A stretch of 61,633 nucleotides of DNA from Rhodopseudomonas palustris. Its GTDB lineage: Bacteria > Pseudomonadota > Alphaproteobacteria > Rhizobiales > Xanthobacteraceae. Position 1 is the stretch's first letter. Each line of letters opens with the position of its first letter. The DNA is taken from positions 1 to 61,633 of the forward strand of contig JACRJB010000061.1 of the NCBI GenBank assembly GCA_016215605.1, in the 5' to 3' direction. Made by a program: the position numbers and the translations under genes. The notes beneath the pieces are model-generated. The model was given only the letters and a program-made list of their open reading frames with translations, was not told where the DNA came from and did no database searches. Shown one piece after another: positions 1-61,633 of the stretch.

Positions 1-80
1 CCCGGGTTCCCGGGCGGGACCGTTCGCGACGTTTCCATGTCCAGAATTGACCTGTCCGAAACAAGCGTTAGCCAGTGCCG
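1..80. other. Intergenic leader of hpnC, cut by window edge
   Basis: The first 80 bases hold no gene. They contain a CCCGGG-TT-CCCGGG double motif at 1-14 and no recognisable Shine-Dalgarno sequence before hpnC. The true promoter of the hopanoid operon probably lies outside the window. Confidence 0.5.
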
Positions 81-959
81 ATGACGACTGCGAGCGAACT
101 GCGATCCGGAAAGACCCACCGGGACGAGAATTTTCCGGTGGCGTCGTGGATCATCCATCCGCGGCATCGCGCCCTAATTCTGGCGTTCTACAATTTCGTC
201 CGCACCGCCGATGACATCGCCGACCACGCGATGCTCGATGCCGCCACCAAGCTCGACTACCTCGACCTGCTCGAGGCCGAGCTGCTCGGCCGCGGCGAGA
301 CCCAGCCCGAGGCGGTGGAGCTGCGCCGGGCGCTGGCCGAGCGCGGCATGCCGCCGCGCCACGCGCTCGACGTGCTCACCGCGTTCCGGATGGACGTCAC
401 CAAGCTGCGCTACGAGGACTGGGACGAGGTGATCCACTACTGTCGTTATTCGGCGATGCCGGTCGGCCGCTTCATGCTCGACGTCCACGGCGAGAGCACC
501 TCGACCTGGCCGGCCTCCGACGCGCTGTGCGCCGGGCTGCAGATCAACAACCACTTGCAGGATTGCGGCAAGGACTATCGCGAACTCAACCGCGTCTATC
601 TGCCGCGCGACGCGCTGGACGCCGTCGGCGCCAAGGTCGAGGACCTCGGCCAGCTGAAATCTTCGCCGGCGCTGCTGCGCTGCCTGCAGGGGCTGGCCGC
701 GCGCACCGACGTACTGCTCGGCGAGGGCCGGCCGCTCGCCGCCGAGGTCAAGGACTTCCGGCTCGGCCTCGAAGTCTCGGTGATCCAGGCGTTCGCCGAC
801 CGCATCGTGCGGATGCTGATGGTGCGCGATCCGCTCAGCGAGCGCGTGCACCTGAAGCCGGCCGAATTCCTGTTCTCGACGATCGGCGCGGTCGGCTCGG
901 AGATCAGCCGCCGTACTTTCGGAAAGGGGCCGGTGTCGAAGCCGGCGCCGCGCGCATGA
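81..959 (+). CDS. hpnC: HpnC, presqualene-to-squalene pathway enzyme (squalene synthase family)
   Basis: A 292-residue trans-isoprenyl diphosphate synthase-like protein of the squalene/phytoene synthase fold. In the bacterial three-enzyme route to squalene, HpnD makes presqualene diphosphate, HpnC turns it into hydroxysqualene, and HpnE reduces that to squalene (established family knowledge). The first Asp-rich motif is TADDIADH near residue 46. The second region, NHLQDCGKD near residue 160, ends in the family's VYLP. An in-frame GTG at 75 could add two residues, but the ATG at 81 gives the usual N-terminus (MTTASEL). The stop overlaps the hpnD start (ATGA), so the two are translationally coupled. 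Confidence 0.93.
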   Translation: MTTASELRSGKTHRDENFPVASWIIHPRHRALILAFYNFVRTADDIADHAMLDAATKLDYLDLLEAELLGRGETQPEAVELRRALAERGMPPRHALDVLTAFRMDVTKLRYEDWDEVIHYCRYSAMPVGRFMLDVHGESTSTWPASDALCAGLQINNHLQDCGKDYRELNRVYLPRDALDAVGAKVEDLGQLKSSPALLRCLQGLAARTDVLLGEGRPLAAEVKDFRLGLEVSVIQAFADRIVRMLMVRDPLSERVHLKPAEFLFSTIGAVGSEISRRTFGKGPVSKPAPRA

Positions 960-1795
960 CGATGCAAGCCACGTCCGAACCCGCCGAGCATCAGGGCGTC
1001 GCGGTGGGCAGTTCGTTCTACGCCGCGATGCGCATCCTGCCGCGTCCGCAGCGCGAGGCGATGTTCCAGGTCTACAGCTTCTGCCGCTACGTCGACGACA
1101 TCGCCGATTCCGATCAGCCGCGCGACGTGCGATCGGCCGGCCTGCAGCGCTGGCGCGACGACATCGACGCGCTGTATCGCGGCGCGCCGCCGCCGCGGCT
1201 CGCGGATTATCGGGAGGCGGTGCGCGCCTTCGGCCTGAAGCGCGAGGATTTTCTCGCGATCATCGACGGCATGGAAATGGACGTCGTCGCCGACATCCGC
1301 GCGCCGAACGACGCCACGCTGGACCTCTACTGCGATCGCGTCGCCAGTGCGGTAGGGCGGTTGTCGGTGCGGATCTTCGGCCTTCCGGAGCATGACGGCA
1401 TTCTGCTCGCGCATCATCTCGGCCGCGCTCTGCAGCTCACCAACATCCTGCGCGACATCGACGAGGACGCCGACCTCGGCCGGCTGTATCTGCCGCGCGA
1501 GGGCCTGCTCGCCGCCGGCATCACCAGCATCGATCCGAAGACCGTGGCGGCGGACCCGGCGCTGCCGAATGTCTGCGCTCCGCTGGTGGCGCGCGCGCTG
1601 ACGCATTTCGACGCCGCCGACGAGGTGATGAGTCGCAATCCGCGCCGCGTCGTCAAGGCGCCGCGGATCATGGGCAAGTACTACTTCTCGATCCTTCAAC
1701 TGCTGATCGCGCGCGGCTTCGCGCCGCCGCGGGCACCGGTCAAGCTCGGCAAGGCGTCGAAGATCGCCATCCTGCTGCAATACGCGATCGTCTGA
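956..1795 (+). CDS. hpnD: HpnD, presqualene diphosphate synthase
   Basis: A 279-residue squalene/phytoene synthase family protein that condenses two farnesyl diphosphates into presqualene diphosphate. Both Asp-rich motifs are visible: FCRYVDDIADS near residue 40 and LTNILRDIDEDADLGRLYLP near residue 165. The open frame extends far upstream through hpnC, but the ATG at 956 overlaps the hpnC stop and gives the expected length. The stop overlaps the hpnE start by one base (TGATG). The order hpnC-hpnD-hpnE-shc-hpnG is the standard hopanoid arrangement. Confidence 0.95.
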   Translation: MTMQATSEPAEHQGVAVGSSFYAAMRILPRPQREAMFQVYSFCRYVDDIADSDQPRDVRSAGLQRWRDDIDALYRGAPPPRLADYREAVRAFGLKREDFLAIIDGMEMDVVADIRAPNDATLDLYCDRVASAVGRLSVRIFGLPEHDGILLAHHLGRALQLTNILRDIDEDADLGRLYLPREGLLAAGITSIDPKTVAADPALPNVCAPLVARALTHFDAADEVMSRNPRRVVKAPRIMGKYYFSILQLLIARGFAPPRAPVKLGKASKIAILLQYAIV

Positions 1796-3051
1796 TGCCG
1801 AAAACCGTTCACATCATCGGCGCCGGCATTTCCGGTCTCGCGGCCGCCACCAAGCTGGCGCGCGAGGGCTTCATCGTCCACGTCCACGAGGCGATGCAGC
1901 AGGCCGGCGGCCGCTGCCGGTCGTATTTCGACGCCCAGACCAATCTGGTGATCGACAACGGCAACCATCTGCTGCTGTCCGGCAACCACGCCGCGCGCGA
2001 CTACGCGCGCTCGATCGGCACCGAGGCCGGGCTGGTCGGCCCGGCGCGCGCCGAATTCGACTTCATGGACGTCAAGGCGAACGCGCGCTGGAAGCTCGAT
2101 CTCGGCAGCGGCCGGCTGCCGCTGTGGCTGTTCGATGCGAACCGGCGCGTGCCTGGCACCGGGATCAGCGACTATCTGGCGCTGGCGCCGCTGCTGTGGG
2201 CGCCGACCACGAAGCTGATCGGCGACACCATCCCGTGCCGCGGTCCGCTGTACGACCGGCTGGTGCAGCCGCTGCTGCTCGCCGCGCTCAATGTCGACCC
2301 ACCGGAAGGCTCGGCGGGTCTCGCCGGCGCAATCGTGCGGGAGACGCTGCTGGCCGGCGGCCAGGCGTGCCGCCCGCTGATCGCCCGCGACGGGCTCAGT
2401 GCGGTGCTGGTCGAGCCGGCGGTCGAGCTGCTCAAGCGTGGCGGCCCGGGCGTGCAGTTCGGCCACGAGCTGCGATCGCTGACGGCCTCGGGCGACCGGG
2501 TCGGCGGGCTGAATTTCGGCGGTGAGGACGTGGTCGCGGTCGGCCCGGACGATGCCGTGGTGCTGGCGGTGCCGCCGCGTCCGGCGGCCTCGCTGCTGCC
2601 CGGCCTGAACACGCCGCAGAACTACCGCGCGATCGTCAACGCCCATTTCGCCTATGCGCCTCCGGCCGGAATGCCGGCGCTGACCGGCGTGATCGGCGGG
2701 GTGGTGGAGTGGCTGTTCGCCTTCCCGAACCGGCTGTCGGTAACCATCAGCAATGCCGACCGGCTGGTCGACGCCCCGCGCGACCAGCTCGCGGCCGAGA
2801 TCTGGGCCGAGATCTGCCAGGTCGCCGGCATCACGGCGAATCTACCGCCGTGGCAAATTGTCCGCGAGCGTCGGGCGACCTTCGAGGCTACACCGGCGCA
2901 GAATGCCCTGCGTCCGGGGCCGGTCACCCAGTGGAAAAATCTGTTCCTCGCAGGCGACTGGACTGATACGGGGTTGCCGGCCACCATCGAGGGGTCGGTC
3001 CGGTCCGGGAACCGGGCCGCGGACCTCGTGCTGGCGCTGGGTCAGGCCTGA
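1795..3051 (+). CDS. hpnE: HpnE, hydroxysqualene dehydroxylase / squalene-associated FAD desaturase-like protein
   Basis: A 418-residue FAD-dependent amine oxidase-fold protein. The N-terminus has the dinucleotide-binding motif IIGAGISGLAAATKLAREGF (residues 6-25), followed by the GGRCRSY element typical of phytoene desaturase relatives. The C-terminus has the second FAD motif, LFLAGDWTDTGLPATIEGSV. It is predicted to reduce hydroxysqualene to squalene. Start and stop are fixed by the one-base overlap with hpnD and a 41-base gap to shc. Confidence 0.94.
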   Translation: MPKTVHIIGAGISGLAAATKLAREGFIVHVHEAMQQAGGRCRSYFDAQTNLVIDNGNHLLLSGNHAARDYARSIGTEAGLVGPARAEFDFMDVKANARWKLDLGSGRLPLWLFDANRRVPGTGISDYLALAPLLWAPTTKLIGDTIPCRGPLYDRLVQPLLLAALNVDPPEGSAGLAGAIVRETLLAGGQACRPLIARDGLSAVLVEPAVELLKRGGPGVQFGHELRSLTASGDRVGGLNFGGEDVVAVGPDDAVVLAVPPRPAASLLPGLNTPQNYRAIVNAHFAYAPPAGMPALTGVIGGVVEWLFAFPNRLSVTISNADRLVDAPRDQLAAEIWAEICQVAGITANLPPWQIVRERRATFEATPAQNALRPGPVTQWKNLFLAGDWTDTGLPATIEGSVRSGNRAADLVLALGQA

Positions 3052-3092
3052 GCGCAACCGCCGGGCCGGCAAGCACGGAGACTAGCAAGACA

Positions 3093-5057
3093 ATGGATTC
3101 GGTCACCACCAATCTGGGTGCGGGGCGTGGCAGGACGCTCGACGCCTCGATCGATGCGGCGCGTGCCGCGCTGCTCGGCTTTCGGCGCGACGACGGCCAT
3201 TGGGTGTTCGAGCTCGAGGCCGACTGCACCATTCCGGCGGAATACGTTCTGCTGCGGCACTACCTCGGCGAGCCGGTCGACGCCGCGCTCGAAGCCAAGA
3301 TGGCGGTCTATCTGCGCCGCACCCAGGGCGCGCATGGCGGCTGGCCGCTGGTGCACGACGGCGAGTTCGACATCAGCGCGACGGTGAAGGCCTATTTCGC
3401 GCTGAAGATGATCGGCGACAGCGTCGACGCGCCGCACATGGTCAAGGCGCGCGAAGCGGTGCTGGCGCGCGGCGGCGCGATCCACGTCAACGTGTTCACC
3501 CGCTTCCTGCTGTCGATGTTCGGCATCCTGACCTGGCGCAGCGTTCCGGTGCTGCCGGTCGAGATCATGCTGCTGCCGATGTGGTCGCCGTTCCACCTCA
3601 ACAAGATCTCGTACTGGGCGCGCACCACGATCGTGCCGCTGATGGTGCTGGCGGCGCTGAAGCCGCGCGCGGTCAACCGGCTCGGCGTCGGCCTCGACGA
3701 ATTGTTCCTGCAGGACCCGCGGTCGATCGGCATGCCCGCCAAGGCGCCGCATCAGAGCTGGGGCCTGTTCACGCTGTTCGGCTCGATCGACGCGGTGCTG
3801 CGGGTGATCGAGCCCCTGATCCCGAACAAGCTGCGCGAGCACGCCATCGGCCGCGCCGTCGCCTTCGTCGAGGAGCGGCTCAACGGCGAGGACGGACTCG
3901 GCGCGATCTATCCGCCGATGGCCAACACGGTGATGATGTACAAGGTGCTCGGCTATGGCGAGGACCATCCGCCGCGCGCCATCACCCGGCGCGGCATCGA
4001 CCTGTTGCTGGTGGTCGGCGAGGAGGAGGCCTACTGCCAGCCCTGCGTCTCGCCGATCTGGGACACCTCGCTGACCTGCCACGCGCTGCTCGAGGCCGGC
4101 GGTGACGCCGCCGCGAAGCCGGTGCGTCAGGGGCTGGACTGGCTGATCCCCAAGCAGGTGCTCGACCTCAAGGGCGACTGGGCGGTGAAGGCGCCGAACG
4201 TTCGCCCGGGCGGCTGGGCGTTCCAGTACAACAACGCCCATTACCCGGATCTCGACGACACCGCCGTGGTGGTGATGGCGCTCGACCGCGCCCGCAAGGA
4301 CGCGCCGAACCCGGCCTACGACAATGCGATCGCCCGCGGTCGCGAGTGGATCGAGGGGATGCAGAGCGACGACGGTGGCTGGGCTGCCTTCGACGTGAAC
4401 AACACCGAGTATTATTTGAACAACATCCCGTTCTCGGATCACGGCGCGCTGCTCGATCCGCCGACCGAGGACGTTACCGCCCGTTGCGTCTCGATGCTGG
4501 CACAACTCGGCGAGACCGTGGAGTCGAGCCAGTCGTTGGCGCGGGGCGTCGCCTATCTGCGGAAGACCCAGCTGCCCGAGGGCTCGTGGTACGGCCGCTG
4601 GGGCATGAATTACATCTATGGAACATGGTCGGTGCTGTGCGCGCTGAATGCGGCCGGCCTCGATCACCAGGATCCGGTGATGCGCAAGGCCGTCGCCTGG
4701 CTGGCCTCGATCCAGAACGCCGACGGTGGCTGGGGCGAGGACGCCGTCAGTTACCGGCTCGACTACCGGGGCTACGAAAGTGCGCCCTCCACGGCCTCGC
4801 AAACGGCATGGGCCTTGCTTGCCTTGATGGCCGCAGGGGAAGTCGATCATCCGGCGGTGGCGCGCGGGATTGAGTACCTAAAAGGCACACAGACCGAAAA
4901 AGGGCTGTGGGACGAGCAGCGCTACACCGCTACAGGCTTTCCGCGGGTGTTTTATCTGCGGTATCATGGCTACTCAAAGTTCTTTCCGCTCTGGGCGCTG
5001 GCGCGGTATCGAAATTTGAGAGCCACGAACAGCAAGGTCGTAGGGGTCGGAATGTGA
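3093..5057 (+). CDS. shc: Squalene-hopene cyclase
   Basis: A 654-residue class II terpene cyclase (also called HpnF) that folds squalene into hopene/hopanol in one step at the membrane surface. The catalytic DxDD acid motif is DLDDTAV at about residues 386-389. Several QW repeats are visible (GGWAF, DGGWAAF, GSWYGRWG, DGGWGEDA, KGLWDEQRY), as expected for the alpha/alpha-barrel cyclases. The length fits the family (about 630-680). An ATG at 3093 follows a 41-base gap from hpnE. The stop overlaps the hpnG start. Confidence 0.97.
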   Translation: MDSVTTNLGAGRGRTLDASIDAARAALLGFRRDDGHWVFELEADCTIPAEYVLLRHYLGEPVDAALEAKMAVYLRRTQGAHGGWPLVHDGEFDISATVKAYFALKMIGDSVDAPHMVKAREAVLARGGAIHVNVFTRFLLSMFGILTWRSVPVLPVEIMLLPMWSPFHLNKISYWARTTIVPLMVLAALKPRAVNRLGVGLDELFLQDPRSIGMPAKAPHQSWGLFTLFGSIDAVLRVIEPLIPNKLREHAIGRAVAFVEERLNGEDGLGAIYPPMANTVMMYKVLGYGEDHPPRAITRRGIDLLLVVGEEEAYCQPCVSPIWDTSLTCHALLEAGGDAAAKPVRQGLDWLIPKQVLDLKGDWAVKAPNVRPGGWAFQYNNAHYPDLDDTAVVVMALDRARKDAPNPAYDNAIARGREWIEGMQSDDGGWAAFDVNNTEYYLNNIPFSDHGALLDPPTEDVTARCVSMLAQLGETVESSQSLARGVAYLRKTQLPEGSWYGRWGMNYIYGTWSVLCALNAAGLDHQDPVMRKAVAWLASIQNADGGWGEDAVSYRLDYRGYESAPSTASQTAWALLALMAAGEVDHPAVARGIEYLKGTQTEKGLWDEQRYTATGFPRVFYLRYHGYSKFFPLWALARYRNLRATNSKVVGVGM

Positions 5058-5788
5058 TTCTGGGGGCTAGGGGCGACGCGGCCGCGGACAAGGATCTGCG
5101 GCCGGTTCTGATTGTGACGGGGCTGGTACAGGAAGCGAGAATCGCCGAAGGGCCGGGCCTCACGGTGATCTGCAGCAGTAGCGATCCGAAGCAGTTGCGC
5201 AGGATGATGGCCAGCTTCGACGCGTCGTCGATTCGCGGCGTGATCAGCTTTGGCGTCGCCGGCGGGCTGGATCCGTCGCTGCGGTCGGGCGATGTCGTGA
5301 TCGCGACCGAGGTGATGGCGGGCGACCGCCGCTGGCAGTCGGAAACCGCCCTCAGCGACGAATTGCTGCGCAGCGCCGGCCTCGGCCGCCAGCGCGTCGT
5401 GCGCGGCGGTCTGGTCGGTGTCGAGCAGGTGGTCGCAGCGCGCGATTCCAAGGCGGCTCTGCGTGTCGAGACCGGCGCCGCCGCGGTCGACATGGAAAGC
5501 CACATCGCTGCCGATTACGCCGCCGCCGCGAAGCTGCCGTTCGCGGCGCTGCGCGTGATCAGCGATCCCGCCACCCGCAGCCTGCCGCAGATGGTGTCGA
5601 CCGCGATCAAGCCGAACGGCGACATCGATCTGAAGAAGGTGCTGCGCGGGCTGGCCCGGCATCCGACCTCGATCCGCGGTCTGGTGTCGACCGGGATCGA
5701 CTTCAACCGCGCACTGCGCAGCCTGCGCGGCTGCCGCGGCTTCGTGCTGGAGGCCGTGATCGGCGGCGGTCTCGTCGCGGAGCTCTGA
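5054..5788 (+). CDS. hpnG: HpnG, adenosylhopane nucleosidase/phosphorylase
   Basis: A 244-residue protein of the nucleoside phosphorylase superfamily. In hopanoid producers HpnG removes adenine from adenosylhopane, the product of HpnH, on the way to ribosylhopane and bacteriohopanetetrol. Visible family elements are the GVISFGVAGGLDP loop and AAVDMESHIAADYA, where the Glu lies in the base/ribose-binding motif. The start is taken as the GTG at 5054, which overlaps the shc stop (GTGA). A longer upstream frame would run back into shc and is not credible. Confidence 0.92.
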   Translation: MILGARGDAAADKDLRPVLIVTGLVQEARIAEGPGLTVICSSSDPKQLRRMMASFDASSIRGVISFGVAGGLDPSLRSGDVVIATEVMAGDRRWQSETALSDELLRSAGLGRQRVVRGGLVGVEQVVAARDSKAALRVETGAAAVDMESHIAADYAAAAKLPFAALRVISDPATRSLPQMVSTAIKPNGDIDLKKVLRGLARHPTSIRGLVSTGIDFNRALRSLRGCRGFVLEAVIGGGLVAEL

Positions 5789-5905
5789 CGAGCTTCGCCG
5801 CGTCGCGGCCGGGGACACATCGATGATGATGGGCCGCGCGCCCATCCCGTTGCGAGATCCGACCCAAGCAGACGCCGCAACGCGGTCGGGCCGAAGGCTC
5901 GGACG

Positions 5906-6796
5906 TCAATTTTTGATCTCCTGCTTGAGCCAATCGACGAACCGGCGCAGATACCGGGGATCCGCCCGCGACGTCGGGTGAGCGAAATATTTCTCGCCCC
6001 TCACGACAACGTCGGGAAAAGGGCAGACGAGCTTCCATTCCGGCTGGCCGGGGAAGAACTCCTTGGGCGCCACGATCGAGCCGAAACCTTCGCGCACCGC
6101 ATGCATCGCGACGAACATGTGATCGAACCGGTGTCCCCCTTCGAAGACATGATCGCGCAGGCCTGCCTTCTGCAGCCATGCCTCCCAGTGCCCCGGCCGC
6201 GTTGACGACGAGATCAGCGGAAACGCCAGCAGATCCTCCGGTTTGTCGACGGGACTCGTCTGAAGCAGATCCAGGCTACAGACCGGCGTCAGGTTCTCTT
6301 CGAACAACGCCGTCGACGCTTTCGAATGCCCTCCGATCCTGTCGCTGCTGCCGCGCGTGATCAGCAGATCGTGCGACGACACGTCCGGCGTCTGTCCGGT
6401 CATGCGGGTCGATATCCAGACCGACAGATCGGGATTCGCCTGCTCGAACCGTTTGAGCCGCGGCATCAGAAAGTACATGGCGAAGGTCGAGGGCGCCTCG
6501 ACCGAGAGCACCGCCTTGCTGCGCCGGCGCCGGACATAGTGGCAGGCGGCTTCGATGTCGCGAAACGACTGGCTCAGTTGCTCGGCCAGAACCCGGCCAT
6601 AGGGCGTGAGCGCCAGACTGCGCCCCTCGCGGGTGAAGACCTGTTGGCCGAGCCAATCCTCCAGCAATCGCACCTGCTTGCTGACGGCGCCATGGGTGAC
6701 TCCGAGTTCTTCGGCGGCCGCGCTCAGGCTGTCGCTGCGCGCCGCAACCGCGAACGCCCGAAGCGCGACCAACGGTAGTTCTCGTTCCTTCACCAT
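5906..6796 (-). CDS. LysR-type regulator (GcvA-like), probable regulator of the phosphonoacetate hydrolase
   Basis: A 296-residue LysR-family activator. The N-terminal winged helix-turn-helix spans about residues 8-65 (LPLVALRAFAVAARSDSLSA, then ELGVTHGAVSKQVRLLE), with the inducer-binding domain behind it. Transcribed away from the phosphonoacetate hydrolase gene, it fits the known pairing of LysR regulators with phnA-type genes. The ATG at 6796 follows GGAGG very closely, and the next codon, GTG at 6793, has better spacing, so either start is possible. A GTG at 6853 would add 19 non-conserved residues. The effector (phosphonoacetate or another phosphonate) is inferred from context only. Confidence 0.85.
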   Translation of the reverse strand: MVKERELPLVALRAFAVAARSDSLSAAAEELGVTHGAVSKQVRLLEDWLGQQVFTREGRSLALTPYGRVLAEQLSQSFRDIEAACHYVRRRRSKAVLSVEAPSTFAMYFLMPRLKRFEQANPDLSVWISTRMTGQTPDVSSHDLLITRGSSDRIGGHSKASTALFEENLTPVCSLDLLQTSPVDKPEDLLAFPLISSSTRPGHWEAWLQKAGLRDHVFEGGHRFDHMFVAMHAVREGFGSIVAPKEFFPGQPEWKLVCPFPDVVVRGEKYFAHPTSRADPRYLRRFVDWLKQEIKN

Positions 6797-6837
6797 GACC
6801 TCCGTGTGACGACAGCGACCAGCAACAGCCGCTGGCT

Positions 6838-6854
6838 TGTGACTTAATCTCACA
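6838..6854. promoter_or_regulatory. Candidate LysR operator dyad TGTGA-N7-TCACA
   Basis: A perfect 5-bp-arm dyad in the divergent LysR/phosphonoacetate hydrolase promoter, 42 bases before the LysR start and about 90 before the hydrolase start. It has the T-N11-A shape of LysR boxes. It also resembles a CRP-family site, but the spacer is 7 rather than 6. Confidence 0.4.
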
Positions 6855-6944
6855 CATCTGTCGGATTTATTCGATCGATTCTCACATTGCCGCGGCCTAC
6901 CACCGGGTCATCAGCCGACGCGATTGCCGGCACCCTGGACCTGG

Positions 6945-8219
6945 ATGAACATCATGACGACCCATTCTCAATCCGACAGCTCGCTGACTCCGATCGAGGC
7001 CAACGGCCGCAGCTATGCCGTGCCGCAACGGCCGATCGTCGTGATCTGCCTCGACGGTTTCGACCCCGATTATCTGGTGCGCGGATTGGCCGATGGCGTG
7101 CTGCCGACCATCGCCACGTTCGAGTGCGCAGGTTATGTCGGGACGGCGCTGGCCACGGCGCCGACGACCACCAACACCAACAACACCTCGATCGTCACCG
7201 GTGTGTCCCCCGCCGTTCACGGCATCAACGGCAACTATTATCTCGATGCCGAGACCGGCGAAGAGATCATGGTGACGGACGCCAGGCGTCTGCGCTGCGG
7301 CACGATTCTTGGGGCAATGAGCAAGGCGGGTGTGCGGACCGCGGTGGTCACCGCCAAGGACAAATTGCTGAAGGTGCTGGCCTATGAAATGGACGGCATC
7401 GCCTTCTCATCCGAACACCCCAACGCCGCCGATCTCACCGCGCTCGGTTTCAAGGGCGGTGAGGATCTGGTCGGCCGCGCGAAGCCGGATCAATATTCCG
7501 CCGACCTGTCGCTGTTCGCGCTCGACGCCGGCATCAAGCTGCTGGAGACCGTCAAGCCCGACCTGATGTATCTGTCGACGTCGGACTATGTGCAGCACAA
7601 ATACGAGCCGGGCGATCCGGAATCGAACGCCTTCCACGCGGCGGTCGACAGCCGCATCGCGCGACTGATCGAACTCGGCGCGACCGTCGCACTGACCGCC
7701 GATCACGGCATGGCGGACAAGTCGGATGCCGATGGACGGCCGAACGTCGTCTATCTCGAGGACGCGCTGAACGAGAAGTTCGGGGCCGGCGTCGCGCGGG
7801 TGATCTGTCCGATCGCCGATCCATTCGTTCGTCATCACGGCGCGCTCGGCGGCTTCGTGCGCGTCCACCTGCTCGAGCCTTGCGACGTCAAGGCGATGAT
7901 GACCTATGCGCGATCGCTGCCCGGCGTCGAGCTGGTGCTCGATCGCGCCACGGTGTGCGACCGCTACCAACTGCCGCCGGATCGCGAGGGCGACTTCGCG
8001 GTGTTCACCGATCGCGCAACGGTGGTCGGCGCGCGGCGTGAAGACCACGACCTGTCGGCACTCGGCAGCCACCGCCTGCGCTCGCACGGCGGGCTCGGCG
8101 AGCAACGCGTGCCGTTCCTGCTGTCGCGACCGCTGAAGCGCGACTACCGGGAGCGCGCGGCCACCGGCGTGCTGCGCAACTACGACATCTTCGACTTCGC
8201 CCTGAACGGCGTCGAATAG
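6945..8219 (+). CDS. phnA: Phosphonoacetate hydrolase (alkaline phosphatase superfamily)
   Basis: A 424-residue metal-dependent hydrolase of the alkaline phosphatase/nucleotide pyrophosphatase superfamily. The start of the catalytic domain shows VICLDGFDPDYL (metal-binding Asp), then the nucleophile region TTTNTNNTSIVTGVSPAVHG. Later come a DYVQHKYEPG-type metal site and ALTADHGM. These match phosphonoacetate hydrolase, which cleaves the C-P bond of phosphonoacetate to acetate and phosphate. A TTG at 6924 and an ATG at 6954 are alternative starts. It is followed after 31 bases by a PstS-like gene, suggesting a small phosphonate/phosphate unit. A related phosphodiesterase is the main alternative. 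Confidence 0.8.
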   Translation: MNIMTTHSQSDSSLTPIEANGRSYAVPQRPIVVICLDGFDPDYLVRGLADGVLPTIATFECAGYVGTALATAPTTTNTNNTSIVTGVSPAVHGINGNYYLDAETGEEIMVTDARRLRCGTILGAMSKAGVRTAVVTAKDKLLKVLAYEMDGIAFSSEHPNAADLTALGFKGGEDLVGRAKPDQYSADLSLFALDAGIKLLETVKPDLMYLSTSDYVQHKYEPGDPESNAFHAAVDSRIARLIELGATVALTADHGMADKSDADGRPNVVYLEDALNEKFGAGVARVICPIADPFVRHHGALGGFVRVHLLEPCDVKAMMTYARSLPGVELVLDRATVCDRYQLPPDREGDFAVFTDRATVVGARREDHDLSALGSHRLRSHGGLGEQRVPFLLSRPLKRDYRERAATGVLRNYDIFDFALNGVE

Positions 8220-8250
8220 CGCGTCACCGGCAGCTCAAAGGACAACGGAC

Positions 8251-9255
8251 ATGCGTGCACTTCGCATCGGCATGATGGCGCTCGCCATCACCGCGGCCGG
8301 CCTCGGCTCCGGTCACGCCGAGACGTCGGTGATGGGAACCGGCTCGGCCTTCGCGGCTCCGATCTACCTCAAATGGGGAGAACAGCAGAGGCCAACCACG
8401 GGCGTCGCGATCAACTACCAACCATCGGGATCCTCGGTCGGACAACTCCAGGTTCTGAAAGGCCTGACCGACTTCGGCGCGTCGGACGTTCCGATGGACG
8501 ACGCCAAGCTCAAGGAGGGCGACATCCTGCAGTTTCCCACCGTCGCCGGCGGCTATGCGATCGTGGTCAACATTCCCGGCGTTGCGCCCGGCCAGCTCCG
8601 GCTCACGGCACAGGTCCTGGCCGATATCTTCATGGGGCGCATTTCGTCATGGGATGACGAACGGATTGGCGCGCTCAATCCCCGTCTCACCTTGCCCAAG
8701 CTTGCAATTTCGCTGCTCTATCATGCCGGCGGATCGGGCGGCACCTACGCAATCTCGCGATATTTGTCCAAGACCAGCGATGCCTGGCGCGAGCGAATGG
8801 GGATCGGCATGACGCTGAATTGGCCGGTCGGCGCCGGCGTCAAAGGCAGTTATGGCGCGGCGTCGACCGTGCCGATGACGCCGGGCGGCATCGGTTATGC
8901 CGAACTGTCCTACGTCATCGCCAACAACCTCGCGACCGTGCAGTTGCAGAACAAAGAAGGTCGGTTCGTGCAGCCAAACGGAGTGACGTTCGCGGCCGCC
9001 GCCGAGAATGGCGATTGGTCCGTGCCGAACTATGCGGTCGATCTCACCGATATGCCGGGTGAACAATCCTGGCCGATCGTGACCGCAACCTTTGCGCTGG
9101 TCCCGAGAAGCCCGGCCAAAGCCGCAACGTCGGCGGCGGCCCTGCAGTTCTTCAAATGGGCCTGGGCGCATGGCGACGCCACGGCACGGTCGATGCAGTT
9201 CGTGCCTCTGCCGGGCAAAGTCAAAGCGGATATCGTGAAGAATTTCAGGGAGTGA
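8251..9255 (+). CDS. PstS-like phosphate-binding periplasmic protein
   Basis: A 334-residue exported binding protein. Residues 1-24 form a signal peptide ending GHAET. The mature part begins with the PstS pattern GTGSAFAAPIYLKWG, then INYQPSGSSVGQLQVLKG and FGASDVPM. Later comes HAGGSGGTYAISRYL, equivalent to the phosphate-binding SGT loop. AAAGGAC precedes the ATG. No pstC, pstA or pstB is nearby, so it is an orphan receptor that could serve a transporter encoded elsewhere or bind phosphate released by the neighbouring hydrolase. Confidence 0.85.
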   Translation: MRALRIGMMALAITAAGLGSGHAETSVMGTGSAFAAPIYLKWGEQQRPTTGVAINYQPSGSSVGQLQVLKGLTDFGASDVPMDDAKLKEGDILQFPTVAGGYAIVVNIPGVAPGQLRLTAQVLADIFMGRISSWDDERIGALNPRLTLPKLAISLLYHAGGSGGTYAISRYLSKTSDAWRERMGIGMTLNWPVGAGVKGSYGAASTVPMTPGGIGYAELSYVIANNLATVQLQNKEGRFVQPNGVTFAAAAENGDWSVPNYAVDLTDMPGEQSWPIVTATFALVPRSPAKAATSAAALQFFKWAWAHGDATARSMQFVPLPGKVKADIVKNFRE

Positions 9256-9261
9256 GAAGGT

Positions 9262-9321
9262 TTGGTCAGAATAGCAGCGTTGGCCAAATAGCAGGCTTGG
9301 CCGAAATAGAAGCCTTGGCGC
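9262..9321. repeat. Imperfect short tandem repeat, about 17-18 bp x 3
   Basis: Three successive units begin TTGGycr and contain AATAG (9262-9279, 9280-9296, 9297-9314), followed by a partial fourth. They lie between the pstS-like stop and the bidirectional terminator. Confidence 0.6.
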
Positions 9322-9326
9322 AAAAA

Positions 9327-9356
9327 AAAAAGCGCGGCCGCCGGGCCGCGCTTTTT
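9327..9356. terminator. Bidirectional intrinsic terminator between the pstS-like gene and hpnH
   Basis: A perfect 13-bp stem (9327-9339 with 9344-9356) around a 4-base loop. The A-run on one side and T-run on the other allow termination of both convergent transcripts. Confidence 0.92.
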
Positions 9357-9378
9357 CGTTGGTGTTTCGGTGAGCCGC

Positions 9379-10539
9379 TCAGGCCGCGGTGGACGCCTGC
9401 GGCTGGCGCTTGGCGGCGGCTTCGGCTGCCTCGTCGCGGCGGAGCTCCGTCAGCGTCTTCTGCACCTGCTCGGAGAAGATGTACTGAGCCGGCCGCTGCT
9501 TCGACAGATCGATCTCGGGCGCCATCGGCCCCGTGGTGCGGATGCCGCGCAGCGCGACCCAGGCCGCCTTCAGCGGATTGTTCAGCGACGCCGTCGCCGC
9601 GGTCGGCTCGTAGCCGCAATGCGCCATGCAGTCGGCGCACTTCTCGTATTTGCCGGTGCCGTAGGTCTCCCAGTCGGTGGTTTCCATCAGCTCCTTGAAG
9701 GTCTTGGTGTAGCCTTCACCGAGCAGATAGCAGGGCTTCTGCCAGCCGAAGATGTTCCGCGCGGGCATGCCCCACGGCGTGCATTCGAACGACTGGTTAC
9801 CGGCCAGGAAGTCGAGGAACAGGCCGGAATGCATGAAGTTCCACTTCTTGCCCTTGCCGAGCGCGAAGACGTCGCGGAACAGCGTCTTGGTCTTGGTGCG
9901 GTTCAGGAAGTGCTCCTGATCCGGGGCGCGCTCATAGGCGTAGCCCGGCGACATCGAGACGCCGACGCCGAGCTCGGTGGTGAGATCGAGGAATTTGGCG
10001 ATCTCCTCGGCCGGGTGGTTGTCGAAGATCGTCGCGTTGACGTTGACGGTGAAGCCCTTGGCCTTCGCCGCCTTGATCGCCTTGATCGCGCGATCGAAGG
10101 TGCCGGGCTGCGACACCGCCTTGTCGTGGTGCTCCTTGAGGCCGTCGAGATGCACCGAGAAGAACAGATACGGCGACGGCTCGAACAGATGCAGCTTCTT
10201 CTCGAGCAGCAGCGCGTTGGTGCACAGCGACACGAATTTCTTGCGCGCCACCAGGCCGCGCACGATCTCGCCGATCTCGCGGTGGATCAGCGGTTCGCCG
10301 CCCGGGATCGCGACCATCGGCGCGCCGCATTCCTCGGCGGCGTCCCAGCATTCCTGCGCGCTCATGCGGCGATCGAGGATGGCGTCGGGATAATCGATCT
10401 TGCCGCAGCCGACGCAGGCGAGGTTGCAGCGGAACAGCGGCTCCAGCATCAGCACCAGCGGGTAGCGCTTCCGACCCAGCAGCTTCTGCTTGAGCAGATA
10501 GCCGCCGATCATGATCTCCTTGTGAAACGGTATTGCCAT
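9379..10539 (-). CDS. hpnH: HpnH, radical SAM adenosylhopane synthase
   Basis: A 386-residue B12-independent radical SAM protein. It adds the 5'-deoxyadenosyl group to diploptene to give adenosylhopane, the first step toward extended hopanoids. The [4Fe-4S]/SAM motif CNLACVGC (CX3CX2C) is near residue 40, followed by VAIPGGEPL, equivalent to the GGE SAM-binding motif. A C-terminal cysteine set (KCADCMAHCGYEP) is also family-typical. The start is MAIPFHKE at 10539, after a GA-rich stretch. A longer frame adds eight residues upstream. It is followed on the same strand by nothing but the shared terminator. ispH is just upstream. Confidence 0.95.
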   Translation of the reverse strand: MAIPFHKEIMIGGYLLKQKLLGRKRYPLVLMLEPLFRCNLACVGCGKIDYPDAILDRRMSAQECWDAAEECGAPMVAIPGGEPLIHREIGEIVRGLVARKKFVSLCTNALLLEKKLHLFEPSPYLFFSVHLDGLKEHHDKAVSQPGTFDRAIKAIKAAKAKGFTVNVNATIFDNHPAEEIAKFLDLTTELGVGVSMSPGYAYERAPDQEHFLNRTKTKTLFRDVFALGKGKKWNFMHSGLFLDFLAGNQSFECTPWGMPARNIFGWQKPCYLLGEGYTKTFKELMETTDWETYGTGKYEKCADCMAHCGYEPTAATASLNNPLKAAWVALRGIRTTGPMAPEIDLSKQRPAQYIFSEQVQKTLTELRRDEAAEAAAKRQPQASTAA

Positions 10540-10589
10540 TACGTGTGCTTCTCTTTCACTCAAATCATCAACATGCGGAGCGGGCCGTG

Positions 10590-11546
10590 TCAGGCCGTCG
10601 CGAGCTCCGCGGGCAGAACGAACTCGATGTTTTCCTCACGCCCCGGCAGCACCGACACGGTGACCGGCACGATCCGGCGCAGCGCTTCGATGACGTCGTC
10701 GACCAGGACTTCCGGGGCCGACGCGCCGGCGGTGATGCCCACCGCCTTTTTGCCGGCGAGCCACTCGGGGTTGAGCTCGCTGCCGTCGGAGATCAGATAA
10801 CTCGGAATGCCGGCTTCGGTGCCGATCTCCCGCAACCGGTTGGAGTTGGAACTGTTGTTGGCGCCGACCACCAGGATCAGATCGACCAGCTTGCTCATCG
10901 CCCGCACCGCGGATTGCCTGTTCTGCGTGGCATAGCAGATATCGCGGGTGTCCGGACCCTGGATATCCGAGAATCGTTTTGAAAGCGCCGCGATGATGTC
11001 CCGTGTGTCGTCGACGCTCAGCGTGGTCTGGGTGATGTAGGCCACCGGGGTGTCGGACGGCAGCGTCAGCGCCGCGACGTCGTCGAGGTTCTGCACCAGC
11101 AGCACCGGGCCGGGAACCTGGCCCATGGTTCCCTCGACCTCGGGATGGCCGGCATGGCCGATCAGGATCAGGGTGCGGCCCTTGGAGGTGTAACGCTTGC
11201 CCTGGTTGTGCACCTTGGTGACCAGCGGGCAGGTCGCGTTCAGCACCGGCAGGCCGCGCGCCGCGGCCTCTTCCTCGATGCTGCGGGCGACGCCGTGGGC
11301 GCTGAACACGGTCACCGCCTTCGGCGGCACCTCCGACAGTTCCTCGACGAAGATCGCGCCCTTCGCCTTCAGGCTCTCGACGACATATTTGTTGTGCACG
11401 ATTTCGTGTCGCACATAGACCGGGGGGCCGTATTTCTCCAGCGCGCGCTCGACGATCTCGATCGCGCGAACGACGCCGGCACAAAATCCACGGGGCTGGG
11501 CAAGAAAGACTTCGAGGGGGCGAACGTCAGACAAAGGGCACCACAC
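10590..11546 (-). CDS. ispH: IspH/LytB, 4-hydroxy-3-methylbut-2-enyl diphosphate reductase
   Basis: A 318-residue [4Fe-4S] enzyme of the last MEP-pathway step, making isopentenyl and dimethylallyl diphosphate. The three cluster cysteines are visible in [21 protein letters not shown] and [10 protein letters not shown]. The catalytic-region [10 protein letters not shown] and ITAGASAPE motifs are also present. The only good in-frame start is the GTG at 11546. It sits 50 bases upstream of hpnH on the same strand, so isoprenoid supply is probably co-transcribed with hopanoid elongation. Confidence 0.95.
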
Positions 11547-11573
11547 TCATGATTGATCCGTCTCCTGGCGACA

Positions 11574-11831
11574 CTATCGGCAATTCTCGTCCGATGATCT
11601 AGCTGGTATTGAGGCACCCGCAAGGGCCGGGAGCGCAGGGTTCCCCCGGGTGTCATGCACAACGCCCTTGGCAATCCAGCCTGGTGAGATTACTTCCGGC
11701 CACGACACCCCGCGGGCTTCATGGGTTACTTCGTAGTCTTTGGTCGCTGGAACGTAGAGACCAGTTCGATCGACTCGATACCCGGCGGAGCCGACGTATT
11801 CTAGGCAAGCCGAGAGCAATAGAAAGAGCAA
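11574..11831 (-). CDS. Doubtful 85-codon lipoprotein-like ORF in the ispH-hpnN gap
   Basis: Not recognised. A TTG-initiated frame fills most of the 287-base divergent gap. The N-terminus (MLFLLLSACLEYVG) looks like a very short lipoprotein signal with an LSAC lipobox. The body has ordinary protein composition, rich in Tyr, Trp and Val, unlike the Arg/Ala-rich shadow frames nearby. Third-position GC is clearly lower than in neighbouring genes. There is no ATG, and the start abuts the hpnN start on the other strand. It may be a gene remnant or chance. Confidence 0.2.
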   Translation of the reverse strand: MLFLLLSACLEYVGSAGYRVDRTGLYVPATKDYEVTHEARGVSWPEVISPGWIAKGVVHDTRGNPALPALAGASIPARSSDENCR

Positions 11832-11833
11832 AT

Positions 11834-14440
11834 GTGCTGAAAAGTGCCGTCGTTTCCGTTGTCAAAGCCAGCACCCGTTTTGCTTCTATTACTGTGCTGA
11901 TCGGAGTATTGCTCGCGGTCGCCAGCGGCTTCTATACTTTCAAACACTTCGGGATCAACACCGATATCAATCATTTGATCTCGGCAGATCTCGATTGGCG
12001 TAAACGCGATATTGCGTTCGAGAAGGCGTTCGATCAGGAAAGATTGATCCTGGCCGTGGTCGAGGCCCCGACGCCGGAATTCGCGAACGCCGCCGCGGCG
12101 GCGCTGACCGACAAATTATCAAGCAATCACAATAACTTCGATTCGGTGAAGCGGCTCGGCGGCGGGGAATTCTTCGACCGCAACGGGCTGTTGTTCCTGC
12201 CGACCGACGAGGTCGCCAAGGTGACCGGTCAGTTCCAGTCGGCGGTTCCGCTGATCGAGATCCTGGCCGGCGACCCCAGCATTCGCGGCCTGACGGCGGC
12301 GCTGGAGACCGGCCTGCTCGGGGTCAAGCGGGGGCAGGTCAACCTCGATGGTGCCGCGGCACCGTTCAACACCATCAGCCAGACCGTCGAGGACGTGCTG
12401 GCCAAGCGCCCGGCGTTCTTCTCCTGGCGCGGGCTGAGCAGCCCGGAGCCGCTGACCGACGGCGACAAGCGGCAGTTCATCGAGATCAAGCCGATCCTCG
12501 ACTTCAAGGAACTGGAACCCGGCCGGGCCGCGACCGACGCGATCCGGCAGGCGGCGTCCGACCTCAAGCTGGAGCAGCAGTTCGGCGCCCGGGTCCGGCT
12601 GACCGGCCCGGTGCCGATCGCCAACGAGGAGTTCTCCACCGTCAAGGAAGGCGCCGTCGTCAACGGCATCGGCACGGTCGCGGTGGTCCTGTTCATCCTG
12701 TGGATGGCGCTGCACTCGTCGAAGATCATCTTCGCGGTCGCCGCCAATCTGTTCGTCGGCCTCGCGATCACAACCGCCGTCGGCCTGATGATGGTCGGCT
12801 CGCTCAATCTGCTGTCGATCGCCTTTGCGGTGCTGTTCGTCGGCCTCGGCGTCGATTTCGGCATCCAGTACAGCGTCCGCTACCGGTCCGAGCGCTACAA
12901 GACCAACGACCTCGACAAGGCGCTGGTGCAGGCGGCGGAGTATTCCGCGGTGCCGTTGTCGCTGGCGGCGATGTCCACCACCGCCGGCTTCCTGTCGTTT
13001 CTGCCGACCTCCTACAAGGGCATTTCCGAGCTCGGCGAAATCGCCGGCGCCGGCATGGCGATCGCGTTCCTCACCAGCATCACGGTGCTGCCGGCGCTGA
13101 TCAAGCTGCTCAATCCTGCCGGCGAGAAGGAGCCGCTGGGCTACGCCTTCCTGGCGCCGGTGGATCGTTTCCTGGAAGATCACCGCATCGGCATTATCGC
13201 CGGCACGATCGGCGTCGCGCTCGCCGGTCTGCCGCTGCTGTACTACATGCATTTCGACTTCAACCCGATCAACCTGCGCAACCCGAAGGTCGAGTCGATC
13301 GCGACCTTCCTCGATCTGCGCAAGGATCCGAATACGGGCGCCAACGCCATCAACGTGCTGGCGCCGTCGGAACAGGCGGCGAAGGACGTCCAGGCCAAGC
13401 TGTCCAAGCTGCCCGAAGTGTCGCGCACGCTGTCGCTCGACACCTTCGTGCCGGGCGACCAGCCCGCCAAGCTGAAGCTGATCGCGGCCGGCGCCAAGGT
13501 GCTGGAGCCGGCGCTCAATCCCGACCAGGTCGACGCCCCGCCGACCGATCAGGAGAACGTCGCGTCGCTGAACAGCTCGGCGGACGCGCTGCGCAAGACC
13601 GCCGGCGACGCCACCGGCCCGGGCGCCCAGGCTTCGCTGCGGCTGGCGAAAGCGCTGAGCGCGCTCGCCGCGGCCGATCAGGCGACCCGCGACCACGCTC
13701 AGGCGGTGTTCGTGACGCCGATGAAGCTCGCCTTCGATCAGCTTCGCAGCATGCTCGGGGCGCAGCAGGTGACGCTGGATAATCTGCCGCAGGACATCGT
13801 GTCGTCGTGGAAGACCAAGGACGGCCAGGTCCGGATCGAGGTGCTGCCGAAGGGCGACCCGAATGACAACGACACGCTGCGCAAGTTCGCGGCGGCGGTG
13901 CTGCAGGCCGAGCCGAACGCGATCGGCGGCCCGGTGTCGATCCTGAAGTCCGGCGACACCATCGTCGCGTCGTTCATCCAGGCAGGCCTGTGGGCGCTGC
14001 TGTCGATCTCGCTGCTGCTGTGGCTCGCGCTGCGGCGGATCACCGACGTGGCGCTGACGCTGGTTCCGCTGTTGGTGGCCGGCGCGGTGACCCTGGAGAT
14101 CTGCGTGTTGATCGGGCTGCCGCTCAACTTCGCCAACATCGTCGCGCTGCCGCTGCTGCTCGGCGTCGGTGTGGCGTTCAAGATCTACTACGTCACCGCG
14201 TGGCGGTCGGGGCGGACCAATCTGCTGCAATCGGCGCTGACGCGGGCGATCTTCTTCAGCGCGCTGACCACGGCGACGGCGTTCGGCAGCCTGTGGCTCT
14301 CGAGCCACCCCGGCACCGCCAGCATGGGGAAATTGCTGGCGCTGTCGCTGCTGACCACGCTGGGTGCGGTGCTGTTGTTCCAGCCAGCGCTGATGGGCAA
14401 GCCGCGCCACATCGACGAGACCGGCGATACCGACCATTGA
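11834..14440 (+). CDS. hpnN: HpnN, hopanoid RND-family transporter
   Basis: An 868-residue inner-membrane protein of the MMPL/HpnN branch of RND transporters, which moves hopanoids to the outer membrane (known from R. palustris). There is one N-terminal membrane helix, a large periplasmic loop, a helix cluster near residues 270-440 containing FVGLGVDFGIQYSVRYRSE, then a second loop and second cluster (LLSISLLLWLALRR onward). The start is the GTG at 11834 (MLKSAVVSVVKAST). The frame is open upstream to 11609, but those residues do not look like protein from this family. Length matches HpnN. Confidence 0.93.
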   Translation: MLKSAVVSVVKASTRFASITVLIGVLLAVASGFYTFKHFGINTDINHLISADLDWRKRDIAFEKAFDQERLILAVVEAPTPEFANAAAAALTDKLSSNHNNFDSVKRLGGGEFFDRNGLLFLPTDEVAKVTGQFQSAVPLIEILAGDPSIRGLTAALETGLLGVKRGQVNLDGAAAPFNTISQTVEDVLAKRPAFFSWRGLSSPEPLTDGDKRQFIEIKPILDFKELEPGRAATDAIRQAASDLKLEQQFGARVRLTGPVPIANEEFSTVKEGAVVNGIGTVAVVLFILWMALHSSKIIFAVAANLFVGLAITTAVGLMMVGSLNLLSIAFAVLFVGLGVDFGIQYSVRYRSERYKTNDLDKALVQAAEYSAVPLSLAAMSTTAGFLSFLPTSYKGISELGEIAGAGMAIAFLTSITVLPALIKLLNPAGEKEPLGYAFLAPVDRFLEDHRIGIIAGTIGVALAGLPLLYYMHFDFNPINLRNPKVESIATFLDLRKDPNTGANAINVLAPSEQAAKDVQAKLSKLPEVSRTLSLDTFVPGDQPAKLKLIAAGAKVLEPALNPDQVDAPPTDQENVASLNSSADALRKTAGDATGPGAQASLRLAKALSALAAADQATRDHAQAVFVTPMKLAFDQLRSMLGAQQVTLDNLPQDIVSSWKTKDGQVRIEVLPKGDPNDNDTLRKFAAAVLQAEPNAIGGPVSILKSGDTIVASFIQAGLWALLSISLLLWLALRRITDVALTLVPLLVAGAVTLEICVLIGLPLNFANIVALPLLLGVGVAFKIYYVTAWRSGRTNLLQSALTRAIFFSALTTATAFGSLWLSSHPGTASMGKLLALSLLTTLGAVLLFQPALMGKPRHIDETGDTDH

Positions 14441-14747
14441 GATTCGGACCGGGCGTCGGGCCCGGGGCAAGGACGGTCGGGTTTTGCCGGGGAGGCGCTG
14501 CGGCGAGGGAAAAATCCCTTGCCGGGGCACCGAAGCGGGAGCTTTTTCACTCCGCCGACGCGGGGCTGGCGCAGGGGTGGCCGATAGGACTATACCGCTT
14601 ACGGGCAGGGCGTTGCGCCGGCGTTCATCTACGCGCTGCTAGAGCTTTCGCGGGGGGACTGTCCGCCTTTTCCGGGACGCACGGGTCAAAGCGCCGCAAC
14701 CGGCGTTTTGAGTTGACGACCCACCCAACAACCGACGTAAGTAGCCG
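14441..14747. other. 307-base hpnN-hpnO intergenic region
   Basis: I see no gene here. It holds the hairpin described separately at 14502-14523. The rest is GC-rich and gives no clear promoter hexamers or Shine-Dalgarno sequence for hpnO. Confidence 0.5.
14502..14523. other. Hairpin after hpnN
   Basis: A 9-bp stem (14502-14510 with 14515-14523, one G-T wobble) closes an AAAA loop 60 bases after the hpnN stop. There is no following T-run, so it is at most a weak or Rho-assisted terminator or an mRNA stabiliser. Confidence 0.4.
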
Positions 14748-16139
14748 ATGCCATACCCCCATGTAGACGCCTCCAAGCTGTTCGCCGACCGCGAGTCGCA
14801 GCGGAGTGCGATGCATACGCGCCATCTCAACGAGCAGCTCGTGCGCGTGCTGAAGACGATCGGCTACGACGTCGGGTTCCAGAAGGGAAGCGGCCAGTAT
14901 CTGTTCGATCGTGACGGCGCCCGCTACCTCGACCTGCTCAGCGGCTTCGGCGTGTTCGCGCTCGGCCGCAATCATCCGGTGGTGCGCGACGCGCTGAAGA
15001 GCGTGCTCGACAGCGACCTGCCGAACCTGGTGCAGCTCGACGTCTCGACGCTGGCCGGCGTGCTGGCGGAGCGGCTGCTGGAACATGTGCCGTATCTCGA
15101 CAAGGTGTTCTTCGCCAATTCCGGCGCCGAGAGCGTCGAGGCGGCGATCAAGTTCGCGCGCGTCGCGACCGGCCGCACCCGCATCGTCAATTGCGATCAC
15201 AGCTATCACGGCCTGACCTACGGCGCGCTGTCGCTGACCGACGACCAGAATTTCCAGGGTGGGTTCGGCCCGCTGCTGCCGGGCGTCACCACGATCCCGT
15301 TCAACGATCTCGCCGCGCTGGAGAAGGTGCTGTCGACCCGCGAGGTCGCCGCCTTCATCGTCGAGCCGATCCAGGGCAAGGGCGTCAACATGCCCACCGA
15401 CGAATTCCTGCCGGGCGCCGCGGCGCTGTGCAAGCGCTACGGCACGATCTTCGTCGCCGACGAGATCCAGACCGGCATGGGCCGCACCGGCCGCTTCCTC
15501 GCGGTCGAGCACTGGAACGTCGAGCCCGACATGGTGCTGCTGTCGAAGGCGCTGTCCGGCGGCCACGTGCCGGTCGGCGCGGTGCTGACGCGCAAGTCGA
15601 TCTTCGACAAGATCTTCAACCGCATGGACCGCGCCGTGGTGCACGGCTCGACCTTCGCCAAGAACGATTTGGCGATGGCCGCCGGCATCGCCACGCTCGA
15701 CGTGCTCAAGCACGAGAAGCTGATCGAATCCGCCGCCAAGCGCGGCGCCGAATTGCGGCTGGCGCTGACCCGCATGGTTCCGGGCTACGAATTGCTCAAG
15801 GAAGTCCGCGGCAAGGGGCTGATGATCGGCGTCGAATTCGGCCCGCCGAAATCGCTGCGGCTGAAAGCGTCGTGGACGATGCTGGAAACCGCCAACAAGG
15901 GCCTGTTCGTCCAGCTCATCACCGTGCCGCTGTTCAAGGACCACAAGATCCTGACGCAAGTCGCCGGCCACGGTCTGCACACCATCAAGCTGCTGCCGCC
16001 GCTGACGATCACCGAAGACGACTGCAAGTGGATCGAGCGCGGCTTCGACGAGACCATCTCCGCCAGCCACAAGGTCCCCGGCGCGATCTGGTCGCTCGGC
16101 AAGACGCTGGTCGACAACGCGGTGCGCAAGTCGGCGTAA
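14748..16139 (+). CDS. hpnO: HpnO, PLP-dependent class III aminotransferase for aminobacteriohopanetriol
   Basis: A 463-residue class III aminotransferase. HpnO converts a ribosylhopane-derived intermediate into 35-aminobacteriohopanetriol (family knowledge from R. palustris). Visible elements: FANSGAESVEAAIKFAR (cofactor phosphate site), HSYHGLTYGALS, VADEIQTGMGRTGRF (cofactor Asp), and the Schiff-base Lys in LLSKALSGGHVPVGA at about residue 267. The C-terminal IKLLPPLTITEDD is typical. It follows hpnN in the same direction, but after 307 bases, so it may have its own promoter. Confidence 0.9.
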   Translation: MPYPHVDASKLFADRESQRSAMHTRHLNEQLVRVLKTIGYDVGFQKGSGQYLFDRDGARYLDLLSGFGVFALGRNHPVVRDALKSVLDSDLPNLVQLDVSTLAGVLAERLLEHVPYLDKVFFANSGAESVEAAIKFARVATGRTRIVNCDHSYHGLTYGALSLTDDQNFQGGFGPLLPGVTTIPFNDLAALEKVLSTREVAAFIVEPIQGKGVNMPTDEFLPGAAALCKRYGTIFVADEIQTGMGRTGRFLAVEHWNVEPDMVLLSKALSGGHVPVGAVLTRKSIFDKIFNRMDRAVVHGSTFAKNDLAMAAGIATLDVLKHEKLIESAAKRGAELRLALTRMVPGYELLKEVRGKGLMIGVEFGPPKSLRLKASWTMLETANKGLFVQLITVPLFKDHKILTQVAGHGLHTIKLLPPLTITEDDCKWIERGFDETISASHKVPGAIWSLGKTLVDNAVRKSA

Positions 16140-16238
16140 GCCTATCCGTGCGCGTCGGTACGCCGCACGCACGCTGCGCATTCGCTTGACCTGCAGCAAG
16201 ACCGCGCGCGCGCGTCTGACTATGTTGCGAGAGACGTC

Positions 16239-17117
16239 GTGTCGCACGACCAACCTCGAACCATGGCGAGCGGAATGTCTCTGAAATCACTGGTCGTCTT
16301 CGTCGATCCGACGGCTGCCTGCGAGGCGCGGCTACGCTATGCGGCGGAACTGGCGCTGCAGCACGGCGCGCATCTGATCGGCGCCTTCATCCAGACGAAC
16401 GCATGGCAGAACGACCGCTCCAGCTCGTTCATTCAGGGCGGCGGCGCGATCCGCGAGATGTTGGAACGACACGGCCTCGCCGAACGCAAGGCGCTGTCGG
16501 ACGCGACGTTGCGCTTCGAGACGGCGGCCGGACGCAACGCACCGTCGTTCGAGTTTCGCATCGTCCGCGACGACGATGTCGGCAATCTCGCGCGGCTGCA
16601 TTGCCTGCACACCGATCTCGTCGTGGTCGGCCATCCCGCTCCGGGAGGTCTGCCGTCGATGTGGTCGCCGGAGCGGATGCTGCTGTCATCCGGGGTTCCG
16701 CATCTCATCGTTCCGCAGGAGTGGCGCGCCGGGCCGGTCGCGACCAATGTGCTGCTGGCCTGGAACGCGAGCCGCGAGGCGCGACGGGCGGTGACCGACT
16801 CGCTGCCGATCCTGCAGGCGGCGGCGTCGGTCGCGGTGGTGGTGGTCGACGCCGAGAAGAATCCCGCGCATGGCGCCGAGCCCGGCGCCAACATCGCGCA
16901 TTTCCTCAGCCGTCACGGCGTCACCGCGCGGGTCGAACAGCTGCAGTCCAACGGCAAGCCGGTCGCGGACGTCATCAGCCGCTTCGCCGCCGACGATCGG
17001 TCGGACCTGATCGTGCTCGGCGCCTATAGCCACTCGCCGAAACGCGAGTTGCTGTTCGGCGGCGTCACCCGGTCGCTGCTGAGCGCGGTGACCATCCCGA
17101 CGCTGATCGCGCATTGA
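16239..17117 (+). CDS. Tandem-domain universal stress protein
   Basis: A 292-residue protein of two UspA domains. The first (KSLVVFVDPTAACEARLRYA onward, to about residue 150) lacks a clear nucleotide loop. The second ends in LIVLGAYSHSPKRELLFGG, with the G-x2-G-x9-G pattern of ATP-binding Usp proteins. Starts are possible at GTG 16239, ATG 16263 and ATG 16275. The first has a GAGAG stretch before it, but the last gives the usual domain edge. It has no obvious operon partner. Confidence 0.85.
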   Translation: MSHDQPRTMASGMSLKSLVVFVDPTAACEARLRYAAELALQHGAHLIGAFIQTNAWQNDRSSSFIQGGGAIREMLERHGLAERKALSDATLRFETAAGRNAPSFEFRIVRDDDVGNLARLHCLHTDLVVVGHPAPGGLPSMWSPERMLLSSGVPHLIVPQEWRAGPVATNVLLAWNASREARRAVTDSLPILQAAASVAVVVVDAEKNPAHGAEPGANIAHFLSRHGVTARVEQLQSNGKPVADVISRFAADDRSDLIVLGAYSHSPKRELLFGGVTRSLLSAVTIPTLIAH

Positions 17118-17130
17118 GCGCTGCACGAGA

Positions 17131-17230
17131 GCTTCTCCGGTTCTGATGGAATCAGAACCGGAGCTCCAGATTCTTGTGCTGATGCGTTTTCTACACGCGA
17201 CCGGTTTCCACTTCGCTCGAAAACGCTCGA
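17131..17230. repeat. Perfect 13-bp inverted repeat and attached intergenic segment
   Basis: The arms at 17135-17147 and 17151-17163 are perfect inverted repeats around GGA (stem CTCCGGTTCTGAT). The following 65 bases, including ACTTCGCTCGAAAACGCTCG, look like an intergenic segment I recall being common in Nitrobacteraceae genomes. That recollection is not verifiable here. It can also act as a terminator between the convergent universal stress protein and histidine kinase genes. Confidence 0.55.
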
Positions 17231-17232
17231 GA

Positions 17233-19911
17233 CTACGAGGTGCTCTCCAGCAGGTGCCGCGCGTTGCCTTGCGCCGCGAGCATGCGATCGACCTGCTGAG
17301 CGAGATCGTCGGCATTGGCCGGCTTGCGCATCACGCAGAACACTGCGTTGGGCTCGATGTCGAGCGCCTTGCCGGGGAAGCCGGTGAGCAGGATCGTCGG
17401 CAGCTCCGGCCGGCGGCGGTGCAGTTCCTCGATCAGGGCGAGCCCGTCCATCCCCGGCATCGACAGGTCGGTGATGACGAGGCGGACGCTGGCGTCGAGG
17501 TGATCGAGAGCCGTGGCCGCCGCCGCGGCGCGCCGCACAGCGAAGCCGCGTCGCTCCATCTGCCGCACCAGAATGTCGAGCACCAGCGGATCGTCGTCGA
17601 CGATCAGGATCGTGTTGTCGCGCCGCTGCTCCGGCAGCGCGGTGCCGGGGAGCCGCCGCGCCGGCGGACACGCCGCGTCCTCGGCCGCCGGAAACCATAG
17701 TTTCACCGAGGTGCCGCGGCCGAGCTCGGTTTCGATCTCCAGCGCGCCGCCGCTCTGCTCGGCGAAACCCTTCGCCATCGCCAAGCCGAGGCCGGTGCCT
17801 TGCCCGATCTCCTTGGTCGAGAAGAACGGCTCGCACGCGCGCGCCAGCACCTCCGGCGTCATCCCCGCGCCGGTGTCCGAGATCGTGATCCGCAGGTAGC
17901 GGCCCGGCGACAGCAGGTTGATCTGGCTCTGCTCCTGATCGGGCTCGATCTTCTCCGCGCACGCCGAGATGTACAACGTCCCGGTGTCGTTCATCGCGTC
18001 GCGGGCGTTGACCGCGATGTTGACCAGCACGGTTTCGAGCTGCGACTTGTCGGCCTTCAGCGCGGGCAGCCCCGGCTCGATCAGCAGCTCGATGCCGATG
18101 CCGTCGCCGAGCGTGTGCGACAGCATGTCCCTGAGCGCTTCGAGCATCGCCGAGACGTCGACGTGATCGGCGCTGAGATCGCTGCGGCGTGAGAAGGCGA
18201 GCAGCCGGTTGGTGATCGCCGCGCCGCGTGTCGTGGCATCCAGCATGATCTGCGCCATCCGCCGGGTCTGCGGCGGATTGTCGTCGGTGGCTTCGACGAT
18301 CTCCGCGCAGCCCTGCACCACCTGGATGACGTTGTTGAGATCGTGCGCGATGCCGCCGGCGAGTTGGCCGACCGCTTCCATGCGCTGGGCATGCGCCAGC
18401 CGCGCCTGCACCGCCTCGCGCCGCGCCACCTCGTTCTGCACCCGCTGTTCGAGGCTGCAGGTGAGCTGCCGCAGTTCGCGTTCGCTCGCCGCGTAGGCTT
18501 CGAGCGCGGTTTCGGCGTCCGCCTTGGCGCGCTTGAGCGCGTCGATGTCGTCGATCTCCGAGGTGATGTCGCGAATGATGCCGATCATGATCTCGCGCGG
18601 ACCGTTGTCGCCGAGCCACTGGCCGGTCACGTGCACCCAGCGGAAGCCGAACACCGGGTGCCTGATCCGCGCCCGGAGCTCGAACCTCGCGCCGTCGTCG
18701 AGCGAGCGGCGGATCGCGGCCGCGACGATCTTGCGGTCGTCGGGATGAACGATTCGGAGAAAGTAAGCGGTGTCGGTGGTTTCCTGCTCCGGGCCGCCGA
18801 GAATGGCGCGCGCCTTGTCGCTCGTCGTCGTGGTCCGCGTCGCCACGTTGGCGATCCACGTCCCCATCTCGGCGCCGTCGATCGCCAGCTTGAGGTGCTC
18901 GCGGCTGGATTGCAGCGCGCGCGCCTGCAGGTCGACGATGCGGCGGGCGTCGATGCTGCGCCGGCGCCAGCCGTGCACGATCACGAACGAGGTGGCGAGA
19001 ATCGCCAGCGTCAGCGCCATCGTCGCCGCGAGTTCCTTTCGCCAGCTCGACGAGTAGTCGATCGGCGACTGGCCGACGACGACGTAGAACGGATAGCCGG
19101 GCACCTTGTCGTAGGACAGCAGCCGCGCCACCTTGTCGGGGCTGACCGCATGGTACGTCCCGGAGTTCGGATCTCGGGCGAGATGGCTGCGCCATTCGGC
19201 CGTGACGCTCTTGTCGCCGGGGAGGATCCCCGCCGCCTCGGGCGGTGGAAAGCGCGTGACGGTCGACAGGTCGAGCGCGCGCAGGCTGATCGCACTGTTG
19301 CTGCCGAGATCGATGCCGGCGAACTGATCCTGGATCGATTTCAGCGTCACCACTGCGAACACCACGCCGGCGAAATCGCCGTTGCGGCTGTCGAGCCGTC
19401 TCGCCAGCACGATCGACCAGAGCTTGTCGCCGTAGCTCTCCAGCGGTTCGGACACGACCAGGCCGGCATCGGCATCGTCGCGCAGCCTGATGAAATAGGT
19501 CCGCTGCGAGATGTTGATCCGGTTGGTCGTCGGCAATCCGGATCCGGCCATCACGTTGCCCGCCGCGTCCGTCACCCGCAGGAATTCGAGCCGGCTATGG
19601 CGCTGGAATTGCCGGTCGGCCGCGGCGGCGATGGTGACGGGATCGAGCTGATCCGGCCTGGCTTCGAGCTCGTCCTTGAGCGTCAGCAGCGCGAGGTCGA
19701 TCTTGTCCAGTCCGGCCGCGAGATCGTGGCTGAGCAGCTTGGCGGTGTTGCGGGTGGTGACCGCAGCGGCCTGTTCGTGGACGCGATAGCTGTGCCGGAT
19801 CGACAGCGACACCAGCACGATCACCAGCAGATCCGCCGTCAGCACGGCGAGCAGCCAGCGCCACTGCCGCCACAGAGACAGGTCTCGCTGCATGGCACGC
19901 GTATCGACCAT
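17233..19911 (-). CDS. Hybrid sensor histidine kinase with periplasmic Cache-type sensor, PAS and receiver
   Basis: An 892-residue membrane sensor. A first membrane helix lies at about residues 14-36, then a Cache-like periplasmic domain (about 40-290) and a second helix around 300. A PAS domain follows (AIDGAEMGTWIANVATRTTT onward), then a coiled linker. The HisKA phospho-acceptor is GGIAHDLNNVIQ (His about 523). The ATPase shows NIAVNARDAM, DTGAGM and GTGLGLAMAKG. A C-terminal receiver has DDDP, with its phospho-acceptor Asp in ITDLSMPGMDG at about 815. The start is the ATG at 19911 with GAGG seven bases before it. No response regulator is adjacent, so the output partner is unknown. Confidence 0.88.
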   Translation of the reverse strand: MVDTRAMQRDLSLWRQWRWLLAVLTADLLVIVLVSLSIRHSYRVHEQAAAVTTRNTAKLLSHDLAAGLDKIDLALLTLKDELEARPDQLDPVTIAAAADRQFQRHSRLEFLRVTDAAGNVMAGSGLPTTNRINISQRTYFIRLRDDADAGLVVSEPLESYGDKLWSIVLARRLDSRNGDFAGVVFAVVTLKSIQDQFAGIDLGSNSAISLRALDLSTVTRFPPPEAAGILPGDKSVTAEWRSHLARDPNSGTYHAVSPDKVARLLSYDKVPGYPFYVVVGQSPIDYSSSWRKELAATMALTLAILATSFVIVHGWRRRSIDARRIVDLQARALQSSREHLKLAIDGAEMGTWIANVATRTTTTSDKARAILGGPEQETTDTAYFLRIVHPDDRKIVAAAIRRSLDDGARFELRARIRHPVFGFRWVHVTGQWLGDNGPREIMIGIIRDITSEIDDIDALKRAKADAETALEAYAASERELRQLTCSLEQRVQNEVARREAVQARLAHAQRMEAVGQLAGGIAHDLNNVIQVVQGCAEIVEATDDNPPQTRRMAQIMLDATTRGAAITNRLLAFSRRSDLSADHVDVSAMLEALRDMLSHTLGDGIGIELLIEPGLPALKADKSQLETVLVNIAVNARDAMNDTGTLYISACAEKIEPDQEQSQINLLSPGRYLRITISDTGAGMTPEVLARACEPFFSTKEIGQGTGLGLAMAKGFAEQSGGALEIETELGRGTSVKLWFPAAEDAACPPARRLPGTALPEQRRDNTILIVDDDPLVLDILVRQMERRGFAVRRAAAAATALDHLDASVRLVITDLSMPGMDGLALIEELHRRRPELPTILLTGFPGKALDIEPNAVFCVMRKPANADDLAQQVDRMLAAQGNARHLLESTS

Positions 19912-20112
19912 ATGCCTGCCTCGGATCGCAAGCGGCATTAGACGACAGCAGGTCGCAGAGCCGCGAGGTTGACAACGAGTTTCAACTATCCGTCGTCGGA
20001 CGGATGATAGTTGCTTCGTTGCAAATCTCGTGTGCAATTTCGGACGAGTTGGCCTTTGGTCTGGGGACGGCAGAACGGCGTTCGCGCGCAGCGCGCGCCC
20101 GCAACGACGCGG

Positions 20113-21732
20113 TTACTTGCCGTCCTCGATCATCATCGTCGCGCCCTTTTCGGCGATCATCGCGGTCGGGGTGTTGGTGTTGCCCGAGGTGATCGTCGGC
20201 ATCACCGAAGCATCGACGACGCGGAGGCCGTCGAGGCCGTGCAGCCGCAGCCGATCGTCGACCACGGCGGTCGGATCGCTGGCCAGCCCCATCTTGGCGG
20301 TGCCGACCGGGTGGAAGATCGTGGTGCCGATGTCGCCCGCCGCCTTCGCCAGCGAGGCGTCGTCGTCGCCGACGGCGCGGCCGGGCAGATACTCCTCGGG
20401 TTGATACTTCGTGAGCGCCGGCTGCTGCATCAGCCGGCGCGTACAGCGGATCGCGTCGGCGGCGACGCGGCGGTCGTCCTCGGTTTCGAGATAATGCGGC
20501 GCGATCGACGGCGCTGCGTCGAGCGCGGTGGACTTGATCCTGATCTCGCCGCGCGAGGTCGGGCGCAGATTGCAGGCGCTGACAGTGATCGCCGGGAAGC
20601 GGTGCAGCGGGTCGCCGAATTTGTCGAGCGACAGCGGCTGGACGTGGAACTGGATGTTGGCGCGCTCCTGATGCGGGTCGGAGCGGGTGAAGATGCCGAG
20701 CTGCGACGGCGCCATGGTCAGCGGCCCGCGCCGGCGGAACGCGTAGTCGATGCCCATCCAGGCGCGGCGCGGCAGCGAATGATAGATCTCGTTCAGGGTG
20801 CGGCCGCCGCTGACCCGATAGATCGCGCGCTGCTGCAGATGGTCCTGCAGATTGCGGCCGATGCCGGGGCGGTCGAGCACCGGCTCGATGCCGAGCGGCT
20901 TCAGCCATTCCGCCGGGCCGATCCCGGAGCGCTGCAGCACCTGCACCGAACCGATCGAGCCGGCGCACAGCACCACCTCGCGCCGCGCCCGCGCCTCGAC
21001 CGCCACGCCGTTCTGCAGGAAGCGGACACCGACGGCGCGGCCGTGCTCGACGATCACCCGGTCGGTGACGACATGGGTTTCCAGCCGCAGGTTCGGCCGG
21101 TGCAGCGCCGGCTTGAGGAAGCCGCGTGCCGACGACCAGCGCCGGCCGCGCTTCTGGTTGACGTGGAAATAGCCGACGCCCTCGTTGTCGCCGGTGTTGA
21201 AATCGGCGCTGCGTGGAATCCCCATCTCGCCGGCGGCGTCCGCCACCGCGTCGAGGATCGGCCAGGACAGTCGCGCCGCCTCGATCCGCCAGCCGCCGCC
21301 GGCGCCGTGGTGCTCGCTGTCACCGAGGAAGTGGTCCTCCAGCCGGCGGAACACCTGCCGGACGTCGTCCCAGCCCCAGCCGGACAGGCCGAGCTGGCGC
21401 CAATGGTCGTAGTCGGCGGCCTGGCCGCGCATCGAGATCATGGCGTTGATGGCCGAGGAGCCGCCGATCACCTTGCCGCGCGGATAGGCCAATGACCGAC
21501 CGTTCAACCCGGGCTCGGGCTCGGTCTTGAACATCCAGTCGGAGCGCGGATTGCCGATCGCGAACAGATAGCCGACCGGGATGTGAAACCAGATCCAGTT
21601 GTCGCGGCCGCCGGCCTCCAGCAGCAGCACCCGGCAATTCGGGTCGGCGGACAGCCGATTGGCGACGATGCAGCCGGCGGTGCCCGCGCCGACCACGATA
21701 TAGTCGAATTCGCCCTCGATCCGCGCCGTCAT
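20113..21732 (-). CDS. GMC-family FAD oxidoreductase (choline/alcohol dehydrogenase-like)
   Basis: A 539-residue flavoprotein. The N-terminal FAD motif is VVGAGTAGCIVANRL, followed by the E-bearing strand LLLEAGG. The GMC signature GKVIGGSSAINAMI is near residue 86. The C-terminal catalytic His lies in IFHPVGTAKMG, and the final FAD contact is GNTNTPTAMIAEKGA. It probably oxidises a primary alcohol or polyol. Substrate cannot be read from sequence, and betA-like identity is not claimed. Transcribed alone, divergent from the M20 amidohydrolase. Confidence 0.87.
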   Translation of the reverse strand: MTARIEGEFDYIVVGAGTAGCIVANRLSADPNCRVLLLEAGGRDNWIWFHIPVGYLFAIGNPRSDWMFKTEPEPGLNGRSLAYPRGKVIGGSSAINAMISMRGQAADYDHWRQLGLSGWGWDDVRQVFRRLEDHFLGDSEHHGAGGGWRIEAARLSWPILDAVADAAGEMGIPRSADFNTGDNEGVGYFHVNQKRGRRWSSARGFLKPALHRPNLRLETHVVTDRVIVEHGRAVGVRFLQNGVAVEARARREVVLCAGSIGSVQVLQRSGIGPAEWLKPLGIEPVLDRPGIGRNLQDHLQQRAIYRVSGGRTLNEIYHSLPRRAWMGIDYAFRRRGPLTMAPSQLGIFTRSDPHQERANIQFHVQPLSLDKFGDPLHRFPAITVSACNLRPTSRGEIRIKSTALDAAPSIAPHYLETEDDRRVAADAIRCTRRLMQQPALTKYQPEEYLPGRAVGDDDASLAKAAGDIGTTIFHPVGTAKMGLASDPTAVVDDRLRLHGLDGLRVVDASVMPTITSGNTNTPTAMIAEKGATMMIEDGK

Positions 21733-21818
21733 CGCTCCCGTCCCACCTTGCGTTCCACGACTTCGTGATTGTGCAGACGCTTAGCCCCCCGGGGAGGCGC
21801 TGTACAGTTGCTGCGGAC

Positions 21819-21840
21819 CGGCAGGCCGGCTAGCCTGCCG
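21819..21840. other. Hairpin in the GMC oxidoreductase-amidohydrolase gap
   Basis: An 8-bp perfect stem (CGGCAGGC at 21819-21826 with its complement at 21833-21840), 40 bases before the amidohydrolase ATG. It could be an operator or leader hairpin. There is no T-run. Confidence 0.35.
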
Positions 21841-21880
21841 TATCCGAATACGAAACCGCCGTCCGGAGCCCCGACACCTC

Positions 21881-23053
21881 ATGCCCGTGATCAACCGCGT
21901 CGCCGATCTGCAGCCCGACATCATGGCCTGGCGCCACGATATCCATCAGCATCCCGAGCTGATGTACGACGTCGACCGCACCGCGGAGTTCGTCGCACAA
22001 CGCCTGCGCGAATTCGGCTGCGATGAGGTTGTGACCGGGCTCGGCCGCACCGGCGTGGTCGGCGTGATCCGCGGCCGCAAGCCGGCGAACGGCGGCGACC
22101 TCAAGGTGATCGGGCTGCGCGCCGACATGGACGCGCTGCCGATCGAGGAGGCGACCGGTCTGCCCTATGCCTCCAAGGTGCCCGGCAAAATGCACGCCTG
22201 CGGCCATGACGGCCACACCGCGATGCTGCTCGGCGCCGCGCGCTATCTCGCCGAGACCCGCAATTTCGCCGGCGATGCGGTGGTGATCTTCCAGCCGGCC
22301 GAGGAGGGCGGCGCCGGCGCCGCGGCGATGATCAAGGACGGCCTGATGGACCGCTTCGGCATCGAGCAGGTCTACGGCATGCACAACGGCCCCGGCATCC
22401 CGGTCGGCGCCTTCGCGATCAGCCCGGGCCCGATCATGGCCTCGACCGATTCGGTCGACATCCGGATCGAGGGCGTCGGCGGCCACGCCGCGCGGCCGCA
22501 CATGTGCATCGATTCGGTGCTGGTCGGCGCCCAGCTCGTCGCCGCCCTGCAATCGATCGTGTCGCGCACGGTCGATCCGCTGGAATCGGCGGTGATCTCG
22601 ATCTGCGAATTCCACGCCGGCAACGCCCGCAACGTCATCCCGCAGATCGCCGAACTCCGCGGCACGGTCCGCACCCTGAAGGCCGAGGTTCGCGATCTGG
22701 TCGAAAAGCGCATCCACGAGGTCGCCGCCGGCGTCGCGCTGTCGACCGGCGCCAAGATCGACATCGTCTACGAGCGCGGCTATCCGGTGGTGGTCAATCA
22801 CGCCGAGCAGACCCAGGTGGCGCAGCGGATCGCCAAGGACATCGCCGGCGATTCCAACGTGATGTCGATGCCGCCGCTGATGGGCGCCGAGGATTTCGCC
22901 TACATGCTCGAAGCCCGCCCGGGCGCCTTCATCTTCCTCGGCAACGGCGACAGCGCCGGGCTGCATCACCCGGCCTACAATTTCAACGACGACGCCATCG
23001 TCTACGGCACCTCGTACTGGATCAAGCTGGTCGAGAGCCAACTCGCCGCCTGA
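21881..23053 (+). CDS. M20-family amidohydrolase (hippurate hydrolase/aminoacylase-like)
   Basis: A 390-residue di-zinc amidohydrolase. Motifs visible are WRHDIHQHPEL, GLRADMDALPI, the zinc-binding HACGHDGHT (about residue 105), FQPAEEGGAGA with the general-base Glu, and GGHAARPHMCID from the lid domain. MGAEDFAYM is near the C-terminus. It hydrolyses N-acyl amino acids such as hippurate. Free benzoate would feed the aromatic catabolism typical of this genus, but that link is inference. Confidence 0.88.
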   Translation: MPVINRVADLQPDIMAWRHDIHQHPELMYDVDRTAEFVAQRLREFGCDEVVTGLGRTGVVGVIRGRKPANGGDLKVIGLRADMDALPIEEATGLPYASKVPGKMHACGHDGHTAMLLGAARYLAETRNFAGDAVVIFQPAEEGGAGAAAMIKDGLMDRFGIEQVYGMHNGPGIPVGAFAISPGPIMASTDSVDIRIEGVGGHAARPHMCIDSVLVGAQLVAALQSIVSRTVDPLESAVISICEFHAGNARNVIPQIAELRGTVRTLKAEVRDLVEKRIHEVAAGVALSTGAKIDIVYERGYPVVVNHAEQTQVAQRIAKDIAGDSNVMSMPPLMGAEDFAYMLEARPGAFIFLGNGDSAGLHHPAYNFNDDAIVYGTSYWIKLVESQLAA

Positions 23054-23227
23054 TCGCGCGCCGCGACGGCCGATCATTTGATCGTGCCGTCGGCCGCGTC
23101 GCCGACGCGTCGTCGTGCAGCGGCGACGACTCTGGGGAGCACCGCGGCCGCGCGCTGCTGATCGTCGTCTCAAATGATCGGTCGCTGCCGATCGTCGGTC
23201 GAAGTCGGCACGGCGCGCGTGCTGTCA

Positions 23228-23252
23228 GGAACCATCACCTCCAAGTTGCGTT
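23228..23252 (+). promoter_or_regulatory. EcfG (general stress response) promoter upstream of the YciE-like gene
   Basis: GGAAC at 23228-23232 and CGTT at 23249-23252 with exactly 16 bases between them. This is the alphaproteobacterial EcfG consensus with no mismatch. It ends 45 bases before the ATG. Confidence 0.75.
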
Positions 23253-23297
23253 GGCGGCAGGTCAGACGTGCTGCACAATCCCCAAACGGAGGCGACC

Positions 23298-23798
23298 ATG
23301 GCTGCTGCCAAAGACAAGACTCTCAACGATCTCTTCCTCGACACGCTCAAGGACATCTACTACGCCGAAAAGCAGATCCTGAAGGCGCTGCCGAAGATGG
23401 CGAAGGCCGCCAGCTCGGACAAGCTGCGCGCCGCGTTCGAGAAACACGAAGGCGAGACCGAAGGCCAGATCGAGCGCCTCGAACAGGTGTTCGAACTGCT
23501 CGACAAGCCGGCCCGCGGCAAGACCTGTGACGCGATCATGGGCATCCTCGACGAGGGCAAGGAGATCATGAGCGAATACAAGGGCACCGAGGCGCTCGAC
23601 GCCGGGCTGCTCGCCGCGGCGCAGGCCGTGGAGCACTACGAGATCTCGCGCTACGGCACGCTGAAGCAGTGGGCGACCCAGCTCGGCATGAAGGACGCCG
23701 CCAAGCTGCTCGACCAGACGCTGCAGCAGGAGAAGAACACCGACGTCTCGCTGACCAAGCTAGCCGAGACCGCCGTCAACCTCGCCGCCGCGGCCTGA
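23298..23798 (+). CDS. Ferritin-like DUF892 (YciE/YciF family) stress protein
   Basis: A 166-residue four-helix protein of the DUF892 family. Hallmarks are LNDLFLDTLKDIYYAEKQIL at the N-terminus, KHEGETEGQIERLEQVFE and AVEHYEISRYGTLKQWA, which supply the Glu/His pattern of the ferritin-like fold. The ATG at 23298 follows GGAGG at good spacing. The frame is open ten codons earlier. Biochemical function is uncertain, but family members are stress-induced. A perfect EcfG promoter agrees with that. Confidence 0.9.
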   Translation: MAAAKDKTLNDLFLDTLKDIYYAEKQILKALPKMAKAASSDKLRAAFEKHEGETEGQIERLEQVFELLDKPARGKTCDAIMGILDEGKEIMSEYKGTEALDAGLLAAAQAVEHYEISRYGTLKQWATQLGMKDAAKLLDQTLQQEKNTDVSLTKLAETAVNLAAAA

Positions 23799-23809
23799 TA
23801 TTGCTGCGA

Positions 23810-23825
23810 AGGGGCCTTGGCCCCT
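23810..23825 (+). terminator. Probable terminator hairpin of the DUF892 gene
   Basis: A 7-bp perfect stem AGGGGCC/GGCCCCT with a TT loop, 12 bases after the stop. There is no strong T-run. Confidence 0.45.
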
Positions 23826-23850
23826 CGGCTTAGGCCGGACCTCACCACGC

Positions 23851-23939
23851 CGTCATGGCCGGGCTTGTCCCGGCCATCTACGTCTTGCTACGTGCGAGGT
23901 TGAAAACGTGGATGCCCGGCACAAGGCCGGGCATGACGG
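23851..23939. repeat. Palindromic intergenic repeat, family D
   Basis: It begins CGTCATGGCCGGGCTTGTCC and ends with a related inverted segment, GGCCGGGCATGACG. It is the only copy of this family in the window. It lies between convergent genes and may take part in termination. Confidence 0.65.
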
Positions 23940-23990
23940 AGCGTGAGGCGTGTGCGACTGCGCAGGCCAAGTCGTGGATCGGAAAAGCGA

Positions 23991-25220
23991 TCAGCCCCCG
24001 ACGTCGGCGCTGATCACGTCGCCGAACAGCTCCCACTTCTCACCCTTGAAGCGCTGCAGCTGCAACTGGCTGATCGGAGCGAAGTCGGTCGCCGAGGTGT
24101 TGATCTTGATGCCGGGGAGCAGCACTTCGGTGCGGTAGTCCTTCAGGCTGGCGGCCTGCTTCATGACGTTGGCGCGGGTCAGGTCGTCGCCGCACTTCTT
24201 CAGCACTTCGACCAGGGTCTGCGCCACGCCGTAGCCGACGATGGTGCCGCCGTCGAGTTTGTTGCCTTCCGGAAACTCCTTGTCCATGAAGGCCAGGAAC
24301 TCCTTCATGCCGGCGTCGTCCTTCCATTGCGAGTCGGACACGTCCTTGAGATAGGCGGCCGAGATGATGCCCTGCGCGTTCTCGTAGCCGGCGGGCTTGA
24401 TCACGCTGCCGACCGAAGCGGAGACGTTGTTGAGGAAGTGGGTCGGCTTCCAGCCGATCTCCGCCATCTTCTTGATCGCCTGCGCGGCGAATTTCGGCGT
24501 GGTGATGTTGATGAAGACGTCGGCGCCGATCGACTTCAGCTTGACGATGTGGCTGTCGATGGTCGGGGTTGAGATCTCGTAGCTCTCCTTGACGACGATC
24601 ATCGACGCGCCCTTGGCGCCGAGGCCGTCCTCGAGACCCTTCAGATAGTCCTTGCCGTAATCGTCGTTCTGATACAGGACGGCGATCTTGGCGTTCGGCA
24701 TCTCCTTCAGGATGTATTTGGCGTAGATCTGGGTCTCGCTCTGGTAGTTCGGCTGCCAGCCCATCGTCCAGGGGAAGTCTTTCGGATCGTTCCACTTGGT
24801 CGCGCCGGTCGCGACGAACAGCTGCGGCACCTTCTTGCTGTTCATGTATTTGTGGATCGCCGAATTCGGCGGCGTGCCGAGCGAGTTGAAGATCAGCAGC
24901 ACTTCGTCGCTCTCGACCAGCTTGCGCGCCTGCTCCACGGTCTTGGGCGGCGAGTACGCGTCGTCGTAGGTGATGAAGTTGATCTTGCGGCCGTTGATGC
25001 CGCCCTTGTCGTTGATCATCTTGAAGTACGCGGCTTCGGTCTTGCCGATCACGCCGTAGGCGGACGCGGGTCCGCTGTAGGGCATGATGTTGCCGATCTT
25101 GATCTCGGTGTCGCTGGCGCCTGAGTCGTACTTTTTCTGCGCGAGCGCGCCGCTGGACGCGGCGAGTGTCAGCGCAAGCGCCGCCGATACGGCAGCCATC
25201 TGCGAGCGGAGTGAAGGCAT
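23991..25220 (-). CDS. Periplasmic branched-chain amino acid-type ABC binding protein, copy 1
   Basis: A 409-residue family 1 binding protein (LivK/Leu-Ile-Val type). A signal peptide (MPSLRSQMAAVSAALALTLA then ASSGALAQ) precedes the mature part. The mature part opens TEIKIGNIMPYSGPASAYG and contains INGRKINFITYDDAYSPPK. The ATG at 25220 has GGGAG seven bases before it. It is the first of four adjacent paralogues, closest to copies 2 and 3. The ligand is unknown. In this genus such proteins bind aromatic or fatty acids as well as amino acids, and the neighbouring pim operon suggests dicarboxylates (inference). Confidence 0.9.
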   Translation of the reverse strand: MPSLRSQMAAVSAALALTLAASSGALAQKKYDSGASDTEIKIGNIMPYSGPASAYGVIGKTEAAYFKMINDKGGINGRKINFITYDDAYSPPKTVEQARKLVESDEVLLIFNSLGTPPNSAIHKYMNSKKVPQLFVATGATKWNDPKDFPWTMGWQPNYQSETQIYAKYILKEMPNAKIAVLYQNDDYGKDYLKGLEDGLGAKGASMIVVKESYEISTPTIDSHIVKLKSIGADVFINITTPKFAAQAIKKMAEIGWKPTHFLNNVSASVGSVIKPAGYENAQGIISAAYLKDVSDSQWKDDAGMKEFLAFMDKEFPEGNKLDGGTIVGYGVAQTLVEVLKKCGDDLTRANVMKQAASLKDYRTEVLLPGIKINTSATDFAPISQLQLQRFKGEKWELFGDVISADVGG

Positions 25221-25320
25221 TTCGAGCTCCCTTTTCTTGGTCTGTTGATTGTGTGGTGTTGTGCGGGCTCTTGGCGGCCCTGTCGGGTCATTCAACACCT
25301 TTCGCGCTGCGTCGGCAACA

Positions 25321-25352
25321 AAAAGCCCCCGCGACGACGTCGCAGGGGCTTG
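25321..25352 (-). terminator. Intrinsic terminator downstream of binding protein copy 2
   Basis: On the minus strand a stem of AAGCCCC, a one-base mismatch, then GCGAC pairs around a 3-base loop and is followed by a T-run. Confidence 0.75.
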
Positions 25353-25444
25353 CTGCAGTGCGAAGTATCAAGGCTGTTAGTAGAATCCCGAGGTGCCGTA
25401 CGGTGCTGCTCGAGAGCGATGGCGGACGGACGTGCGGCGCGGCA

Positions 25445-26674
25445 TCAGCCGCCGGTCTCGGCGCTGATGATCTCGCCGAACAGCTCCCACTTGCCCCTGG
25501 TGAAGCGCATCATCTGCAACTGCTCGATCGGCGCGAAATCGGTGGCCGAGGTGTTGATCTTGATGCCGGGCAGCAGCGCGTCGGCGGCGAAGTCCTTGAT
25601 CGATGCCGCCTGTTTCATCACGTTGGCGCGGGTCAGGTCGTTGCCCGACATCTTCAGCACCTGCACCATGGTTTGCGCCGCAGTATAGCCGTACACCAGG
25701 TTGGTGTCGGCGATGTTGGCGCCCGGCATGTACTTGTCGAGGAAGGCCTTGAACTTCTTCATGCCCTCGTCGCCGTCCCATTGCGAGTCCGAGGCGTCCT
25801 TGAGGTAGCCCGCCGACAGCACGCCTTCCGAGGCGTCGAGCCCGGCCGGCTTCATCACCGCGCCGATCGAGATCGACACGTCGGTCATCAGGTGCATCGG
25901 CTTCCACTGCAGCTCGGCCATCTTCTTGATCGCCTGAGCGGCGAATTTCGGCGTCGAGATGTTGACGAAGACGTCGGCGCCGGTGTCCTTCAGCTTGACG
26001 ATGTGGGCGTCGATCGAGGGTTCCGAGGTTTCGTAGCTTTCCTCGGCGACGATCAGTTTCGAGCTGTTGCCGCCGAACACGTCCTTGAGGCCGGCGAGAT
26101 AGTCCTTGCCGAAATCGTCATTGGCGTAGAACACCGCCACCTTGGCGTTCGGCTTCTCCTTCAGGATGTACTTGGCGAAGATTCGCGCCTCGACCCGGTA
26201 GCTGGGCTGGAAGCCCATGGTCCAGGGAAACTCCTTGGGGTCGTTCCACTTGCTCGCGCCGGTTGCAACGAACAGTTGCGGCACCTTCTTGACGTTGTGA
26301 TACTTCTGCACCGCGGTCTGGGTCGGCGTGCCGAGCGCGTTGAAGACCAGGAAGACCTCGTCGCTCTCGATCAGCTTGCGAACCTGCTCGACCGTCTTCG
26401 GCGGCGAGTAGGCGTCGTCGTAGCTGATGAAATTGATCTTGCGGCCGTTGATGCCGCCCTGCTCGTTGATCATCCGGAAGTAGGCTTCTTCGGTCTTGCC
26501 GATCACCCCATAGGCCGAAGCCGGGCCGCTGTAGGCCTCGACGTTGCCGATCTTGATTTCGGTGTCGGTGACGCCGGGATCGTATTTCTTCTGGGCGAGG
26601 GCGCCGTGGCTGGACGCGGCAAACAGCAGCGCGGCTGCCGAAAGAACAGCCAGTTTCGAACTGGAAAAGGACAT
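25445..26674 (-). CDS. Periplasmic branched-chain amino acid-type ABC binding protein, copy 2
   Basis: A 409-residue secreted family 1 binding protein. The signal peptide is MSFSSSKLAVLSAAALLFAA plus SSHGALAQ. The mature start KKYDPGVTDTEIKIG and the core GGINGRKINFISYDDAYSPP are nearly shared with copies 1 and 3. It has its own AGGAG ribosome-binding site and its own downstream terminator, so it is probably expressed independently. Differences from copy 1 lie mostly around residues 90-130 and in the C-terminal lobe, where ligand specificity would be set. Confidence 0.9.
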   Translation of the reverse strand: MSFSSSKLAVLSAAALLFAASSHGALAQKKYDPGVTDTEIKIGNVEAYSGPASAYGVIGKTEEAYFRMINEQGGINGRKINFISYDDAYSPPKTVEQVRKLIESDEVFLVFNALGTPTQTAVQKYHNVKKVPQLFVATGASKWNDPKEFPWTMGFQPSYRVEARIFAKYILKEKPNAKVAVFYANDDFGKDYLAGLKDVFGGNSSKLIVAEESYETSEPSIDAHIVKLKDTGADVFVNISTPKFAAQAIKKMAELQWKPMHLMTDVSISIGAVMKPAGLDASEGVLSAGYLKDASDSQWDGDEGMKKFKAFLDKYMPGANIADTNLVYGYTAAQTMVQVLKMSGNDLTRANVMKQAASIKDFAADALLPGIKINTSATDFAPIEQLQMMRFTRGKWELFGEIISAETGG

Positions 26675-26765
26675 CTTGGATGGTCTCCTACCGTGTGATC
26701 GCTGCCTCGTTGGTCGGGCGGCGTGGGGGAGATTGAACAGCGTTTGTCCGGACCCGGCAACAAAG

Positions 26766-26795
26766 AACCCCCGGCAACGGGCGTTGCCGGGGGTT
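26766..26795 (-). terminator. Intrinsic terminator downstream of binding protein copy 3
   Basis: A perfect 13-bp stem (26766-26778 with 26783-26795), loop GGGC, followed by a T-rich stretch (CTTTG) on the minus strand. Confidence 0.85.
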
Positions 26796-26860
26796 ATTAT
26801 TTGGGCGGATGGTCCGCGAAGTTGCGTCGAGAAGCTATGCGCTTTTCGCGGTGCTGGGAG

Positions 26861-28096
26861 TTAGTCGACCTTCACGTCGCCGGAGATGATGTCGCCGAAC
26901 AGCTCCCATTTGTCGCCCTTGAAACGCATCATCTGCAGCTGGCTGATCGGGGCGAAGTCGTTCGCCGAGGTGTTGATCTTGACGCCGGGCAGCAGCGTGT
27001 CCGGCTCGAAGTCCTTCAGGCTGGCGGCCTGCTTCATCAGGTTGGCGCGGGTCAGGTCGTCGCCGCACATTTCGAGCACCTTGTGCAGAGTCTGAGCGGC
27101 GCCGTAGCCGTACACCATGTTGCTGTCGGTCTTGTTCGAGCCCGGCATGTACTTCTCGACGAAGGCGTGCCAGTTCTTGAACTTCGGGTCCTTGTCCCAC
27201 TGCGCGTCGGTGCCGTCCTTGGCGTAGTTCGCCGACAGCACGCCCTGCGCATTGTCGAAGCCGGCGGGCTGCATCACGCTGCCGACCGAGGCCGACACGT
27301 TGGTGATGATGATCATCGGCTTCCAGCTCAGCTCGGCGATCTTCTTGATGGTCTGGGCGCCGAATTTCGGGGTGGTGTAGATCAGCACGACGTCGGGGTT
27401 GGCCGACTTCAGCTTGACGATGTTGGTGTCGATGGTCGGCGCTGAGATTTCATAGCTTTCCTCCGCGACGATCATCGAGGCCGCCTTGGCGCCGAGCCCG
27501 TCCTTGGTGCCCTTCAGGTAGTCTTTGCCGAAGTCGTCGTTCTGATACAGGATGCCGATCTTGGCGTCCGGCTTCTCCTTCAGCAGAAACTTGGCGTAGA
27601 TCTGGGCCTCGCTCTGGTAGGACGGCTGCCAGCCGATCGTCCACGGGAAATTCTTCGGATCGTTCCACTTGGTCGCGCCGGTGGCGACGAACAGCTGCGG
27701 CACCTTCTTGGCGTTGAGATATTTCTGGATCGCGGTGTTGGACGGCGTGCCGAGCGGATTGAACACCGCGAGCACTTCGTCGCTCTCGACCAGCTTGCGG
27801 ACCTGTTCGACGGCCTTCGGCGGCGAATAGGCGTCGTCATAGGTGATGAAGTTGATCTTGCGGCCGTTGATGCCGCCTTTCTCGTTCACCATCCGGAAAT
27901 AGGCTTCTTCGGTCTTGCCGATCGTGCCGTAGGCCGAGGCCGGCCCCGAATACGGCATGATGTTGCCGATCTTGATCTCGGTGTCGGAGGCGCCGGTGTC
28001 GTATTTCTTCTGGGCGAAGGCAGCGCCGTTGAACGCTGCGAGGCTGACCGCGACGGCTGCTGAAAAGACGAGCGCGCGCGAACGGAGAGTTGGCAT
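26861..28096 (-). CDS. Periplasmic branched-chain amino acid-type ABC binding protein, copy 3
   Basis: A 411-residue family 1 binding protein. The start is the ATG at 28096 after AAGGAGCC. The frame is open 31 codons further, but those residues are not a signal peptide. The signal is MPTLRSRALVFSAAVAVSLA plus AFNGAAFAQ. The body shares TEIKIGNIMPYSGPASAYG, INGRKINFITYDDAYSPPK and QLFVATGATKWNDPK with copy 1. It is probably a duplicate of copy 1 that has since diverged. Confidence 0.9.
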   Translation of the reverse strand: MPTLRSRALVFSAAVAVSLAAFNGAAFAQKKYDTGASDTEIKIGNIMPYSGPASAYGTIGKTEEAYFRMVNEKGGINGRKINFITYDDAYSPPKAVEQVRKLVESDEVLAVFNPLGTPSNTAIQKYLNAKKVPQLFVATGATKWNDPKNFPWTIGWQPSYQSEAQIYAKFLLKEKPDAKIGILYQNDDFGKDYLKGTKDGLGAKAASMIVAEESYEISAPTIDTNIVKLKSANPDVVLIYTTPKFGAQTIKKIAELSWKPMIIITNVSASVGSVMQPAGFDNAQGVLSANYAKDGTDAQWDKDPKFKNWHAFVEKYMPGSNKTDSNMVYGYGAAQTLHKVLEMCGDDLTRANLMKQAASLKDFEPDTLLPGVKINTSANDFAPISQLQMMRFKGDKWELFGDIISGDVKVD

Positions 28097-28190
28097 CAAG
28101 AAGGCTCCTTGGTCGTGGGTTTTTTGTTGTTCGAACTTCGTCGAGTTCGAAGCGAATTGAACACGGTTCTCGCGCTTGCAGCAATACAAA

Positions 28191-28215
28191 GCCGCCGCGA
28201 CAAGGTCGCAGCGGC
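28191..28215 (-). terminator. Probable terminator downstream of binding protein copy 4
   Basis: A stem of GCCGC, one mismatch, then GCGAC on each side of an AAG loop (28191-28201 with 28205-28215), followed by TTTGT on the minus strand. Confidence 0.6.
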
Positions 28216-28256
28216 CGCGGCAGAATTTCCCGTCTTGCGGAGTTTGCGGGCGGAAC

Positions 28257-29498
28257 TCAGTTCCGCAGGTCGCCGTCGATCACCGGCCCGAACAGGTGCC
28301 AGTGATCGCCCTCGAAGCGCATCAGGCGCAGCTGTTCGATCGGGTGGAAATCGTCCGGCGCGGTGGTGATGCCGATGCCGGGCAGCAGCGTGTCGGGCGT
28401 GTAGCCTTTCAGGCCCGCGGCCTCGCGCATCACGTTGGCGCGGGTCAGCGTGTCGCCGGCGCGGCGCAGCACTTCGACCAGGCACTGCGCCGCGCCGTAG
28501 CCGTAGACGACCGAATTGTCGCCGCGATTGACGTCCGGCGCGTAGGCGTCGAGGAAGGAGTGGAACCGCGCCATGCCGGGATCGTCGGCCCATTGCGGGT
28601 CGGCGGCGTCCTTGTTGTAGGCTGCGGACACCAGCCCCTGCGCGTTGTCGAGCCCCGCCGGCCGCAGCACCGCGCCGATCGAGGCCGACACCAGCGCCTG
28701 GATGTAGAGCGGCCGCCACGCCAGCTCCGCCGCCTTGCGGATGCTCTGTGCGGCGAATTTCGGCGTGGTGATGCTGACGAACACGTCGGCGCCCGACGCC
28801 TTCAGCCGGGCGATGTGATTGTCGGCGGACGGCTCGGCGACTTCGTAGCTCTCCTCGGCGACGATCCGCGACGCCCGCTCGCCGAGCCCGTCCTTGAGGC
28901 CTTTCAGCAGGTCGCGGCCGAGATCGTCGTTCTGATACAGCACCGCGATCCGGGCGTCGGGCCTGGTCGCGAGGATGTACTTCGCGTAGACGCGGCCCTC
29001 GACCTGGTAGGGTGGCTGCCAGCCCATCGTCCAGGGAAACGCCTTCGGATCGCCGAACCGCGTCGCGCCGGTCGCTGCGAACAGCTGCGGCACGCCCTTG
29101 GCGTTGAGATATTTCTGGATCGCGGCGTTCGACGGCGTGCCCATCGGGCTGAACACCAGCAACACCTCGTCGCTCTCCACCAGCCTGCGGGTCTGCTCGA
29201 CCGCCTTCGCCGGGCTGTAGGCGTCGTCGTAGGAGACGAACTCGATCTTGCGGCCGTTGATGCCGCCCTGGTCGTTGACCATTCGGAAATAGGCCTGCTC
29301 GATCCGGCCGACGATGGCGTAGGCCGAGGCCGGCCCGGAATAGGGCATCAGATTGCCGATCCGGATCGTGCTGTCGCTGGCGCCGGGGTCGTAGGCTTTC
29401 TGCGCGAGCGCCGGCGCTGCGGAGGTGACGACCGCAAGGCAGGAAAGCGCAGCGAGCAGCGCGGCGCAACGCGCGTGGCGGAGGGCAGGGAACGGCAT
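28257..29498 (-). CDS. Periplasmic branched-chain amino acid-type ABC binding protein, copy 4 (divergent)
   Basis: A 413-residue binding protein of the same family as copies 1-3, but the most divergent. The mature start is KAYDPGASDSTIRIGNLMPY, and many Lys positions of the others are Arg. The signal peptide is MPFPALRHARCAALLAALSC plus a short tail ending ALAQ. The start is the ATG at 29498. An upstream ATG at 29546 would add 16 residues before the signal. It lies nearest to the permease genes, so it may be the original partner of the transporter. Confidence 0.88.
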   Translation of the reverse strand: MPFPALRHARCAALLAALSCLAVVTSAAPALAQKAYDPGASDSTIRIGNLMPYSGPASAYAIVGRIEQAYFRMVNDQGGINGRKIEFVSYDDAYSPAKAVEQTRRLVESDEVLLVFSPMGTPSNAAIQKYLNAKGVPQLFAATGATRFGDPKAFPWTMGWQPPYQVEGRVYAKYILATRPDARIAVLYQNDDLGRDLLKGLKDGLGERASRIVAEESYEVAEPSADNHIARLKASGADVFVSITTPKFAAQSIRKAAELAWRPLYIQALVSASIGAVLRPAGLDNAQGLVSAAYNKDAADPQWADDPGMARFHSFLDAYAPDVNRGDNSVVYGYGAAQCLVEVLRRAGDTLTRANVMREAAGLKGYTPDTLLPGIGITTAPDDFHPIEQLRLMRFEGDHWHLFGPVIDGDLRN

Positions 29499-29716
29499 GA
29501 TCGGTCTCGCATGGCCGCGCCGGGCGGCGCGGAAGGGGCCCTGCATACGCCGGATCGCGCGGCGGCACCCGTCCTTCGATCGTAGGGCAGCCCCGCACGC
29601 GGAGCAGCGCTGCGGAGGCGCCTCCGTCTGGAGGCACCAGCGATTCAGCGGCTAGTGCCTGGCACCAAGGACAGCCTCATGGTGAGGAGGCGCGAAGCGC
29701 CGTCTCGAAAGAAAAA

Positions 29717-29743
29717 GCCCCCGGCGAGGTTGTCGCCGGGGGC
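29717..29743 (-). terminator. Intrinsic terminator at the end of the liv transporter operon
   Basis: A perfect 11-bp stem (29717-29727 with 29733-29743) followed by five T residues on the minus strand, directly after livM. Confidence 0.9.
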
Positions 29744-29764
29744 CAGGCATCGTCGGACCGGGTG

Positions 29765-30775
29765 TTATTTGCGAAGTTTGTGGACCCAGCCCTGCACCGT
29801 GTAGGCGATCTGCCGCGAGCCGTGCGGCAGCAGGAAGATGATCAGCACCAGGATCAGGCCGAACACCGCGCCGGACAGACCCTTGGAGAAGTGCTCGGCG
29901 ATGTTCGGCACGAACACGATGAACGCCGCGCCGACGATCGAGCCGGGCAGCCAACCGACGCCGCCGACGACCATGCCGAGGAACAGCGCGATCGCGAGCT
30001 GGATGGTGTAGCTGTCGGGGGCGACGAACTGCACCGCGATGGCGCCGAGACCGCCGGCGACGCCGGTGATGCCGGCCGAGACGCCGAACGCCAGCGTCTT
30101 GTACAGCGCCACGTCGACGCCCATCGCCGAAGCCGCGATCTCGTTGTCGCGGATCGCCATCATCGCCCGGCCGGAGCGCGACTTCAGCAGGTTGACCGAG
30201 GCGACGTAGATCGCCATCGAGACCACCAGCACGAAGTAGTACAGCCACATGTCCTGCGACAGCGGCAGGCCGAACGGCGCGTCCGGCTTGGTGATCACCA
30301 GGCCCTGCACGCCGCCGGTCCACGCTTCGAAATAGTGCAGCTTCAGCAGTTGCGGCATCGCGGTCGCGAGCGCGAAGGTCGCGAGCGCCAGATAGATGCC
30401 GCTCAGCCGCAGCGCCGGCAGCCCGAACAGATAGCCGGCGATGAAGCAGATTCCGCCGGCGATCGGCAGCGTCAGCGCGTAGTTGACGCCGCCCACTTCC
30501 ATCAGGATCGCGGAGGTGTAGGCGCCGAGCGCGTAGAACGCGCTCTGGCCGAGCGAGAACTGGCCGCTGCCACCGGTCAGGATGTTCAGCGCCAGAACGG
30601 CGATGGCGTAGATCAGAACCATCGTCATCTGGAAGATGACGAAGTTCTTGGCGATCAGCGGTGCGACGCACAGCAAGATCACCACCACGATCGAGGCGTA
30701 ATTGCCCAGCGCCATGTACTTCTTCGGCGTGGTCTCGATCGGCTGAGTGTCGACGATTTCCTGCAAGGCGCTCAT
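29765..30775 (-). CDS. livM: LivM-type ABC permease
   Basis: A 336-residue inner-membrane permease with about 9-10 hydrophobic helices. The family motif LNILTGGSGQFSLGQSAFYA is near residue 65, and RSGRAMMAIRDNEIAASAMG is the cytoplasmic loop that contacts the ATPase. The ATG at 30775 is two bases after the livH stop. The longer upstream frame runs through livH and is not real. Last gene of livG-livF-livH-livM, ended by a strong terminator. Confidence 0.92.
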   Translation of the reverse strand: MSALQEIVDTQPIETTPKKYMALGNYASIVVVILLCVAPLIAKNFVIFQMTMVLIYAIAVLALNILTGGSGQFSLGQSAFYALGAYTSAILMEVGGVNYALTLPIAGGICFIAGYLFGLPALRLSGIYLALATFALATAMPQLLKLHYFEAWTGGVQGLVITKPDAPFGLPLSQDMWLYYFVLVVSMAIYVASVNLLKSRSGRAMMAIRDNEIAASAMGVDVALYKTLAFGVSAGITGVAGGLGAIAVQFVAPDSYTIQLAIALFLGMVVGGVGWLPGSIVGAAFIVFVPNIAEHFSKGLSGAVFGLILVLIIFLLPHGSRQIAYTVQGWVHKLRK

Positions 30776-30777
30776 GA

Positions 30778-31656
30778 TCAGACTCGCTTGACGATGGCTC
30801 GGCCGAACAGGCCTGTGGGTTTGACGACCAGGACGGTGACGATCAGCGCCAGCGCGATCGGCAGTTTCAGCTCGTTGCCGACGCCCGGGATGTAGGTTCC
30901 GGCCAGGTTCTCGAAGATGCCGACCAGGAAGCCGCCGACCACCGCGCCGAACGGGCTGGACAGCCCGCCGAGCACGGCGGCGGCGAAGCCGTAGATCAGC
31001 ACGCCGCCCATCATGTTGGGTTCGAGGAACACCACCGGCGCGATCAGCATGCCGGCGATCGAGCCGATCGCCGCCGCCATGCCCCAGCCCAGCGCGATCA
31101 TCCACGAGGTGTTGATGCCGACCAGGCGGGCGGATTCCGGCTGCGCCGCCGCCGCCCGCATCGCCAGACCGATCCGGGTGAACTGGAAGAAGAAGTAAAG
31201 CAACAGCAGCAGCACCAGGGTGACGCCGATCATGCCGGCCTGGTGGGTCGAGATCAGCTGGCTGCCGAGGAAGGGCGACGAGCCGAACGGCGACGGGAAC
31301 TGCTTGATGGTGAAGTCCCAGGTCAGGCCCGCGACCGAGTTGATGATCGCGAACAGCGCGATGAAGCCGGCGACGTGGGTCAGCACCGGGGCGTTGCCGA
31401 GCGGCTTGAACAGCGCCCGTTCGATCACGATGCCGCCGGCGAAGGACAGCGCCAAAGTGATCACGAAGGCGCCCCAATACGGCACGCCCCATTGCAGCAA
31501 TTGCCAGGCGATGAAGGTCGAGAACATAGCCATTTCGCCCTGGGCGAAATTGAGGTGGTCGATCGCCTGATAGATCATCACCACGGCCAGCGCCATACAC
31601 GCGTAGATGGCGCCCGTGGCGATACCTGCCAGGACCTGATTCAGCAGAAGTTCCAT
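30778..31656 (-). CDS. livH: LivH-type ABC permease
   Basis: A 292-residue permease. LLLNQVLAGIATGAIYACMA at the N-terminus and the AVLGGLSSPFGAVVGGFLVG motif near the C-terminus are standard for LivH. It lies 11 bases after livF and 2 before livM. It forms the membrane channel with LivM. Confidence 0.92.
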   Translation of the reverse strand: MELLLNQVLAGIATGAIYACMALAVVMIYQAIDHLNFAQGEMAMFSTFIAWQLLQWGVPYWGAFVITLALSFAGGIVIERALFKPLGNAPVLTHVAGFIALFAIINSVAGLTWDFTIKQFPSPFGSSPFLGSQLISTHQAGMIGVTLVLLLLLYFFFQFTRIGLAMRAAAAQPESARLVGINTSWMIALGWGMAAAIGSIAGMLIAPVVFLEPNMMGGVLIYGFAAAVLGGLSSPFGAVVGGFLVGIFENLAGTYIPGVGNELKLPIALALIVTVLVVKPTGLFGRAIVKRV

Positions 31657-31667
31657 GGCCGGTCTCC

Positions 31668-32381
31668 TCAGTATCCGAGATACGATTTGCGGACGTCTTC
31701 GTTGTTGGCGATGTCGTCCGCCTTGCCGGACATCACGATGCGGCCGGTTTCGATCACATAGGCCTTGTCGGCGAGCTCGAGCGCGAGCTGCGCATTCTGC
31801 TCGACGACCAGGATGGTGACCTTGTCCTCGCGATTGATCTTGCCGAGGATCTTGAACAGGTCGCGCACCACCAGCGGCGCCAGGCCGAACGACGGTTCGT
31901 CGAGCAGCATCAGCCGCGGCCGCAGCATCAGCGCGCGGGCGACCGCGAGCATCTGCTGTTCGCCGCCCGACAACGTGCCGGCCTGCTGGGTGTGGCGCTG
32001 CTTCAGCACCGGGAAGTGCGCGTACATCCGATCGATGTCGCTGGTGATCGCCTTCTTGTCCTTGCGGCTGATCGCGCCGAGCTGCAGATTCTCCTCCACC
32101 GTCATGGTGGTGAAGGTGCCGCGGCCCTGCGGAACGTGGGCGATGCCGAGCTTGACGATCGACTCGGTCGAGCGGCTCGACAGCTTGGTGCCCTCGAATT
32201 CGATCGAGCCGGTCGAGCGCACCATGTTGCAGATCGCGCGCAGCGTCGTGGTCTTGCCGGCGCCGTTGGCGCCGAGCAGGGTGGTCAGGCTGCCTTCCTG
32301 CAGATCGAATTCGAGGCCGTGCAGCGCCTGGACCTGGCCGTAATAAGCGCGCAGGTCGCGAACGTTGAGCATCGCCGTCAT
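31668..32381 (-). CDS. livF: LivF-type ABC ATPase
   Basis: A 237-residue ATPase: Walker A GANGAGKTT, signature LSGGEQQMLAVARAL, Walker B LMLLDEPSFGLAP, switch His replaced by Gln-rich VVEQN as is usual in LivF. The start overlaps the livG stop (ATGA). Confidence 0.94.
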   Translation of the reverse strand: MTAMLNVRDLRAYYGQVQALHGLEFDLQEGSLTTLLGANGAGKTTTLRAICNMVRSTGSIEFEGTKLSSRSTESIVKLGIAHVPQGRGTFTTMTVEENLQLGAISRKDKKAITSDIDRMYAHFPVLKQRHTQQAGTLSGGEQQMLAVARALMLRPRLMLLDEPSFGLAPLVVRDLFKILGKINREDKVTILVVEQNAQLALELADKAYVIETGRIVMSGKADDIANNEDVRKSYLGY

Positions 32382-33175
32382 TGGTCCTTGCTCCCCAGAT
32401 AGGCCTTGATCACATCCGGGTCGTTCTGCACCTCGGTGGGCGTTCCCTCTGCGAGCTTGCGGCCGAAATTCAGCGCGACGACGTGGTCGGCGATCGACAT
32501 CACCAGACCCATGTGGTGTTCGACCAGAAGCACGGTGATGCCGCGGTCGTCGCGGATCTTCCGGATCAGGTCGCCGAGGATGTAGACCTCCTCGTGATTG
32601 AGGCCGCCGGCCGGCTCGTCGAGCAGCAGGATCTTCGGCTCGGTGGCGAGCGCGCGCGCCAGCTCGACGCGCTTCTGGGTGCCGAACGGCAGCCCGGACA
32701 CCACGGTGTGGGCGACGTCGTTCAGTTCGAGATAGCCGAGGATTTCCTCGACCCGGCGGTTCATCGCCTTCTCGCCGTTGCGCACCCAGGGCAGCCGCAG
32801 CGAGTCGGAGACGATGTCGCTGTTGGTGCGCGAATGCGCGCCGACGCGGACGTTGTCGAGCACCGAGAGGTTCGGAAACAGCGCGACGTTCTGGAAGGTG
32901 CGGCCGATGCCGATCTCCGCGATGCGGTGCGGCGGCCGGGTGAGGATGCTGTCGCCTTCGAGCAGGATGTCGCCCTTGCTCGGCTGGTACAACCGCGACA
33001 GGCAGTTGAACAGCGTGGTCTTGCCGGCGCCGTTCGGGCCGATCAGTCCGAGGATCTGGCCCTTCTTCATGTCGAATGAAATGCCGTTCAAGGCGACGAT
33101 GCCGCCGAACACGACGCTGACGTCGCGCACCGCGAGTAGCGGCGACGCGTTTTGTCCCGAATGCGCCTGCATCAT
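32378..33175 (-). CDS. livG: LivG-type ABC ATPase
   Basis: A 265-residue ATPase: Walker A GPNGAGKTT, RTFQNVALF Q-loop, signature LPFGTQKRVELARAL, Walker B ILLLDEPAGGLN, and VEHHMG switch His. The second codon is also ATG. It is the first gene of the transporter operon. Transcription must start in the 60-base gap after the IclR gene or read through from it. Confidence 0.94.
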   Translation of the reverse strand: MMQAHSGQNASPLLAVRDVSVVFGGIVALNGISFDMKKGQILGLIGPNGAGKTTLFNCLSRLYQPSKGDILLEGDSILTRPPHRIAEIGIGRTFQNVALFPNLSVLDNVRVGAHSRTNSDIVSDSLRLPWVRNGEKAMNRRVEEILGYLELNDVAHTVVSGLPFGTQKRVELARALATEPKILLLDEPAGGLNHEEVYILGDLIRKIRDDRGITVLLVEHHMGLVMSIADHVVALNFGRKLAEGTPTEVQNDPDVIKAYLGSKDQ

Positions 33176-33238
33176 TTGCTGCGGCCCTGAACCGGGCTGC
33201 TGAGCATGATCATCGGCGACGCTTCGCGATGACGGATG

Positions 33239-34117
33239 CTATCTGATCCCCTCGACGACACGCGCAACTTTCCCTCCTGTTTTAGTTTTCTTGTTGTCGG
33301 ATTTGTCGGTTCTTCTTGTTTGCGGCGTCGCTGTCCCACCGAGCACCGCTTCGATTTTCCTTACCATCGCCACGAGACGAGGTCCAATATCGTTGAGTAA
33401 CCGATCTTCCGTGAAGCGGAATGCAGGCGCGCCGCAGTTGAATGCGTACGGTCCCGTCCCGTCGTTCAGGCTCAGCGCGACGCCCGCGGCGTGCACGTCG
33501 TCCTGCCATTCGCCGACCGAAATGGCAAAGCCGTATTTGGCGACCATCTCTTCGGAGCGTTCTATTCCATCCTTGATGCGCGGCCAGCGGCTGCCGTAGT
33601 GCTCGCGCATGTCGCGCAGCAACGACGCGCGTTCGTCGCCTTGCAGTGCACACAAATAAGCGCGGCCCATCGCCGTGGTGGCGATCGGAATCCGGGAGCC
33701 GACGTCGAGCTGCACGCCGACGGTGAGGCTGGAGCGCGCCTGTCCGACATAGATCATGCTGATCCTGTCGCGCGCGCCGACCGCGACCGCGCCGCCGGTC
33801 TGCTGCATCAATTCGTCGCGGAACGGTTGCGACAGATGACGGACGCCGAGATTGGCCAGCGCCGCGTAGCCGAGCGACATCGCCGCCGGGGCGAGCTGAT
33901 ACTTCTCGAATCGCGGGACCTGGGTGAGGTAGCCGAGTTTGGTCAGCGTGTAGGTCAGTCGCGAGATCGTCGGCTTCGGCAATTTGGTGCGCGCCGCGAT
34001 CTCCTGATTGCCGAGCAGGCCGTCGTTCGGGCCGAACGCGCGCAGCACTTCGAGGCCGCGCGACAACGCGACGACGAAGCTGCGATCGGTCGCGGCTTTC
34101 TTGGGCGGACGTTTCAT
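33239..34117 (-). CDS. IclR-family regulator of the dicarboxylate operon
   Basis: A 292-residue IclR-type regulator. The N-terminal helix-turn-helix is in RGLEVLRAFGPNDGLLGNQE followed by IAARTKLPKPTISRLTYTL. The C-terminal effector domain shows GSRIPIATTAMGRAYLCAL and GEWQDDVHAAGVALS. A basic Lys/Arg tail follows. The start is the ATG at 34117. A GTG at 34126 would add three residues. It is divergent from pimF with a 17-bp palindrome between them, the usual layout for IclR control of a catabolic operon. The effector, perhaps an acyl-CoA, is unknown. Confidence 0.88.
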   Translation of the reverse strand: MKRPPKKAATDRSFVVALSRGLEVLRAFGPNDGLLGNQEIAARTKLPKPTISRLTYTLTKLGYLTQVPRFEKYQLAPAAMSLGYAALANLGVRHLSQPFRDELMQQTGGAVAVGARDRISMIYVGQARSSLTVGVQLDVGSRIPIATTAMGRAYLCALQGDERASLLRDMREHYGSRWPRIKDGIERSEEMVAKYGFAISVGEWQDDVHAAGVALSLNDGTGPYAFNCGAPAFRFTEDRLLNDIGPRLVAMVRKIEAVLGGTATPQTRRTDKSDNKKTKTGGKVARVVEGIR

Positions 34118-34148
34118 TCCCGGCACGTTTGATTGATGATGGTCGTCG

Positions 34149-34187
34149 TTGACAAGCGACGCTCTTCAAAATAACCCTCGCTGTCAA
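34149..34187. promoter_or_regulatory. TTGACA inverted repeat in the IclR-pimF gap
   Basis: TTGACAAGCGA (34149-34159) and TCGCTGTCAA (34178-34187) form an inverted repeat with one bulged base. Each end carries a perfect TTGACA, one per strand, so it may combine the -35 elements of the two divergent promoters. No good -10 follows at ideal spacing on either strand. Confidence 0.4.
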
Positions 34188-34200
34188 GATGTGGAATTAA

Positions 34201-34217
34201 ATTTCGCAGTGCGAAAT
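34201..34217. promoter_or_regulatory. 17-bp palindromic operator, probable IclR-family site
   Basis: ATTTCGCA-G-TGCGAAAT is perfectly symmetric and lies 31 bases before the pimF ATG. IclR-family operators commonly have such TTCGC/GCGAA cores, and the IclR gene is divergent next door. Confidence 0.65.
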
Positions 34218-34248
34218 CAATCAAGAAACGCAACCCGAGGAGAATGCA

Positions 34249-36348
<2,100 letters not shown>

Positions 36349-36365
36349 GGCATCAGCCTCTCCAC

Positions 36366-36517
36366 CGTCATTCCGGGATGCGCCCCTCTTGGGCGCAGAC
36401 CCGGAATCTATACCCCCTGACCCTCCGGTTGAGCACCGCGTGGCAGAGCTCTTTCTCTCTCGGCGAGGCCAGGGGATATGGATTCCGGGCTCGCGCTGCG
36501 CGCGCCCCGGAATGACG
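36366..36517. repeat. Paired palindromic repeat, family A (pimF-pimA gap)
   Basis: Two hairpins, each of ATTCCGGG...CCCGGAAT form, in inverted order around a spacer that starts CTATACCCCCTGA and ends CAGGGGATATGG. The ends are CGTCATTCCGG and CCGGAATGACG. Confidence 0.85.
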
Positions 36518-36554
36518 AACTCATAGTTCATCCCCAATCGCGAATGTGGACCGC

Positions 36555-38240
36555 ATGACCCATCCCGGTGAGCAGTACTATCCGCCCGGCCTTCGCTGGG
36601 ATGCGGAGATCGCGACCGGCACCTTGCCGGATCTGCTGGCGCAGGCGGCGAAGGACTACACAGATCGGCCGGCGCTGGAATTCCGCGATCGCCAGATCAG
36701 CTACACGCAGCTGCAAAATCACGCCGACATCGCCGCGGCGGCGCTGCTCGCCGCCGGCTGCGGCCCCGGTGCTTCGGTGGCGCTGTTCCTCGGCAACACG
36801 CCCGATCATCCGATCAATTTCTTCGGCACGCTGAAGGCCGGCGCCCGCGTCGTGCATCTGTCGCCGCTCGACGGCGAGCGCGCGCTGTCGCACAAGCTCA
36901 GCGATTCCGGCGCGCGCGTGCTGATCACCACCGACTCCGCCGCGCTGCTGCCGATGGCCCAGAAGTTTCTCGCCAAGGGCCTGCTCGATCGCCTGATCGT
37001 CTGCGCCGACGCGACGTGGGGGCCGTCCGCCACGCCGCTGGCGCCGCTCCCCGAAGACGCGCGCGTGATCCGCTACGCCGATTTCGTCAAGGATGCGAAG
37101 CCGCCCGCGGCGTGGCCGGCGATCGACAAGGACGACATCGCGTTGCTGCAATACACCGGCGGCACCACCGGCCTGCCGAAAGGCGCGATGCTGACTCACG
37201 CCAACCTCACCGCGGCGGTGTCGATCTTCGATCTGTGGCGCGTGGTCCGCGACGCGCCGGACGGCCAGTCGCGGGTGATCTGCGTGCTGCCGCTGTTCCA
37301 CATCTACGCGCTGACGGTGATCCTGACGCGCGGCCTGAAGCGCGGCGAACTGCTGTCGCTGCATCAGCGCTTCGACGTCGCGGCGATCTTCCACGACATC
37401 GAAGTCAAGCGCGCCACCGCGTTCCCCGGCGTGCCGACGATGTGGATCGCGCTCGCCAACGATCCGTCGCTGGAGAGCCGCGATCTGTCGTCGCTGGTCA
37501 CCGCCGGCTCCGGCGGCGCGCCGCTGCCGGTCGAGGTGGCGCGGCTGTTCGAGCGCAAGACCGGCCTGCAGCTCAAGAGCGGCTGGGGCATGACCGAGAC
37601 CTGCTCGCCCGGCACCGGCCATCCGCCGGTGGGGCCGGACAAGCCCGGCTCGATCGGCCTGATGCTGCCGGGCATCGAGATGGACGTGGTGTCGCTGCAG
37701 GATCCCACCAAGGTGCTGCCGCCCGGCGAAGTCGGCGAGATCCGGGTGCGCGGGCCGAACGTCACCAAGGGCTATTGGAACCGGCCCGAGGAAACCGCGG
37801 AATCCTTCGTGGGCGACCGTTTTCTCACCGGCGATATCGGCTATATGGACGCCGACGGCTATTTCTTCCTGGTCGACCGCAAGAAGGACATGATCATCTC
37901 CGGCGGCTTCAACGTCTATCCGCAGATGATCGAACAGGCGATCTATGAACATCCCGCCGTGCAGGAGGTGATCGTGATCGGCATCCCCGACGACTATCGC
38001 GGCGAGGCGGCGAAGGCGTTCGTCACGCTGCGCGCCGGCGCGGCGCCGTTCACCGTCGAAGAGCTGCGCGCGTTCCTCACCGGCAAGCTCGGCAAGCACG
38101 AGCTGCCCGCCGCCGTCGAATTCGTCGCCGAACTGCCGCGCACGCCGGTCGGCAAATTGTCACGTCACGAACTTCGCAATCAGCTACCCAGATCCACAGA
38201 CCCGAGCCAACAGCAAACCCCACAGGGAGCCCGCTCATGA
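36555..38240 (+). CDS. pimA: PimA, acyl-CoA ligase for dicarboxylates/fatty acids
   Basis: A 561-residue ANL-superfamily adenylating ligase that activates pimelate-like dicarboxylates or fatty acids with CoA. The AMP-binding loop is [17 protein letters not shown] near residue 200. The A5 motif is [14 protein letters not shown]. The hinge region is [20 protein letters not shown], and the C-terminal Lys is in [17 protein letters not shown] at 36546 could add three residues. The stop overlaps pimB by four bases, so these two are translationally coupled. Identity as pimA rests on the gene order. Confidence 0.86.
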
Positions 38241-39424
38241 CCGACGCCGTCATCGTTTCCACTGCGCGCACGCCGATCGGCAAGGCCTATCGCGGCGCAC
38301 TCAACGCCACCGAGGGCGCAACCTTGCTCGGCCACGCCATCGAGCACGCGGTCAAGCGCGCCGGCATCGACCCGAAGGAGGTCGAGGACGTGGTGATGGG
38401 CGCGGCGCTGCAGCAGGGCGCCACCGGCGGCAACATCGCCCGCAAGGCGCTGCTCCGCGCCGGCCTGCCGGTGTCGACCGCCGGCACCACCATCGACCGC
38501 CAGTGCGCGTCCGGCCTGCAGGCGATCGCGCTGGCGGCGCGCTCGGTGCTGTTCGACGGCGTCGAGATCGCGGTCGGCGGCGGCGGCGAGTCGATCTCGC
38601 TGGTGCAGAACGACAAGATGAACGGCTTCCACGCCGTCGATCCGGCGCTGCAGGCGATCAAGGGCGACGTCTACATGGCGATGCTCGACACCGCGGAAAC
38701 GGTGGCCAAGCGCTACAACATCTCGCGCGAGCGTCAGGACGAGTATTCGCTGGAGAGCCAGCGCCGCACCGCGGCGGCGCAGCAGGGCGGCAAGTTCAAC
38801 GACGAGATCGCGCCGATCACCACCAAGATGGGTGTCGTCGACAAGGCCACCGGCGCGGTGTCGATGAAGGACATCACGCTGTCGCAGGACGAGGGCCCGC
38901 GGCCCGAGACCTCGGCCGAAGGCCTCGCCGGCCTGAAGGCGGTGCGCGGCGAAGGCTTCACCATCACCGCCGGCAACGCCAGCCAGCTCTCCGACGGCGC
39001 CTCCGCCACGGTGATCATGAGCGACAAGACCGCGGCCGCGAAGGGCCTCAAGCCGCTCGGCATCTTCCGCGGCATGGTCTCGCACGGCTGCGAGCCGGAC
39101 GAGATGGGCATCGGCCCGGTGTTCGCGGTGCCGCGCCTGCTGAAGCGCCACGGCCTCACGGTCGACGACATCGGCGTCTGGGAGCTGAACGAAGCGTTCG
39201 CCGTCCAGGTGCTGTACTGCCGCGACAAGCTCGGCATCGACCCGGAGAAGCTCAACGTCAATGGCGGCGCGATCTCGGTCGGCCATCCCTACGGCATGTC
39301 GGGCGCGCGCCTGACCGGCCACGCGCTGATCGAAGGCCGCCGCCGCAAGGCCAAGTACGCAGTCGTCACCATGTGCGTCGGCGGCGGCATGGGCTCGGCG
39401 GGCTTGTTCGAGATCGTGCAGTAA
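38237..39424 (+). CDS. pimB: PimB, acetyl-CoA acyltransferase (thiolase)
   Basis: A 395-residue thiolase. The acyl-enzyme Cys is in [16 protein letters not shown] near residue 91. The active-site Asn-Glu is in [12 protein letters not shown], His in [16 protein letters not shown], and the second Cys in [15 protein letters not shown]. It cleaves 3-oxoacyl-CoA to acetyl-CoA and a shortened chain. The ATGA overlap with pimA fixes the start. Confidence 0.92.
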
Positions 39425-39435
39425 GCCACGCGGGA

Positions 39436-39546
39436 GTCATTCCGGGGCGCAAGCGCAAGCTCGCGAACCCGGAATCCCGATGTTGGTGCGGGACGGCAGA
39501 ACAGCTCGAGATTCCGGGTTCGCGCTTCGCGCGCCCCGGAATGACG
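39436..39546. repeat. Paired palindromic repeat, family A (pimB-pimC gap)
   Basis: A 111-bp copy starting GTCATTCCGGGGCGC and ending GCCCCGGAATGACG. The spacer between the two hairpins is only about 35 bases. Confidence 0.85.
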
Positions 39547-39587
39547 GATGATAGGTTCGTAGACAAATTCGACCCCAGGAGGATCCG

Positions 39588-40778
39588 ATGGATCTGAACT
39601 TCAGCAAGGAAGAAATCGCGTTCCGCGACGAGGTGCGGCAGTTCTTCAAGGACAACGTGCCGGCGAAGACGCGGCAGAAGCTGGTCGAAGGCCGGCATCC
39701 GTCGAAGGACGACATGGTGGAGTGGTATCGCATCCTCCACAAGAAGGGCTGGGGCGTCACGCATTGGCCGAAGGAATATGGCGGCACCGGCTGGAGCAGC
39801 GTGCAGCACTACATCTTCAACGAGGAGCTGCAGGCCGCGCCCGCGCCGCAGCCGCTCGCCTTCGGCGTCTCGATGGTCGGCCCGGTGATCTACACCTTCG
39901 GCAGCGAGGAGCAGAAGAAGCGCTTCCTGCCGCGCATCGCCAGCGTCGAGGATTGGTGGTGCCAGGGCTTCTCCGAGCCGGGCTCGGGATCGGACCTCGC
40001 CTCGCTCAAGACCAAGGCCGAGAAGAAGGGCGACAAGTGGATCATCAATGGCCAGAAGACCTGGACCACGCTGGCGCAATACGCCGACTGGATCTTCTGT
40101 CTGTGCCGCACTGACCCCGCCGCCAAGAAGCAGTCGGGCATTTCCTTCATCCTGGTCGACATGAAGTCGAAGGGCATCACGGTGCGCCCGATCCAGACCA
40201 TCGACGGCGGCAAGGAAGTCAACGAAGTGTTCTTCGACGACGTCGAGGTGCCGCTCGAGAACCTGGTCGGTGAGGAGAACAAGGGCTGGGACTACGCCAA
40301 GTTCCTGCTCGGCAACGAGCGCACCGGCATCGCCCGCGTCGGCATGTCGAAGGAGCGCATCCGCCGCATCAAGGAGCTCGCCTCCAAGGTCGAATCCGGC
40401 GGCAAGCCGGTGATCGAGGACGTCAAGTTCCGCGAGAAGCTCGCCGCTGTCGAGATCGAGCTGAAGGCGCTCGAACTGACGCAGCTGCGCGTCGTCGCCG
40501 ATGAAGGCAAGCACGGCAAGGGCAAGCCGAACCCGGCGTCCTCGGTGCTGAAGATCAAGGGCTCCGAGATCCAGCAGGCCACCACCGAGCTCTTGATGGA
40601 AGTGATCGGCCCGTTCGCCGCGCCCTACGACGTGCACGGCGACGACGACTCCAACGAGACGATGGATTGGACCGCGCAGATCGCGCCGAGCTACTTCAAC
40701 AACCGCAAAGTGTCGATCTACGGCGGCTCGAACGAGATCCAGCGCAACATCATCACCAAGGCGGTGCTCGGGCTGTAA
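39588..40778 (+). CDS. pimC: PimC, acyl-CoA dehydrogenase (large subunit type)
   Basis: A 396-residue FAD acyl-CoA dehydrogenase. The flavin/substrate motif GFSEPGSGSDLASLKTKAEK is near residue 125, with the paired WIINGQKTWTTLAQYADWIF. The C-terminal signature is YGGSNEIQRNIITKAVLGL. A strong AGGAGG lies before the ATG. It pairs with PimD, and the two are thought to form a heteromeric dehydrogenase for pimeloyl-CoA and related esters. Confidence 0.9.
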   Translation: MDLNFSKEEIAFRDEVRQFFKDNVPAKTRQKLVEGRHPSKDDMVEWYRILHKKGWGVTHWPKEYGGTGWSSVQHYIFNEELQAAPAPQPLAFGVSMVGPVIYTFGSEEQKKRFLPRIASVEDWWCQGFSEPGSGSDLASLKTKAEKKGDKWIINGQKTWTTLAQYADWIFCLCRTDPAAKKQSGISFILVDMKSKGITVRPIQTIDGGKEVNEVFFDDVEVPLENLVGEENKGWDYAKFLLGNERTGIARVGMSKERIRRIKELASKVESGGKPVIEDVKFREKLAAVEIELKALELTQLRVVADEGKHGKGKPNPASSVLKIKGSEIQQATTELLMEVIGPFAAPYDVHGDDDSNETMDWTAQIAPSYFNNRKVSIYGGSNEIQRNIITKAVLGL

Positions 40779-40790
40779 GGCCCCTGCGCT

Positions 40791-40894
40791 GTCATTCCGG
40801 GGCGCTCACGAAGTGAGCGAGCCCGGAATCCATAACCCCTGCCGGGAGTATGGATTCCGGGCCTGCGCCCAACAGGGCGCATCCCGGAATGACG
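40791..40894. repeat. Paired palindromic repeat, family A (pimC-pimD gap)
   Basis: A 104-bp copy with ends GTCATTCCGGGGCGC and CATCCCGGAATGACG, and a minimal spacer CATAACCCCTGCCGGGAGTA. Confidence 0.85.
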
Positions 40895-40946
40895 AAAGTT
40901 GCGTGTATCGCTCAGGATTACTTTCGGACTTCAAGGAAGCATCACC

Positions 40947-42089
40947 ATGGATTTTGATTTGTCGGAAGAGCAGCGGCTGCTCAAGGAGAGCGTCGAGGGA
41001 CTCTTGAAGTCCTCGTACGATTTCGACAGCCGCAAGAAGTACGCCAAGGAAAAGGACGGCTGGAGCCGCGACGTCTGGGGCAAGTTCGCCGAGCAGGGTC
41101 TGCTCGGCCTGCCGTTCCCGGAAGAAGACGGCGGCTTCGGCGCCGGCGCGGTCGAGACCATGATCGTCATGGAAGCGCTCGGCCACGCGCTGGTGCTCGA
41201 GCCGTATCTGCCGACCGTGATCGTCGCCGGCGGCTTCCTGCGCCGCGCCGGCTCGGCCGCGCAGAAGGCCGCGCATCTGCCCGGCATCATCGACGGCAGC
41301 AAGACCTTCGCGTTCGCGCAGCTCGAGAAGAACTCGCGCTGGGATCTCGGCGACGTCACCACCACCGCCAAGAAGAAGGGCGACGGCTGGATCATCGACG
41401 GCGAGAAGTTCGTGGTGCTGAACGGCGAGGCCGCCGATACGCTGGTGGTTACCGCGCGCACCGCGGGCGGCCAGCGCGATCGCAGCGGCGTCGGCGTGTT
41501 CCTGGTTGCGGCGGACGCCAAGGGCGTGTCGCGCAAGGGCTATCCGACCCAGGACGGCCAGCGCGCCGCCGACATCACCTTCACCGGCGTCGAGATCGGC
41601 GCGGATGCGGTGATCGGCGATCCGGCCAACGGCCTGCCGCTGATCGAGCAGGTGGTCGACGACGCCCGCTCGGCGCTGTGCGCGGAGGCGGTCGGCGCGA
41701 TGGATGAATCGCTCACCACCACGGTCGAGTACATCAAGACCCGCAAGCAGTTCGGCGTGCCGATCGGCAGCTTCCAGGTGCTGCAGCATCGCGCCGCCGA
41801 CATGTTCGTCGCCACCGAACAGGCCCGCTCGATGGCGATGTTCGCCACCATGGCGGCCGAATTCGACGACGCCAAGGAACGCGCCAACGCCATCTCCGCG
41901 GCGAAGGTGCAGGTCGGCAAGTCCGGCAAGTTCGTCGGCCAGCAGTCGATCCAGCTGCACGGCGGCATCGGCATGACCATGGAAGCCAAGATCGGCCACT
42001 ACTTCAAGCGGCTGACCATGATCGAGCAGACTTTTGGCGACACCGAATATCACCTGACGCAGGTCAGCAACGGTGGCGGGCTGATCTAA
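40947..42089 (+). CDS. pimD: PimD, acyl-CoA dehydrogenase (small subunit type)
   Basis: A 380-residue acyl-CoA dehydrogenase-fold protein starting MDFDLSEEQRLLKESVEGLL. The ATG at 40947 follows AAGGA. An earlier in-frame start would add 16 residues. It has the GSFQVLQHRAADMFV helix and QLHGGIGMTMEAKIGHYFKR near the C-terminus. The middle flavin loop is less conserved than in PimC, as is common for the partner subunit. Confidence 0.88.
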   Translation: MDFDLSEEQRLLKESVEGLLKSSYDFDSRKKYAKEKDGWSRDVWGKFAEQGLLGLPFPEEDGGFGAGAVETMIVMEALGHALVLEPYLPTVIVAGGFLRRAGSAAQKAAHLPGIIDGSKTFAFAQLEKNSRWDLGDVTTTAKKKGDGWIIDGEKFVVLNGEAADTLVVTARTAGGQRDRSGVGVFLVAADAKGVSRKGYPTQDGQRAADITFTGVEIGADAVIGDPANGLPLIEQVVDDARSALCAEAVGAMDESLTTTVEYIKTRKQFGVPIGSFQVLQHRAADMFVATEQARSMAMFATMAAEFDDAKERANAISAAKVQVGKSGKFVGQQSIQLHGGIGMTMEAKIGHYFKRLTMIEQTFGDTEYHLTQVSNGGGLI

Positions 42090-42110
42090 GAGCTGCGCGC
42101 ACAGCGTAAC

Positions 42111-42241
42111 CTCTCCCCGCGTGCGGGGAGAGGTCGCCCGGCGAAGCCGGGCGGGTGAGGGGGCGTCGCCGCAAGGCCGAGAGTCAGAGACGCGCGTCGC
42201 CCCTCACCCCAACCCTCTCCCCGCAAGAGCGGGGCGAGGGA
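42111..42241. repeat. Palindromic repeat, family B
   Basis: It begins CTCTCCCCGCGTGCGGGGAG, continues with GCCCGGCGAAGCCGGGC, and ends CTCTCCCCGCAAGAGCGGGG. Together with the next two repeats it fills the 481-base pimD-dehydrogenase gap, which has no gene. Confidence 0.7.
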
Positions 42242-42248
42242 GCCACGA

Positions 42249-42396
42249 GTCATTCCGGGGAGCTCACGAAAGTGAGCGAACCCGGAATCTCTAAGTGTTG
42301 TCATTCCGGGGCGCGCGAAGCGCGAGCCCGGAATCTCTTCGTAGTAACTTCTGGATTCCGGGTCTGCGCGCCGGTGGCGCGCATCCCGGAATGACG
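42249..42396. repeat. Family A repeats: one half copy plus one paired copy
   Basis: A single hairpin (42249-42290, ATTCCGGG...CCCGGAAT) is immediately followed by a paired copy at 42300-42396 ending CATCCCGGAATGACG. Confidence 0.8.
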
Positions 42397-42407
42397 GTGA
42401 GAACATC

Positions 42408-42520
42408 GTCATTCCGGGCTTGACCCGGCAATCCATTGTCTTCGAAGAAGCTGGATGCGCGGGCCTTCGCCGCGCCGAAGGGGCTTCGGCCCCGCAGGCG
42501 GGTCAAGCCCGCGCATGACG
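42408..42520. repeat. Palindromic repeat related to family A (GTCATTCCGGGCTTGACC type)
   Basis: It begins GTCATTCCGGGCTTGACCCG and ends GGGTCAAGCCCGCGCATGACG. It is the third repeat type stacked in this gap. Confidence 0.65.
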
Positions 42521-42570
42521 CCGATTGTCGATGTCGAGCAACAAACAATAACAAGCCCAGGGAGCCCCGC

Positions 42571-43344
42571 ATGACCGCTAATCCGTTCGATCTCACCGGC
42601 AAGGTCGCGGTGATCACCGGGTCGTCGCGCGGCATCGGGCGGGCGTCGGCGGAGCTGCTGGCGAAGCTCGGCGCCAAGGTGGTGGTGTCGAGCCGCAAGG
42701 CCGATGCCTGTGATGAGGTCGCCGAGGGCATCCGCAAGGACGGCGGCGACGCTCACGTCATCGCCTGTAACATCTCGCGCAAGGCCGAGGTCGAGGCGCT
42801 GATCGACGGCACCAACGCCAAATACGGCAAGGTCGACATCCTGGTCTGCAACGCCGCGGTGAACCCGTATTACGGCCCGCTGCTCGACATCGCCGACGAA
42901 GCCTTCGACAAGATCATGGCGTCGAACGTCAAGAGCAACATCTGGCTGTGCGCCCGCGCGATGCCGCAGATGGCGGAGCGCGGTTCGGGCTCGGTGGTGA
43001 TCATCTCGTCGATCGGCGGCCTGCGCGGCTCGACCGTGATCGGCGCCTACGGCATCTCCAAGGCGGCCGACTTCGCGCTGTGCCGCAGCCTCGCCGGCGA
43101 ATACGGCCCGAAGGGCGTGCGCGTCAACGCCATTGCGCCGGGCCTGGTCAAGACCGACTTCGCCCGCGCGCTGTGGGAAGACGAAGCCAACCTCAAGCGC
43201 CGCACCGCCTCCACCCCGCTGCGCCGCATCGGCGAACCCCACGAAATCGCCGGCGCCGTCGCGTATTTGGGCTCGGATGCCTCGACCTTCATGACCGGCC
43301 AGACCATCGTCATCGACGGCGGCGTCACCACGGCGTCGGTGTAG
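42571..43344 (+). CDS. Short-chain dehydrogenase/reductase after pimD (position of pimE)
   Basis: A 257-residue NAD(P)-dependent oxidoreductase. The cofactor loop is VITGSSRGIGRASAEL. ILVCNAAVNP follows, then catalytic Ser in VVIISSIGGLRGS and YGISKAADFAL (YxxxK). APGLVKTDFA and FMTGQTIVIDGG are standard. CAGGGAG precedes the ATG. It may oxidise a hydroxyacyl-CoA in the same pathway. It occupies the place where the last pim gene is expected, but I do not assign that symbol. 481 bases of repeats separate it from pimD, so co-transcription is uncertain. Confidence 0.87.
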   Translation: MTANPFDLTGKVAVITGSSRGIGRASAELLAKLGAKVVVSSRKADACDEVAEGIRKDGGDAHVIACNISRKAEVEALIDGTNAKYGKVDILVCNAAVNPYYGPLLDIADEAFDKIMASNVKSNIWLCARAMPQMAERGSGSVVIISSIGGLRGSTVIGAYGISKAADFALCRSLAGEYGPKGVRVNAIAPGLVKTDFARALWEDEANLKRRTASTPLRRIGEPHEIAGAVAYLGSDASTFMTGQTIVIDGGVTTASV

Positions 43345-43367
43345 TAACAACCCTCACCCTCTCGTCC

Positions 43368-43520
43368 GTCATTCCGGGGCGCTCACGAAGTGAGCGAACC
43401 CGGAATCCATACGCCGCAGCATCGGCTGTTGGGCACGATGCCCGATGGTTTGGGTTCCCCTCGCGAGTCTAGGGGCTATAGATTCCGGGCTCGCGCCAAG
43501 AGGCGCGCCCCGGAATGACG
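43368..43520. repeat. Paired palindromic repeat, family A
   Basis: A 153-bp copy, first hairpin GTCATTCCGGGGCGCTCACG, second ending GCGCCCCGGAATGACG. It starts the 485-base convergent gap between the dehydrogenase and nasA, which holds no gene. Confidence 0.85.
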
Positions 43521-43590
43521 AATGTGTAGTTCGTCGCGTGGGGCAAAGGTGCAGAGCGCCGTGCCCACGCGAACTGGCTCCGTGCCCGCG

Positions 43591-43637
43591 TCGCCCCTCA
43601 CCCCAGCCCTCTCCCCGCAAGAGCGGGGCGAGGGAGC
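43591..43637. repeat. Partial family B repeat
   Basis: A half copy matching the 3' half of the repeat at 42111-42241 (CCTCACCCCAGCCCTCTCCC onward). Confidence 0.6.
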
Positions 43638-43674
43638 GCGCCTGCACGAGTTGTTAGTCACCGCCCTCTCGGTT

Positions 43675-43777
43675 GTCATTCCGGGGCGATCACGAAGTGA
43701 GCGAACCCGGAATCTCTCTTGGCAACAATGTCGGGATTCCGGGTCCGCGCGCTTGCAGCGCGCATCCCGGAATGACG
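43675..43777. repeat. Paired palindromic repeat, family A
   Basis: A 103-bp copy bounded by GTCATTCCGGGGCG and GCATCCCGGAATGACG, 53 bases before the nasA stop. Confidence 0.85.
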
Positions 43778-43829
43778 GAGGGTGGGGCCAGGAGGGGCGA
43801 GGCGCCGAGCGCCGTCCCCATGTCCGGCC

Positions 43830-46523
43830 TCACGCCGGCTCGGTCACCTTCGCCCCCGCCACGATCTTACGCAGTTCCGGCAGGCACGAGCCGCAATTCG
43901 TCCCGGCGCGCAGGCTCTTGCCGATCGCCTCCACGCTCACCGCGGCGCCGCTGTCGATCGCGTCGCGGATGGTGTGAAGGCCGACGCCGAAGCAGGCGCA
44001 GACGATCGGGCCGGCGTCGGCGAGGCCGTCGGTGGAGCGGCCGGACAGCACGGCGCGGCGTTGCGGGGCGGGCAGCGCCTCGGCTTCGAACAGCGCCTTC
44101 ACCGCGTCCCATTGCGGCGCCGCCTCGGCTGGGCCGACGAACAGGCAGCCCACAAGTCTTCCGTCCTTGAACGCCGCGGCCCGATAGCTCTGCCGCGGCT
44201 CGTCGAGATATTCGGCGAGTTCGACGCTGGCGCCGAACAGCTCGGCGGCGTGGGCGCGCCAGTCGACAGCGGGCGTATTGCTGGCGAACAGCATCGCCGC
44301 GCCGTCGCGCACGGCGACTTTCGCCCACCAACTCTCCGCCGGCAGCGGCAAGGCGCCGCGCGACAGTGCGAAGCCGCGCAGCTTGTAGTCCACCGGCGCG
44401 ATCGCCGCCGGCGTCGCCTTGGCTTCGGGCTGGCCCGAGAACGGATCGGTGATCGGCGCCACCAACGCCCCGACTCGCGCCGTCGCCGCGGTCTCGCCGC
44501 TCCAGTGGATCGGCGCGAACAGCGTGCCGCGCTGCTGCCCGGCGCTGATCGTCACCTTGAGGACACAGGCGCCAGTGCGGGTCGAGACGCGCGCGAAGCC
44601 GCCATCGACCAGCCCATGCTGCGCGGCATCGTCCGGATGTAGTTCGACGAACGGCTCGGGCAGATGCGCGCCGAGCCGCGGGCTGAGGCCGCTGCGCGTC
44701 ATGGTGTGCCACTGATCGCGGATGCGGCCGGTGTTCAGCACCAGCGGAAACGCCGGCGAGGGCGCTTCATGCACGGCGGGCATCGCCGGCGCGATCAGCC
44801 GCGCCTTGCGGTCCGGCGTGTAGTAGCCGCCGCGCGCGAAGAACCGCGAGTCGGCGAGCGGTTCGCCGGCGCGCGCCGGCCATTGCACCGGCTCGAGCGC
44901 GTTGAAGGCGTCGTCGCTGAGCGTCTCCAGCGCACCGATGTCGAAGTCGCGCGCGCCGTCGTTCTCGAACGCCGACAGCGCGGCGTGCTCGCGGAAAATG
45001 TCGGCGGCCGAGCGATAGGCGAAGGCGTCGCCGAAACCCATCCGCTGCGCCACCTGGCCGACGATCCACCAATCCGGCTTGGCTTCGCCCGGCAGCGGCA
45101 GGAAGGTGCGCTGCCGCGAGATCCGCCGTTCGGAATTGGTGACGGTGCCGTCCTTCTCGCCCCAGGCGGCGGCCGGCAGCAGCAGATGCGCGCCGGTCGC
45201 CACGGTGTCGTTGCTGAGGACGTTCTCGGAGATCACCAGCAGGTCGAGCTTCCTCAGCGCGTCGCGGACGTCGTCCGCACGCGGCAGCGACACCGCCGGA
45301 TTGGTCGCCATGATCCACAGCGCCTTGATCTCGCCGCGTCCGATGGCGTCGAACATCTGTACCGCCTTCAGCCCCTCGCGCTGCGCCATGTTCGGCGCGT
45401 GCCAAAATCGGCCGACGCGATCGACGGCCTCGGCGTCAAAGCCCATATGCGCGGCGAGCTGATTGGCGAGACCGCCGACCTCGCGGCCGCCCATCGCATT
45501 GGGTTGGCCGGTGAGCGAGAATGGGCCCATGCCCGGCCTGCCGATCCGCCCGGTGGCGAGATGGCAGTTGATGATCGCGTTCACTTTGTCGGTGCCCTGC
45601 GCCGACTGATTGACGCCCTGGGAGTAACAAGTCACGACCTTGTCGGTGCCGCGGAACAGCGCGAAGAACCGCGCGATGTCGGCCGCATCGACGCCGGTCG
45701 CCGCCGCGGTCGCGGCGATGTTCGGGGCGATCTCGCGGGCGCGCAGCAGCGCGTCGGTGAAGCCGGTGGTATGCGCGTCGAGATAATTGTACTCGAGCGC
45801 CAGCGTGTCGGCGAGATGCACCAACAGGCCGCTGAACAGCGCTGTGTCCATGCCGGGTGCGACCGGCAGATGCAGATCGTCGTCTTCGACGCTTGCGGTG
45901 CGGCGCGGATCGATCACCACGATCTTCGCGCCGCGATTGCGCTTGTTGGCGATGATGCGCTGATACAGCACCGGGTGGCACCACGCCGCGTTGGAGCCGA
46001 CCAGTACGATCAGTTCGGCCTCGTCGAGATCGGCGTAGCTGCCCGGCACGGTGTCGCTGCCGAAGGCGCGGCGATGGCCGGCGACCGAGGAGGCCATGCA
46101 CAGCCGCGAATTGGTATCGACATTGGCCGAGCCGATGAAGCCTTTCATCAGCTTGTTGGCGATGTAGTAGTCCTCGGTGAGCAACTGCCCGGACAGATAG
46201 AACGCGACCGAATCCGGGCCGTGCTTGGCGATGGTCTCGGCGAAGCCGCTCGCCACGGCGCCCAGCGCCTGATCCCACGAGGTGCGCGCCATCCCGCCAT
46301 CGGCGCCGCGCATCATCGGATGCAGCAGCCTCGTGTCGAGCGCCAGCGTTTCGCCGAGCGCCGAGCCCTTCGAGCACAGCCGGCCGTAGTTGGCCGGATG
46401 CTCCGGATCGCCGCTGATCGCGGCGCCGCCGATTCCGTCGGGCTTGGCGAGCACGCCGCAGCCGACGCCGCACTAGGCGCAGGTGGTGCGCACCGCCGGC
46501 GGGTGTTGGGCGGAAGCGTTCAT
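43830..46523 (-). pseudogene. nasA: nasA, assimilatory nitrate reductase, interrupted by an amber codon
   Basis: The full frame is 897 codons of a molybdopterin nitrate reductase. Domains in order: an N-terminal [4Fe-4S] domain, three molybdopterin-binding domains (GSNAAWCHPVLYQRI, VTCYSQGVNQSAQGTDKVNA, GTVTNSERRISRQR), and a C-terminal BFD-like [2Fe-2S] domain (VCACFGVG with TNCGSCLPEL). Codon 17, at 46473-46475, reads TAG where relatives have Tyr in CPYCGVGC; the sequence here reads TTCA-stop-CGVGC. The ATG at 46523 overlaps the preceding gene's stop, so it is the true start. Restart at the GTG codon 24 would lose three of the four cluster cysteines. The rest of the gene is intact, so the mutation is recent or a sequencing error. 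Confidence 0.88.
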
Positions 46524-48139
46524 CAATAGACGTCCTGCTGATAGCGGCCGTGTTTCTTCAGGTCAGACACGAAGGCGGTCGCCTCGGCCGGCGTGCGCGC
46601 GCCGTGCTGCGCGACGATGTCGACCAGCGCCAGCTCGACGTCCTTGGCCATCCGCTTGGCGTCGCCGCAGACATAGATGTTGGCGCCCTCGGTCAGCCAG
46701 CTCCACAGATCGCGGCCGACCTCGCGCATGCGGTCCTGCACGTAGATCTTCTCGGTGCCGTCGCGCGACCACGCCAGCGACAGCCGCGTCAACAGGCCGC
46801 TGCGCTTCATGGCGTTGAGTTCGTCGTCGTAGAAGAAGTCACAGGCGCTGCGCTGATGGCCGAAGAACAGCCAGTTCTTGCCGGGCGCCTGCACCGCCTG
46901 GCGCTCGTGCAGGAAGGCGCGGAACGGCGCCACGCCGGTGCCGGGGCCGATCATGATGATCGGCTGAGTGGGATCGGCGGGCAGCGCGAAATTATGCGCC
47001 TTCTGCACATAGACACGCACGGTGTCGCCCGGCACCACGCGTTCGGCGAGGCCGGTCGAGCAGACGCCGAGCCGCTGGCGCTTGCCGATCTGGTAGCGCA
47101 CGCAATCGACCGTCAGCGACAGAAGGCCGGGGACCGGCTTCGGCGACGACGAGATCGAATACAGCCGCGGCTGCAGCGGATCGAGCGCCTCGACGAAGGC
47201 CTCCGGATCGGGCCGGATGCCGGGAAACTTCTCCAGCGCCGCCAGCACGTCGAGCGTCGCGGCGTCGCCGTCCGGATCCTCGCCATTGGCGAGCGCACGG
47301 GCTTTCTTCCGCTTGTCGCCGCCGGTGATGTAGCTGATCAGCTGGAACAGCATGTCGGGCGCGGGCGACAACGAGACGGCGTCGGTGAGCACGGCGCGCA
47401 ACGTACGGTCCGCGATCGGAAACTCGCCGGGCGCGCCGAGCGCTTCGAGCACGAGGTCGACCAGCTTGGGATCGTTGCTCGGAAACAACCCGAAGGAATC
47501 GCCGACCTCGTAGACGAGGCCGTCCTCGAGCTCGAACTCGATGTGCCAGGTCTCCTTCTCGGACGCGCCCTTGTTCAGCCGGCGGCGCGACAGCACTTTG
47601 GCGGTGGCCGGATTGTCGCGCGAGGTGCCGCGCGGCGGCAGCGCCGAGGGCGCGGGCTCATTCGCAGCGGCCGGTGCGGCGTCAGCCTTGGGCACGCTGC
47701 CGATCTGTTCGGCGAGCGTCTTGACCATCCGCGCGGTGTCCTTGCCGCCAGGAGCGCACAGGTTCAGCCGCGTCTCCTTGCCTTCGAAGATCGCCGCCGA
47801 GTAGTTGCGGCAGTCGTAGCCGCATTGGCCGCAATCCTGCTGCGCCATCGCAGCCATCAGCTTCCAGCGCAGCGGCTTGTCCTCGGCGAGCTGCATGCGC
47901 TCGGCGATCGGCAGCGTCTGGTCGTGCCACGGCGCGCCGCCGTCGTCGTCGTCCGCGGCGGGCGCGGGGCCGCCGGCGAGCAGCGCCGCGGCTTGGTCGC
48001 TCGACAGCGCCGTGATGCCGCTGCCGTCGAGCGAGACGAGGCCGGCGAAGAAGCCGTTGAGCCAGGCGCGCTGCTCGTCGGAGAACGGCGCGGTGTCCGG
48101 GATCAGCAGAGGGATCGGTGGCGGCATATTCTGGCTCAT
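46523..48139 (-). CDS. Fe-S/FNR-type NAD(P)H reductase (sulfite reductase flavoprotein-like, no flavodoxin domain)
   Basis: A 538-residue electron-transfer protein. An N-terminal Fe-S domain has CGQCGYDC (Cys 103, 106, 110) and Cys 128, the pattern of the PF04060-type four-iron cluster. It replaces the flavodoxin half found in CysJ. A CysJ-like FAD domain follows (YEVGDSFGLFPSN, RLYSISSSPKP), then NAD(P) binding (MIGPGTGVAPFRAFLHER and IYVCGDAKRMAKDVE). It probably delivers electrons from NAD(P)H to the nitrate and/or nitrite reductase. Both ends overlap neighbours by ATGA (nirA upstream, nasA downstream). Confidence 0.85.
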   Translation of the reverse strand: MSQNMPPPIPLLIPDTAPFSDEQRAWLNGFFAGLVSLDGSGITALSSDQAAALLAGGPAPAADDDDGGAPWHDQTLPIAERMQLAEDKPLRWKLMAAMAQQDCGQCGYDCRNYSAAIFEGKETRLNLCAPGGKDTARMVKTLAEQIGSVPKADAAPAAANEPAPSALPPRGTSRDNPATAKVLSRRRLNKGASEKETWHIEFELEDGLVYEVGDSFGLFPSNDPKLVDLVLEALGAPGEFPIADRTLRAVLTDAVSLSPAPDMLFQLISYITGGDKRKKARALANGEDPDGDAATLDVLAALEKFPGIRPDPEAFVEALDPLQPRLYSISSSPKPVPGLLSLTVDCVRYQIGKRQRLGVCSTGLAERVVPGDTVRVYVQKAHNFALPADPTQPIIMIGPGTGVAPFRAFLHERQAVQAPGKNWLFFGHQRSACDFFYDDELNAMKRSGLLTRLSLAWSRDGTEKIYVQDRMREVGRDLWSWLTEGANIYVCGDAKRMAKDVELALVDIVAQHGARTPAEATAFVSDLKKHGRYQQDVY

Positions 48140-49902
48140 GCCGTGGTCTCCGGCGCAAAGGCGAACAATTGCTTCAGGGCGGCTTCGTCGTGACGCCGCG
48201 TGAACTCGAGGAAGCTCTCGGCGGACGAATGCCGCTGCGCCAAGTACACGCCCAGCATCCGCTCGATCACGCGCGGTGCGTCCTCCTGCTTGACGTCGCG
48301 CAGCACTTCGGTGCCGATCGCGGCGCGCTCGCCGAACGCGCCGCCGACATGGATGTGGAAGCCGTTGACGCTGTCTTCGTCGGAGATCGGTACGCGCGCG
48401 CCGATCAGGCCGATGTCGCCGATGTAGTGCTGCGCGCAGGTGTTGTGGCAGCCGGTGACGTGGATGTTGATCGGTGTATCGAGCGCCACGCGCGGCTCGC
48501 AATGTTGCGCGATCGCTTCCGCCGTCTCCTTGGTCTGCGCCGCGCCGAAGCGGCAGCCGGTGGCGCCGGTGCAGGCGATCAGCCCGGCGCGGAGCGGGCT
48601 TGCGTCGATGGCGAGGCCGAGCGCCTCGATGGCTGCGGTCGCCTCGGCGACACGCGCGTCCGCCACGCCGGAGATCAGCAGGTTCTGCCAGACGGTGAGG
48701 CGGATGTCGCCGTCGCCGAAGCCGCGCGCGATGGTGGCGAGGCCGCGCATCTGCGCGCTGGTGAGTTTGCCGAGCGGCAGGCGGAGGCCGATCCAGTTCA
48801 GCCCGTCCTGCTTCTGCTTGTGCACGCCGATATGCGCGCTGCGATCCTGTGCTGGACGCGGCTGAGCGGCCTCGGCGGCAACGCGCACCAGCTTGCGGCC
48901 GAGGCGGTCCTCGACCAGGCCGAGGAATTTGTCGAAGCCGAACGCATCGAGCACGTACTTCAGGCGCGACTTGGCGCGATCGGTGCGGTCGCCGTGCTCG
49001 ATGAACACCCGCACGATCGCGTCCGCGACGTCGGTCGCTTCATCCGGTAGCACGATTACGCCGGTGTTGCGGGCAAAGTCCTTGTGGCCGGTGATGCCGC
49101 CGAGCGCGAGCCGAAACCACACGCCGGGCTCGACTCCAAATCCATCCGCGATGCTCACCGCCTGGAAGGCGATGTCGTTGGTGTCTTCCAGCGTCGGGAT
49201 CAGCCCGCCGCCGTCGAACGCGACGTTGAATTTGCGCGGCAGGCCGTACAGCGCACGCTCGTTGAGAATGTGAAAGTGCCACTCGCGCGCGTAGGGCCGG
49301 GTATCGAGCAGTTCCTGCGGATCGATGCCGGCGGTCGCCGAGCCGGTGACGTTGCGGATGTTGTCGGCGCCGGAGCCGCGCGCCCACAGGCCGAGGCTCT
49401 CGATGCCCTCGATCAGCGTCACCGCATTGTTCGGCTCGATCTCGCGTAGTTGCAGATTGGCGCGCGTGGTGACGTGCGAATAGCCGCCGGCGCAGCTGTC
49501 AGCCAGATCGGCCAGGCCCTGCATCTGCCACGAACTGAGCACGCCGTTCGGAATCCGCAGCCGGCACATATAGGAGCTCTGCGCCGGCGCGACGTAGAAC
49601 AGGCCGTAATAGCGCCAGCGGAAATTGTCGGCCGGCTTCGGCGGCACATTGTCTTTGGCCTGCTGCTTGAGCCGGCGATAGGCGTCGAACGGATGCTCCT
49701 CGCGCTTCCACTTCTCGGGCTCAGCGAGTTTCTTGCCGGCGGCGGTGAAACGATCCTGCGCGGCGAGGTGAATCGCATCGGGGCCGGATGGCTGGGCAGC
49801 GCCGCCAGCGGGCAGGGCGCCGCGCTGCGCCCGCGCGGCGGTGACGCCGGAGGCGAAGCCTTCGAGATAGCGCTTCTGGTCGATCGTGAATTCGCTGCCC
49901 AT
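48136..49902 (-). CDS. nirA: NirA, siroheme nitrite reductase (ferredoxin type)
   Basis: A 588-residue siroheme/[4Fe-4S] reductase that converts nitrite to ammonium. The cluster/siroheme cysteines are in CTGATGCRFGAAQTK and VTGCHNTCAQHYIGDIGL. The two half-domains each carry the RIPNGVLSSWQM / RLPLGKLTSAQMRGLA repeat. The start is the ATG at 49902 behind GAGGGA. A TTG six codons upstream is less likely. It lies seven bases after the FAD reductase stop. Confidence 0.93.
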   Translation of the reverse strand: MGSEFTIDQKRYLEGFASGVTAARAQRGALPAGGAAQPSGPDAIHLAAQDRFTAAGKKLAEPEKWKREEHPFDAYRRLKQQAKDNVPPKPADNFRWRYYGLFYVAPAQSSYMCRLRIPNGVLSSWQMQGLADLADSCAGGYSHVTTRANLQLREIEPNNAVTLIEGIESLGLWARGSGADNIRNVTGSATAGIDPQELLDTRPYAREWHFHILNERALYGLPRKFNVAFDGGGLIPTLEDTNDIAFQAVSIADGFGVEPGVWFRLALGGITGHKDFARNTGVIVLPDEATDVADAIVRVFIEHGDRTDRAKSRLKYVLDAFGFDKFLGLVEDRLGRKLVRVAAEAAQPRPAQDRSAHIGVHKQKQDGLNWIGLRLPLGKLTSAQMRGLATIARGFGDGDIRLTVWQNLLISGVADARVAEATAAIEALGLAIDASPLRAGLIACTGATGCRFGAAQTKETAEAIAQHCEPRVALDTPINIHVTGCHNTCAQHYIGDIGLIGARVPISDEDSVNGFHIHVGGAFGERAAIGTEVLRDVKQEDAPRVIERMLGVYLAQRHSSAESFLEFTRRHDEAALKQLFAFAPETTA

Positions 49903-49909
49903 CAGTCCC

Positions 49910-51142
49910 TCACGCGGCAACGGATTTGCCGGCGGGCGCGGCGAGCGCGCGGCCGAACATCATGTCGTTGCGGATGGCGTCGATCGATTGGCCGGAGCGG
50001 ATCAGTTCGAGATACCAGAGCCCGTCGGCCGTATCGCCGAACAGCACGCAGCCGGTCAGCCTGTCGCCCCTGATCACCAGCTTCTTGTAGCTGCCGAGGC
50101 CCGGGTCGGTGCAGACGATCGTCTCGGTGCCGGGGCTGCCGAGGAAGTCACCGGCCGAGAACAGGTTGACGCCGGACACTTTCAGATTGGTCGCCAGCAC
50201 GCTGCCGCGATAGGCGCCGTCGCCGCCCGACAGATGCGAGGCCAGCGCGCGGGCCTGCTCGTAGGCCGGCTCGACCAGGCCGTAGCAGGCGCCGCGATGT
50301 TCGGCGCATTCGCCGATCGCGTAGATGCCGGGCAGGCTGGTCTGCAACTGATCGTCGACCAGAATGCCGCGGCCGACGTCGAGGCCGGCGGCGCGCGCCA
50401 GCTCGACATTCGGGCGGATGCCGGCGGCGACGACGACGAGATCGGCGGGCAGGGCGTGGCCGTCCTTCAGATGCACCGCTTCGATGCGGCCGTCGCCGCT
50501 GATCGCCGCGGTGTCGGCTTCGAGCAGCACATCGATGCCCTTGCTCTCGACCGCGGTCTTCAGCATCGCCGAGGCGGTCGGATCGAGCTGCCGCTCCATC
50601 AGCCGGTCCATCAGATGCACCACGGTGACGCGCGCGCCGGCCTTGGCGAGGCCGTAGGCGGCTTCTAGCCCGAGCAGGCCGCCGCCGATCACCACGGCGT
50701 TGCGGCCGCCGGAGGCGGCGTCCTCGATCGCCGCGACGTCGTTCAGATCGCGGAAGGTCAGCACGCCGGGCAGATCCATGCCGGGCACGGCGAGCCGGAT
50801 CGGCTTCGAGCCAGTGGCGATCACCAACCTGGCGAACGGCAGCGTCGCGCCGGTGGCGAGCCGCACCCGGCGGATCGCCGGATCGATCGCGGTCGCCGCG
50901 GCGCTCTCGCCATACAGCAGCGTCACGCCGCGGTCGCGCCACCATTGCGCCGGCCGCAGCTCGATCTCGGCCTTGGAGACTTCGCGCGCCAGCACCGACG
51001 ACAGCAGCACGCGATTATACGCGAGCCGCGGCTCGTCGCCGATCACCGCGATCGCGTAGCGGCCGAGCGAATGCTTGGCCAGCTCCTCCACCAGCCGCAC
51101 CGCCGCCATGCCGTTGCCGATGATGACGAGAGGCTCGCTCAT
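49910..51142 (-). CDS. NirB-like FAD/NAD(P)H oxidoreductase without siroheme domain
   Basis: A 410-residue pyridine nucleotide-disulphide-type flavoprotein resembling only the N-terminal third of NirB. FAD motif VIIGNGMAAVRLVEELAKHS, NAD motif AVVIGGGLLGLEAAYGLAKAG, and FAD-binding GIYAIGECAEHRGACYG. It is probably a reductase supplying electrons to NirA or NasA; rubredoxin or ferredoxin reductase-like roles are possible. The ATG at 51142 follows GAGG. It is separated from the globins by a 250-base gap that contains a repeat. Confidence 0.85.
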   Translation of the reverse strand: MSEPLVIIGNGMAAVRLVEELAKHSLGRYAIAVIGDEPRLAYNRVLLSSVLAREVSKAEIELRPAQWWRDRGVTLLYGESAAATAIDPAIRRVRLATGATLPFARLVIATGSKPIRLAVPGMDLPGVLTFRDLNDVAAIEDAASGGRNAVVIGGGLLGLEAAYGLAKAGARVTVVHLMDRLMERQLDPTASAMLKTAVESKGIDVLLEADTAAISGDGRIEAVHLKDGHALPADLVVVAAGIRPNVELARAAGLDVGRGILVDDQLQTSLPGIYAIGECAEHRGACYGLVEPAYEQARALASHLSGGDGAYRGSVLATNLKVSGVNLFSAGDFLGSPGTETIVCTDPGLGSYKKLVIRGDRLTGCVLFGDTADGLWYLELIRSGQSIDAIRNDMMFGRALAAPAGKSVAA

Positions 51143-51182
51143 CGAAGCGCCTCGCATTGAGCTACGCGGCCAGCGCCTTGTT

Positions 51183-51330
51183 CACCCTCCCCTTGAGGGG
51201 GAGGGTCGGCGGGCAGCGCGCGAAGCGCGATACTCGCCGGGGTGGGGTGAGCCGCGAGCACGGCGGACGAACTCTTCGCCACCCCGCCCCGCTCGCTGCG
51301 CGAGCGAGCCTCCCCCTCCCGGGGAGGGTG
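51183..51330. repeat. Palindromic repeat, family C, copy 1
   Basis: A 148-bp element that begins CACCCTCCCCTTGAGGGGGA and ends TCCCCCTCCCGGGGAGGGTG, with GGGGTGGGGTGAGCCGCG inside. It is a direct-orientation partner of the copy at 55839-55986. Confidence 0.8.
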
Positions 51331-51392
51331 AGAGAGGTGGATGTCGCGGCTGACCTCCGACCTCATGCTAGGCGATGTCGCAGAATTCATCA

Positions 51393-51812
51393 TCACGCCG
51401 CCATGCCGTAGGCTTCCGCGATCATGTAGCCCGACAACGTGGTGTAGGCGGCGGTCCACGCGTCGGCCAGCTCCGGCGTCCAGGCGTCTCCGAGGCCCTG
51501 TTCGAGCGTCCAAAGCAATGCGGCGCCAACCGGCGCGTAGTGCGCAGCCTGGACGCCGTAGCCGACATGCAGTTTGGCGAGCCGGCTCGCCGCCGGCAGG
51601 ATCGCCGGCAGATCGGTCAGTCCGCCGACCACCACCGCCAGCGTGCCCATCAGTTTCTTGCCCTGGTCGCGGATGTCCGCCTTGGCGAACAGCGGCTGCA
51701 CCTCGGGCGCGATCTCGAACAGCCGGCCGTAGAACAGGCTCGCCGCCTGCACGGAAATCGGCGCGACCTTGGTGAAGCTTTGTTGAACCAGGGCGATCTG
51801 GGCGGGGGTCAT
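51393..51812 (-). CDS. Single-domain haemoglobin-like globin 1
   Basis: A 139-residue globin with no reductase domain. The proximal His is in KLHVGYGVQAAHYAPVG, and the distal-side region is LFYGRLFEIAPEVQPLFAKA. It resembles the globin domain of flavohaemoglobins and Vitreoscilla-type haemoglobin. Within a nitrate operon its likely role is protection against nitric oxide formed from nitrite (inference). It lies 85 bases after a second globin. Confidence 0.88.
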   Translation of the reverse strand: MTPAQIALVQQSFTKVAPISVQAASLFYGRLFEIAPEVQPLFAKADIRDQGKKLMGTLAVVVGGLTDLPAILPAASRLAKLHVGYGVQAAHYAPVGAALLWTLEQGLGDAWTPELADAWTAAYTTLSGYMIAEAYGMAA

Positions 51813-51897
51813 CGGACCTCTCCTTGCTGTTCGAGGGGAGGTCGTATGTCTGTGCGGGGCGCGATCGGTTCACGTCCGGCGACGCGGGCGAGGCCCG

Positions 51898-52323
51898 TCA
51901 GGCGTAGGCGGCGGCGATCATGCGGCCGGACAGAAACAGGTAGAGCTTGCGCCAGGCGTCCTCGACGGCCGGCGTCCAGTGCGCGCCGAGACCCTGCCGC
52001 AGGCTCCACAGCAGCGCCTCGCCGACCGGCGCATAATGCGACGCCGTCACGCCGTAGTGCACGTGATCCCGCGCCAGCTTGTCGGCGACCGACATCAGCC
52101 CGGAGAGATTGTCGAGACTGCCGACGATCACCGCGAGGGTGGAGATGAACTTGCGCTTGAGATTCGCCATGTCGTCGCGAAACAGCGGCCGCGAGTCCGG
52201 CACCAGTTCGAACAGCCGGTCGTAGAACAGGTCGACCATCACGTTCGACTGCGGCCACATCCGGTCGAACGAGTTCTGTATTTCGGCGACTTCCGCCGGC
52301 GAAAGACCGTGTGAGCGAGACAT
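51898..52323 (-). CDS. Single-domain haemoglobin-like globin 2
   Basis: A 141-residue globin paralogue of the downstream gene. The proximal His is in ARDHVHYGVTASHYAPVGEAL, with FYDRLFELVPDSRPLFRDD in the first half. The start is taken as MSRSHG at 52323. A frame start at 52356 adds 11 residues. It differs clearly from globin 1, so the duplication is not recent. Confidence 0.86.
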   Translation of the reverse strand: MSRSHGLSPAEVAEIQNSFDRMWPQSNVMVDLFYDRLFELVPDSRPLFRDDMANLKRKFISTLAVIVGSLDNLSGLMSVADKLARDHVHYGVTASHYAPVGEALLWSLRQGLGAHWTPAVEDAWRKLYLFLSGRMIAAAYA

Positions 52324-52408
52324 CGTGCGCAGTGATCCGGAAATGCGGCGACGCATTCATGCAATTTGCCCTCGAATGTCAAGTGTCATCGAATTGTCAT
52401 CGAGCCTG

Positions 52409-53203
52409 CTAAGCGGCCTCGATGTAGCGGTGACGCTCGTAGAGGAATTCGAGCACGCGCTGGCGGCACTTGAGATAGGTCGCGTTGGTCGCGAGTTCGA
52501 GCCGCTTGCGCGGATGCGGCAGCGGCACCTCGAGCACCTCGCCGATCCGTGCCGAGGGGCCGTTGGTCATCATCACGATCCGGTCGCTGAGCAGCACCGC
52601 CTCGTCGACGTCGTGGGTGATCATCAGGATGGTGTTGTTCAGCTTCTGATGCAGCGCCATCACCGAGTCCTGCAGATGCGCGCGGGTCAGCGCGTCGAGC
52701 GCGCCGAACGGCTCGTCGAGCAGCAGCACTTTCGGCTCCATCGCCAGCGCCCGGGCGATGCCGACGCGCTGCTTCATGCCGCCGGAGATCTCCGACGGCC
52801 GCTTGTCGGCGGCGTGCGCCATCTGCACCAGATTGAGGTTGTGCAGCGTCCAGTCGTGGCGCTCGGTGCGCGACTTGGTCTTGGAGAACACCTTGTCGAC
52901 GCCGAGCCGGACGTTCTGGTACACGGTCAGCCACGGCAGCAGGCTGTGGTTCTGGAACACGACGGCGCGGTCCGGGCCCGGCGAATTCACTTCGCGGTCT
53001 TCCAGCAGCACGCCGCCGATCGTCGCCCGCGTCAGCCCGGCGACGATGTTGAGCAAGGTCGACTTGCCGCAGCCGGAATGACCGATGATCGAGACGTATT
53101 CGCCGCGTTCGATCGTCAGGTTGATGTCCTTCAGCACCTCGGTGGTGGCGGCGCCGCGGGTGAAGGTCTTGTCGATGTGGTCGAGCTTGAGATAGGCGGT
53201 CAT
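52409..53203 (-). CDS. nrtD: NrtD/SsuB-type nitrate ABC transporter ATPase
   Basis: A 264-residue ATPase: Walker A GHSGCGKST, FQNHSLLPWLTVYQNV Q-loop, signature ISGGMKQRVGIARALAM, Walker B VLLLDEPFGALD, switch ITHDVDEAV. GAGGAG precedes the ATG at 53203. The frame is open upstream into nrtB and is not used. It powers nitrate uptake with NrtA and NrtB. Confidence 0.93.
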   Translation of the reverse strand: MTAYLKLDHIDKTFTRGAATTEVLKDINLTIERGEYVSIIGHSGCGKSTLLNIVAGLTRATIGGVLLEDREVNSPGPDRAVVFQNHSLLPWLTVYQNVRLGVDKVFSKTKSRTERHDWTLHNLNLVQMAHAADKRPSEISGGMKQRVGIARALAMEPKVLLLDEPFGALDALTRAHLQDSVMALHQKLNNTILMITHDVDEAVLLSDRIVMMTNGPSARIGEVLEVPLPHPRKRLELATNATYLKCRQRVLEFLYERHRYIEAA

Positions 53204-53214
53204 GCTTGTTCTCC

Positions 53215-54114
53215 TCAACCGGCCGAGGTGCCGTGGGTGACGATCCGGCCCAGTCCCGCGATCATGCGGTCGAGCACGAAGCCGACAATGCCGACATAGA
53301 ACAGCGCCAGAATGATCTCGCTGATATGCGATGAATTCCAGGCGTCCCAGATGAAGAAGCCAATGCCGACGCCGCCGATCAGCATCTCGGCGGCGATAAT
53401 CGCCAGCCACGACAGGCCGATGCCGATGCGCAGGCCGGTGAAGATGTAGGGCGCGGCCGAAGGCAGCATCACCTTGGTGAAGAACTCCAGCGGATTGAGC
53501 TGCACCACCGCGGCGACGTTGCGATAGTCCTGCGGGATGTTGCGGATGCCGACCGCGGTGTTGATGATGATCGGCCAGATCGACGTGATGAAGATCACGA
53601 AGATCGCCGAGGGCTGGCCGTCGCGGAACGCGGCGAGTGCCAGCGGCAGCCAGGCCAGCGGCGGGATGGTACGCAGTACCTGGAAGATCGGATCGAGCCC
53701 GCGCATCGCCCACACCGACTGCCCGACCAACGTGCCGAGCGCGACGCCGACGATCGCGGCGAGCGAGTAGCCCAGCGCGACGCGCTGCAAGCTGGCGGAC
53801 AGATGCCAGAACAGCCCCTTGTCGATGCCGCCGTGATCGAAGAACGGATCGAAGATCAGCTCCTTGGTGTCGCTGTAGACCTTGGACGGCGGCGGCAACG
53901 CCGAACCCGCCTGGCGGCAGACCAGCTCCCAGAACACCATCAGCAGCGTCACGACGAGCAGCGGTGGAATCACGCGCGCCGCCGTCTCACGCGCGGCCTT
54001 GAGATATTTGTCGGCGCGCGGCTGCGGCTTCGGCCGCATCGCCACCACCGCGGATGGCGGCGGCGCAAGCACGGTGACGGTCTCGGTCTCGGATTTCAGG
54101 GCGGTCATCGACAT
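53215..54114 (-). CDS. nrtB: NrtB, nitrate ABC transporter permease
   Basis: A 299-residue permease with about six membrane helices after a 35-residue cytoplasmic N-terminus. The family hallmark VLRTIPPLAWLPLALAAF and the following GQPSAIFVIFITSIWPIIIN form the loop that binds the ATPase. GGAGAG precedes the ATG. It is 11 bases from nrtD. Confidence 0.93.
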   Translation of the reverse strand: MSMTALKSETETVTVLAPPPSAVVAMRPKPQPRADKYLKAARETAARVIPPLLVVTLLMVFWELVCRQAGSALPPPSKVYSDTKELIFDPFFDHGGIDKGLFWHLSASLQRVALGYSLAAIVGVALGTLVGQSVWAMRGLDPIFQVLRTIPPLAWLPLALAAFRDGQPSAIFVIFITSIWPIIINTAVGIRNIPQDYRNVAAVVQLNPLEFFTKVMLPSAAPYIFTGLRIGIGLSWLAIIAAEMLIGGVGIGFFIWDAWNSSHISEIILALFYVGIVGFVLDRMIAGLGRIVTHGTSAG

Positions 54115-54175
54115 CGGCGTGGCTCTCCGTCGTCAGAAAAGGCGGGCCGCGCCTGCGCGCGGCCCATTGTGGCGG

Positions 54176-55489
54176 TTACGCGTCGACGCGCTTGATGGTC
54201 AGCGACTTCAGGTAGGCGGCGGGATCTTCGGGATCGAACACCTTGCCGTCGAAGAACGTCTCCTTGCCGCGCGAGGTCGAGGCGGGCATCGCGGTGACGC
54301 CGAGCGCCTTGGCGGCGTCCTTCCACAAATCTTCGCGGTTGACCTTGGCGATCAGCGACTTGCTATCGAAGCCGGCCTCGTACTTGCCCCAACGGATGTC
54401 TTCGGTGAGGAACCAGAGGTCGTGGCTCTGATACGGGTAGGACGCGAAGTCGTCCCAGAACTTCATGATGTGCGGCGAGTTCTCGACCACCTTGCCGGTG
54501 CCGTAGTCGAACTTGCCCTTGACGCGGTCGGTGACGTCGTCGACCGGGCAGTTGATCCACTGCCGCTTGGCGCAGATCGCCGCGACCTCGTCGCGGTTCT
54601 CCGGCTTCTCGCACCATTGCTGCGCTTCGAGCACCGCCATCAGCAGCGCCTTGGCGGCCTTCGGGTACTTGTCGACCCAGGCGGCGCGCATGCCGAACGA
54701 CTTTTCCGGGTGCTTGTTCCAGAGTTCGCCGGTGGTGATCGCGGTGTAGCCGATGTTCTGATGGATCAGTTGCAGATTCCACGGCTCGCAGACGCAGAAG
54801 CAGTCCATCGTGCCGACCTTCATGTTGGCCACCATCTGCGGCGGCGGCACCACGATGGTTTCGATGTCCTTGTCGGGGTCGATGCCGCCGGCGGCGAGCC
54901 AGTAGCGGATCCACAGATCGTGGGTGCCGCCGGGGAAGGTCATCGCTGCCTTGATCGCCTTGCCGGAAGCCTTCTTCTTCTCCAGCGCGAGTTTGAACGG
55001 CGCGGTGTCGAGACCGACCTTGATGTCGGAATATTCCTTGGCGACCGAGATGCACTGGCCGTTCAGATTGAGCCGCGCCATGATGTACATCGGCGTCGGC
55101 ACGTTGTTCTGCGTCACCTTGCCCGAGCTGATCAGATACGGCATCGGCGTCAGGATGTGCGCGCCGTCGATGCCGTTGCCTTCGGAGCCGAGCACGAGAT
55201 TGTCGCGGGTCGTGCCCCACGACGCCTGCTTCTCGACGGTGACGTCCGGCATGCCGTATTTCGCGAAGATGCCCTTCTCCTTGGCGACGAACAGCGGCGA
55301 GGCGTCGGTCAGCGCGATGAAGCCGAGCTTGGCGCCTTTGACTTCCGGCCCGGACTCCTGCGCGAACGCGCCGCCGGGCAGATTGAGTCGGGCGGCGGCG
55401 AGTAGTGCCGCTGCGCCTGCGCCGGCCTTGAGAATCTGGCGGCGGCTCATTTTGCTAGCGGTGCGGTCCTTGCTGATCATCGTTGCCAT
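54176..55489 (-). CDS. nrtA: NrtA, nitrate-binding periplasmic protein with Tat signal
   Basis: A 437-residue binding protein of the NrtA/SsuA family. The N-terminus has a twin-arginine signal (MSRRQILKAGAGAAALLAAA). The mature part begins KLGFIALTDASPLFVAKEKG and includes GAHILTPMPYLI and CVCEPWNLQLIHQNIGY, as in NrtA and NasS. The start is the ATG at 55489 with AGGGAA before it. An ATG at 55540 is possible but lies ten bases from the leader terminator. It is the first gene of the nitrate operon. Confidence 0.92.
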   Translation of the reverse strand: MATMISKDRTASKMSRRQILKAGAGAAALLAAARLNLPGGAFAQESGPEVKGAKLGFIALTDASPLFVAKEKGIFAKYGMPDVTVEKQASWGTTRDNLVLGSEGNGIDGAHILTPMPYLISSGKVTQNNVPTPMYIMARLNLNGQCISVAKEYSDIKVGLDTAPFKLALEKKKASGKAIKAAMTFPGGTHDLWIRYWLAAGGIDPDKDIETIVVPPPQMVANMKVGTMDCFCVCEPWNLQLIHQNIGYTAITTGELWNKHPEKSFGMRAAWVDKYPKAAKALLMAVLEAQQWCEKPENRDEVAAICAKRQWINCPVDDVTDRVKGKFDYGTGKVVENSPHIMKFWDDFASYPYQSHDLWFLTEDIRWGKYEAGFDSKSLIAKVNREDLWKDAAKALGVTAMPASTSRGKETFFDGKVFDPEDPAAYLKSLTIKRVDA

Positions 55490-55550
55490 GTTCCCTGCTG
55501 GGGTCGCGCGACCCTGGTTGCCCGTGATGCGGACGCTCATCGACCCGACC

Positions 55551-55603
55551 AAAAAAAACGCTGCTGCCTGGCCGCGACTTGCGCGGGCCAGGACAGCAGC
55601 GTT
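55551..55603 (-). terminator. Leader terminator of the nrtA operon
   Basis: On the minus strand 55603-55586 pairs with 55573-55557: 10 bp, one bulged T, then 7 bp. Eight consecutive T residues follow (55558-55551). It stands 62 bases before nrtA and would end transcription before any structural gene unless prevented. Confidence 0.88.
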
Positions 55604-55609
55604 GCTGTC
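55592..55609 (-). promoter_or_regulatory. ANTAR-type hexaloop hairpin (NasT target) in the nrtA leader
   Basis: The RNA GACAGC-AACGCU-GCUGUC has a 6-bp perfect stem and a hexanucleotide loop with A at position 1 and G at position 4. This is the signature bound by ANTAR antiterminators. Its loop and 3' strand are also the 5' strand of the terminator, so the two folds exclude each other. NasT, an ANTAR protein, is encoded just upstream. Confidence 0.8.
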
Positions 55610-55611
55610 GG

Positions 55612-55633
55612 AGTTCTTCGATGGACGCCGGGG
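55612..55633 (-). promoter_or_regulatory. Tentative first ANTAR hairpin (P1)
   Basis: CGGCGUCC-AUCGAA-GAACUCCG has a hexaloop with A1 and G4 and six paired positions out of eight (two mismatches). It lies directly before the firm hairpin, as P1 does in two-hairpin ANTAR targets. The weak stem keeps confidence low. Confidence 0.4.
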
Positions 55634-55660
55634 CACCCACCGGTGACCCGAACTAACAAA

Positions 55661-55676
55661 AGCGAAAACCGTGCCA
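55661..55676 (-). promoter_or_regulatory. Sigma-54-like promoter of the nitrate operon
   Basis: On the minus strand TGGCACG-N4-TCGCT has the invariant GG-N10-GC spacing (GG at 55675-55674, GC at 55663-55662). It differs from TGGCACG-N4-TTGC by one base. Transcription would start near 55650, giving a leader of about 160 bases. Confidence 0.65.
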
Positions 55677-55778
55677 ATCGCCCGCCGGATGCGATTAGTT
55701 AGAATTTGCAAGCAGTTGGGTTGGAGCGCCTCGGTTTTGAGCAGCAGCGAACGGTGCGCATTCGCGCAGCACCGCTGA

Positions 55779-55800
55779 GCACAATGATGATGAATTGTGC
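55779..55800. promoter_or_regulatory. Dyad GCACAAT-N8-ATTGTGC upstream of the nrtA promoter
   Basis: Perfect 7-bp arms (55779-55785 and 55794-55800), about 105-125 bases upstream of the -24 element, a place where activator sites lie. The spacing does not fit a standard NtrC site, so the binding protein is unknown. Confidence 0.4.
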
Positions 55801-55838
55801 AGCGCGTCAGGGATGGGGGTACCGCGAAGACGCCTGAT

Positions 55839-55986
55839 CACCCTCCCCTGGAGGGGGAGGGTCGGCACGGAGCCCGCGCAGCGGGCTGCGCGACGGGGTG
55901 GGGTGAGCCGCGGGCACAGCGGATGAACTTTTCGCCACCCCACCCCGCTCGCTGCGCGAGCGACCCTCCCCCTCCAGGGGAGGGAG
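55839..55986. repeat. Palindromic repeat, family C, copy 2
   Basis: A 148-bp copy between nasS and the nrtA promoter region, same orientation as 51183-51330 (begins CACCCTCCCCTGGAGGGGGA). With the leader it accounts for the 503 bases between nasS and nrtA, which hold no gene. Confidence 0.8.
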
Positions 55987-55992
55987 CAGGGC

Positions 55993-57153
55993 TCAGCGCC
56001 GGATTTCCAGAGCCGACAGGTAGCCGGCGATGTCGTCCGGATCGAACGACGTCCCGGTGCATTCGCCGACGCCGTCGGCGGGCGCCACCGGTAGGATCGG
56101 CGTGGCGCCGACCGCGGCGTCGTAGAGGTCCGGTCGAAACACCGCCTTGGCGGCGGCGAGCAGTTCGGCCGACAGCGGCGCCTGGCCCCAGCGCACCATC
56201 TGCGCGTAGTTCCACGCACCCTGCACCGGATCCGGCCGCGCCGCGGCCTCGCGCCCGACCAGCAGATAGCGGCTGGTCTCGCGATAGGCGCCGTCGGGCG
56301 ACACCTTCAGCCGGCCGTCGAGGGTGCGGCGGATCAGCTCCGGCGTCACCTCGATCCGACCCGGCGCGGTGAGGATGCTGCAGACCTCGTCGCGATTGGG
56401 GATGTGCTCGATGAACTGCGCGGCGCGCGCATGCGCCCGGATCAGCCGCAGCAGCGTGTCGGGATGGCCGTCGGCCCACGACGCGCGCACCGCCAGCATC
56501 TTCTCCGCCGCGCGCTGAAACAGCTCGCAGGTGAAGTGCAGGATGTGGCCGATGCCGAGATCGATCGCCACCGAATTCCACGGCGCGCCGACGCAGAAGC
56601 CGTCGAGATGCTTGTTGGCGAGGCTCTCGACCATGTAGGGCGGCGGCAGCACCACCAGCCGCAAATCCTCGTCCGGATCGACGCCGCCGGCGCCCATCCA
56701 GAACCGCAGGTCGTAATTGTGGCTGGAGAACGGGAACGTCATGCCGAAGATCAGCGGCTCCAGCCCGAGCGACCTGCGCTCGGCGACGACCCGCGCCAGC
56801 GCCCGCGCCGACACCAGCGGATCGGCGATGTCGCCGTCGACATTGGCGGCGATCGCGGCGTGGAGGTCCGGCGACACCGTGATGGCGTTGCCGTTGACGC
56901 CGAGGCCGAAGCCGGAAATCACCGGCACCTTGATGTGGCCGATGCCGAGGCTGGAAGCGACCGCCATCGGCGCGAGCAGATGCGCGGCGTCGAACAGGCC
57001 GATGTTGAACTTGTCGCGGACATTGGCCCAGGAGATCTCGCGCACCAGCTCGACCTCGAGCCCCTCGGCGGCGCAGAAGCCCTTGTCGACGGCGACGATC
57101 AGCGCCGCCGCGTCGGCCAGCGGGATGAATCCGATGCGCAGGCGCTCGCTCAT
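55993..57153 (-). CDS. nasS: NasS, cytoplasmic nitrate/nitrite sensor
   Basis: A 386-residue NrtA-like protein without a signal peptide, as expected for NasS, which holds NasT inactive until nitrate or nitrite binds. It starts MSERLRIGFIPLADAAALIV and keeps the ligand-region features FDAAHLLAPMAV and FCVGAPWNSVAIDLGIGH. The start overlaps the nasT stop (ATGA). A much longer upstream open frame is spurious. Confidence 0.92.
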   Translation of the reverse strand: MSERLRIGFIPLADAAALIVAVDKGFCAAEGLEVELVREISWANVRDKFNIGLFDAAHLLAPMAVASSLGIGHIKVPVISGFGLGVNGNAITVSPDLHAAIAANVDGDIADPLVSARALARVVAERRSLGLEPLIFGMTFPFSSHNYDLRFWMGAGGVDPDEDLRLVVLPPPYMVESLANKHLDGFCVGAPWNSVAIDLGIGHILHFTCELFQRAAEKMLAVRASWADGHPDTLLRLIRAHARAAQFIEHIPNRDEVCSILTAPGRIEVTPELIRRTLDGRLKVSPDGAYRETSRYLLVGREAAARPDPVQGAWNYAQMVRWGQAPLSAELLAAAKAVFRPDLYDAAVGATPILPVAPADGVGECTGTSFDPDDIAGYLSALEIRR

Positions 57154-57734
57154 TTCAGCATCTCCGACGCGGTGACCACCGACTGGGCGATCTCGGCGAT
57201 TTTCTTCTTCTCGTTCATGGCGGCGGTGCGCAGCAGCACGTAGGCCTGCTCTTCGCTCAGGCCCTTGGCCTTCATCAGAATGCCCTTGGCGCGGTCGATC
57301 ACCTTGCGGTCTTCCAGCGCGCTGCGGGCGCGGTGCAGCTCGGTCTCGAGATTGGCGAAGGCGTTGAAGCGCGAGATGCACAGATCGAGGATGTGTTTCA
57401 TCCGCTCCTTCTTCAGCCCGTCGACGATGTAGGCCGAGACGCCGGCGTCGACCGAGGCCTGGATCGAGGCGGTGTCGCTCTGGTCGACGAACATCGCGAT
57501 CGGCCGCTTCACTATCCGGGAGACCTGGAACATCTGCTCGAGCATGTCGCGGCTCGGGTTCTCGAGGTCGATCAGGATGACGTCGGGGTCGATCTCGTAG
57601 ATCCGCGCCAACAGATTGGTGGTCGCCGCCAGATAGGTGATCTGCGACATCCCGGCTTCGCGCAGCCCCTCGGTGAGAATCCCGGCGCGCACCGGGTTCT
57701 CGTCGACGATCACGATTTTCAGCAGCGGGTCCAT
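57150..57734 (-). CDS. nasT: NasT, ANTAR-domain antiterminator
   Basis: A 194-residue regulator. The pseudo-receiver half (KIVIVDENPVRAGILTEGLR, ILIDLENPSRDML) is followed by a C-terminal ANTAR RNA-binding domain (RSALEDRKVIDRAKGILMKA then KGLSEEQAYVLLRTAAMNEK). Freed from NasS by nitrate, it is expected to bind the nrtA leader hairpin and stop the terminator from forming. First gene of nasTS. Confidence 0.94.
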   Translation of the reverse strand: MDPLLKIVIVDENPVRAGILTEGLREAGMSQITYLAATTNLLARIYEIDPDVILIDLENPSRDMLEQMFQVSRIVKRPIAMFVDQSDTASIQASVDAGVSAYIVDGLKKERMKHILDLCISRFNAFANLETELHRARSALEDRKVIDRAKGILMKAKGLSEEQAYVLLRTAAMNEKKKIAEIAQSVVTASEMLK

Positions 57735-58044
57735 CGGCTAGTCCCGCGTCGTCATTGCGAGCCAACGGGTCGGCGCGTAGCGCCGCCCGATGACAGGCTC
57801 CGCGAAGCAATCCAGCTCCGTGCACTGGGCTGGATTGCTTCGTCGCTCCGCTCCTCGCAATGACGACAACAAAGGGCGTCTCCACGGCGCCAAAAGGTAA
57901 GACACGACAAACCACACTCCGGCGGCCAATTGAAGGAGAATTGCTGGGCGGCGCACAGGCCGACCGCCGATATTGACGGCGCAGGCGCGATCGGGTGGTG
58001 TGCGGCGAAACGCTTTCGCAATCCACAGTCCGGGACAAACGCTC
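57735..58044. other. 310-base gap between nasT and glpK
   Basis: It contains the family E repeat listed separately and about 180 further bases with no gene. The divergent promoters of nasTS and glpK must lie between 57866 and 58044. I see no consensus elements that decide them. Confidence 0.5.
57750..57865. repeat. Palindromic intergenic repeat, family E
   Basis: A 116-bp element that begins CGTCATTGCGAG and ends CTCGCAATGACG, with GAAGCAATCCAG...CTGGATTGCTTC inside. It is the only copy here and starts 15 bases upstream of the nasT ATG. Confidence 0.75.
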
Positions 58045-59547
<1,503 letters not shown>

Positions 59548-59555
59548 ATATCGGT

Positions 59556-59964
59556 CGTCATTCCGGGGCGCGAGCGAAGCGAGCGAGCCCGGAATCCATA
59601 ACCCCTGGCCTCAATGCGACAGGCCGGGATAGAGATCGGTCCAGTCCGGATTGTCCTCCTCGATCAAACGAATCTTCCAGTCCCGCCGCCATTTCTTCAG
59701 CTCTTTCTCGCGCGTGATCGCCGTCAGTGCATCGTCGTAGATTTCGAACCACACCAGCTTGTCGACGCCGTATCGCGACGTGAAGCTGTCGACTGCCTTG
59801 GTTCGATGCTCATAGACGCGGCGGACGATGTCGTTGGTCACGACGAGATACAGCGTGCCATGCTTGCCGCTGGCCATCAGATAGACGTAGTAAGCCATCG
59901 CCGATACAGGGAATATGGATTCCGGGCTCGCGCGCAGCTTTGCTGCACGCGCCCCGGAATGACG
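59556..59964. mobile_element. Family A palindromic repeat pair flanking a GIY-YIG gene
   Basis: The left half (CGTCATTCCGGGGCGCGAGC to GGAATCCATAACCCCTG, 59556-59606) and the right half (CAGGGAATATGGATTCCGGG to CCGGAATGACG, about 59907-59964) are the same halves that sit close together in other copies. Here a complete nuclease gene fills the spacer, an arrangement like REP sequences around a RAYT transposase gene. Confidence 0.7.
59611..59898 (-). CDS. Small single-domain GIY-YIG nuclease
   Basis: A 95-residue protein consisting only of a GIY-YIG (UvrC N-terminal/URI-like) domain. AYYVYLMASGKHGTLYLVVT holds the two Tyr-containing strands (YVY and LYL in place of GIY and YIG), then NDIVRRVYEHR with the catalytic Arg, YEIYDDALTAITREKELKKW with the metal-binding Glu, and a C-terminal NPDWTDLYP. 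The start is the ATG at 59898. A longer frame would translate repeat sequence. Its place within the repeat suggests that the nuclease acts on that repeat (inference). Confidence 0.85.
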   Translation of the reverse strand: MAYYVYLMASGKHGTLYLVVTNDIVRRVYEHRTKAVDSFTSRYGVDKLVWFEIYDDALTAITREKELKKWRRDWKIRLIEEDNPDWTDLYPGLSH

Positions 59965-59994
59965 GCCGTTGTCGTATATCGTATACTGTAGCAT

Positions 59995-60236
59995 ATCGGA
60001 TCGAAGCGCGTATGCGGGACCCCGGTTTGTTGGACCGCCTGAACCGGGGCCCCGGATCTGCGCAGCGGCATTGCATGCCGCAGCGCTTCCGGGGCACCAA
60101 GCATCGCGAGCGTTTGTTGCTCACCGCGTTCGTGAGCCATGACATCTGCGCCTGCCACGGCCGATCATTCCGCGCTTGAGCCGCACCGGCTGAATCGCCA
60201 CAATCGACGCATCGTCTTCAATTCCATGGCGCAGCC
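59995..60236. other. Structured non-coding gap before the glutathione S-transferase
   Basis: No gene. An AT-rich TATATCGTATAC stretch ends at about 59988. It is followed by CCCCGGTT/AACCGGGG (60020-60027 with 60042-60049) and a nested hairpin at 60050-60094: outer CCCCGGA/TCCGGGG, inner GCGCAGCGGCAT pairing with ATGCCGCAGCGC apart from one mismatch. Confidence 0.55.
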
Positions 60237-60869
60237 ATGATCCTGATCGGCCAATACGACTCCCCGTTCGTGCGCCGCGTCGCGATTGCGATGCGGCTGT
60301 ATGGGCTGGCGTTCGAGCACCAAGCGTGGTCGACCTTCGGCGATGCCGACAAGATCGCGCCGTTCAATCCGCTGCGCCGGGTGCCGACGCTGGTGCTGGA
60401 CGATGGCGAAGCGCTGATCGAAAGCACGGCGATCCTCGACTATCTCGATGAACTGGTCGGCCCCGGCGCCGCGATGATCGCGGAGTCCGGGCCGGCGCGC
60501 CGCCACGCCTTGAAAGTCTGCGCGCTGGCGACCGGGCTCGGCGACAAGGCGGTCAGCCTGGTCTACGAGCGCGTGCTGCGCCAGGCGCAATCCGAGGTCT
60601 GGGTGGCGCGCTGCGAGGCGCAGATCGGCGGCGTGCTCGACGTGCTGGAGACGCAGCGCGCCGCGATCGCGACGCCGTATTGGTCCGGCGACCGCATCGG
60701 CCACGCCGACATCGCGGTCGCCTGCGTGCTGCGCTTCACCGGCGAGGCGCATCCCGGGCTGCTCGATGCGGCGCGTCATCCCGCGCTGGTCTCCCATGCG
60801 GCGCGCTGCGAAGCGCTGTCGGCGTTCAGCGAGATCGTCCAGCCGCTGCTCCCGCCGCAGCCAGCGTAG
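60237..60869 (+). CDS. Glutathione S-transferase family protein
   Basis: A 210-residue GST. The N-terminal thioredoxin-like domain begins MILIGQYDSPFVRRVAIAMR, with the active Ser in DSPF. NPLRRVPTLVLDDGEALIES contains the cis-Pro and the Glu-Ser glutathione contact. The helical C-terminal domain includes RIGHADIAVACVLRF (N-capping box). Substrate unknown. Transcribed alone. Confidence 0.88.
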   Translation: MILIGQYDSPFVRRVAIAMRLYGLAFEHQAWSTFGDADKIAPFNPLRRVPTLVLDDGEALIESTAILDYLDELVGPGAAMIAESGPARRHALKVCALATGLGDKAVSLVYERVLRQAQSEVWVARCEAQIGGVLDVLETQRAAIATPYWSGDRIGHADIAVACVLRFTGEAHPGLLDAARHPALVSHAARCEALSAFSEIVQPLLPPQPA

Positions 60870-60979
60870 CGGCGCGCCAGTGCCGTGCCCACGCCGTGTC
60901 CACGCAAGTCGCGGCGGAGTGCGCCGGCGCCACGCTTCGTCCAGCGACGTGCGACTGAGCCGTCCACCAACCTCTCCAT

Positions 60980-61127
60980 CGTCATTCCGGGGCGCTCACG
61001 CAGTGAGCGAACCCGGAATCTATACCCCCTGGACTCGCGGTGACGTCCGACGCGGCACCGCTGCGAGCAAGCGTTGGCGTCGGTGGTTATGGATTCCGGG
61101 CTCGCGCTGCGCGCGCCCGGAATGACG
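60980..61127. repeat. Paired palindromic repeat, family A
   Basis: A 148-bp copy. The spacer begins TATACCCCCTGGACTCGCGG and ends GTCGGTGGTTATGGATTCCG. The spacer is related to that of the next copy, so these two are recent duplicates. Confidence 0.85.
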
Positions 61128-61175
61128 AACATGAAATCAGCAGGCGCCGGTGAGCTTCGCACGCAACCTCCCCGT

Positions 61176-61326
61176 CGTCATTCCGGGATGCGCTGCGCAG
61201 CAGCGCAGGCCCGGAATCCATAGTCCCTGGACTCGCGATGAGGCATCGCGCTCGCCAACCGAACTCATTCATGAACGTCAGTGGTTATGGATTCCGGGCT
61301 CGCGCTACGCGCGCCCCGGAATGACG
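61176..61326. repeat. Paired palindromic repeat, family A
   Basis: A 151-bp copy that shares spacer features CCCTGGACTCGCG and GTCAGTGGTTATGGATTCCG with the preceding copy. Confidence 0.85.
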
Positions 61327-61360
61327 ACCATTAAATCTTCGCGCGACGCACGCGATCGTC

Positions 61361-61390
61361 TTGACAAAATTCCTAAAAGGACTATAGTCC
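61361..61390 (+). promoter_or_regulatory. Near-consensus sigma-70 promoter with palindromic -10 region
   Basis: TTGACA (61361-61366), 16 bases, then TATAGT (61383-61388). The -10 lies inside a perfect palindrome GGACTATAGTCC (61379-61390). The spacer holds TCCT-AAA-AGGA (61371-61381). Overlap of palindromes with the promoter suggests repressor control. Confidence 0.7.
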
Positions 61391-61633
61391 GTCGCATCCC
61401 GCCCCGAGGAGAGGGGCGTTCGCGATCGTCACGATCGTGGGGCGGGAGGCGGTGGACGCGGGCGGCGTTCGAGTTTCCGAACGCGTCGGGGGTAACCCCG
61501 GCGAGGCGACGAAACTGACGGCCACGCCGAACGCGGACGGCGAAGTCGCGAAATCCCGGCGCATCGCCATGCGCAGGGAGCAGCGCCAAGCCCCGCCGAC
61601 CCGAAGGTGCGACGGCCGGCCCGAAAAGGCGGC
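61391..61633 (+). other. Untranslated-looking cassette after the promoter, cut by the window end
   Basis: 243 bases, rich in GC, with no convincing coding frame on either strand. I recall similar promoter-plus-leader cassettes as multicopy sequences in Bradyrhizobium and Rhodopseudomonas, but cannot verify that here. It may be the 5' part of a non-coding RNA or the leader of a gene outside the window. Confidence 0.45.

Follow-up and report, generated by a model that had tools for sequence, protein, structure and literature searches.

GIY-YIG nuclease genes bounded by CGTC-type REP hairpins in Rhodopseudomonas palustris and other bacteria, and the match between gene clade and REP type

The window analysed here, 61,633 nt in length, is one contig (JACRJB010000061.1) of a 5.79-Mb Rhodopseudomonas palustris genome assembled in 78 contigs (GCA_016215605.1; the host genome). 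It carries a unit of the form REP – GIY-YIG gene – REP, with repeat halves at 59556 and 59954 of the window sequence (Table 1) and with genes for glycerol kinase and for a glutathione S-transferase on its two sides. The two bounding hairpins (CGTCATTCCGGGG...CCCGGAATCCAT) have their CGTC tags turned outward. An earlier note, drawn up from the letters alone, had these halves flanking a complete 95-residue GIY-YIG gene and little else; this was accurate, 13 bp and 18 bp lying between the REPs and the gene. The conserved start is the methionine at 59898 (MAYYVY), and an ATG further upstream gives a reading of 127 residues. Folded as single-stranded DNA, the REP at 59556..59597 reached -11.8 kcal/mol (z -1.94, 8 of 200 shuffles being equally good) and the REP at 59917..59964 reached -21.4 kcal/mol (z -5.50). 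Immediately to the right of the element, at 60040-60100, the window holds an unlike GC-rich palindromic repeat (GGGGCCCCGGATCTGCGCAGCGGCATTGCATGCCGC...), and a similar sequence was seen by eye near locus L004 of the host genome.

Table 1. Features of the gene unit and of the short REP clusters in the window
Feature	Position	Strand	Remarks
Stop-side REP hairpin	59556..59597	+	CGTC tag outward, 8-bp stem ATTCCGGG/CCCGGAAT, inner stem within the loop, CCA tail
Stop-side end segment ATAACCCCTGGCC	59598..59610		13 bp; a similar end occurs in minimal dispersed dimers of the host genome
GIY-YIG nuclease gene	59611..59898	-	95 codons plus stop; Pfam, conservation, predicted fold
Start-side end segment, minus strand ...CCATATTCCCTG...	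59899..59916		18 bp; second, unlike end, common to minimal dimers
Start-side REP hairpin	59917..59964	-	CGTC tag outward
Short dispersed dimer, same REP	36366..36517		Spacer 72 nt
Short dimer	39435..39546		Spacer 33 nt
Minimal dimer	40790..40894		Spacer 22 nt, consisting of two end segments (CCATAACCCCTG / CCGGGAGTATGG)
Short REP cluster, CT tails	42248..42396
Short dimer	43367..43520		Spacer 73 nt
Short dimer	43674..43777		Spacer 20 nt, left half CT-tailed
Short dimer	60980..61127		Spacer 71 nt
Short dimer	61176..61326		Spacer 71 nt

The repeat CGTCATTCCGG, allowing at most one mismatch, has 23 occurrences in the window, where 2.46 would be expected; 0 of 100 shuffles reached this count, which agrees with its earlier description as frequent. 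Its hairpin form (ATTCCGG REPs) occurs 359 times in the host genome. CGTC REPs, one of two bacterial REP super-families, are described in the excerpted text of PMC3733652 as having a CGTC (or TGTC/CCTC) tag, a stem of 8-9 bp beginning with AT, a CCA tail and a usual loop of 4-5 bp. The repeat of the window has a CGTC tag at one end and, in the gene unit, the 8-bp stem ATTCCGGG, which starts with AT, and a CCA tail; CT-tailed REPs are also present in the window. Its loops depart from the usual 4-5 bp, the window ATTCCGG REPs having loops of ~15-26 nt with an inner stem; other loop lengths have been reported for Bradyrhizobium CGTC-1 (PMC3733652, excerpt).

Nine other tag-outward pairs, two of them with a common right half, were located in the window by script, with spacers of 18-73 nt, so that the spacing of 30-80 bases given in the earlier note was roughly right. 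In the 400 kb compared between the relatives G004 and G006, two-unit clusters were mostly tag-outward (10/13 and 15/18), and single units numbered 22/36 and 18/38 by the strict detector, a count in which partners may have been missed. The minimal dimer at 40790..40894 folds into one long branched hairpin (z -11.8). Sixteen minimal ATTCCGG dimers were recovered from the host genome with one pattern, and in 16/16 an AACC[AC]C end is joined to one unlike end (ACTCCC, ATTCCC, ATCCCC, AATCCC or ACTCAC); The window gene unit has AACCCC as one end and ATTCCC as the other. Such matching ends are compatible with autonomous and non-autonomous forms of one element, or with the gene having entered a dimer.

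The window protein matched the Pfam GIY-YIG profile (PF01541) at E = 3e-11. Among 232 family proteins, window copy included, Y6, Y17, G19, R27, H31, E64 and N83 are almost invariant (R27 in 231/232, E64 in 231/232, Y17 in 229/231). By dN/dS (medians of orthologue groups 0.06-0.125) the family is under purifying selection, and its catalytic residues are conserved. The window copy keeps Y6, Y17, R27 and E64; residue 19, the YIG glycine, is G in 229/232 proteins, S in 2 and V in the window copy alone. Because this G19V change is unique among the 232 proteins, the window copy may not be catalytically active, and with its altered YIG motif it is probably a decaying member; the sister copies L002, L003, L005 and L006, elsewhere in the host genome, have kept the glycine. 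The protein has the features of the GIY-YIG superfamily, namely the GIY and YIG tyrosines, the central Arg, the C-terminal Glu and, in prediction, the GIY-YIG fold (pLDDT 94.7). The closest solved fold was UPF0213 (1zg2), followed by Slx1 (6seh, 7cq2, 4xm5), with 1ywl also among the nearest; Slx1 is a branched-DNA nuclease according to the title of structure 6seh. NCBIfam assigned no family to five GIY-YIG proteins submitted to it, and database records annotate the family merely as 'GIY-YIG nuclease family protein'.

The host genome holds 7 strong members of this nuclease family. At L002, L003, L005, L006 and L009 the detector found CGTC REPs with four different stems, and at L004 no REP was found by detector or by eye. 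A nuclease pseudogene, L008 (G000:C10:22371-22640), lies amid BIME-like repeats (GTCATTGCGAGGAGCGAAGCGACGAAGCAATCC) that have a shorter stem by eye, and it was not REP-flanked by detector. Across bacteria, 258 profile matches left 243 distinct genes once a score threshold of 60 had been applied and duplicates with identical cores discarded; the broken copy L008 does not figure among them. The family sample consisted of 100 of the ~150 rows listed, chosen mostly from the top down, with some skipped, together with the supplied loci, and under-samples weak relatives. REPs were called by a strict detector requiring a perfect 7-bp stem and a GTC tag. By this rule a CGTC REP lies no more than 250 bp away from 206 of the 243 genes (a density of 4.2 per kb, versus ~0.2 farther out), and many of the 37 misses show an imperfect REP by eye that was left uncounted; by a relaxed rule 222 of 243 genes have one, versus 55 of 439 shifted windows. 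Within the best 80 of 562 records, which are the named loci, 125 REPs lie in the 39.7 kb within 250 bp of the gene (3.15 per kb), and 250-bp bins from 250 to 5000 bp out hold 0.00-0.29 REPs per kb. Where present, the nearest REP of the 243 genes lies at a median distance of 21 nt on the start side and 13 nt on the stop side. The question raised by the earlier note, whether homologues are bounded by the repeats or mostly lie outside them, is thereby answered for the former (206/243 strict, 222/243 relaxed), and the particular repeat sequence that it named as boundary is too narrow, the REP sequence differing by gene clade.

Both sides of the gene carry a REP in 151 cases, with tags outward on both in 110 of these, and the 7-nt stem is equal on the two sides in 108/151, against a mean of 23 and a largest value of 38 in shuffles. 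In 96 of the 243 genes both REPs lie within 60 bp and have outward tags, and the median length of these units is 386 bp. Within the best 80 of 562 records, REP-flanked loci occur under titles of alpha-, beta-, gamma- and delta-proteobacteria, Nitrospirae and Cloacimonadota, and further under Omnitrophota, Planctomycetes, Chloroflexi and Patescibacteria; many of these records are MAG contigs, and the taxon of single records may be misassigned. Plasmid loci were also inspected, and 3 of 7 have clear REPs on both sides. Two loci on Rhizobium plasmids upstream of htpG, L325 (NZ_CP117266) and L326 (NZ_CP072149), have no REP on either side, whether by detector or by eye, and are candidates for nuclease copies that left the repeat. 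On a plasmid of Planktothrix agardhii (L330, NZ_LR882964) a family member lies between a type IIL restriction-modification gene and the DISARM gene drmA.

A common neighbourhood of this kind might come about by chance, or by a preference of unrelated elements for the same intergenic hot spots, and the gaps between dnaN and recF and after glpK do hold different elements by species. Within the same loci, however, a REP was present in 153 of 226 gaps adjoining the gene versus 15 of 189 other gaps of similar size, and of 24 matches to another small GIY-YIG clade in the same genomes (L007 type), 2 had a REP within ~310 bp. Together with the 55 of 439 shifted windows these counts led to rejection of a chance neighbourhood. 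The hot-spot reading likewise leaves the identity of stems on the two sides (108/151 versus a shuffled mean of 23) and the co-segregation of gene and REP described below without explanation. As far as sequence allows, this reading is refuted, and we regard it as exceedingly improbable.

The pairing of gene type and REP type was examined for 135 of 159 family genes, 19 having no REP label and 5 being lost to a length limit. For 97 of the 135 labelled genes the nearest relative from another genus has the same REP stem. In genomes with two or more genes the stems matched in 67 of 88 cases, compared with a mean of 29.8 and a largest value of 48 in within-genome shuffles. When pairs sharing flank proteins were left out, so that the relative came from another genus and another site, the figure was still 67/88 (mean 27.2, largest 46 in 2000 shuffles); vertical inheritance with fixed flanks was therefore rejected as the cause of the match. 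Stems were shared by 1-3% of pairs at 40-55% protein identity, 25% at 60-65% and 71-78% at 70-85%. On a FastTree gene tree, which rests on few columns and has many weak forks, the REP label requires 29 changes, compared with a minimum of 19 and with 85.6 for shuffled labels; the host genus requires 81. In these comparisons, gene clade matches REP stem independently of host genus and chromosomal site, and the likeness to REPs and RAYT transposases, with an unrelated nuclease, that the earlier note had drawn is borne out by co-segregation across genera and sites.

Among ATTCCGG REPs, the tail sequence likewise shows a tendency to go with gene clade. Genes nearer the window protein have CCA-type tails in 44/52 cases and none with CT, and the 79 tails of genes nearer L002 comprise 19 CCA, 18 CT and 12 CCC; genes closest to L002 carry CTCG and CCCG tails. 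Tails beginning with GAC are read from the tag side. One 3.0-Mb genome of the family (G098) has 12 nuclease matches among the matches listed, and the 7 labelled ones have several REP types.

Dispersal of the REPs was compared between genomes, which were labelled by their sampled genes only. The median number of ATTCCGG REPs was 147 in genomes with a sampled gene so flanked (n=19), 4 in genomes with other sampled types (n=50) and 0 in genomes without a gene (n=16); the corresponding medians for ATGGCCG REPs were 33 (own-type gene, n=31), 20 (other types, n=38) and 4.5 (no gene, n=16). In other bacteria, 14 or more ATTCCC REPs, a threshold chosen after the counts were known, were found in 12 of 16 genomes with an ATTCCC-flanked gene versus 1 of 7 with other flanks, and the remaining 4 of the 16 have 1-4 ATTCCC REPs. 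The matching REP is thus dispersed through most of the carrying genomes tested. Some genomes depart from this pattern: G008 has 129 ATTCCGG REPs and merely a distant nuclease match, and G036 and G111 have 37 and 41 ATTCCGG REPs and no nuclease among the matches listed. The transposase family of RAYT type (Y1, PF01797), the one such family searched for, has 0 matches in the host genome and at least 1 match in 6 of 16 genomes of the genus; a Y1 transposase of the host's own genome was rejected as the mover for want of a PF01797 match there.

Sites were then compared between relatives. At least 11 of the 16 genomes of the genus have the copy between ligA and recN (L002) at that position, which is how a resident gene would behave; in G004 it is split into two profile matches. 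The gap between dnaN and recF holds the whole gene unit in the host genome and in G009, and in G004, G006, G011 and G015 (4/16) it holds short REP dimers that retain remnants of the stop-side end of the gene, that of G004 retaining a start-side remnant too. At the same gap, loci L255, L256, L259 and L260 (G012, G002, G005 and G007) carry a different REP pair, of CCCTCCGCGAAAGCGGAGGG type with a GCCCGGTCAAGCCGGGC partner, and the gap seems to have been re-used by unlike REP families. An exact-pattern search for remnants of the dnaN-recF gene type found them once per genome, at dnaN-recF only, in 6 of 16 genomes, two of these with the whole gene; the deleted form of this one gene type showed no sign of having dispersed. 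After glpK, the site of the window element, short dimers are present in G006, G007 and G008, the one in G006 being accompanied by a further gene copy, and G004, G005 and G011 have no dimer within the compared stretch. At L285, L286, L287, L291 and L292 other small genes stand in the element's place after glpK, resembling by eye a DUF4160-type pair or an acetyltransferase, and the gap is highly variable between species because such genes replace the element. Sites occupied in one species by a gene unit and in another by a short dimer or by nothing, which the earlier note had suggested looking for, therefore exist. Its view of the other repeat copies as internally deleted relatives held in part: both ends are present in the 16/16 minimal dimers of the host genome, but gene remnants were found at dnaN-recF only (one gene type), and internal deletion of gene units as a general rule for the origin of dispersed dimers was rejected.

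Over 400 kb compared between G004 and G006, a counterpart with the same stem was found for 20 of 36 and 21 of 38 REP clusters, and 7 and 9 clusters had no counterpart, among them some chance hairpins within genes; the others were unplaceable or differed in stem. A single insertion in this stretch was clearly derived, a 131-bp insert with an ATGGCCG dimer at L362:11462-11606 (G006, ~4079462-4079606), flanked by a 9-bp direct repeat CTGAAATGA, with 32+19 bp beside the dimer inside the insert, and lacking in G004 and in the window (57156, minus strand). A search of G006 did not find the donor and revealed a dimer family instead. What is dispersed there as an ATGGCCG repeat is a complete dimer, spacer included: of 61 matches to one dimer, with palindromic places counted on both strands, 37 run from tag to tag, CGTC..GACG (query 34-36 to 123-126). 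Direct repeats of at least 4 were present at 1 of 39 short dimers and 2 of 96 gene units, as in shuffles, so that target duplication is not enriched and a transposon-like target-site duplication, the criterion for insertion sequences and MITEs, was rejected. Movement of the REPs must be rare, because most comparable sites are inherited. Movement of the repeats by the protein, which the earlier note suggested, stays at the level of a proposal: the differences between gene unit, short dimer and empty site are real, but most placeable sites are shared and target duplication is not enriched.

These site comparisons bear on two other accounts. A settled host enzyme might process REP hairpins or cruciforms for stability, replication or regulation of its own mRNA, co-evolving with the REPs and moving them no longer or never. 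Purifying selection, the orthologous location shared by 11 or more of the 16 genomes, the sharing of most placeable REP sites by two species and the closeness of the predicted fold to UPF0213 and Slx1 would all suit such an enzyme. It leaves unexplained the pairing of gene and REP across separate sites and genera, with REP sequences that are unlike, the 9-12 nuclease copies in three of 119 genomes (among the matches listed), and the differences between gene unit, short dimer and neither at dnaN-recF and glpK; we consider it rather unlikely. Alternatively, the gene may be a homing-type parasite that cuts the centre of dimers spread by something else and is copied in. Entry into the centre of the 22-nt spacer is conceivable, the gene unit and the minimal dimers having the same two ends, and GIY-YIG domains are frequent in homing enzymes (PMC1564403, excerpt). 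At dnaN-recF, however, the short forms retain stop-side gene remnants, and the gene form was therefore the earlier one there; the match of clade to stem (29 label changes versus 85.6 shuffled) is closer than a passive target needs, and the host genome has no match to PF01797, the one transposase family searched for. We know of no other enzyme for CGTC REPs, and we judge the homing account to be quite improbable.

The arrangement REP–GIY-YIG–REP is, in our favoured reading, a compact two-part element of ~390 bp whose nuclease is probably a dedicated, co-evolved enzyme of the CGTC REPs with a RAYT-like role. The GIY-YIG family is the best candidate for the enzyme of these REPs, and we infer that it cuts and moves them. 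The nuclease would recognise the folded REP by its stem sequence and foot and would nick at the foot by the unpaired CGTC tag, with the palindrome single-stranded or extruded; the cut unit, which could be the gene-bearing form or a same-type short dimer acted on in trans, would be released or copied and would re-enter elsewhere via host repair. GIY-YIG enzymes are hydrolases that are not known to carry out strand transfer, and integration would therefore need another partner. Mobilisation in cis and in trans with the help of host repair would be the most likely consequence. A wider proposal, which we put forward tentatively and hold to be possible rather than probable, is that these units form a nuclease-only class of mobile element across phyla, in which a minimal GIY-YIG hairpin nuclease with matched CGTC palindrome ends spreads itself and non-coding dimers by folded-REP cleavage followed by repair in the host, and makes no use of DDE, HUH, serine or tyrosine recombinase chemistry. 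If true, such a class would explain how CGTC REPs arose and are maintained, including the Neisseria dRS3 and Rickettsia RPE repeats.

The REPs described here share with published CGTC REPs the CGTC tag, the AT-starting 8-bp stem, the CCA tail, the tag-outward pairs and Bradyrhizobium and Rhodopseudomonas hosts (PMC3733652, excerpt), and differ from them in being paired with a GIY-YIG family and in a loop exceeding the usual 4-5 bp. The same excerpt places Neisseria dRS3 and Rickettsia RPE-6 within CGTC-1 and describes CGTC REPs as having no association with transposase genes and seemingly no dedicated transposase, proposing either the early extinction of such a transposase or the involvement of many enzymes. 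The co-segregating nuclease family offers a concrete, testable answer to this missing enzyme, and, if this is correct, a protein family annotated merely as GIY-YIG nuclease gains an expected role. A literature search, with preprints and most subscription journals outside its scope, returned no paper linking GIY-YIG proteins to REPs. The GIY-YIG survey PMC1564403 classifies the proteins and, in the portion consulted, reports no repeat association; a term search of PMC2267715 for nuclease, Bradyrhizobium, Caulobacter, transposase and CGTC had no hits.

Among GIY-YIG proteins, those of the UPF0213/Slx1 lineage provide the nearest solved folds and are likewise small stand-alone domains, and the small control clade of L007 type differs in being rarely REP-flanked (2/24). 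GIY-YIG homing endonucleases and the Penelope-type endonuclease likewise use GIY-YIG chemistry in mobile DNA, but the present unit has no intron, NUMOD or reverse transcriptase, and its 95-residue protein barely exceeds the domain. Neither the intron or intein location nor the NUMOD part of a homing enzyme was found, the gene being intergenic with PF01541 only; a free-standing homing enzyme is possible. MITEs resemble the dimers in being short, non-coding and bounded by inverted ends, and in having a coding relative whose ends are similar; they differ in that here target duplication is not enriched, the ends are themselves hairpins and the unit holds no DDE transposase. Another close parallel is the REPIN/RAYT (TnpA-REP) system of GTAG REPs, which also has tagged palindromes, inverted pairs, intergenic dispersal and an enzyme gene flanked by the matching palindrome (PMC3733652, excerpt, and general knowledge of the system). 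As in that system, and judged by sequence, an enzyme gene is flanked by a co-evolving REP type; unlike it, the flanked gene encodes a GIY-YIG nuclease and not a Y1 HUH transposase, the tag is CGTC and not GTAG, the host has no PF01797 match and the gene unit is of ~390 bp. If the proposed role is true, the arrangement of a REP with its enzyme arose at least two times, with unrelated enzymes.
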